The notes below the pieces were generated by a model. The model ran no database searches. It was not told the origin of the DNA and saw only the letters and a list, made by a program, of their open reading frames with translations. A stretch of DNA of 37,030 nt, from positions 1 through 37,030 of the forward strand of contig JAKAHJ010000004.1 of assembly GCA_021815055.1 (NCBI GenBank). The letters are read 5' to 3'. This document shows positions 1 to 37,030 of the stretch, piece by piece. A program made the translations under genes and the position numbers. The number at the start of each line of letters is the position of its first letter. The first letter of the stretch is position 1. This stretch comes from Pseudomonadota bacterium (GTDB lineage: Bacteria > Pseudomonadota > Alphaproteobacteria > Rhizobiales > Xanthobacteraceae).

Positions 1-123
1 CGCGACCAGCCCGCCGACCAGCGGGCCGGCGCGCTCGGCCGTCACCGTCGCCGCCAGCACGAAGCCGGCGGTGATGGCCATTTTGACGATCAGGGTGAAC
101 GCGAAATAGAGGTCGGGGGACAT
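1..123 (-). CDS. Small integral-membrane protein, N-terminal part (runs off window edge)
   Basis: Reverse-strand reading from 123: MSPDLYFAFTLIVKMAITAGFVLAATVTAERAGPLVGGLVA..., hydrophobic and open to the edge. Confidence 0.6.
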   Translation of the reverse strand, partial: MSPDLYFAFTLIVKMAITAGFVLAATVTAERAGPLVGGLVA

Positions 124-164
124 TGCTGTTCTCGCTCTCCCCGCGAGCGGGGAGAGGTGAAGAG

Positions 165-1217
165 TCATCCCGGTGTCAGCACCACGCGGCCGACGACCTT
201 GCCGGCGCGCAGCTCGTCCATCGCGGCATTGACATCGTCGAGCGGACGCGTTGCGACCGGCACCGCCGGCAGGCCGGTGCGGCGCACGAGATCCATCATT
301 TCGCGCATCTCGTGCTGGCTGCCCACATAGGAGCCCTGGATGGTCAGCGCGCGCATCGCGATCGGCGGCAGCGGAACGGTGAATTCGCCGCCGTAAAGGC
401 CGACGATGACGTATTTGCCGCCCTTGATCAGGCTGTCGAAGCCGACGCGCGCGCTCGCGGAGGAGCCGACCAGGTCGATTACGCCCCATGCCCCGCCCTT
501 GGTGAAATCGATGATCTGCTGCGCGGCATCGGGCGCCGCACCGTCGATCACCGCCGCGGCGCCGGCTTGTCGCGCGGCCTCGCGCTTCACCGGATCGATA
601 TCGACCACGATGGCGCTGTGTCCGCCCATGGCCTTGTGCAGCGCCTGGCACATCAGGCCGAGCCCGCCGGCACCGATGATGACGGTAGGCTCGGTGGTCA
701 GCGTCGGGACCTTCTTCAAGGCGCCGAATGTCGTCACGCCGGAGCAGGCGAGCGGCGCCACGCGCTCGGGCGGCAGGTCGCCGATGTCGAACAGATAGCG
801 GGCATGCGGGACCAGCATATAGTCGGCATAGCCGCCATTGGAGAACACGCCGAGGCTGCGCATGCTGCGGCAGAGATTGTCGTCGCCGCGCAGGCAGACC
901 GCGCAGGTGCCGCAGCCGATCCAGGGATCGGCCACCACGCGGTCGCCCACCTTGACGCCGATAGCATCGGGTCCGAGCGCCACCACCTGGCCGACATTCT
1001 CGTGCCCGAGCGTCACCGGCAGCTTCATGCCGCGGTCGGCGAGACTCAGGCGCTTGCCGCCGCCGAGGTCGAACCAGCCGTCGGCGAGATGCAGGTCGCT
1101 GTGGCAGACCCCGGCGGCCAAAACCTTGAGCAGAACCTCGGTCCCTTTCGGTTCCGGCGTCGGCTGCTCGTTGCATTGCAGCGGCTGGCCGCAGGTACAG
1201 ACCTGGAACATGCGCAT
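165..1217 (-). CDS. Zinc-binding alcohol dehydrogenase (MDR family)
   Basis: 350 aa; GVCHSDLHLADGW, GHENVGQVVALG, structural-zinc Cys cluster CGTCAVCLRGDDNLC, GAGGLGLMCQ nucleotide-binding motif. Confidence 0.93.
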   Translation of the reverse strand: MRMFQVCTCGQPLQCNEQPTPEPKGTEVLLKVLAAGVCHSDLHLADGWFDLGGGKRLSLADRGMKLPVTLGHENVGQVVALGPDAIGVKVGDRVVADPWIGCGTCAVCLRGDDNLCRSMRSLGVFSNGGYADYMLVPHARYLFDIGDLPPERVAPLACSGVTTFGALKKVPTLTTEPTVIIGAGGLGLMCQALHKAMGGHSAIVVDIDPVKREAARQAGAAAVIDGAAPDAAQQIIDFTKGGAWGVIDLVGSSASARVGFDSLIKGGKYVIVGLYGGEFTVPLPPIAMRALTIQGSYVGSQHEMREMMDLVRRTGLPAVPVATRPLDDVNAAMDELRAGKVVGRVVLTPG

Positions 1218-1372
1218 ATCGTTTCTCTCCCGGTGTCGCCCTTGTCGCGCCGGTTTTTTTGGCGCTACCGCACATTAGCCCAGCCATGGCCGGGAACCAT
1301 AGCCGGAGCCGGCCCTCACTTTTGCATGGAAACCGTGACTTGCGCGCGCGTCTCGGCTATCCCGGTGACCCC

Positions 1373-4192
1373 ATGGCTTCGCTCGCCTTTGAACACGATG
1401 CCCATTCGGCTTCCGAACCCGCACCGCGGGTTTCCGGCGACCTGATCGATTCACGGGCGATCGCCGCCGACCTGGAACAGCTTGCCAAGACCCACGGCAG
1501 CGCCGACCGAGAGCTGCGCAGCGCCCTGGCGACCCGGCTCAAGGCCGCGCTCATCGAGGGCCGTGCGCTGGCGGAACAGGCGCTGCTCCAGGATCGCAAC
1601 GGCCGCCGCTGCGCCGAGCGGTTGTGCCGGATGGAAGACGAGGTCATCCGGCTGCTTTACGAATTCGCGCGCAAGCACCTTTATCCGTCGCAGAATCCGT
1701 CGGAAGCCGAGCACATGGCGATCGTCGCCACCGGCGGCTATGGCCGCGGCTTGCAGGCGCCCGGTTCCGACATCGATCTTTTGTTCCTGCTGCCCTACAA
1801 GCAGACCGCCTGGGGCGAATCGATCGCCGAAGCGATCCTCTATTGCCTGTGGGATGTCGGACTGAAGGTCGGCCACGCCACGCGCTCGGTCGACGAGTGC
1901 ATTCGCCAGGCCAAGGCGGACATGACCATCCGCACCGCCATCCTGGAAGCGCGCTTCCTGCTCGGCGACCGCAACCTGTTCGACCAGCTACAAAACCGCT
2001 TCGACCACGAGGTGGTGCGCAACACCGCCGCCGAATTCGTCGCCGCCAAGCTCGCCGAACGCGAAGACCGCATCCGCCGCGCCGGCCAATCGCGCTATCT
2101 GGTCGAGCCGAACGTGAAGGATGGCAAGGGCGGCTTGCGCGATCTGCACACGCTGTTCTGGATCGCCAAATACGTCTACCGCGTGCGCGAGCCCGACGGG
2201 CTGATCGAACGCGGCGTGTTCGACAAGCGCGAGTATCAACTGTTCCGCCACTGCGAATCGTTCCTGTGGTCGGTGCGCTGCCACATGCATTTCGTCGCCG
2301 GCCGCGCCGAGGAGCGGCTGTCCTTCGACATCCAGCGCGAGATCGCGGTCAGGCTTGGCTACACCGAGCATCCCGGTTTGCAGGAAGTCGAACGTTTCAT
2401 GAAGCATTACTTCCTGATCGCGAAGGACGTCGGCGACCTGACCGCGATTCTCTGCGCCGATCTGGAAGACAGCCACGCCAAGAGCGAGCCGGTCCTGAGC
2501 CGCGTGATGGCGCGGCTTCGCCCGGTGAAGCGGCGCACGCTCAAAGAGAGCGACGATTTCGTCGTCGAGCATAATCGCATCCATCTCGCCCGCCCCGACG
2601 TCTTCGAGCGCGATCCGCTCAACCTGATCCGCATTTTTCATCTGGCGCAGAAGCACAATCTCGCTTTCCACCCGGATGCGATGCGAACCTTGACGCGTTC
2701 GCTCAAGCTCATCGACGCGACATTGCGCGAGGACGCGGAAGCCAATCGCCTGTTCCTGGAAATCCTGACCTCGCACAACGACCCGGAAACCGTGCTCAGG
2801 CGGATGAACGAAACCGGCGTGCTCGGCCGCTTCGTACCGGCCTTCGGCAAGATCGTCGCCATGATGCAGTTCAACATGTACCATCACTATACGGTGGACG
2901 AGCACCTGTTGCGCTGCATCGGCGTGCTGGCGGAGATCGAACGTGGCGCCAGCGCCGAGACCCAGCTCGCCAACGACCTGTTCCACAAGATTCTGCCCGC
3001 GCACCGGTCGCTGCTCTATGTCGCGCTGTTCCTGCACGACATCGCAAAGGGCCGTCCCGAAGACCATTCGACGGCCGGCGCGCGCGTGGCCCGGCGCTTC
3101 TGTCCGCGCCTCGGCTTTTCCGTCGCCGATACCGAGACCGTAGCCTGGCTGATCGAAAATCACCTGGTGATGTCGACGGTGGCGCAGTCGCGCGACCTGT
3201 CGGACCGCAAAACCATCGAGAATTTCGCCGCCACCGTACAGTCGGCCGAATGGCTGAAGCTCTTGACCATTCTCACCACCGCCGACATCAGGGCGGTCGG
3301 TCCCGGCGTCTGGAACGGCTGGAAGGCGCAGCTTCTGCGCACGCTCTATTACGAGACCGAGCCGGTGCTGACTGGCGGCTTCTCGGAGGTCAACCGAGCC
3401 CAGCGCGTGGCCATGGCGCAGACCGAATTCCGTACCGCCATGGCCGATTGGCCGACCGAACGGCTCGATGGCTATATCGCCAAGCACTATCCGGCCTATT
3501 GGCTCAAGGTCGATCTGCCGCACAAGGTCGAACATGCGCGCTTCGTGCGCGCGGCCGAGGACGCCGACAAGAACCTGTCGACCATGACCGGCTTCGACCG
3601 CGAGCGCGCGGTTACCGAGCTCACCGTGCTCGCGCCCGATCACCCGTGGCTGCTATCGATCATCGCGGGCGCCTGCGCCATGGCGGGCGCCAACATCGTC
3701 GATGCTCAGATCTACACCACCACCGACGGCCGCGCGCTCGATACCATCTCGCTCTCGCGCGAATTCGACCGCGACGAGGACGAGCAGCGCCGCGCCAATC
3801 GGATCGCCGATTCGATCGAGAAGGCGCTGCGCGGCGAATTGCGGTTGCCCGAGATGGTGGGCAAACGCGCGGCGCCGAAGGGGCGCATCAAGGCCTTCGC
3901 GCTCGAGCCGACGGTGACCATCAACAACCAGTGGTCCCACCGCTACACGATGGTGGAGGTCACCGGCCTCGACCGCACCGGCCTGCTCTACGAGCTGACC
4001 GCGACGCTGTCGAAGCTCAACCTCAACATCGCCAGCGCCCACGTCGCCACCTTCGGCGAGCGTGTCGTGGACGTATTCTATGTGACGGATCTAATGGGTG
4101 CGCAGATCACTTCGCCGACCCGGCAGGCCGCCATCAAGCGCGCGTTGATCGCGGTGTTTGCGACGGGCGAAGGCGAGAACAATGCGGTCTGA
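1373..4192 (+). CDS. glnD: [Protein-PII] uridylyltransferase / uridylyl-removing enzyme
   Basis: Nucleotidyltransferase GGYGRGLQAPGSDIDLLFL, HD domain LFLHDIAKGRPEDHS, two C-terminal ACT domains. ORF opens at 1259; ATG at 1373 (MASLAFEHD) is the likelier start. Confidence 0.96.
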   Translation: MASLAFEHDAHSASEPAPRVSGDLIDSRAIAADLEQLAKTHGSADRELRSALATRLKAALIEGRALAEQALLQDRNGRRCAERLCRMEDEVIRLLYEFARKHLYPSQNPSEAEHMAIVATGGYGRGLQAPGSDIDLLFLLPYKQTAWGESIAEAILYCLWDVGLKVGHATRSVDECIRQAKADMTIRTAILEARFLLGDRNLFDQLQNRFDHEVVRNTAAEFVAAKLAEREDRIRRAGQSRYLVEPNVKDGKGGLRDLHTLFWIAKYVYRVREPDGLIERGVFDKREYQLFRHCESFLWSVRCHMHFVAGRAEERLSFDIQREIAVRLGYTEHPGLQEVERFMKHYFLIAKDVGDLTAILCADLEDSHAKSEPVLSRVMARLRPVKRRTLKESDDFVVEHNRIHLARPDVFERDPLNLIRIFHLAQKHNLAFHPDAMRTLTRSLKLIDATLREDAEANRLFLEILTSHNDPETVLRRMNETGVLGRFVPAFGKIVAMMQFNMYHHYTVDEHLLRCIGVLAEIERGASAETQLANDLFHKILPAHRSLLYVALFLHDIAKGRPEDHSTAGARVARRFCPRLGFSVADTETVAWLIENHLVMSTVAQSRDLSDRKTIENFAATVQSAEWLKLLTILTTADIRAVGPGVWNGWKAQLLRTLYYETEPVLTGGFSEVNRAQRVAMAQTEFRTAMADWPTERLDGYIAKHYPAYWLKVDLPHKVEHARFVRAAEDADKNLSTMTGFDRERAVTELTVLAPDHPWLLSIIAGACAMAGANIVDAQIYTTTDGRALDTISLSREFDRDEDEQRRANRIADSIEKALRGELRLPEMVGKRAAPKGRIKAFALEPTVTINNQWSHRYTMVEVTGLDRTGLLYELTATLSKLNLNIASAHVATFGERVVDVFYVTDLMGAQITSPTRQAAIKRALIAVFATGEGENNAV

Positions 4193-4195
4193 TCG

Positions 4196-5794
4196 CTATT
4201 GGTTCGCTTCGAGCGCGCGTTTGAGCCGGCGGACGATCACGCCGCGCGCGCGATCGTCGGCGGCCGCGTCCATGGCCGCGTCGATATCGAGGATCAGCTT
4301 CGACATGTCGTTGTGCCAGTCGAGATTGACGACGGCCGCAGGCTCGAGCCGCCGCCGCAGCGTGACGTCGAGCGGTGTCGGCGCTTTGGTGGTGAGTTCG
4401 TAGACGTCGTCCAAAATCGGAATGAACACCTGCGCCGCCGGCACCGTGCGCTCGGCGATACGTTCGGACAGACCTTCGAGCGCCGGTTGTTCGCCGTGCT
4501 GCAGGAATACGCCGCGGCGGATCGGCCGCCGCGCCGCGATCCAGCGTGCCAGTTCCGGCCCGTCGGCGTGGCCGGAATATTCGTCGATGCGGCGGATGCG
4601 GGCCTTGACCTTGATCTCCTCGCCCTGGATGCGTACCGCCTTGGCGCCGCCGTCCAGGAAACGGCCGAGCGTGCCTTGCGCCTGGAAGCCGCTCAGCAGC
4701 ACGGTGGCGTTCGCCTGCCACAGCCAGCGCTTGAGATGATGGCGGATGCGTCCGGCGTCGCACATGCCGCTCGCGGCGATGACGATGTGAAAGCCGGTGA
4801 ACCGGGCGATCGACTTGCTCTCCTCTACCGTTTCGGTGCAGCGCAGATGCGGCGACGACAACAGCCGGTTGACGTCGGCGCCCGGTTCCAGAGTCTCCGC
4901 ATGCGCGCGGAATACCTCGGTGGCGCGGATTGCAAGCGGCGAATCGAGGAAAATGGGGGCGGCCGGAATGTCGCCGCGCTCCATCAGGTCGACGAGATCG
5001 ACGATCAACTCTTGCGTGCGCTCGACCGCGAAAGCAGGAATGAGCAGTGCGCCGCCGGCGGCCTGCGCTTCGCGCACTTCCGCGGCAAGCACTTGGCGGC
5101 GGCTCTCTCGCGTCACCGGCGGACGGTCGCGGTCGCCATAGGTCGATTCGCAGACGATATAGTCGAGCCCGGTCGGCGCTTCCGGATCGGGCTGCAAAAG
5201 CTTGGCGTCGGGCCCGATGTCGCCGGAGAGCAGAACGCGCAGCGGCTTGCCGGCGCCGCCCTCATCGGCGAATTCGATCTCGATGGAGGCCGAGCCGAGC
5301 AGATGGCCGGCGTTCCAGTAACGCGCGCGCGCGCCGGTCATCGCGGGTACCCAGGTCTCGTATTCGACCGCGTGGAAATGATCGAGCGCGGCGAAGGCAT
5401 CGGCCTGCGTATAGATCGGCGAAACCTCGGCGCGCCCTCGCGCGGCGTTGCGGCGGTTCAGGGCCTCGACTTCCGATTCCTGGATACTGCCGGCGTCGGG
5501 CAGCATGTAGGAGCACAGATCGATGGTGCCGCGCGTCGCGAGAATCCGGCCGCGGAAACCTTCGCGCACGAGCTTCGGCAACAGGCCGCTGTGGTCGATA
5601 TGGGCATGCGTGAGCAGCACCGTGTCGATGTCGGCCGGGTGGAAGGGAAAGCGCGAATAGTTGAGCGCCTTGAGCGTCTTCGGCCCCTGGAACAGGCCGC
5701 AGTCGACCAGCATGCGTCCGGCCTTCGTCTCGAACAGATAGCAGGAGCCGGTGACGGTGCGGGACGCGCCGCAGAAGCGTAAAGTGACGCTCAT
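4196..5794 (-). CDS. MBL-fold beta-CASP metallo-hydrolase with RNA-specificity (RMMBL) domain
   Basis: 532 aa; LLTHAHIDHSGLLPKL, SGDIGPDAKL, CESTYGDRDR, IAASGMCDAGRIRHHLKRWL, DEYSGHADGPELARW. Confidence 0.93.
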   Translation of the reverse strand: MSVTLRFCGASRTVTGSCYLFETKAGRMLVDCGLFQGPKTLKALNYSRFPFHPADIDTVLLTHAHIDHSGLLPKLVREGFRGRILATRGTIDLCSYMLPDAGSIQESEVEALNRRNAARGRAEVSPIYTQADAFAALDHFHAVEYETWVPAMTGARARYWNAGHLLGSASIEIEFADEGGAGKPLRVLLSGDIGPDAKLLQPDPEAPTGLDYIVCESTYGDRDRPPVTRESRRQVLAAEVREAQAAGGALLIPAFAVERTQELIVDLVDLMERGDIPAAPIFLDSPLAIRATEVFRAHAETLEPGADVNRLLSSPHLRCTETVEESKSIARFTGFHIVIAASGMCDAGRIRHHLKRWLWQANATVLLSGFQAQGTLGRFLDGGAKAVRIQGEEIKVKARIRRIDEYSGHADGPELARWIAARRPIRRGVFLQHGEQPALEGLSERIAERTVPAAQVFIPILDDVYELTTKAPTPLDVTLRRRLEPAAVVNLDWHNDMSKLILDIDAAMDAAADDRARGVIVRRLKRALEANQ

Positions 5795-6681
5795 GCGCTG
5801 AACTCCTTTTCGAGAGCGGCGGCGAGGATGCCGTCGAGCGCTATGGCATTGGTCGGATGCGGCACGCTCGACGTGGAACGGATCGAGCCGATACCGGCGC
5901 GTTTGAAATCGGCGATCATTTCGGGCGCGAACAAGGCATGCGTGATCACCGCATCGACCGTGCGCGCGCCGGCGGCGGCGAGCGCCCTGGCGCAGGCGAT
6001 CAGCGTCCCGCCGGAGGAGACGATGTCGTCGACGAGCAGTACCGGGCGGTCTTTGAACAGCGAGGGATCGGGAAAGGCGATCTCGACCGAGCGATCGCCG
6101 GCCCTGGTCTTGCGCGCGACCGCGGCGGCGAGCGACAGCCGGCCGGCGAGGTCGCTCACCCAGGCTTGCGATTCCTCGTCAGGGCCGACGACGACGGTTT
6201 CGCGTGCAATGCCGCGCAATGCATCCGCAATGGCGGGCATCGCCGACAGATCTTGCGCCTCGATGCCGGGGAACACGTCTTCGATGCGCTTCGTGCGATG
6301 CAGATGCGCGTCGACGGTGACGACGCGGTCGACGGTACGCGCGAGCAGCGCCCCGATGACCTTTTGGTTGATCGCTTCGCCAGTATGGAAGGCCGCATCC
6401 TGCCGCATGTAGCAGAGATAGGGCGCGACCAGCACCAGGCGCCTGGCGCCGCCGCGCCGCAGCGCTTCGGCCGCGAACAGGAGCACGAGCAGTTTGTCGT
6501 TCGGCCGGTCGAGCGGAAAATAGAGGATGACGGTGGGGACGGCTTCGCCGACGGTGACGCGCAATTCGCCGTCGGGAAAACGATGCACGTCGATGTCGCG
6601 CAGCGGCACACCGAGCCGCGCCGCCAGCCGCGCGGCGTCATCCGCGCCGGACGCCAAGCATTGCAGGTTGACGCCGCTCAT
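5791..6681 (-). CDS. Ribose-phosphate pyrophosphokinase-like protein (PRPP synthetase family)
   Basis: Starts at ATG 6681 ([24 protein letters not shown]); [30 protein letters not shown] loop [14 protein letters not shown]. The listed 1120-aa ORF is this gene plus out-of-frame upstream sequence. Confidence 0.92.
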
Positions 6682-8222
6682 GGCCGGTTCTCGCTGCCCG
6701 GCACAGGCGTCCTGATGACGTAGCCGTTGTCGGCCTTGGCCGCGGCCTGCGCGAGTTCGAACTCCGGCTGGTCGAAAGCGTAGATGCGATAGAGCGGCTC
6801 GCCTTTCTCCACCGGATCGCCGATCTTCTTGAACAGCTTGATGCCGGCGCCCTTGTCGATCGGCGCGCCGGCAGTGCGTGCGAGCCGGTTGAAGCGCAGG
6901 CAGTCGATCGCTTCGACCATGCCGTCGCGCGGCGCCGTCACGTCGGCAGTCAAGGTGCCGAGGTCGGTGCGCACGCCGGAGGGGCCCTGCGCGTCGATGA
7001 TCTTCTGCATTTGTTTCAGCGCGGCGCCGCTGTCGAGCAGTTCCCGCGCCCGCGCATAGCCCTTGCCGCCGCGCAACTCGGGATCGTAATCCAGGAGATG
7101 GGCGGCGAGCCGCAGCGATTTCTCGCGCAGGTCGACCGGTGCGCTGGGATCGTTCGACAGCACCGCCATAACGTCCTGCGCCTCCAGCACCGGGCCGATG
7201 CCGTTGCCGATCGGCTGGCTGCCGTCGGTCGCGATCGCCTCGACCGCGATGCCGAAGTGATCGCCGACAAATTCGAACAGCTTGCGCAGCCGCATCGCCT
7301 CCAGCGCGGTGGTGAGCTTGGCCGAGGGGCCGACGGGCAGGTCGATCAAGAGATGGGTGGATCCGGCCGCGAGCTTCTTCGACATGATCGAGGCGACCAT
7401 CTGCTCGCGGGTATCGAGGCTGAGCGGGCGCTCGACCGAGATCAGAATGTCGTCGGCCGGCGACAGGTTCACATGCCCGCCCCAGACCAGGCAGCCGTGG
7501 CAGGCGGCGACGATTTCCTTCATCTGCTCGACGCCGACATCGACGCGCGCCAGCACCTCCATGGTGTCGGCGGTGCCGGCGGGCGAGGTGATCGCGCGCG
7601 AGGAAGTTTTCGGAATGGTCAGCCCGTGCGCCGCGACGATCGGCACCACGACCATCGAGGTGCGATTGCCGGGAATGCCGCCGATGCAGTGCTTGTCCAC
7701 CACCATCGACCGCTGCCATTTGATCTGCGTGCCGGCATCGGCCATCGCCTTCGACAACGCGAGCAGTTCGCTCGAGGTCATGAAGCTGGCCGAGCCGATC
7801 AGGAAGGCGGCGACTTCCATATCGGAATAGCGGTAGTGCGAAATGTCGTCGATAATGGCGGCGATCTCGGGGGCGGAGAACGAACGGCCCTGGATCTTGC
7901 GGCGGACGAATTCGAGACTCTCGGGCGAGGCTGCCGGCGTGACCGAGACGAGCGTACCGACCGGCTCGCCGAAACGGCGGAAGGCGGGATCGGCGAGACC
8001 CAACTCGTCGACCTCGACCATGCCATCGTCGGTGAGCAGCAGAGTCGCAAGCAGGGCCTTGCCGTTCGAGCGCAGCTCGACGCGGCTGAAGCCGCGAAAC
8101 ACGTCCGGCCGCAGCGCGACCGAACGGCGCGAGATCACGACCACGTTTTCGCGGCCGGTATCGAGATTGACGCGCCGGACTTTCAGGCGCGGACGCAGAT
8201 TGTTGTTGGCTTTCATCCCCAC
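6678..8222 (-). CDS. Thymidine phosphorylase family protein, archaeal AMP-phosphorylase type
   Basis: 514 aa; [44 protein letters not shown], extra N-terminal domain characteristic of AMP phosphorylase-like members. Confidence 0.9.
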
Positions 8223-8276
8223 GGTCCATAACCGACATAAAGTAATAGAATATTAACGCTGCGGTCTGCGGCCTCG

Positions 8277-10637
8277 TCACGCAATCTTGAAAATCGCGGT
8301 CGCCGGCCGCTTGACCTGATCGAGAATGAACGCGAAGCCGATGGCCGCCAAGAATACGGCCGCGAGGGCGCGCCACGTCATCGCCTGCATGAGCGTGCCG
8401 GATAATGCGAGCGTGATGGCAATCGTGACGTCGGCGACGGATGAGGCAAAAATCCAATTGCTTGGCCGCGAGCTCCACATGTGGCGTCGCTCGCGCAGCA
8501 CGAACAGGACGGCCTGATTTCCGAAAACCAGCGTGACGAAGGCCAGCGTTTGCAGCTCGGGTTGACTCAATCCGAACCGGAATTTCCCGATCGCCAGAAT
8601 CATCGTGGAAAAGCCGAGCTTGCACGCGCCCAGCATCGCCGCGGCGGCCGTGACGTTGGGCATGCGCCAGACGCTGGGCGTGGGTGCCGGGCTGGCACGG
8701 TCGGTGGTGAGCGACATGGACAGGAAGTCGTTCGTCATGAACAACATCACCATCAGCGCCGGGGTGAGCACGGGTTGGCCGGTGAGGCCCAATCCGATCG
8801 CCAGGAACAGGACGATCTCGATCTTCTTGACCAGCATGTTGAAGGTGTAGGCGAGCAGCCGCTGGAACGCGATGCGGCCTTCCTTGACCGCATCGACGAT
8901 GCCGGCGAGGCCGGGCTCGGTGAGGACCATTCCGGCGGCGGTTTTGGCGGCGTCGGTTGCCGAAGAGACGGCGATGCCGATCTGCGCCTGCCGCAGCGCG
9001 GGTGCGTCGTTGACTCCGTCGCCGCACATGCCAACGGTGTGTGCGTGGTGTTGAAGCGCTTTTACAAGCTGGAATTTTTGCTCGGGCACGATGCGTGCGA
9101 ATACGCCGTATCGATCCACGCTCAATTCTTCCGACAACCGTTCGGCCGGGCAAACGGCGCCAGCAATTCCGACCTTGGCGGCTATGGCCGCCGCTGTCAC
9201 GGCGGAATCGCCGGTGATCATGACGGTGCGGACCCGCATGTCGTGCAGTGCCGCGATGAGCTTGGCCGAATCCTCGCGCGGCGGATCGCTGAGTGCGATG
9301 AGCCCGGCCAGCCGCGGCGGTGCCGGCGTTCCCACTGTAACGGCAATGATACGATGGCCCTGCGCGGCGAGCCCGTCGACCAGTTTGGCCGCTTGCGGCG
9401 GCAGCGTCGCCTGAGCGCCGACGACCTCGAATGCGCCTTTGATGACGTGGAGTTCACGGCCATCCGGATCGCGCGCGAAAGCTTGCGATGTCTTTACCGC
9501 CGGATCGAACGGCACGAAACGTTCGAGCCGGCTGCGCGGTTTGCTCGCGCCGGCCTGGGCCGCAGCAGCCCGGATGGCGGCATCGATCGGATCCTGATCG
9601 GCCTCCGAACTCGCCAAAGCGGCAAGCCGCAGGATGCCGTCGCGATCGAAGCCGTCCATGGCGACGATGTCGACGACCTCCAGATTATTGCGCGTCAAAG
9701 TGCCGGTCTTGTCGGCACAGAGCACATCCATCGCGGCGGCTTCGTGCGCGGCCGAGAGCCGCGTCAGCAGCACGCCACGCCGCGTGAGTACCTGGGCCGA
9801 AAGCGCGGCGGACAGCGCAAAGGTCGCCGGCAGCGCCAGCGGCATTGTCGCAAGCAATGCGGTCAGCGCGAGCCCGACCAAGTCCGGAAACGGCAGGGCC
9901 ATGAAATAGGCGGCAGCGACGATCAGCACCGCCACCGTTCCGTTCACGATCGCGAGATTGCGCGTGGCGGCGAATACGGCCCGTTGTTCGGTGCTGGCTG
10001 AATGCGCCACGCGTACAAGCTCGGCGGTGCGGCCAAAACTGGTGCGCGATCCGGTCGCGGTCACTTCGGCGATGGCCTGGCCGCGGCGCACCAGTGAACC
10101 GGCATAGGTGCGGTCGCCGGGGCCGGCGTCGACGGGAAGCGACTCCCCCGTCAGCATCGACTGGTCGGCCATGATCGTTCCCGACACCACCGTTGCATCG
10201 GCGGGGACCAGGGCCCCCATGGCCAGCCGGATGGCGTCGCCCGGAACAAGTTCGGACGCCGGCATGCGCCGCCACTCACCGTCGCGGCTCACCAGCGCGG
10301 TCGGGGCGAGCTTTTGCTTGAGCGCGGCAAGCGCAGCGCCGGCCCGGCTTTCCTGGACGAATGCGAGGATCGTATTGAACAGGAGCAGGCCGCCGATTAC
10401 CGCGGCTTCGACATAGGCGCCGAGCCCAATCTGCAGCAGGATCGCCGCTTCGAGCATCCACGGGATCGGGCTCCAGAATTTCGCCAGAAACACTTTCCAG
10501 CGCGGCGGAAGTTCCTCGCTGACGGCATTGGGCCCGAATTCGGCCAGCCGGCGCCGCGCTTCCGCGCTGGTGAGTCCGCCAATGGCGATGTCTGTCGCCG
10601 GACGGTCGTCAGTGCCGATTGGGGTTGCTTGTGCCAT
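8277..10637 (-). CDS. P-type ATPase, plasma-membrane proton-efflux type
   Basis: 786 aa; MLTGESLPV, phosphorylation motif CADKTGTLTRNNLEV, MITGDSAVTAAAIA, MCGDGVNDAPALRQAQIGIAVSSATDAAK; no N-terminal heavy-metal-binding domain. Confidence 0.92.
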   Translation of the reverse strand: MAQATPIGTDDRPATDIAIGGLTSAEARRRLAEFGPNAVSEELPPRWKVFLAKFWSPIPWMLEAAILLQIGLGAYVEAAVIGGLLLFNTILAFVQESRAGAALAALKQKLAPTALVSRDGEWRRMPASELVPGDAIRLAMGALVPADATVVSGTIMADQSMLTGESLPVDAGPGDRTYAGSLVRRGQAIAEVTATGSRTSFGRTAELVRVAHSASTEQRAVFAATRNLAIVNGTVAVLIVAAAYFMALPFPDLVGLALTALLATMPLALPATFALSAALSAQVLTRRGVLLTRLSAAHEAAAMDVLCADKTGTLTRNNLEVVDIVAMDGFDRDGILRLAALASSEADQDPIDAAIRAAAAQAGASKPRSRLERFVPFDPAVKTSQAFARDPDGRELHVIKGAFEVVGAQATLPPQAAKLVDGLAAQGHRIIAVTVGTPAPPRLAGLIALSDPPREDSAKLIAALHDMRVRTVMITGDSAVTAAAIAAKVGIAGAVCPAERLSEELSVDRYGVFARIVPEQKFQLVKALQHHAHTVGMCGDGVNDAPALRQAQIGIAVSSATDAAKTAAGMVLTEPGLAGIVDAVKEGRIAFQRLLAYTFNMLVKKIEIVLFLAIGLGLTGQPVLTPALMVMLFMTNDFLSMSLTTDRASPAPTPSVWRMPNVTAAAAMLGACKLGFSTMILAIGKFRFGLSQPELQTLAFVTLVFGNQAVLFVLRERRHMWSSRPSNWIFASSVADVTIAITLALSGTLMQAMTWRALAAVFLAAIGFAFILDQVKRPATAIFKIA

Positions 10638-10722
10638 GTCGAGCGATCAGCGAATGATGAACAAGCCGCCCGCAACTCTGCAGCGAAGCTAGATAGATGT
10701 GCCTGCGGCACATTGATTTGCC

Positions 10723-11082
10723 TCAAGCGCGACCTTGAAACTGAATGCCCGCGGGTCCTTCGCGGTTCCGACCGGTCACATTAAGGCGAGGCAATGAACC
10801 TGTCCGAAGCGACTGCGCCGCAGACGCCGAGCACGACCAGCAACAGCAGCTCGGGTTGGCCAGAAAGCTCGTGGCCGCTTCCCAATCGGCGCAGACGCGT
10901 AACCAAGTCGGAAATAGCCGGCGGTCCAGACCACGCTCAATCTCCTGCGGCAGTCCGAGTTGCCCGTTCAGCGCCGCTCGGCGAACGCGAAAGGCGTCGG
11001 CAACATAGTCGAGCGTCATCCGACCGCGGATGCTGCTCGTCATCGGCGCGCCGGCATCATAGGCCGATTGCAGGAGACGCAA
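10723..11082 (-). CDS. Hypothetical protein or degraded gene
   Basis: ORF only (MRLLQSAYDAGAPMTSSIRGRMTLDYVADAFRVRRAALNGQLGLPQEIERGLDRRLFPTW...). The N-terminal half looks protein-like; the C-terminal half looks degenerate. Confidence 0.25.
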   Translation of the reverse strand: MRLLQSAYDAGAPMTSSIRGRMTLDYVADAFRVRRAALNGQLGLPQEIERGLDRRLFPTWLRVCADWEAATSFLANPSCCCWSCSASAAQSLRTGSLPRLNVTGRNREGPAGIQFQGRA

Positions 11083-11167
11083 GGATCCTTAGCTGCGCAA
11101 CCCGAAGAAAGCTCTGTTCTGGCTTGCAAATCTCCGCTTAACACCGCCTTAAACCGGCCCCACTAAC

Positions 11168-13333
11168 GTGACCGTGGGAGACCGGTGGCGCGTGCGGCCG
11201 CCGGCCGTGTGCGGGTTGCGTATGGCGCAGGTGAGGGGACATTCGAATACGCGCCGCGAGCCGGCGTTCGACTCCTCGCCGCAAGTACGCGTTTCGGCCT
11301 CCGACCGCGCCTCCAATGGCGGTGCAAGCAAACCGTCGGCGCGGCGACAGCCCAAGCGCAAGAAGCGCGTGCGCCGCCGCTCGCTCATCGTTCGCACCCT
11401 CTACTGGGGCGTGGTGGCGGGGCTGTGGCTGCTCATCGGCGTTGTCGGCACCGTGGTCTATGTCGGCGCCCATCTGCCGCCGATCCAGTCGCTGGAGATT
11501 CCCAAGCGCCCGCCCTCGATCCAGATTGTCGACGATAACGGCCGGCCGCTGGCCCGGCGCGGCGATCTTGCCGGCGCGCCGCTCGCGCTCAAGGAACTGC
11601 CGGGCTACGTGCCGAAAGCCTTCATCGCGATCGAGGACCGGCGCTTCTATCAGCATTACGGCGTCGACCCGCTCGGCATCGCGCGCGCCTTCATCGCCAA
11701 CGTCCTGCATCGCGGGGTGGCGCAGGGCGGCTCGACCATCACCCAGCAGCTCGCGAAGAATCTTTTCTTGACGCAAGAGCGGACAATCACGCGCAAGATG
11801 CAGGAGGTGCTGCTGGCGCTGTGGCTTGAGCGCAAATTCTCGAAGACGCAGATTCTCGAACTCTATCTCAATCGCGTCTATTTCGGTTCGGGCGCCTACG
11901 GCATCGAGCAGGCGTCGCAACGCTACTTCGGTAAACCCGCAAAACAGTTGAGCCTCGCCGAGGCCGCGCTGCTGGCCGGGCTCGTCAAGTCGCCGTCGCG
12001 GCTGGCGCCGACCCGCAACTTCGACGGCGCCGAACAGCGCGCCAAGGTGGTGCTTTCGGCGATGGCCGATATCGGCTTCATCAGCGAGGCCAAGGCGCGC
12101 GTTGCAATGGCGCGCCCGCCGCGCATCGTCGCGCAGGCCGGAAACGGCTCGGTCAATTACGTCGCCGACTGGGTCATGGACGTGCTCAACGATGTGCTCG
12201 GTCATGTCGATGAAGACATCGTGGTGCGCACCACCGTCGATGCGAACCTGCAAGCGGACGCGGAGAAGGCGCTTGGCGACGAACTGGCGGCCAAGGGCGA
12301 CAAAGCGCGCGTCGCGCAGGGCGCGCTCGTGGCGATGACGCCGGACGGTGCGGTGCGCGCCCTGGTCGGCGGCCGCAATTACGGCGAGAGCCAGTTCAAT
12401 CGCGCGGTGTCCGCCCGGCGCCAGCCCGGTTCGGCGTTCAAACCCTTCGTCTACCTGACCGCGCTAGAACACGGCCTCACCCCCGACACGGTCCGCGAGG
12501 ACCGCCCGATAAATGTCAAAGGCTGGCAGCCGGAGAACTACGGGCACGAATATTACGGGCCGGTCACGCTGACCAAGGCGCTCGCTTTGTCGCTCAACAC
12601 GGTGTCGGTGCGCCTCACGCTCGAAGTTACGCCGATGGCGGTGATCCGCACCGCGCACCGGCTCGGCATCGCCTCGAAGCTCGAGGCCAATGCCTCGATC
12701 GCGCTCGGCACCTCCGAAGTCTCGATGCTGGAACTCGTCGGCGCCTACGCGCCCTTCGCCAATGGCGGCTATGCGGCGATGCCGCACGTCGTTACGAGCA
12801 TCACGGCCGGCAACGGCAAGGTGCTCTATACGCGCAATAGCCGGCAGCTCGGCCGCATCATCGAGGCGCGCTATGTCGCGATGATGAACGCGATGATGCG
12901 CCAGACGCTCACCATTGGCACCGCGCACAAGGCCGCGCTGCCGGGCTGGCCGGCCGCGGGAAAGACCGGCACCTCCCAGGAATTCCGCGACGCCTGGTTC
13001 ATCGGTTATACCTCACACCTCGTCACCGGCGTCTGGCTCGGCAACGATGACGGCACGCCGACCAAGCATGTCACCGGCGGCGGTCTGCCCGTGGAAATCT
13101 GGAGCCGCTTCATGCGCGGCGCGCATCAAGGCGTGCCGGTCGCCGATCTGCCGGGAGCGCCCGCCGGCTTGTTCTCCGGATTGTTCGCCGGGAATACGCC
13201 GGCTTCCGGCAATGCGAACACGCGCATGGCGCCGCGTCCGCCAGCGCCCGTACAGCAGACGGCAGCCGATCCCGCGGCCGTGCGCGGCGGCCTCGATACC
13301 TGGCTGCTCAATAATCTATTCGGGCGACGATAG
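11168..13333 (+). CDS. Penicillin-binding protein 1A family (transglycosylase/transpeptidase)
   Basis: Transglycosylase FIAIEDRRFYQHYGVDPLGIARA, GGSTITQQLAKNLFLTQERTITRKMQE; transpeptidase RQPGSAFKPFVYLTALE, KTGTSQEFRDAWFIGYT. Start may be ATG 11222. Confidence 0.94.
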   Translation: MTVGDRWRVRPPAVCGLRMAQVRGHSNTRREPAFDSSPQVRVSASDRASNGGASKPSARRQPKRKKRVRRRSLIVRTLYWGVVAGLWLLIGVVGTVVYVGAHLPPIQSLEIPKRPPSIQIVDDNGRPLARRGDLAGAPLALKELPGYVPKAFIAIEDRRFYQHYGVDPLGIARAFIANVLHRGVAQGGSTITQQLAKNLFLTQERTITRKMQEVLLALWLERKFSKTQILELYLNRVYFGSGAYGIEQASQRYFGKPAKQLSLAEAALLAGLVKSPSRLAPTRNFDGAEQRAKVVLSAMADIGFISEAKARVAMARPPRIVAQAGNGSVNYVADWVMDVLNDVLGHVDEDIVVRTTVDANLQADAEKALGDELAAKGDKARVAQGALVAMTPDGAVRALVGGRNYGESQFNRAVSARRQPGSAFKPFVYLTALEHGLTPDTVREDRPINVKGWQPENYGHEYYGPVTLTKALALSLNTVSVRLTLEVTPMAVIRTAHRLGIASKLEANASIALGTSEVSMLELVGAYAPFANGGYAAMPHVVTSITAGNGKVLYTRNSRQLGRIIEARYVAMMNAMMRQTLTIGTAHKAALPGWPAAGKTGTSQEFRDAWFIGYTSHLVTGVWLGNDDGTPTKHVTGGGLPVEIWSRFMRGAHQGVPVADLPGAPAGLFSGLFAGNTPASGNANTRMAPRPPAPVQQTAADPAAVRGGLDTWLLNNLFGRR

Positions 13334-13369
13334 TCGAGGACTTCGTTGTTTTCGGCGGATGCCGCGACG

Positions 13370-14137
13370 CTAGCTTGTCCCGCCCTCCGCGCCATACCGA
13401 TGCAGATCGGTGCCATGCGCGCGCAGCCAGGTCTTGGCGCGGCTCGTGTGCGGGCAGATGCGCTCGACCAGCCGCCAGAAGCGGCGCGAGTGATTCATCT
13501 CGGCGAGATGCGCCACCTCGTGCGCCGCGAGGTATTCCAGCACGAAAGGCGGCGCCAGGATCAGGCGCCACGAATAGGACAGCGTGCCGGCGGTCGAGCA
13601 TGAGCCCCAGCGGCTCGCCTGATCGCGCACCGTAACGCGGGCCACCGACACGCCGAGCGCCTGCGCCGCCTGCCTGCTGGCGGCTTCGAGATCGCGCTTG
13701 GCTTCGCGCATGAGGAAATCGCGGACGCGCCGCGCCACATGCGGTGCTTCGCCGGCAACGCACAGAAGCTGCGCGCCGTCACTCCCGCATTCGATCCAGA
13801 CCGTGCCACGCGTGCCGCGCCGATGTTCGATGCGGTGCTCGACGCCGCGCAAGGGCAGCACGGTGCCGTCGGCGAAAGGCGCCGCTTGCGGCAGCCGGCG
13901 CAGCCGCGTCGCGATCCAGGCACCGTGCTTTTGCGCGAATTCGCGCGCCTGTTTGACGCTTCCGCGCGGCGGCAATGTCAGCACGATCTCGCGCGTAGCG
14001 GCGTGAATCCGCAGCGTATAGCGGCGCGCCTGTGCGTGCCGGCGCAGGCGTACGAGATAGATCTCGCCGTCGAAGGCGACGGAAATCTCGGACGGTTCGG
14101 ACGGCGGCCGGCGGTAGAGCAGAGCGCGCAGCGGCAT
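13370..14137 (-). CDS. M48-family / YgjP-like (DUF45) metallopeptidase
   Basis: RWGSCSTAGTLSYSWRLILAP and HEVAHLAEMNHSRRFW (HExxH). Start at ATG 14137 (MPLRALLYRR). Confidence 0.88.
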   Translation of the reverse strand: MPLRALLYRRPPSEPSEISVAFDGEIYLVRLRRHAQARRYTLRIHAATREIVLTLPPRGSVKQAREFAQKHGAWIATRLRRLPQAAPFADGTVLPLRGVEHRIEHRRGTRGTVWIECGSDGAQLLCVAGEAPHVARRVRDFLMREAKRDLEAASRQAAQALGVSVARVTVRDQASRWGSCSTAGTLSYSWRLILAPPFVLEYLAAHEVAHLAEMNHSRRFWRLVERICPHTSRAKTWLRAHGTDLHRYGAEGGTS

Positions 14138-14196
14138 GGATTGAAGCCAATCCCGATTCGGGACGGTAGTGTGCCACGATTCCCGACCGCGGGCGA

Positions 14197-15648
14197 TCAG
14201 TGCCGCACGCCGCTCGCAACCTTGCGTTGGGCGCCGGCATTGCCGCCATGGGTCAACACGAAATCGGCGATGCGCGGCGCGATCTCGGCCCGGAAACGGG
14301 AGCCGTTGAACACGCCATAATGGCCGACGCTGGGCTGCAGATAATGCGCCCGCATGTCGGCCGGCAGGCTGGTGCACAGGCGGTGCGCCGCCTCGGTCTG
14401 CCCGACGCTCGAAATGTCGTCCTGCTCGCCTTCCACGGTCATCAGCGCCACGCGCTCGATCGCCTTGGGATCGATGCGGCGGCCGCGGTGGGTCATCTCG
14501 CCCTTTGGCAAAGCATGGCGGATGAACACGGTGTCGACGGTCTGCAAATAGAATTCGGCGGCCAAGTCCATGACCGCGAGATATTCGTCGTAGAATTCGC
14601 GGTGCTTCTGCGCCGAATCGCCGTCGCCCTTGACGAGATGCATGAACAGATTGCGATGCGCCTCGAGATGGCGATCGAGATTCATGCTCATGAAGCCGTG
14701 CAACTGCAGAAAGCCCGGATAGACGTCGCGCATGACCCCGGGATGCGGGAACGGCACCTTGGTGATGACGTTACGGCGGAACCAGTTGAGGCCGCGGCCG
14801 ACGGCGAGCTGATTGACGCCGTTCGGATTGATGCGGGTGTCGATCGGGCCGCCCATCAGCACCATCGAATGCGGTACGTAAGGGTCCTTGTCGGCTTCCA
14901 TCATCGCCACCGCCGCCAGCACCGGCACCGATGGCTGGCACACCGCCATCACGTGCACATCGCCGCCGAGCGCGTGCAGCATCGAGATGATGTAGTCGAT
15001 GTAGTCGTCGAGATCGAAGCGGCCTTCCCCGATCGGCACCATGCGCGCGTCGATCCATTCAGTGATGTAGACGTCGTGGTTTGGCAGCATGGTTTCGACG
15101 GTGCCGCGCAGAAGCGTCGCATAGTGGCCCGACATCGGCGCCACGATCAGCAGCTTGGGCTGCGGCCGGCGCGGCGCATGTGTAAATGCGCGCTCGAAAT
15201 GCAGCAGGCGGCAGAACGGACGGCGCCAGTACGTGCTGATGTGCACAGGGACGCGTTCGCCGCCGACGGTGGTGTATTCGATGCCCCATTCCGGCCTGCG
15301 ATAGCGCCGCGTGGAACGCTCGAAGAGTTCCATGGTCGCTGCCACCGACTTGCCGTAGGCGGTGTGCGCAAGCGGATTGGCGGGATTTTTGAAGAACAGC
15401 CGCGTCGCGTCGGCGAACGCGCGAGAGGGATTGAGGGCGGCGTGACCGAGCTCGTAAAACCAGTACATCGGCGTGGCGAGCAAAGCCCCGCTTTCGCCGG
15501 GCAGCGCTGCCGCGCCCTCGAATTCGCCAATTGCCATCTTTTCTGTCCCCGGCCCCTGCTGCGCTGCGGCAGCCTGTCGTTTTTCTGTCATTTCGTCAAC
15601 ATAGACATAGTTTCTTCGCATCCGGTTTACAATCCGGTTGGAACTCAC
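14197..15648 (-). CDS. phaZ: Intracellular polyhydroxyalkanoate depolymerase
   Basis: MYWFYELGHAALNPSRAFADATRLFFKNPANPLAHTAYGKS, KLLIVAPMSGHYATLLRGTVETMLPNHDVYITEW, AVCQPSVPVLAAV nucleophile elbow. Start could be ATG 15537. Confidence 0.9.
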   Translation of the reverse strand: MSSNRIVNRMRRNYVYVDEMTEKRQAAAAQQGPGTEKMAIGEFEGAAALPGESGALLATPMYWFYELGHAALNPSRAFADATRLFFKNPANPLAHTAYGKSVAATMELFERSTRRYRRPEWGIEYTTVGGERVPVHISTYWRRPFCRLLHFERAFTHAPRRPQPKLLIVAPMSGHYATLLRGTVETMLPNHDVYITEWIDARMVPIGEGRFDLDDYIDYIISMLHALGGDVHVMAVCQPSVPVLAAVAMMEADKDPYVPHSMVLMGGPIDTRINPNGVNQLAVGRGLNWFRRNVITKVPFPHPGVMRDVYPGFLQLHGFMSMNLDRHLEAHRNLFMHLVKGDGDSAQKHREFYDEYLAVMDLAAEFYLQTVDTVFIRHALPKGEMTHRGRRIDPKAIERVALMTVEGEQDDISSVGQTEAAHRLCTSLPADMRAHYLQPSVGHYGVFNGSRFRAEIAPRIADFVLTHGGNAGAQRKVASGVRH

Positions 15649-15676
15649 GAATCCCAGCAGTAACAGGGCCTTGCCG

Positions 15677-16489
15677 CTATTCGCCGGTTTGCATGAGCGA
15701 GCCTTGCACGCGTGCGCTGCGCAACAGTTTCAAGAACGCGAATGTTGCAGCAGCGAACAGCACGACGTTGAACGCAAAAGCCTGCAGCATCAGGTCGGCG
15801 CGGAACACATGGTCGATCAGCAGTGCCCGCATGCCTTCGAACACATAGGTCGGCGGCAGCGCCCACGCCACGTATTGCAGCCAATGCGGCAATACCGCCA
15901 CTGGGTAGTAGACGCAGGTGAGCGGCAGAAACAGGAACATGATGGTCCAGGCGAGGCTTTCCGCGCCCATGCCGTTGCGCAGCAACAGGCCCGCGACGAA
16001 GATGCCGATCGACCAGCTCGTCAGAATCAAGTTGAGGAAGAAAGCCGCCAGCGCGAGGCCGAGCGACCATAGATTGAATCCGAAAAAAGCGACCGCGAGC
16101 AGAGTCACCGGCACCATGCCGATCGCGAGGCGCACGACGCTCATGATCATCAGCGCGGCGATGAATTCGACCGGCCGCAACGGCGACATCATCAGATTGC
16201 CGACGTTGCGCGACCACATCTCTTCGAGGAACGAGATCGAAAACCCGAGCTGCCCGCGAAACAGAATGTCCCACAACAGCACCGCGCCGATGAATACGCC
16301 GCCGGCCTGCGCGAAAAAGCCGGCGTTCTGCGCGACATACATTTGCAGAAAGCCCCACATCAGCATCTGCACGGTCGGCCAATAAATGAGGTCGAGCATG
16401 CGCGGCCAGGACGAGCGCAGCAGATACCAATAGCGCCGCACCATGGCGCCGACGCGGGTGAGGGAGAAAGTTGATTCGCTCGCGCTCAT
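15677..16489 (-). CDS. ABC-2 type transporter permease
   Basis: 270 aa, multiple TM segments, FLEEMWSRNVGNLMMSPLRPVEF motif typical of ABC-2 exporters. Confidence 0.88.
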   Translation of the reverse strand: MSASESTFSLTRVGAMVRRYWYLLRSSWPRMLDLIYWPTVQMLMWGFLQMYVAQNAGFFAQAGGVFIGAVLLWDILFRGQLGFSISFLEEMWSRNVGNLMMSPLRPVEFIAALMIMSVVRLAIGMVPVTLLAVAFFGFNLWSLGLALAAFFLNLILTSWSIGIFVAGLLLRNGMGAESLAWTIMFLFLPLTCVYYPVAVLPHWLQYVAWALPPTYVFEGMRALLIDHVFRADLMLQAFAFNVVLFAAATFAFLKLLRSARVQGSLMQTGE

Positions 16490-16509
16490 CTTGTCGAAGC
16501 CCCTCCCGG

Positions 16510-16703
16510 CCTCATGCTGAGGAGCGCTCCATCGATGTCGGGTTTACCTGACATCGATGCTTTAGCGGCGCAAGTCGGCTAAAGCCGACTTGCGTGGAGC
16601 GCGTCTCGAAGAGCATGGGGCCGCCCCATCCTTCGAGACGCATTGCCATAGCGCGCCGAAGACGCGCGTAAACGCGCTGATGGCAATGCTCCTCAGGATG
16701 AGG
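16510..16703. repeat. Multi-hairpin intergenic repeat element (composite palindromes)
   Basis: Outer imperfect inverted repeat cctcatgctgaggagc (16510-16525) / gctcctcaggatgagg (16688-16703). Nested palindromes at 16530-16559, 16570-16593, 16601-16641 and 16642-16687. Confidence 0.85.
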
Positions 16704-16749
16704 CGGTGAAAGGCCGCGCCAAAACGCGATGGAGACGCAAGTACACCCC

Positions 16750-17511
16750 TCACTGCGCCGCCTCCCTTTGCCGGTCGCGCCCGCGCGCGACGTCGAGGAA
16801 GACTTCCTCCAGCGTTTCGCGGCCGTAGCGCGAAAGCAGCCGTTCGGGCGTGTCGTCGTCCTCGATGCGGCCCTTCTTCATGATGATCACCCGCTCGCAC
16901 AGGCGCTCCACCTCGGTCATGTTGTGCGAGGCGAGCAGCACCGTGGCATTGCGGGCCCGTCGGTAATCCTCGAGCCGGCTGCGCACCCAGTCGGCGGTGT
17001 CGGGATCGAGCGAAGCGGTCGGCTCATCGAGCAGCAGCACGTCCGGCTCGTTGAGCAGCGCCTTGGCGAGCGAGACCCGCGTCTTCTGGCCGGCTGAGAG
17101 CTTGCCCGTCGGCCGGTCGAGGAATTCGCGCAGATCGAGATCGGCGGCGAGGCGTTCGATCCGCCCATCGATGTCGGGCACCGCATAAAGCTGCGCGAAA
17201 ACCGAGAGATTCTGCCGCACGGTGAGCCGCATCGGCATGTCGACATAAGGGCTTTCGAAATTCATCCGGTGCAGCACGCGGTAGCGCTCGTCCGGCATGC
17301 TTGCGCCGAGCACGGAGACGGTGCCCGCAGTGGGGGTGACGAGGCCCATGATCATGGCGATCGTGGTCGTCTTGCCGGCGCCGTTGCCGCCGAGCAGACC
17401 GGTGATCGTCCCTGCGGGCAGGCTGAAGGAGACACCATCGACCGCGGTCGTGGTCTTATAGCGCTTGACCAGGCGGTCGACGGCGATGGCCGGGGTGTCC
17501 TGCGCGTGCAT
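16750..17511 (-). CDS. ABC transporter ATP-binding protein
   Basis: Walker A GLLGGNGAGKTTTI, signature LSAGQKTRVSLAKALL, Walker B LLLDEPTASLDP. Start at ATG 17511 (MHAQDTPAIAVDRLVKRY). Confidence 0.93.
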   Translation of the reverse strand: MHAQDTPAIAVDRLVKRYKTTTAVDGVSFSLPAGTITGLLGGNGAGKTTTIAMIMGLVTPTAGTVSVLGASMPDERYRVLHRMNFESPYVDMPMRLTVRQNLSVFAQLYAVPDIDGRIERLAADLDLREFLDRPTGKLSAGQKTRVSLAKALLNEPDVLLLDEPTASLDPDTADWVRSRLEDYRRARNATVLLASHNMTEVERLCERVIIMKKGRIEDDDTPERLLSRYGRETLEEVFLDVARGRDRQREAAQ

Positions 17512-17614
17512 GGTGTCCCGAGATGTGACCTCCCCGCGCGGGAAGCGCAAGCCCCGCGCCGCCTGCGGCAAGGCGGCAATTGGTGTATGTCGCGTGAGCC
17601 ATTACATTGCCCCC

Positions 17615-18931
17615 ATGCTCGCTCCCGACCTCGCGCAGGACCGCCCCCGCCGCAATGTGCGCCTCAATACGCTGGTGCGCCTGCGCTGGCTCGCTATCGC
17701 CGGCCAGACCACGGCCGTGCTGGTGGTCTATTTCGGGCTCGAATTCGAGTTGCCGATCCTGGCTTGTCTGGCGGTCATTGCGCTCTCGGCCTGGCTCAAT
17801 GTGGCGCTACGCCTTCGCTTCCATATGGCGCAACGGCTGGAGCCCGACCGGGCCGCCTGGCTGCTCGCTTTCGACATCGCCGAGCTGGCGGTGCTTCTGT
17901 TCCTGACCGGCGGATTGCAGAACCCCTTCGCATTCCTCTTTCTGGCGCCTGTCCTGTTGTCGGCGACGGCCTTGCCGCCCCGCTTCACACTGATGCTGGG
18001 CGGCTTTGCGATCGCCTGTGCGACGGTGCTGGTCTTCGTGCATTTCCCGCTGCCCTGGGACGACGAGGACCCGCTGCGATTGCCGCCGATCTACATGATG
18101 GGAGTCTGGCTTTCGATCCTGCTCTCGATCGGCTTCATCGGGGTCTATGCCTGGCAGATCACCGAAGAGGCGCGCCAGCTCTCCGATGCGCTTGCAGCAA
18201 CCGAACTGGTGCTGGCGCGCGAACAGCACCTGTCGCAGCTCGACGGACTGGCGGCCGCCGCCGCGCATGAGCTCGGCACGCCGCTGTCGACCATATCGGT
18301 GATCGCCAAGGAGCTGGAGAACGCCATTTCCGCCGAAGCCCCGCATGGCGACGATGTGCGCCTCCTGCGCGAGCAGGCGACGCGCTGCCGCCATATTCTC
18401 GGCAAGCTGACGGAACTGTCCTCGAGCGGCGAACCGTTCGACCGCATGCCGTTCACCGCCTTGATCGAGGAAGTGGTGGCGCCGCATCGCAATTTCGGCG
18501 TTGTCATCGAAGTGAGCGCACCGGCCGACCGCGGTCCGGCGCCGGTAGGCGCGCGCAACCCGGCGATCGTCTATGGCCTGGGCAATCTTTTGGAGAACGC
18601 GGTCGATTTCGCGCACGAGCGCGTCACGGTCGCCGTGGGATGGGACGATGAACACATCGATGTGACCATAAGCGACGACGGACCGGGCTTCGCGCCGGAG
18701 GTCATGAGCCGGATCGGCGAGCCCTACGTGACCAGCCGCCGTCGACTGCCCGCGGGAGACGACGAGCCGACCGGGCTTGGATTGGGCTTTTTCATCGCCA
18801 AAACCCTGCTCGAGCGCTCCGGCGCGACGCTTTCTTTTGCCAACCGCTCGCCGCCTCAGCATGGGGCCGTCGTCCGGCTGCGCTGGCAGCGCAGCGATTT
18901 CGAGCAGGCCTTAACGCTATCGGCCGCTTGA
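17615..18931 (+). CDS. regB: RegB/PrrB/ActS-type redox-sensing histidine kinase
   Basis: N-terminal TM sensor with GGLQNPFAFLFLAPV, H-box AAAAHELGTPLSTIS, RCRHIL cysteine, DDGPGFAPEV and GLGLGFFIAKTLLE ATPase motifs. Confidence 0.92.
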   Translation: MLAPDLAQDRPRRNVRLNTLVRLRWLAIAGQTTAVLVVYFGLEFELPILACLAVIALSAWLNVALRLRFHMAQRLEPDRAAWLLAFDIAELAVLLFLTGGLQNPFAFLFLAPVLLSATALPPRFTLMLGGFAIACATVLVFVHFPLPWDDEDPLRLPPIYMMGVWLSILLSIGFIGVYAWQITEEARQLSDALAATELVLAREQHLSQLDGLAAAAAHELGTPLSTISVIAKELENAISAEAPHGDDVRLLREQATRCRHILGKLTELSSSGEPFDRMPFTALIEEVVAPHRNFGVVIEVSAPADRGPAPVGARNPAIVYGLGNLLENAVDFAHERVTVAVGWDDEHIDVTISDDGPGFAPEVMSRIGEPYVTSRRRLPAGDDEPTGLGLGFFIAKTLLERSGATLSFANRSPPQHGAVVRLRWQRSDFEQALTLSAA

Positions 18932-19032
18932 TGCCGGCCGCGCGGATGGCTATCTCTAATGCATAGGGGGTATGTCCGCCGCGTATGCGCAAGCCAGCCT
19001 GCGCGGGGGGCGCATCAGATACGGGTAAGAGC

Positions 19033-19608
19033 GTGGACGCAATTAACGATGTTGCAGCAGGGTCGCTGACGGACCAAATCCCGGGCGAACGCACGGTGTT
19101 GATCGTCGAGGACGATCGTTCGTTCCTGCAACGGCTCGCCAAGGCGATGGAACAACGCGGGTTTGCCGTCGCCACCGCGGAATCGGTGGCGGACGGCTTG
19201 CTACAGGTGGAAAAATCGGCGCCCGCCTATGCGGTGGTCGACATGCGGCTCGGCGATGGCAACGGCCTCGACGTGATCTCGGCGCTGAAACGCCGGCGCC
19301 CCGAAGCCCGCGGCATCATCCTCACCGGCTATGGCAATATCGCCACCGCCGTCAATGCGGTGAAGCTCGGCGCGGTCGACTATCTCGCCAAGCCGGTCGA
19401 TGCCGACGACGTGATGGCGGCGCTGCTCGCGCAGGACAATGCCAAGATCGAGCCGCCGGAAAATCCGATGTCGGCCGACCGTGTGCGCTGGGAGCACATC
19501 CAGCGCATTTACGAATTGTGCGGCCGCAACGTCTCGGAGACTGCGCGCCGGCTCAATATGCACCGGCGCACGCTGCAGCGGATTTTGGCCAAACGGGCAC
19601 CGCGGTAA
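19033..19608 (+). CDS. regA: RegA/PrrA/ActR-type response regulator
   Basis: Receiver VLIVEDDRSF...VVDMRLGDGNGLDVI...ILTGYGNIATAV...YLAKPVD; Fis-type HTH RNVSETARRLNMHRRTLQRILAKRAPR. Possible GTG start at 19033. Confidence 0.92.
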   Translation: MDAINDVAAGSLTDQIPGERTVLIVEDDRSFLQRLAKAMEQRGFAVATAESVADGLLQVEKSAPAYAVVDMRLGDGNGLDVISALKRRRPEARGIILTGYGNIATAVNAVKLGAVDYLAKPVDADDVMAALLAQDNAKIEPPENPMSADRVRWEHIQRIYELCGRNVSETARRLNMHRRTLQRILAKRAPR

Positions 19609-19621
19609 CCTTCTCCCGTTC

Positions 19622-19721
19622 GTCCCCGCGAAAGCGGGGACCCAGCGCAGAAATGCTAGTTGGTTTCGTACTTTCTGGATTCCCGCTTACGCGGGAATGA
19701 GCGGGGTGTGTTTTAACACCC
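19622..19721. repeat. Intergenic palindromic repeat element
   Basis: gtccccgc-gaaa-gcggggac (19622-19641), attcccgc-ttac-gcgggaat (19679-19698), gggtgt/acaccc (19704-19721). Confidence 0.8.
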
Positions 19722-19732
19722 GCGCAGCACCC

Positions 19733-20218
19733 TCACTCCATCTCCCCATAAGGCCCTTCCGGATCGGCGAGGCTGGACAGCCGGCGCGCGGCGGCGCGCG
19801 CGAACAGCAGCATCATGGCCTTGCGGGTGGCTGCCGGCAGCCTGTGCTCGGGCGCCTCGCATTTGAGTTCGGCGCCATAAGCATCGGCCACGATCAACCC
19901 GGCGTCGGGCGGAAAGATCTCGCACGGCACGTCGAGCGAGGTCGCGAAGAACAGCCGGTCGCAGTGCGCCCGGTATTCGTGCCATTTCTGGTCGGCGCGG
20001 AAATCGGCGATCGAGGACTTGATCTCGACGATCCAGATCGTGCCAGTCGCATCGAGCGCGACCAGATCGGCGCGGCGGCCGGAGGGGAGCGGCAGTTCGC
20101 TCACCACGTAAAGCCCGTGCGCATGCAGAAGCCGCGCGGTGCCGCGCGCGACCGCCAGCGCAGTCTCCGACTGGCGGCCGTCGACCGGCAGTTCCAAACG
20201 TTTTGCGGCAAGGTTCAT
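19733..20218 (-). CDS. MmcB family DNA repair protein
   Basis: 161 aa; GRRADLVALDATGTIWIVEIKSSIADFRADQKWHEYRAHCDRLFFAT, a nuclease-like D-x(n)-E-x-K core. Confidence 0.85.
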   Translation of the reverse strand: MNLAAKRLELPVDGRQSETALAVARGTARLLHAHGLYVVSELPLPSGRRADLVALDATGTIWIVEIKSSIADFRADQKWHEYRAHCDRLFFATSLDVPCEIFPPDAGLIVADAYGAELKCEAPEHRLPAATRKAMMLLFARAAARRLSSLADPEGPYGEME

Positions 20219-20240
20219 GTCCGCACCCTCGCAGCCGATC

Positions 20241-21344
20241 TTAGCGGCTTTGCGACCGCTCGGGGAAGGCCGCGGCCAGTTGCGCGCGGCTTGCCCCGAT
20301 AATACCGCGCTCGGTGATCAGCCCGGTGACCAGCCGGGCCGGGGTCACGTCGAAGGCGTAGTTCGCCACCGGCGAGCCGTCCGGCACCACCTGCACGGTT
20401 TCGATGCGGCCGTCCTTGGTTTTGCCGGTCATGGTCGCGACTTCTTCCGTGCCGCGCTGTTCGATCGGGATTTCGGTAATTCCGTCGCTGACGCTGAAGT
20501 CGATCGTCGGCGAGGGCAGCGCGACATAGAACGGCACGTTGTTGTCGCGCGCCGCCAGCGCTTTCAGGTAGGTGCCGATCTTGTTGCAGACGTCGCCTTG
20601 CGCGGTGACGCGGTCGGTGCCGACGATCGCGAGATCGACCAGCCCATGCTGCATCAGGTGGCCGCCGGTGTTGTCGGGGATCACGGTGTGCGGCACGCCG
20701 TGCTTGTTGAGCTCCCAGGCGGTGAGCGAGGCGCCCTGATTGCGCGGCCGCGTTTCGTCGGCGAACACGTGCACGCCCACGCCCTTGTCGTGCGCCATGT
20801 AGATCGGCGCGGTCGCCGTGCCCCAGTCGACGGTCGCCAGCCAGCCGGCATTGCAATGCGTGAGCACGTTGACGCGCTCGCCGTTCTTTTTGTGTGCGGC
20901 GATTTCTTCGATGAGCTTCAGGCCATGCCGCCCGATCGCCCGGTTGATGGCGACATCTTCCTCGGCGATCTCGCCGGCGCGGGCGAGCGCGGCTTGCGCG
21001 CGTTCCGCACGCGGACGGTTGCGCACGGCCGCCATCAGTTCGTCGAGCGCCCATTTCAGATTGATCGCGGTCGGCCGGGTCGCGAGCAGCGTCGCATAGG
21101 CGCGATCGAGATGGTCGTCCGAGGCGTCGGCCTTGAGCGCCAGCCATAGGCCGTAGGCCGCCGCCGCGCCGATCAGCGGCGCCCCGCGCACCTGCATCGA
21201 TTGGATCGCATGTGCGGCGTCGGCGAGCGTCGCGAGCCGCGTCGTGACGAAGCGGTGCGGCAGTTGCGTCTGGTCGATGATGCCGATCGAACGGCCGTCC
21301 TCATCCAGCCAGATCGTGCGTGTCGGCTTGCCGTCGATTTTCAT
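20241..21344 (-). CDS. mtnA: S-methyl-5-thioribose-1-phosphate isomerase
   Basis: [14 protein letters not shown]-type motif ([16 protein letters not shown]), [58 protein letters not shown] at 21344. Confidence 0.93.
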
Positions 21345-21455
21345 GGGTGTTGTGTAGCGTTTTTTCTCTCCGTTGTCGTCCCTGCGCAGACGGGGTGACG
21401 GCCTTGCTTGCGGCGTCTCCTTGCCCCAAAGTCGCGGCCCCGCCACGGAGCCCTC

Positions 21456-22307
21456 ATGTCCGCCATCAATTACGAAGTCGAATACGACAACCGCGCCCGC
21501 GTGCCCGAGCACCCGGAAATTTTCGCCCGCTGGGACCGTGAAGCGGCGGCTTATCGCGCTGTTGCGCGCAATGCTGAACTCGGCCTGAAATACGGCCCGT
21601 CGCCGCGCCAGACCATCGACCTGTTTCCGGCAGACGGCGACAATGGCCAAGCGCCACTCGCGCTGTTCATCCATGGCGGCTGGTGGCGCTCGCTCGAGCC
21701 GGCGAAGTTCAGCCAGATCGCGGCGGGCGCCAACGCACGGGGCGTAACAGTGGCTATTGCCGGCTACGATCTCTGCCCGAGCATCTCGATCGCCACCATC
21801 GTCGAACAAATGCGCGCGGCCTGCCTTTATTTGTGGCGCAAGCGCCAGCAGCGCGTGTTCGTCTACGGCCATTCCGCCGGCGGTCATCTCGCCGCTTGCA
21901 TGGCGGCGACCGATTGGAAGGCGCTCGCCGCTGACGTGCCGGCCGATCTGGTGCCGGCGGCTTACGCCGTCTCCGGCGTGTTCGATCTGGCGCCGCTCAC
22001 GCATATTTCGGTCAACCAGGACCTCAAGCTCGACGACAGAGCCGCCTACGACCTGTCGCCGCTCTATTGGAAAGTGCCGGCCGGCCGCAGCCTCGATGCC
22101 GTCGTCGGCGCGATCGAATCGAGCGAATTCCTGCGCCAAAGCCTGATGATGTCGGAGACCTGGCGGCGCGCCGGAGCGGCGACCCGCTACGAAGCGATTC
22201 CGAACGCCAACCATTTTACCGTGTTCGATCCCTTGCGCGATCCCGACAGCGCGATGACCGCGCGCGTGGCGGAACTGGCGAAACAGGTCGCGGAGATACC
22301 GCTCTGA
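21456..22307 (+). CDS. Alpha/beta hydrolase (esterase / kynurenine formamidase-like)
   Basis: [17 protein letters not shown] oxyanion motif, [14 protein letters not shown] nucleophile elbow, [11 protein letters not shown] terminal His. Confidence 0.9.
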
Positions 22308-22310
22308 AAT

Positions 22311-22349
22311 CGTCGTGCCGGGCGAGCGAGCGTGAGACCCGGTACGACG
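22311..22349. terminator. Possible bidirectional terminator hairpin between convergent genes
   Basis: cgtcgtgccggg (22311-22322) / cccggtacgacg (22338-22349), 12-bp arms with one G.T; lies between two convergent stop codons. Confidence 0.45.
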
Positions 22350-22357
22350 GTTCGTTA

Positions 22358-23575
<1,218 letters not shown>

Positions 23576-23649
23576 CGGAACCTCCATGACGGACTTCTGG
23601 CCGCTCATTATAGCCGCCCGCGGGCGGCGGCAAGGGCGGCTCTTCTGAT

Positions 23650-23786
23650 CCCTCCCCCGCTTGCGGGGGAGGGTGCCCGTCGAAGCCCGAAGGGCGAAGG
23701 CGGGCGGGTGGGGGCAGCCTAGTTTTGCAATTAAACCCCACCCGGCTCGCGCTTCGCGCTCGCCACCCTCCCCTTGCAGGGGAGGG
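23650..23786. repeat. Intergenic palindromic repeat pair
   Basis: ccctcccccgcttgcgggggaggg (23650-23673) and ccctcccc-ttgca-ggggaggg (23766-23786). Confidence 0.8.
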
Positions 23787-23859
23787 ATAAGCGAGGTCGC
23801 GGCCGCCCCATCGTGACTCACCGATTCAATTGTCAAATAGCCAACGCGGCGCACGGCAG

Positions 23860-24326
23860 GCTTGCCCGTTTCGCGCCAAGGAGCGCGCTAAGGAGCGCGC
23901 CAAGGCAAGCATCATCGCCCGTGTTCTTTGCGGCGCCGGGTACGCCGTCGTCCACCCGCCTTCGCCCTTCGGGCTTCGGCGCGGCAAGTCAACGCCCCCT
24001 CGAGGGGAGCGGAGCGCCGGGAAACGCGGAGCGCTTGCGATTGCGCTCCGTGGGCGGCTTGGCGAGAGCCGCCCGAGACGCGCTTTAAGAGGCGCGTCGC
24101 TCTCGCTTTTCAGCGAAAGCGCGCCTCCCGGCGCTCCACTGCGGCGTTTTTTCGGCGTCCGGGCCGCGCTTCCGAAGGAGCCTTAAAGGCTCGCATCGTC
24201 AGCCAGCTCCTGGCGGGGGGTCCTATTGCCCCCGGGCGGAGCCCCGGCGCCGCCCGAGCGCGTGAGGTGCGTTTCCTCACGCCCGCGGGCGCCACGTCGC
24301 CGATGCCGGGTTTACCCGGTATCGGC
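23860..24326. repeat. Hairpin-dense non-coding element(s)
   Basis: Serial perfect hairpins, including outer 11-bp stem 24011-24021/24127-24137 enclosing four smaller hairpins, then 24178-24192, 24233-24256, 24260-24282 and 24299-24326. No recognisable protein in any frame. Confidence 0.7.
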
Positions 24327-24473
24327 CCAGTAAAGGCGGCTCCGCTTCACGACGCCTCATGAAAGCGCCCCTCGGACGAGCCGGACGGAAATAGGAATAT
24401 ATATGATAGGAAAAATGTCAAGACAGAAGCGGAATATTTTCTAAGCCCCGGCCGGCACTGTCCTCCAAAACCA

Positions 24474-24501
24474 AAACCCCGCCGGCAAGCCGGCGGGGTT
24501 T
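24474..24501 (-). terminator. Rho-independent terminator of the HU gene
   Basis: aaaccccgccgg-caag-ccggcggggttt: perfect 12-bp arms with A/T flanks, 33 bp beyond the HU stop. Confidence 0.85.
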
Positions 24502-24534
24502 GCAACGCAACGACTGACGCAGACGAAGAGGCGA

Positions 24535-24849
24535 TCAGATCGCTTCCTTCAGGTCCTTGGCGGCGCGGAACGCGACCTTCTTGGAGGCCTTGATCTTGAT
24601 CGCTTCGCCGGTGGCCGGGTTGCGGCCCATGCGGGCGGCGCGCTTGCGCACCTGCAGGATGCCAAGGCCGGTGATCTTCACCCGCTCGCCCTTCTTCAGG
24701 TGCTTGGTGATCATGCCGACCAGGTTGTCCATCATCTCGACCCCCTGCTTCTTGGTCAGTTCGTGCTGCTCGGAAAGGGCGGCGGCCAATTGCCGGCTCG
24801 TCACCGGCTTCGAAGCCTTCGGCTTGGAGGCGGCGGCTGCTTTTGCCAT
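24535..24849 (-). CDS. HU family DNA-binding protein with Ala/Lys-rich N-terminal extension
   Basis: MAKAAAASKPKASKPVTSRQLAAALSEQHELTKKQG...KITGLGILQVRKRAARMGRNPATGEAIKIKASKKVAFRAAKDLKEAI. Confidence 0.93.
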   Translation of the reverse strand: MAKAAAASKPKASKPVTSRQLAAALSEQHELTKKQGVEMMDNLVGMITKHLKKGERVKITGLGILQVRKRAARMGRNPATGEAIKIKASKKVAFRAAKDLKEAI

Positions 24850-25066
24850 CGAGGTAACTCCTTGTGCGCACCATTGCGCGAATGCCAAGCACTAAGAGAT
24901 TCGCGCGGCCATGCAAGCTTTTCGGCGCGTGGCAATTGGGCTTAACCACAGAAACAAGTGAAAAAGGCCCATCCGACGGGCATTTTTCGCGCCGTTACCC
25001 CGCCCCTTCGCGCGCGCCGGTATCCGCCGCGCGGCGCGGCAAGCGAAAATCGCCTGCGGCATAAGC

Positions 25067-26299
25067 CTATCCGCGCAGCCGGGCGAGCGAGGCGTCGCCG
25101 GTAAAGACGCTCTCGAAATGCGCCAGCGTGCCCTTCGAGCGCTGCCGGGCCGTGTCGTTGCGCGGCGGTTGCCAGGACGTGCCGGGCAGGTGCTGGGTTG
25201 CCTGGTACCACTCGGCCGGGCTCGCACCGATCGCGCGCGCGAAATCGCCGGCCTGCGGCGACTTGGCGATCAGGCCGAGCCAGAGGATCATGAAGTCCTG
25301 CGCCGACTGCTTCGGGGTCCGCGTTGCCGCGATATGGGCGGCTGTCGCGCGCGCCACACGCTCGCGCAAGGGCGGAGACACGAGCAGCATATCCAAGAGC
25401 GATGCCGCCTCCTCGATCGAGCGTGCAACGAATCCGGTCTCGCCGTCGCGTATGATGGCGCGCTCCGCCGCGTTGTCGAGCACGACCGGGACGAGGCCGA
25501 GCGACATCGCCTCGATGAGCGCATTCTCGGCGGTGCCGTAATGATCGCGCTGCAGCGGATAGAAAAAAATATCGGCTTCGGATAGCGCGCGCGCCGGCTC
25601 CGCGGTCTGTCCGCGAAACACGATGCGCTCGGGATGATGCATGGCGCGGGCGCGCGCCGCTACCTCGCCCGATGGCTCGAGCGCGCCCCAGACCGGCACG
25701 CGAATGTCCGCGCCGGCGAGCCGGTCGATGGCATCGAAAAATCCGGGATGCATTTTCACGAAGTCGACCGTGCCGAGATAGGCGATCGCCGGCTTGGCGC
25801 GGCGCATGCGCAGCGGCAGGCCGGCGGCATCGAACCCGAATCCGCTGTTGACGACGGCGGTGCGCGCACGCGCTTCCTCGGACACGTGCGCCAGCGACGG
25901 GTTGGCGCGCGAGGCGTCGCTGGTGAAGACGAAGCGCATCGCCTGCTCGATCAAGCCGGGCGGGATGAAAGGCTTGCCGAGCCCCGAGACATGCGACCAG
26001 AACACGCTGCGCATCGGCGGGAACGGGCAGCGCGCGAGGCATTCGAACAGGCGCGGGTGATTCCAGTATTCGAATTGCACGATGTCGGCCTTGTGCGCGA
26101 GCCGCATCACGTAATCGAGGCTGTCAGCGACGACCACGCGCGCGCCGCCGCGCATCAGCGCATCGGCATAGCGCCGGTCGCGCGGCGCTTCCAGCAGCGC
26201 GAAGGTTTGTTCGATTTCGGGAGGCAGCGCGCTGCGCAGTGCCGCATGCGCCTTGCCGACGCCGCCGCCGAGATGCGGCGTAATGTGCAGGATGTTCAT
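25067..26299 (-). CDS. Glycosyltransferase (GT4-like)
   Basis: MNILHITPHLGGGVGKAHAAL N-terminus; FRGQTAEPARALSEADIFFYPLQRDHYGTAENALIEAMSLGLVPVV donor-binding region. Confidence 0.88.
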   Translation of the reverse strand: MNILHITPHLGGGVGKAHAALRSALPPEIEQTFALLEAPRDRRYADALMRGGARVVVADSLDYVMRLAHKADIVQFEYWNHPRLFECLARCPFPPMRSVFWSHVSGLGKPFIPPGLIEQAMRFVFTSDASRANPSLAHVSEEARARTAVVNSGFGFDAAGLPLRMRRAKPAIAYLGTVDFVKMHPGFFDAIDRLAGADIRVPVWGALEPSGEVAARARAMHHPERIVFRGQTAEPARALSEADIFFYPLQRDHYGTAENALIEAMSLGLVPVVLDNAAERAIIRDGETGFVARSIEEAASLLDMLLVSPPLRERVARATAAHIAATRTPKQSAQDFMILWLGLIAKSPQAGDFARAIGASPAEWYQATQHLPGTSWQPPRNDTARQRSKGTLAHFESVFTGDASLARLRG

Positions 26300-27444
26300 T
26301 CCGCCGCGATGGCCGTGAAGGTCCGGCTGCTGCCGCCGGGCGGATCGAGATCGGGATCGACCGCGACGGCTTTTTTGAATTTCTCGAGCAGCATCGGGCG
26401 ATGGGCGTCGATATTGTCGGGCAGGCAATGGCTGAGCTGGCCGCAATTGCCGCAGACGCCGTTCTGCCGGCGGCGGCCCTCGAGATGCTGGAGGCGGAGC
26501 GCGTTCATGCGCTCGGACGTCCATATCTCCTTCATCGATTGCTGGCGCACGTCGCCGATTATCAGCTTGCGGCCCCAATCCAGGAAGCAGGACGAGATGA
26601 GGCCGTCCGCATTCACCGAATAGCCGTAGAAGATGTAGGGGCAGGTGTCGGTATCGCCGACGTCCTGCTGATAGATGCCCTGGCTGATGGTGACGCCGGT
26701 GTGTTCGGCGATGTCGAATTCCGGCCAGCAGGGCGCGAAATTTTCGACGAAGATGCGGTCGCAGTGATCGCCGAACGTGTCGAAGAATTTCTGCCGCTCG
26801 GCCTCGGTGATCAGTTCGCCGGGGATTTTCACGGCGACTTCGCAATTGCCCCTGTTGGCATAGAGCCAGCGCACATTCTCGACGAATTTCTCGAAGTCGA
26901 ATTTGAAGCCGGTGAAGCGCAGGTAGGTTTCCTGGCTCATGCCGTCGACCGAGATGTTGATCTTGTCGATGCCGGCTTCGAGCACGGGGCCGAGGCGTTC
27001 GGGCGTAATGAGCGTGCCGTTGGTGGTGGTGTCGATATAATCGATATGACCGGAGCGCTTGGCATAGCCGACCATGTCGGCGAAGCGCTTGTTGAGGAAC
27101 GGCTCGCCGTCCTTGTACAGGCGCAGCACCTTGATCGGCTTGTCGAAGGCGCCGAGGTCGTCGACGATCTTCTGGAACAGCTCGTATTTCATCGCGCCCT
27201 GGAAGCGACCGGTCTCCGCGATCAGGTCGCGGTGGCCGGTCGGGCAGAAGGTGCATTTGAAATTGCAGGAACTCGCCGGGTCGACGAACACGATGAAGGG
27301 CGTCGCCAGCGGGATCACGGTTTCGAGCGGCGTGCGCCCTTCGAGATTGATTCGCGGCTGCAACCGGGCTTTCACGCAGCTTTTCCTTGGGAAGGAGGCG
27401 TCCGTTAAAATACGTAAAGAATTTAAGCGGTATTGGTTAACCAA
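26296..27444 (-). CDS. Radical SAM/SPASM domain protein (copy 1)
   Basis: SSCNFKCTFCPTGHRD (CxxxCxxC), NGTLITPERL, SVDGMSQETY; SPASM-type Cys in CPYIFYGYSVNADGLISSCFLDW and CGNCGQLSHC. Start may be GTG 27375 by alignment with copy 2. Confidence 0.9.
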   Translation of the reverse strand: MVNQYRLNSLRILTDASFPRKSCVKARLQPRINLEGRTPLETVIPLATPFIVFVDPASSCNFKCTFCPTGHRDLIAETGRFQGAMKYELFQKIVDDLGAFDKPIKVLRLYKDGEPFLNKRFADMVGYAKRSGHIDYIDTTTNGTLITPERLGPVLEAGIDKINISVDGMSQETYLRFTGFKFDFEKFVENVRWLYANRGNCEVAVKIPGELITEAERQKFFDTFGDHCDRIFVENFAPCWPEFDIAEHTGVTISQGIYQQDVGDTDTCPYIFYGYSVNADGLISSCFLDWGRKLIIGDVRQQSMKEIWTSERMNALRLQHLEGRRRQNGVCGNCGQLSHCLPDNIDAHRPMLLEKFKKAVAVDPDLDPPGGSSRTFTAIAAE

Positions 27445-27590
27445 GTCTTTGCGGCGAAGGATTCAGGTCCGTCATCGCAAGAGGCCCTGAAAAACCGACG
27501 GCCTGCCTTCGCTCGCTATGAGAGCTTCGGCGAATTTTCAGCCCGCCGAAGCGCAGAGCGCGCCGGCGGGTCAATGTGATCGGATTGACC

Positions 27591-27782
27591 CTAATCCCAC
27601 CCGCCCGGCACGCGGCCGGCCGGATTGGTCACGCGCCCGTCGGCGCGCTTGGCCTTGGCCAGCGCCGGGATCGCCTCGCGCAGCGGAATTGCCGGATTGG
27701 GCCAGTGGATAAGCAGAAGGTCGACATAATCGACGCCGAGCGCAGCGAGGCTCTGGTCGACCGAACGCGCGAAGTCGGCCGA
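27591..27782 (-). pseudogene. Aldo/keto reductase remnant
   Basis: Reverse-strand frame ending at stop 27591-27593 reads SADFARSVDQSLAALGVDYVDLLLIHWPNPAIPLREAIPALAKAKRADGRVTNPAGRVPGGWD*, an internal AKR segment lacking N- and C-terminal regions, with an in-frame stop at 27783-27785. Confidence 0.75.
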
Positions 27783-27831
27783 TCACATGCGATCATTGGT
27801 TACAACGACCATCCGATTCTTTATTGTGTTT

Positions 27832-27849
27832 GTTGTCAAATATGACTAC
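27832..27849. promoter_or_regulatory. Predicted operator palindrome upstream of toxin-antitoxin operon
   Basis: GTTGTCA-AATA-TGACTAC inverted repeat (6/7 matching arms), 13 bp before the toxin ATG at 27863. Confidence 0.45.
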
Positions 27850-27862
27850 ATAGGGAGCGTGG

Positions 27863-28210
27863 ATGACCCGCAACACGCGGAAGATCAATTGGGTAAAGGC
27901 GGCTCTGAAGGATTATTTGGAGCTTCCGAAAGAGGCCCAAGATCGCGCTGCCACGGCACTCACCTATGTCGCCGAGGGTGCCACGCCCGATATAGCAAAG
28001 CCGCTGACTGGTCTTGGAAGCGGCATTTGGGAGTTGGCGATCAAATCGCGAGGCGATGCGTACCGGGTCGTTTACGCACTCCAACTGGGAGAGGATATCT
28101 GGATCGTTCACGCGTTCCAGAAGAAATCCAAGAAGGGTATCGCTACGCCGAAGCACGAAATCGACCTGGTGCGCGAACGCATCAAACGGCTAAGGGAACA
28201 ACTGCGATGA
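27863..28210 (+). CDS. RelE/HigB-like toxin (phage-derived Gp49-like family)
   Basis: 115 aa; GSGIWELAIKSRGDAYRVVYALQLGEDIWIVHAFQKKSKKGIATPKHEIDLVRERIKRL. Confidence 0.9.
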   Translation: MTRNTRKINWVKAALKDYLELPKEAQDRAATALTYVAEGATPDIAKPLTGLGSGIWELAIKSRGDAYRVVYALQLGEDIWIVHAFQKKSKKGIATPKHEIDLVRERIKRLREQLR

Positions 28211-28539
28211 AAGCTCGTAAACTCAGGACCGTCAGAGGCAGCGGTAATGTCTTTCGCGACCTTGGTCGTGAGAATGCCGAGGCCTTGCAGCTCAAGGCGC
28301 TGCTTGCGGTTGAAATTGTCCGGGCGCTCGATGACGGCAACCTCACCGTTCGCACGGCCGAAAATCTGACGGGCATTGCTGCGGCCGACTTTTCGCGCAT
28401 CCGCAACGCCAATCTCGACCGCTTCACAGTTGATCGGCTGATGGCGATCCTCGACCGCTTGGGCCGGGACGTGGACGTTGCAATTACGGTGCGGCAACGC
28501 AAGCGCTCGGCCGATCAACGCGCGCACGTCGTTGCATAA
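28207..28539 (+). CDS. XRE/HigA-like antitoxin
   Basis: MKARKLRTVRGSGNVFRDLGRENAEALQLKALLAVEIVRALDDGNLTVRTAENLTGIAAADFSRIRNANLDRFTVDRLMAILDRLGRDVDVAI; ATGA overlap with the toxin stop. Confidence 0.88.
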   Translation: MKARKLRTVRGSGNVFRDLGRENAEALQLKALLAVEIVRALDDGNLTVRTAENLTGIAAADFSRIRNANLDRFTVDRLMAILDRLGRDVDVAITVRQRKRSADQRAHVVA

Positions 28540-28785
28540 ACGGCGTGAACGTTGCCTTGCGCGCGGTCTATCAGCGGCTCGAAAATTTACTTGTTTCCGG
28601 TGATTACCGGAGATCGCCGGACATTATCTAAGTATTTTATTTTTATAAAAATTCATATTTTACTTGATCTGTTCACGGAGCGATGGCCTCACGGTACCGC
28701 CTTCGAAACGGGCTGGGAAATGATGGGGAAGGCTATCCGGAGCGAATCAACCAAATGAGCGGTGCCGCTAACGTCTTGAGAAATA

Positions 28786-28862
28786 TGGCGCGCCCGAGAC
28801 GATTCGAACGTCCGACCTTTGCCTTCGGAGGGCAACGCTCTATCCAGCTGAGCTACGGGCGC
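28786..28862 (-). tRNA. tRNA-Arg (anticodon CCG), CCA encoded
   Basis: Reverse strand GCGCCCGTAGCTCAGCTGGATAGAGCGTTGCCCTCCGAAGGCAAAGGTCGGACGTTCGAATCGTCTCGGGCGCGCCA: 7-bp acceptor GCGCCCG/CGGGCGC, anticodon loop CTCCGAA, T-arm GTTCGAATC. Confidence 0.95.
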
Positions 28863-29203
28863 CTGACGCCCTAGATAGACGAAACCGCCGGGGGCGGCAA
28901 CGGGCGGCGTGCGGCGGAACGCGTCCGGCGCGTCCGGCAATCTGTGCCCCGGCGCCGACGGCAAAGAGACCGCAAAACAAATCGTGGAGCGGACGCGAAG
29001 CGGCCGCCCGTGCCGGAAAAATTTTCCACGGTCGCAACCGGCCGGCCGTCTATCGGCCGCCGCCGGCCGGGGCGCTCCGGCGCCACCCGTTATGGTTAAC
29101 CCGACCTTAATCATGCCCGGCTAAAGGATACCGTCGGGCCGCGCCATCCCCGCTCTTCATCGGCCCGGCCGGCATTCGCTGGGTTTCATAAACGAGGACG
29201 CCA

Positions 29204-30223
29204 ATGAAGGCGAAGTACCGCAGCCGGCTGGCCGACAAGAGATGCGATCTCGGACAGGCGGCGCCGCTCGGGACGCCGTTCGTGCTCATCGTCGACCCGG
29301 CGAGCCACTGCAATTTCAAGTGCCGCTTTTGCCCGACCGGCGATCTCGATCTCATTGAAACCACCGGCCGTTACCAAGGGCCGATGGCGTTCGATACGTT
29401 CAAGAAGATCATCGACGACCTGCAAGAATTTTCCGAGCCCGTCAAAGTCCTGCGTCTCTACAAGGAAGGCGAGCCCTTGATGAACAAGCGCTTCGCCGAG
29501 ATGGTTCGCTATGCCCGGTCGAGCGACAAGATCGAGCGGATCGACACCACGACGAACGGCGTTCTGCTGACGCCCAAGACAAGCGAAAAGGTCATCGCTG
29601 CGGGAATCGACCAGATCAACATTTCCGTCAACGGGCTCCGGAACGAGCAATTCGCCGAACTGGTGCAGACGAAGGTCAATTTCGAAAGATATGTCGAGAA
29701 TATCAAGTATCTTTGCAGCATCAAAGGCGACTGCGAAATCTACGTGAAGGCGATCGAGGAAAATCTCTCCGAAGACGACCGCAAGCGGTTCCTCGATATC
29801 TTCGGCGATGTCGCCGACCGCGTTTTTTTCGAGCACCTTTTTCCCAACTGGCCGGGGTTCGAAAGCGATATCATTCCGATGGAATGCTCCGTCGGTCTTT
29901 ACGGCGACGAGGTCCTGGAGAGATCGGTTTGTCCATACATCTTCTATAGTACTACCATCAATTCCGACGGTTCCGTCAGCCTATGCGTGCAGGACTGGGC
30001 GAGGAAACTCGTGGTCGGCTCCGTTGCCGAAGAGTCGGTGCGCGATATCTGGTTAGGGCGGCGTCTCGACGCGCATCGCCTGTCGCACCTGAATGGGCGA
30101 CGCAAGAGCGATCCGACCTGCGCGCAATGCCAGTGCATGTCGCTCGGCGTTTTCGACAACATCGATAGCCGGGCCGGAGAAATAAAGGAACGGTTGTCTT
30201 CGGCAAATCATTACCGCAGGTAG
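29204..30223 (+). CDS. Radical SAM/SPASM domain protein (copy 2)
   Basis: SHCNFKCRFCPTGDLD, VLRLYKEGEPLMNKRFAEMVRYAR, SVCPYIFYSTTINSDGSVSLCVQDW, CAQCQCMSLG; extended similarity to copy 1. Confidence 0.92.
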   Translation: MKAKYRSRLADKRCDLGQAAPLGTPFVLIVDPASHCNFKCRFCPTGDLDLIETTGRYQGPMAFDTFKKIIDDLQEFSEPVKVLRLYKEGEPLMNKRFAEMVRYARSSDKIERIDTTTNGVLLTPKTSEKVIAAGIDQINISVNGLRNEQFAELVQTKVNFERYVENIKYLCSIKGDCEIYVKAIEENLSEDDRKRFLDIFGDVADRVFFEHLFPNWPGFESDIIPMECSVGLYGDEVLERSVCPYIFYSTTINSDGSVSLCVQDWARKLVVGSVAEESVRDIWLGRRLDAHRLSHLNGRRKSDPTCAQCQCMSLGVFDNIDSRAGEIKERLSSANHYRR

Positions 30224-30228
30224 GTGTC

Positions 30229-31227
30229 GTGCGCGTTCTGATCGTCGGCGGGACGGGAAACATCAGTTGGCGGCTGTCTCGCGCCGCGGTCGATGCCGGC
30301 TGGCGGGTCACGCTTTTGAATAGAGGCACACCCGATCGCAGGCGGCGGCCGGCGCCGCACGGATGCGACGTCATTATTTCCGACGTCAACAATCAGGCGT
30401 TGACCGAGGAAGCCCTCGGAAACCGGTCCTTCGACGCGGTCGTCGATTTCGTCTGCTATAACGAACAGCACGCGCGGCGCGCAGTTTCCTATTTCCGCCA
30501 ACGCACCCGTCACTATGTTTTCATCAGCACGACGGCCTTGTACGACCGCGAGCGGGCAAAGCCGCCTTTCACCGAGGATTCCGCGATCGTCGACAGCGGT
30601 TGGGACTATGCGCTGGCGAAGGCGCGCGCCGAGGGGGTCTTCAAGGAGGCCGCCGCGCGTGAGGGTTTCCCGGTCACCATCCTGCGCCCGGGGCACACTT
30701 ACGACACGATTATTCCGGAGGCGGTGGGCGACGGGAACTGGACCAATCCCTGGCGGGCGTTGAACGGTAAGCCGATCGTGCTGCATGGCGACGGCACCAC
30801 GCTGTGGACGGTGACGCATTCGTCCGATTTCGTGCGCGCGGTCATGGAATTTCTGCAGTCCGGCCATGCGCCAGGCGAGACCTTCCACATCACCACGGAC
30901 GAGACGTACAACTGGCGGGAGATCACCGCCATAGTCTGCCGTGAGATTGGTGCGAGCGCGCCGCAGCTCTGCTATCGCACCACGGAAGAGATCGATCGCG
31001 TCACCACGCGCTACGGCAACGGCATCAAGTGGCACAAGATGTGGTGCGACATCTACGACAACAGCAAGTTCAAGGCGGCCTGCCCGTCCTGGCGCGCGCG
31101 GGTGCCGTTGCAGGACGGCATCAAAAATGCCGTTGGCTACTATCGCAGCGACGCCAGCCTGATGATCCCCAATGAGCACCTCAACGGCATCCTCGATGCC
31201 ATCTGCGAACTGCGCGCCGTGCAGTAA
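30229..31227 (+). CDS. NAD-dependent epimerase/dehydratase (extended SDR)
   Basis: MRVLIVGGTGNISWRLSRAAVDAGW; HYVFISTTALYDRE; DYALAKARAE; LRPGHTYD. GTG start. Confidence 0.87.
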   Translation: MRVLIVGGTGNISWRLSRAAVDAGWRVTLLNRGTPDRRRRPAPHGCDVIISDVNNQALTEEALGNRSFDAVVDFVCYNEQHARRAVSYFRQRTRHYVFISTTALYDRERAKPPFTEDSAIVDSGWDYALAKARAEGVFKEAAAREGFPVTILRPGHTYDTIIPEAVGDGNWTNPWRALNGKPIVLHGDGTTLWTVTHSSDFVRAVMEFLQSGHAPGETFHITTDETYNWREITAIVCREIGASAPQLCYRTTEEIDRVTTRYGNGIKWHKMWCDIYDNSKFKAACPSWRARVPLQDGIKNAVGYYRSDASLMIPNEHLNGILDAICELRAVQ

Positions 31228-31250
31228 CGCTCCCGCCCGAAAGTCGGCTC

Positions 31251-32339
31251 ATGCAACTCACCATATTACTGGCGACCAATCGGAGCGGCTTGGCGGCGAG
31301 CGCGCGCGTGGCGCAGGCCTGTTCCTGGGCCTCGCCCGATATCGAAGTCATCGTGCGCGACAATTCCGGCAATGGCGAGAAGCGCGAGCTGCTCGCGCGC
31401 ATGCGAAGCGAGCATTGCAATATCATCCTGGCGGAACCGTGCGATGGGCTGACCAACCTGTCCGAGATCCTGCGTCTGGCGCAAGGCGAATTCATCTTCC
31501 TGATCGCCGACGACGATCTGTTCTTCGATCATGCGATGGCGGCGCTGCCGCCCGCGCTCGAACGGATCGCGAAGGACCCGGCAGTGGTCGGCATTACCGG
31601 GGGCTATCTGGTCGAATCCGGACAGTTCGGTTCGACCATCATGGCCTACCAGAATGTTGAAGACGACGATTTGACCGCGCGCGTGGCCGGCTATCTTGCC
31701 AATGGCGGCCCGAACATCCTGCATTATGCGCCGGTGCGGCGCGATATCGTGCAAGGCACGTTCGCGTTCATGAACACGCTGCCTTTCTATTTCTCCTTCC
31801 ACGACCAGGTCGTTTCGCTGCTCTATCTGCTCAACGGCAGGTTCGTGCGGCTCAACCGGCTGCTCTATGGTTACGATCTCGGCATCTGGCAGTCGGCGGA
31901 AACCGCGCAGAAGCGGGATCTCGATTACTACCGGGAGGCGGGGCTCGATCCCGCCATCAACAAGCTGCATTGGTTCCTGTGCGGCTTCGAAGGCGCTGTT
32001 CTGGCCCGCAATGCCGATGTGTTCCCCGACCGTCCTCTGCCGCAGCGGCAAGGCATTGCCGACCGCTGGTTTTCAGCGATGTTCCATCGCTTCCGGAGTC
32101 AGGCGCGGCTGGCCGGCAATTCGCGATATTCCGGCGAGGCGGACAGACTATGCACGAAACTGCAGGCGCCGGCGGCGCAATTGTCGTTCCAGAACATGCT
32201 GGCGGAAATTTGCGGCTTGATCGCGCTGTCTTCGCCGGACCATGCGCAGCGCTATAACGCATTCTGGTCGGCGGCGATCGCGGCGCGCGTGCCGGCGCGG
32301 CGGTTTGCGGCTGCTACAGCCGAACCCCGGGTAGCCTGA
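31251..32339 (+). CDS. Glycosyltransferase family 2-like protein
   Basis: MQLTILLATNRSG...IEVIVRDNSGNGEKRELL...LRLAQGEFIFLIADDDLFFDHAM (DXD-like). Confidence 0.8.
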   Translation: MQLTILLATNRSGLAASARVAQACSWASPDIEVIVRDNSGNGEKRELLARMRSEHCNIILAEPCDGLTNLSEILRLAQGEFIFLIADDDLFFDHAMAALPPALERIAKDPAVVGITGGYLVESGQFGSTIMAYQNVEDDDLTARVAGYLANGGPNILHYAPVRRDIVQGTFAFMNTLPFYFSFHDQVVSLLYLLNGRFVRLNRLLYGYDLGIWQSAETAQKRDLDYYREAGLDPAINKLHWFLCGFEGAVLARNADVFPDRPLPQRQGIADRWFSAMFHRFRSQARLAGNSRYSGEADRLCTKLQAPAAQLSFQNMLAEICGLIALSSPDHAQRYNAFWSAAIAARVPARRFAAATAEPRVA

Positions 32340-32349
32340 GGCGCTTGGT

Positions 32350-33120
32350 ATGAAGGTCGTCATCCTCGCGGGCGGGCTCGGCACTCGGATCTCCGAGGAA
32401 AGCAATCTGCGGCCGAAGCCGATGATCGAGATCGGCGGCAAGCCCATCCTCTGGCACATCATGAAGATCTATTCGGCGCACGGCGCCAACGACTTCGTGA
32501 TCTGCTGCGGCTACAAGGGCTACGTGATCAAGGAATATTTCGCGAATTATTTCCTGCACATGTCGGACGTGACGTTCGACATGGCCAAGAACAGCATGGT
32601 CGTGCATCAGCAGAAGGTCGAGCCCTGGCGCGTGACGCTGGTCGACACCGGCGAGCAGACGCAGACCGGCGGCCGGCTGAAGCGCATCGCCCCCCACATC
32701 AGGAACGAAGAGCTGTTCTGCTTCACCTATGGCGACGGTCTCTCGGACGCGAATATCGGCGCGGCCGTGAATTTCCATCGCAGCCACGGCAAGCTCGCGA
32801 CGGTGACCGCGGTGCATCCGCCCGGCCGCTACGGCGCGCTCGATCGTGTCGGCGACCAGGTCGCCCGTTTCACCGAAAAGCCGCGCGGCGACGGCGGCAT
32901 GATCAATGGCGGCTTCTTCGTACTGTCGCCGCGCTGTCTCGACTTCATCGACGGCGACGACAGCAGTTGGGAAGGCGCGCCGATCGTCCGGCTCGCCTCT
33001 TCCGGACAGATGATGGCCTTCGAACATCGCGGGTTCTGGCAGGCGATGGATACGCTGCGCGACAAGACCATGCTGGAAGAAATGTGGGCATCCGGCAGGG
33101 CGCCATGGAAAATCTGGTAG
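32350..33120 (+). CDS. rfbF: Glucose-1-phosphate cytidylyltransferase
   Basis: MKVVILAGGLGTRISEESNLRPKPMIEIGGKPILWHIMKIYSAHGANDFVICCGYKGYVIKEYFANYFLH. Confidence 0.96.
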   Translation: MKVVILAGGLGTRISEESNLRPKPMIEIGGKPILWHIMKIYSAHGANDFVICCGYKGYVIKEYFANYFLHMSDVTFDMAKNSMVVHQQKVEPWRVTLVDTGEQTQTGGRLKRIAPHIRNEELFCFTYGDGLSDANIGAAVNFHRSHGKLATVTAVHPPGRYGALDRVGDQVARFTEKPRGDGGMINGGFFVLSPRCLDFIDGDDSSWEGAPIVRLASSGQMMAFEHRGFWQAMDTLRDKTMLEEMWASGRAPWKIW

Positions 33121-34223
33121 CGGGCGCAGCCGATGCCGCGTTCTGGCGCGGCAAGCGCGTGCTCGTCACCGGGCACAGCGGTTTCAAGGGGTCATGGATG
33201 ACGCTGTGGCTCAATCGCCTGAGCGCAAATGTCACCGGCATCAGCCTGCCGCCTGCGAGTGCGCCGAATCTTTTCACGGAAGCGCATATCGAGACGCTCT
33301 GCCAAAGCCATTTCTGCGACATCCGCGATAACGAGGCGCTTGCCGGGCTGGTTCGCGGCGCGCAGCCGGAAATCGCGTTCCACCTGGCGGCGCAGCCGCT
33401 GGTGCGCGCGAGCTATCGGGAGCCGCGCGCGACCTTCGCCGCCAATGTGATGGGCACGGTCAATGTACTTGATGCGCTGCGCGGGCTTGCGGGCGTGCGC
33501 GTTGCGGTGATGGTGACCACCGACAAAGTCTATCGCGCCGATGCGCGCCAGCCTTATGCCGAAGACGATGCGCTGGGCGGTCACGATCCCTACAGCGCCA
33601 GCAAGGCAGCCTGCGAAATGGCGATCGCGAGCTATCGCGAGTCCTTCCTGGCGGCGCAGGGCGTGGCGGTGGCGAGCGCGCGCGCCGGCAATGTGATCGG
33701 CGGCGGCGACTGGTCGGAGGATCGCCTCATCCCCGATGCGGTGCGCGCCTGGCGGGCCGGACGTCCGCTCGACATCCGCCGCCCGCAGGCGGTGCGGCCC
33801 TGGCAGCACGTACTCGAACCGCTGTTCGGTTATCTGATCCTGGCGCAGCTTCTGTGGCAGCAGCGCGCGCCTGCGGGCGCCTATAATTTCGGTCCAAACA
33901 GCGGCGATGCGGCAAGCGTGCGCGATGTGATCGAGCTCGCGCGCCGCGCCTACGGGCACGGCGAGGTGCATTACGGCAACGGGTGCGAAGGTCCGCACGA
34001 GGCGGCCTGGCTCGCGCTCGACGCCGGCAAGGCGCGTGCTGTGCTCGGGATTGCGCCGCGGTTCAGTTTGCCGCAGGCGATCGAACGCACGATGACCTGG
34101 TATCGTGCCCATCGTGAGGGGGCGGATGCGCGGGGCTTGTGCGAGGCCGACATCGCCGCATTCGAGGCTTTGGCGGCGAGCGGAAATCCCGCGCCGGTGA
34201 GGCCGGCGATTGCGGTCGCCTGA
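33105..34223 (+). CDS. rfbG: CDP-glucose 4,6-dehydratase
   Basis: FWRGKRVLVTGHSGFKGSWMTLWL, FHLAAQPLVRASYREPRATFAANVMGTVNVLDA, TTDKVYRADARQPYAEDDALGGHDPYSASKAACEM. Start overlaps rfbF end. Confidence 0.95.
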   Translation: MENLVAGAADAAFWRGKRVLVTGHSGFKGSWMTLWLNRLSANVTGISLPPASAPNLFTEAHIETLCQSHFCDIRDNEALAGLVRGAQPEIAFHLAAQPLVRASYREPRATFAANVMGTVNVLDALRGLAGVRVAVMVTTDKVYRADARQPYAEDDALGGHDPYSASKAACEMAIASYRESFLAAQGVAVASARAGNVIGGGDWSEDRLIPDAVRAWRAGRPLDIRRPQAVRPWQHVLEPLFGYLILAQLLWQQRAPAGAYNFGPNSGDAASVRDVIELARRAYGHGEVHYGNGCEGPHEAAWLALDAGKARAVLGIAPRFSLPQAIERTMTWYRAHREGADARGLCEADIAAFEALAASGNPAPVRPAIAVA

Positions 34224-34224
34224 G

Positions 34225-34755
34225 ATGCGCTTCGAACCGACACCGCTAGCCGGGGCTTTTCTCATCCATCTCGAACCGCGCATGGATACGCGCGGTCTGT
34301 TCGCGCGCGCCTTCTGCGCGCAGGAATTCGGCGCGCAGGGGCTGGAAACGGTCTTCGTGCAGGCCAATATCAGCACCAATTCACATGCCGGCACCGTGCG
34401 CGGCATGCATTTCCAGCGCGCGCCGCATGCCGAGGTGAAGCTCGTGCGCTGCATCAAAGGTGCCGTCTACGACGTGATCGTCGACATGCGCGAGGGCTCG
34501 CCGAGCTATCGGTGCTGGTTCGGCGCCGAATTGTCGGAGGGCAACGGCGCCGCGATGTATGTGCCGAAGGGCTTCGCGCACGGCTATCAGGCGCTCAGCG
34601 ACGGCGCCGCGGTGTTCTATTTGGTGAGCGCCTCCTACGCGCCGCAGGCGGAAAGCGGCGTGCGCCATGACGACCCCGCGCTGTCGATCGCGTGGCCGCG
34701 TGCCGCGGCCGATATCTCGCCGAAGGACGCCGCATGGCCGCTGATCGTCCTTTGA
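34225..34755 (+). CDS. dTDP-4-dehydrorhamnose 3,5-epimerase-like (RmlC family) sugar epimerase
   Basis: RMDTRGLFARAFCAQEF, NISTNSHAGTVRGMHFQRAPHAEVKLVRCIKGAVYDVIVDMR, VPKGFAHGYQALSD. Confidence 0.92.
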   Translation: MRFEPTPLAGAFLIHLEPRMDTRGLFARAFCAQEFGAQGLETVFVQANISTNSHAGTVRGMHFQRAPHAEVKLVRCIKGAVYDVIVDMREGSPSYRCWFGAELSEGNGAAMYVPKGFAHGYQALSDGAAVFYLVSASYAPQAESGVRHDDPALSIAWPRAAADISPKDAAWPLIVL

Positions 34756-35567
34756 TCCTGCTCACCGGATCCACCGGCTTTGTCGGCCGCCAGGTGCTGC
34801 GCACGCTGGCCGAGCGAGGCTGCCGCCTGCGCGTCGTCGTGCGGCCCGGCCGGCAAAGCGCGATCGCATCGTCGGACACGATCGACGAAATCGCCACGGC
34901 GGATCTGTGGTCGCAAAGCGCGGATGGCTATGCTGCGCTGTGCCGCGATATCGACACGGTGATTCACGTCGCCTGGTACGCCGAGCCTGGGCAATATCTG
35001 CAATCGCCGAAGAACCTCGATTGCTTGATGGGCACCCTGCGTTTCGCGCAAGCCGCGGCCGCGGCCAAAGTCCGGCGCTTCGTCGGCATCGGCACGTGCT
35101 TCGAATACGACTTCGCGCCCGGCTATCTGAAGATCGATACGCCGCTGCGGCCTTCGACGCCCTATGCCGCGGCCAAGGCCGCCGCTTTTCTCGCGCTGTC
35201 GCAATATTTGCCGCAGCAAGGGGTCGAATTTGCCTGGTGCCGTCTGTTCTATCTCTACGGCGAAGGCGAGGACGAGCGCCGCCTGGTGCCGCAACTGCGT
35301 TCCAAGCTCGCGGCCGGCGAGCCGGTCGAGCTGACCAGCGGCAAGCAGATCCGCGATTATCTCGATGTGCGCGAGGCGGGGCGCATGATCGCGGAATGCG
35401 CGCTCGGGCGCGCGCGCCGCGCGGTGAATATCTGCTCGGGCACGCCGGTCACGGTGCGCGAACTGGCGGAGCGCATCGCCGACGAATATGGCCGCCGCGA
35501 CCTGCTGCGCTTCGGCGCGCGTCCGGACAATCTGGTCGATCCGCCCTGTGTGGTAGGGGTGCGGTAG
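34734..35567 (+). CDS. NAD(P)-dependent SDR oxidoreductase (probable nucleotide-sugar 4-ketoreductase/epimerase)
   Basis: LILLTGSTGFVGRQVLRTL; GIGTCFEYDF; STPYAAAKAAAFLAL; ICSGTPVTVRELAERIADE. Start overlaps the upstream epimerase by 22 bp. Confidence 0.87.
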   Translation: MAADRPLILLTGSTGFVGRQVLRTLAERGCRLRVVVRPGRQSAIASSDTIDEIATADLWSQSADGYAALCRDIDTVIHVAWYAEPGQYLQSPKNLDCLMGTLRFAQAAAAAKVRRFVGIGTCFEYDFAPGYLKIDTPLRPSTPYAAAKAAAFLALSQYLPQQGVEFAWCRLFYLYGEGEDERRLVPQLRSKLAAGEPVELTSGKQIRDYLDVREAGRMIAECALGRARRAVNICSGTPVTVRELAERIADEYGRRDLLRFGARPDNLVDPPCVVGVR

Positions 35568-35601
35568 GGCCGGAGTAATTTCCCCTCAAATTGCCTCAAC
35601 T

Positions 35602-35690
35602 CGTCATTGCGAGCGCGAAGCGCGAAGCAATCCAGTACCGACGCTGCCGTCTGGATTGCTTCGACCCGCTATGCGGGTCTCGCAATGACG
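35602..35690. repeat. Intergenic palindromic repeat (cgtcattgcgag...ctcgcaatgacg)
   Basis: Outer arms cgtcattgcgag / ctcgcaatgacg and inner arms cgaagcaatccag / ctggattgcttcg; a repeat type common in Rhizobiales genomes. Confidence 0.85.
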
Positions 35691-35806
35691 GATCAGTATT
35701 GTGGGGGAGAGTTAGGGAAGGGGTGGGGCTGGCCGACGATGGGCATAGAGGCTTTCAACGAAACCCTGCCCACGGGGGGGAGTGTGCGGGCAGCGTCAGA
35801 TCCGCC

Positions 35807-36310
35807 TCACTCCGCCGCCTCGAGTGCCCGTGACAGGCGGCGCGGCTGCGGCACGTAAAAATCGCCGAGTCTCACCATCGGCCGCGGATTGCGCAGGATC
35901 GAGGTGAGCCGGTCGCGCAGCGCCTTCGGCGATGTCGGCTTGACCAGATATTCATGCGCGCCGGCGCGCAGCGCCTTCACCACCTGCGAGCGCTGGCCGC
36001 GCGCGGTCAGCATGATGATCGGCAGATTCGGACGCGGGAACACGCCGGGCGAGCGCACGATGCGCAGCACCTCCATGCCGTCGAGCACCGGCATGTCCCA
36101 GTCCAGCAGCATGACATCGGGATCGCAGGTGCGGATCATCTCCAGCCCTTCCAACCCGTCCGGCGCCTCGAGCACCGATTTGGCGCCGAGATTCGTCAGC
36201 ATCATACGCGTCAGCCGGCGCATGTAGGAATTGTTGTCGACGATCAGGATGTTGAGACCCTGAATCATCGCCTCGGCCGGGCTGTTATGCATAGACGGCG
36301 GACCTCGCAC
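35807..36310 (-). CDS. CheY-like single-domain response regulator
   Basis: LNILIVDNNSYMRRLTRMMLTNLGAKSVLEAPDGLEGLEMI...VMLLDWDMPVLDGMEVL...IIMLTARG...HEYLVKPTSPKALRDRL. Start may be 36292 or 36268. Confidence 0.9.
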   Translation of the reverse strand: MRGPPSMHNSPAEAMIQGLNILIVDNNSYMRRLTRMMLTNLGAKSVLEAPDGLEGLEMIRTCDPDVMLLDWDMPVLDGMEVLRIVRSPGVFPRPNLPIIMLTARGQRSQVVKALRAGAHEYLVKPTSPKALRDRLTSILRNPRPMVRLGDFYVPQPRRLSRALEAAE

Positions 36311-36465
36311 TGCGACGGTGCCAGGGTAACTGCGCGAGGCTGCCTTTATCCTAAGATTATTTGTTCAATTTGTTGCAATCGCGCTCGCGGACCGTGAAAT
36401 GCCCACTATTTTTCGGTGGCGGATTGCGAATTTCGGTAAAATTGTCAGCAATTGGGAAACGCATC

Positions 36466-36825
36466 GTGAAGCTGCCCGGACCCGACCACCCCATCGGCAT
36501 CAGGCCCAACACCCGGCGCGTGCGCGTCCGCTTCGCCGGCAAGGTGATCGCCGATACCAGCCGCGCGCTGACACTCAAGGAGGCGAACTATCCGCCGGTG
36601 CAGTACATTCCGCGCGCCGACGCCGACATGAATCTATTGCGCGCGACCGCCCACCGCACGCATTGCCCGTACAAGGGCGACGCCAGCTATTTCACCATCG
36701 CGGTCGATGGCGCGAGCGCCGAGAATGCGGTGTGGTCCTATGCCGAGCCGTTCCCGGCCATGGCCGAGATCAAGGGACATCTCGCTTTCTATCCGAACCG
36801 GGTTGATGCCATCGAGGAAGAGTGA
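36466..36825 (+). CDS. DUF427 domain-containing protein
   Basis: VKLPGPDHPIGIRPNTRRVRVRFAGKVIADTSRALTLKEANYPPVQYIPRADADM...THCPYKGDASYFTIAVDG...VWSYAEPFPAMAEIKGHLAFYP; probable GTG start at 36466. Confidence 0.88.
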   Translation: MKLPGPDHPIGIRPNTRRVRVRFAGKVIADTSRALTLKEANYPPVQYIPRADADMNLLRATAHRTHCPYKGDASYFTIAVDGASAENAVWSYAEPFPAMAEIKGHLAFYPNRVDAIEEE

Positions 36826-36840
36826 AGGCGCGCGGCGCCG

Positions 36841-37030
36841 CTAATGCATCCTCGGCGCGCGCAGGAACTTGGCGCGGTCGGACGAATTCACCCGCACGTC
36901 GAAGGTGACGCCCTCGCGGTAGAGCGTGAGCGGCACTTCGACACCCGCCTCGCCCAGCGACCAGACCTTGCGATAGAAGGCGCCGAGCGTCGAGACGCGC
37001 TCGCCGGCGACCGCGGCGACGACGATCGGA
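36841..37030 (-). CDS. C-terminal end of a PDZ-containing (HtrA-like) serine protease, runs off window
   Basis: Reverse strand ...PIVVAAVAGERVSTLGAFYRKVWSLGEAGVEVPLTLYREGVTFDVRVNSSDRAKFLRAPRMH*; resembles a C-terminal PDZ tail. Confidence 0.6.
   Translation of the reverse strand, partial: PIVVAAVAGERVSTLGAFYRKVWSLGEAGVEVPLTLYREGVTFDVRVNSSDRAKFLRAPRMH

Follow-up and report, generated by a model that had tools for sequence, protein, structure and literature searches.

Two predicted Twitch-type radical SAM enzymes, distinguished by one cysteine, in a CDP-6-deoxysugar gene cluster of a Xanthobacteraceae bacterium

The window analysed here, a 37,030-nucleotide stretch of DNA from a member of the Xanthobacteraceae, contains a CDP-6-deoxysugar/glycosyltransferase gene cluster with two radical SAM enzymes, rSAM1 and rSAM2, which share all predicted cluster ligands and differ at one further conserved cysteine, C216. 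From sequence and from analogy with characterised enzymes, it is plausible, if tentative, that the two tailor a CDP-6-deoxysugar glycan, with rSAM1 acting as an epimerase together with a GT4 glycosyltransferase and rSAM2 as a dehydrogenase together with a short-chain dehydrogenase/reductase, SDR1.

Organization of the locus

The following features were assigned in the window:

25067-26299, minus strand: GT4 glycosyltransferase (Pfam PF13692/PF00534), overlapping rSAM1 at ATGA and adjoining an rSAM1-type gene in relatives
26296-27375, minus strand: rSAM1, predicted Twitch-type radical SAM enzyme (Pfam, alignment, cysteine census; model pLDDT 89)
27590-27790 (limits approximate), minus strand: aldo/keto reductase remnant (PF00248 positions 87-130 only)
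27863-28210, plus strand: candidate Gp49/RelE-like toxin (PF05973, E 4.6e-20)
28207-28539, plus strand: candidate HTH_37 antitoxin (PF13744, E 5.3e-20)
28786-28862, minus strand: tRNA-Arg(CCG) (ARAGORN)
29204-30223, plus strand: rSAM2, predicted Twitch-type radical SAM enzyme with N instead of C216 (Pfam, alignment; model pLDDT 91.6)
30229-31227, plus strand: SDR1, extended short-chain dehydrogenase/reductase (PF01370), next to rSAM2 in Magnetococcales too
31251-32339, plus strand: GT2-like glycosyltransferase of the genus-level operon (PF00535 just under cut-off; kept in relatives)
32350-33120, plus strand: rfbF, glucose-1-phosphate cytidylyltransferase (TIGR02623 above cut-off)
33099-34223, plus strand: rfbG, CDP-glucose 4,6-dehydratase (TIGR02622 above cut-off)
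34201-34755, plus strand: rfbC-like 3,5-epimerase (TIGR01221 above cut-off)
34671-35567, plus strand: SDR2, sugar epimerase/reductase family (PF01370; genus-conserved)

The two radical SAM reading frames reported in an earlier note at 26296-27444 (minus) and 29204-30223 (plus) are found at these coordinates and bracket a 1.8-kb interval holding the aldo/keto-reductase remnant, the Gp49 and HTH_37 toxin-antitoxin-like pair and the tRNA gene. As relatives start at the corresponding M-KA, the start of rSAM1 is probably the GTG at 27375 instead of the TTG at 27444. The gene order given in that note is likewise confirmed, with the stop of rSAM1 overlapping the start of the GT4 gene and SDR1 lying 5 bp after rSAM2, ahead of the GT2-like gene, rfbF, rfbG, rfbC and SDR2. 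Both the GGTGNIS nucleotide motif and YALAK are found in SDR1.

Cysteine content and fold

The two proteins are 46% identical and 67% similar across 336 aa (E = 8e-118) and in both the Pfam models Radical_SAM (PF04055) and PF13186 (SPASM-type domain) match above cut-off, in line with the long shared sequence blocks noted earlier. SPASM domains carry a seven-cysteine motif that provides the ligands for two auxiliary [4Fe-4S] clusters. Among 54 family members exactly seven cysteines are invariant in the whole protein, three in the core and four in the auxiliary domain (C37/C41/C44 and C245/C263/C308/C311 in rSAM1, numbered from the GTG at 27375). As only four of these are C-terminal, the domain is predicted to be of the Twitch type with one auxiliary cluster, and a full SPASM enzyme with two is ruled out by the census; the SPASM label of the earlier note is therefore dropped despite the PF13186 profile match. 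Both the CX3CX2C core motif and the four-cysteine site for a single auxiliary cluster that characterise Twitch enzymes are present, and the pattern resembles that of BtrN, whose auxiliary cluster is coordinated by four cysteines (PMC9012708).

BtrN is the best profile match (6e-34) and also the best structural match of both predicted models (4e-14 and 5e-14; TM 0.75-0.80 by target), which cover its fold over the core and the auxiliary domain, and the alignment extends over both stretches, including the cysteines of the auxiliary site. Further matches beyond BtrN include DesII, BlsE and SpeY. The viperin model gives weak, partial matches confined to the core for the pair (8e-11 and 1.5e-9), and a viperin-like defence enzyme is ruled out on these grounds.

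C216 is predicted to lie on the loop following the last barrel strand. It occurs in every rSAM1-type copy, including copy 1 of Brachyspira and the phage copies of that branch, and the rSAM2 clade has N or A instead, within a motif that otherwise aligns (FAPCWPEF in rSAM1, LFPNWPGF in rSAM2). Other non-ligand cysteines, C178, C205 and C317, are frequent too. A C216 copy is present in all 23 loci with this GT4 and absent from 17 of the 22 without it, counts in which the loci are phylogenetically non-independent; C216 also occurs in five phage loci that lack this GT4. The association of C216 with GT4 in a naive Fisher test (p = 2e-8) ignores the kinship of the loci and is not counted as evidence, and a collapsed form of the test, with counts set by hand, is likewise left aside. 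Second copies that lack C216, belonging to two different clades, share a locus with a C216 copy in the window and in L060, L061, L062 and L047.

Origin and distribution

The origin of rSAM1 and rSAM2 by local duplication is ruled out by the AU test (p = 8.6e-7), for which the long-branched rows Bhyo_4, Bhyo_6 and Bhyo_7 were left out of the tree, and the tree identifies the two as old paralogues. The earlier description of a paralogous pair diverging around a small interval thus stands as regards paralogy and position but not as regards divergence at the site. rSAM1 is part of an operon kept at the genus level, GT2-rfbF-rfbG-rfbC-SDR2-rSAM1-GT4, and comparison of loci marks rSAM2 and the downstream SDR1 as a separately acquired module. 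The only other known occurrences of this module are in two Magnetococcales MAGs, where the locus holds an rSAM1-GT4 pair as well, and SDR1 follows rSAM2 immediately in all three known loci, two of them from these related MAGs. In L064-L066, too, the more distant copies without C216 have an SDR immediately after them. Uncultivated phages also encode family members, while a search of the INPHARED phages with rSAM1 returned only two distant matches; phrog_2 is uninformative as a phage marker as it also matches 11 of 14 cellular controls.

Proposed reactions and alternatives

The product of the locus would be a surface polysaccharide or glycolipid with a CDP-activated 6-deoxysugar. In rSAM1, functioning with the coupled GT4, the 5′-deoxyadenosyl radical would take a hydrogen from a sugar carbon, C216 would hand a hydrogen back and thereby invert the centre (epimerisation), and the auxiliary cluster would re-reduce the resulting thiyl radical. 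In rSAM2, because a cysteine of the C216 type is absent, the auxiliary cluster would instead oxidise the substrate radical (dehydrogenation), and the neighbouring SDR1 would then reduce the ketone formed. We infer the role of C216 and the two reaction types from known enzymes: Cys249 of NeoN (PMC10991966) and Cys223 of YydG (PMC5682303) are hydrogen donors, and, according to the title of Besandre 2021 as cited in PMC10991966, mutating one cysteine of HygY reveals dehydrogenase activity. It is this one-cysteine switch, taken with the occurrence of C216 in rSAM1 only, that leads to rSAM1 being proposed as the epimerase and rSAM2 as the dehydrogenase.

The radical SAM superfamily contains many RiPP maturases, and with SuiB, ChlB and SkfB also among the structural matches the pair could act on peptides or proteins, as RiPP-type maturases or as protein-modifying enzymes, and lie in glycan loci by chance. 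This is very improbable, as the auxiliary domain has four cysteines, not seven, the Pfam scan of both proteins detects only PF04055 and PF13186 and no precursor-binding domain, and in many relatives the neighbouring genes abut, leaving no space beside the copies for a conserved precursor gene, in agreement with the earlier remark that no peptide precursor is seen nearby. All NCBIfam RiPP and cofactor models fall far below their cut-offs, so that the check for membership of a characterised family proposed in the earlier note is negative and a RiPP maturase or known cofactor family is rejected. Together with BtrN as the nearest structure, these results support action on a sugar or glycan instead of a peptide, and this part of the earlier suggestion of radical sugar chemistry is retained while its SPASM-type Fe-S reading is not. 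The substrate could also be the nucleotide sugar (CDP-6-deoxysugar) prior to transfer, as for DesII and its TDP sugar, and not the transferred glycan. The position of rSAM1 immediately after rfbF-rfbG-rfbC-SDR2 in the genus loci and the high rank of DesII among structural matches fit such a role, but it is distinctly improbable given that rSAM1-type genes and GT4 often remain together and that CDP-glucose 4,6-dehydratase is above cut-off in only 2 of the 21 phage records with the family, these records being fragments.

Two further readings concern the reactions themselves, and both are considered unlikely. The direct succession of rSAM2 and SDR1 would also suit a deoxygenation pair, in which a sugar diol would be dehydrated by radical chemistry and the resulting deoxy ketone reduced by SDR1, and AprD4 indeed pairs with an NADPH-dependent reductase, AprD3, on sugar-like substrates (PMC5461906); both profile and model, however, place the dehydrogenase BtrN first, and AprD4/AprD3 is likened by description only. 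Alternatively, since both copies have the BtrN fold and the same four auxiliary cysteines, each could be a BtrN/SpeY-type dehydrogenase, or the two could otherwise catalyse one common reaction, with C216 incidental and rSAM2 a divergent copy acting on another position or sugar. Against this, C216 is retained across phyla and phages wherever GT4 is present and is absent from second copies, and rSAM1 has no dedicated downstream reductase. If rSAM1 is an epimerase and rSAM2 a dehydrogenase as proposed, the one-cysteine difference between the paired copies would make the reaction predictable and testable by a single substitution per enzyme.

Radical epimerisation and dehydrogenation of sugars have been studied chiefly in antibiotic pathways, and the literature collection searched contains no paper that combines radical SAM, SPASM, O-antigen and glycosyltransferase. 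It is possible, if doubtful, that a widespread Twitch family edits bacterial surface polysaccharides while they are assembled or afterwards, that a single cysteine sets GT4-coupled epimerase against SDR-coupled dehydrogenase forms, the two being repeatedly paired within a locus, and that phages carry the module to remodel the surface glycans of their hosts. If true for glycans of the O-antigen or capsule type, this would provide a route to sugar stereoisomers not made by nucleotide-sugar enzymes. The copies in phages point to a possible spread of the chemistry by viruses.

Comparison with known systems

Among the annotated homologues found, the one nearest to rSAM1 is encoded in a virulence-linked plasmid block of Brachyspira hyodysenteriae (BHWA1_02678-02681: radical SAM, GT, NAD epimerase, rfbC), which has homologous genes and the same locus logic and whose radical SAM protein is 49% identical to rSAM1 and retains C216. 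Unlike the window, that locus has additional tandem radical SAM copies, beside which no SDR was found, and rfbG is not annotated on the plasmid stretch examined. The block occurs in virulent strains and is missing from low-virulence strains, and an attempt by La et al. to inactivate its radical SAM gene was unsuccessful (PMC4267127); the reactions proposed here, if true, would give this gene a testable function.

Among characterised enzymes, the butirosin dehydrogenase BtrN (PDB 4m7t) likewise combines a radical SAM core with a four-cysteine auxiliary cluster domain and acts on a sugar-like substrate, an aminocyclitol. It is 18-19% identical to rSAM1 and rSAM2 in the fold alignment and comes from an antibiotic pathway, whereas the two enzymes belong to a polysaccharide locus. 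To our knowledge, BtrN is not coupled to a GT4 or SDR partner. AprD4/AprD3, a radical SAM dehydratase with a dedicated reductase, resembles rSAM2-SDR1 by description, although the reaction may differ. The aminoglycoside epimerases HygY and NeoN act on antibiotics and are likened to the pair by description: in NeoN a cysteine gives the hydrogen as proposed for C216, and HygY is a Twitch enzyme in which, going by that title, one cysteine sets the outcome between epimerase and dehydrogenase.

Gene content of the locus

The earlier note had placed two radical SAM genes here, the first ATGA-coupled to a GT4 gene and the second ahead of SDR, GT2 and CDP-sugar genes, and all of this is borne out:

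25067-26299, minus strand: GT4 gene, with an ATGA overlap with the rSAM1 stop
26296-27375 (or 27444), minus strand: radical SAM gene rSAM1
29204-30223, plus strand: radical SAM gene rSAM2
30229-31227, plus strand: SDR1, directly after rSAM2 and followed by a GT2-like protein, rfbF, rfbG and rfbC
34671-35567, plus strand: SDR2, after rfbC

The rSAM1 start is probably the GTG at 27375, as relatives start at the matching M-KA. The two proteins are 46% identical and 67% similar over 336 aligned residues (E = 8e-118), and both lie above the cut-offs of Radical_SAM and SPASM-type domain profiles. Between them, at 27590-28862, the two glycan gene sets are separated by what looks like an insertion scar: the remnant of an aldo/keto reductase, a candidate toxin-antitoxin pair (Gp49 and HTH_37) and a tRNA-Arg gene.

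Genomic history

rSAM1 occurs in 9 of 44 genomes of the genus, where it is 79-84% identical to the copy in the window (one of the nine is a contig-edge fragment), and rSAM2 in the source genome of the window alone. Most relatives with enough flanking sequence carry GT2-rfbF-rfbG-rfbC-SDR2-rSAM1-GT4 on a single strand. The window differs: its rSAM1-GT4 end is encoded on the other strand and comes before the remaining genes, with rSAM2-SDR1 placed in front of GT2, an altered arrangement that makes rearrangement and acquisition likely. The window is one entire contig of an assembly that is 69% complete, and there is a lesser probability that its gene order is the product of chimeric assembly. Close relatives of rSAM2 (62-64%) and SDR1 (53%) are found only in two Magnetococcales MAGs, where they are also adjacent and where both loci carry the rSAM1-GT4 pair as well. 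Among 399 genomes of the phylum, SDR1 relatives above 50% occur only beside rSAM2, and weaker ones (29-36%) have no rSAM2-like neighbour within 1.5 kb on either side. In the tree, rSAM1 groups with the genus copies and rSAM2 with the Magnetococcales copies (support 100/100); a single group of the two window genes is rejected (p-AU 8.6e-7), and the suggestion that the pair diverged at this site thus falls.

Distribution of C216

C216 of rSAM1 (counted from the GTG), an eighth cysteine beside the seven invariant in the family, lies five residues past the last predicted barrel strand and is found in all genus copies, other rSAM1-type copies, the first Brachyspira copy and phage copies of the rSAM1 branch. 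The site holds N in rSAM2 and A in its two relatives, and conservation of the residues around it (FAPCWPEF, LFPNWPGF, ISPAWPGF) makes the alignment secure. A C216 copy is present in 23 of 23 loci with a GT4 partner and absent from 17 of 22 without one, the five exceptions being phage loci with other transferases. The window, the two Magnetococcales loci, L062 (another locus of the family) and the Brachyspira plasmid each combine a C216 copy with second copies lacking the residue, and the tree shows four or more changes of this state.

Phage and plasmid relatives

Relatives occur on 248 contigs of IMG/VR. In several of these the gene has portal, tail or head-closure genes as neighbours (by PHROGs), and three phage copies (L068, L069, L071) are ~68% identical to rSAM1. 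In the phage contigs L068, L071, L073, L075 and L076, rSAM1-type genes lie among glycosyltransferase or DUF5672 genes, and in L076 a second, B12-binding radical SAM protein (6213-7799) follows the rSAM-GT4 pair. No close rSAM1 relative was found among the cultured phages of INPHARED. Radical SAM genes in phages are in themselves already known: Campylobacter phages CP220/CPt10 carry 11-12 (PMC2853527), and the glycosyltransferase-rich host-recognition regions of pelagimyophages contain radical SAM cassettes (PMC7029224).

The nearest annotated homologues found for rSAM1 (49%), GT4 (26%), SDR2 (26%) and rfbC (42%) are BHWA1_02678-02681 of the 36-kb Brachyspira hyodysenteriae plasmid, a block that La et al. 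(PMC4267127) found in virulent strains but not in those of low virulence; the link is one of homology and makes no claim on virulence for the window organism. This plasmid (pBHWA1) holds five tandem family radical SAM genes and two more distant ones, of which the first alone has C216 and adjoins GT4.

Protein class, probable substrate and proposed reactions

Exactly seven cysteines are invariant in 54 members: CX3CX2C supplies three, and the C-terminal domain the other four (a census also made on 36-member alignments). These four rule out the two-cluster SPASM pattern, and the SPASM label of the earlier note gives way to a predicted Twitch domain with a single auxiliary cluster. BtrN shows this arrangement, its auxiliary cluster being held by four cysteines (PMC9012708). 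BtrN is the best match of the family profile (6e-34) and the best structural match of both AlphaFold2 models (mean pLDDT 91.6 for rSAM2, 89.1 for rSAM1). The match lists also include DesII (a TDP-sugar enzyme), BlsE (cytosylglucuronate decarboxylase) and SpeY (a Twitch dehydrogenase); since peptide maturases and MoaA appear there too, the ranking is suggestive and falls short of proof. That rSAM1 and rSAM2 act on a sugar is likely. As rfbF, rfbG and rfbC are all above curated cut-offs, they indicate a CDP-6-deoxysugar, and in the Magnetococcales loci a deoxysugar-type C-methyltransferase (PF08421/PF08484) adjoins rSAM2. A surface polysaccharide or glycolipid would be the natural end product; no polymerase or dedicated exporter of it was identified.

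In NeoN (Cys249; PMC10991966) and YydG (Cys223; PMC5682303) a cysteine gives the hydrogen completing epimerisation, and in the Twitch epimerase HygY a one-cysteine mutation reveals dehydrogenase activity, according to a title in the reference list of PMC10991966. By analogy, rSAM1 with C216 would be an epimerase and rSAM2 without it a dehydrogenase, a tentative split that forms a specific, testable hypothesis. SDR1, whose nucleotide-binding and YxxxK motifs are both intact, would be a natural ketone reductase partner for rSAM2. An SDR also lies directly downstream of the more distant C216-less copies in L064, L065 and L066, together with HAD-like genes; L064 has a thiamine-pyrophosphate enzyme, as L065 seems to have on visual inspection, and these gene sets may mark a related branched-sugar pathway. 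Taken as a whole, the family is one variant among the Twitch radical SAM enzymes of sugars, not a kind of its own.
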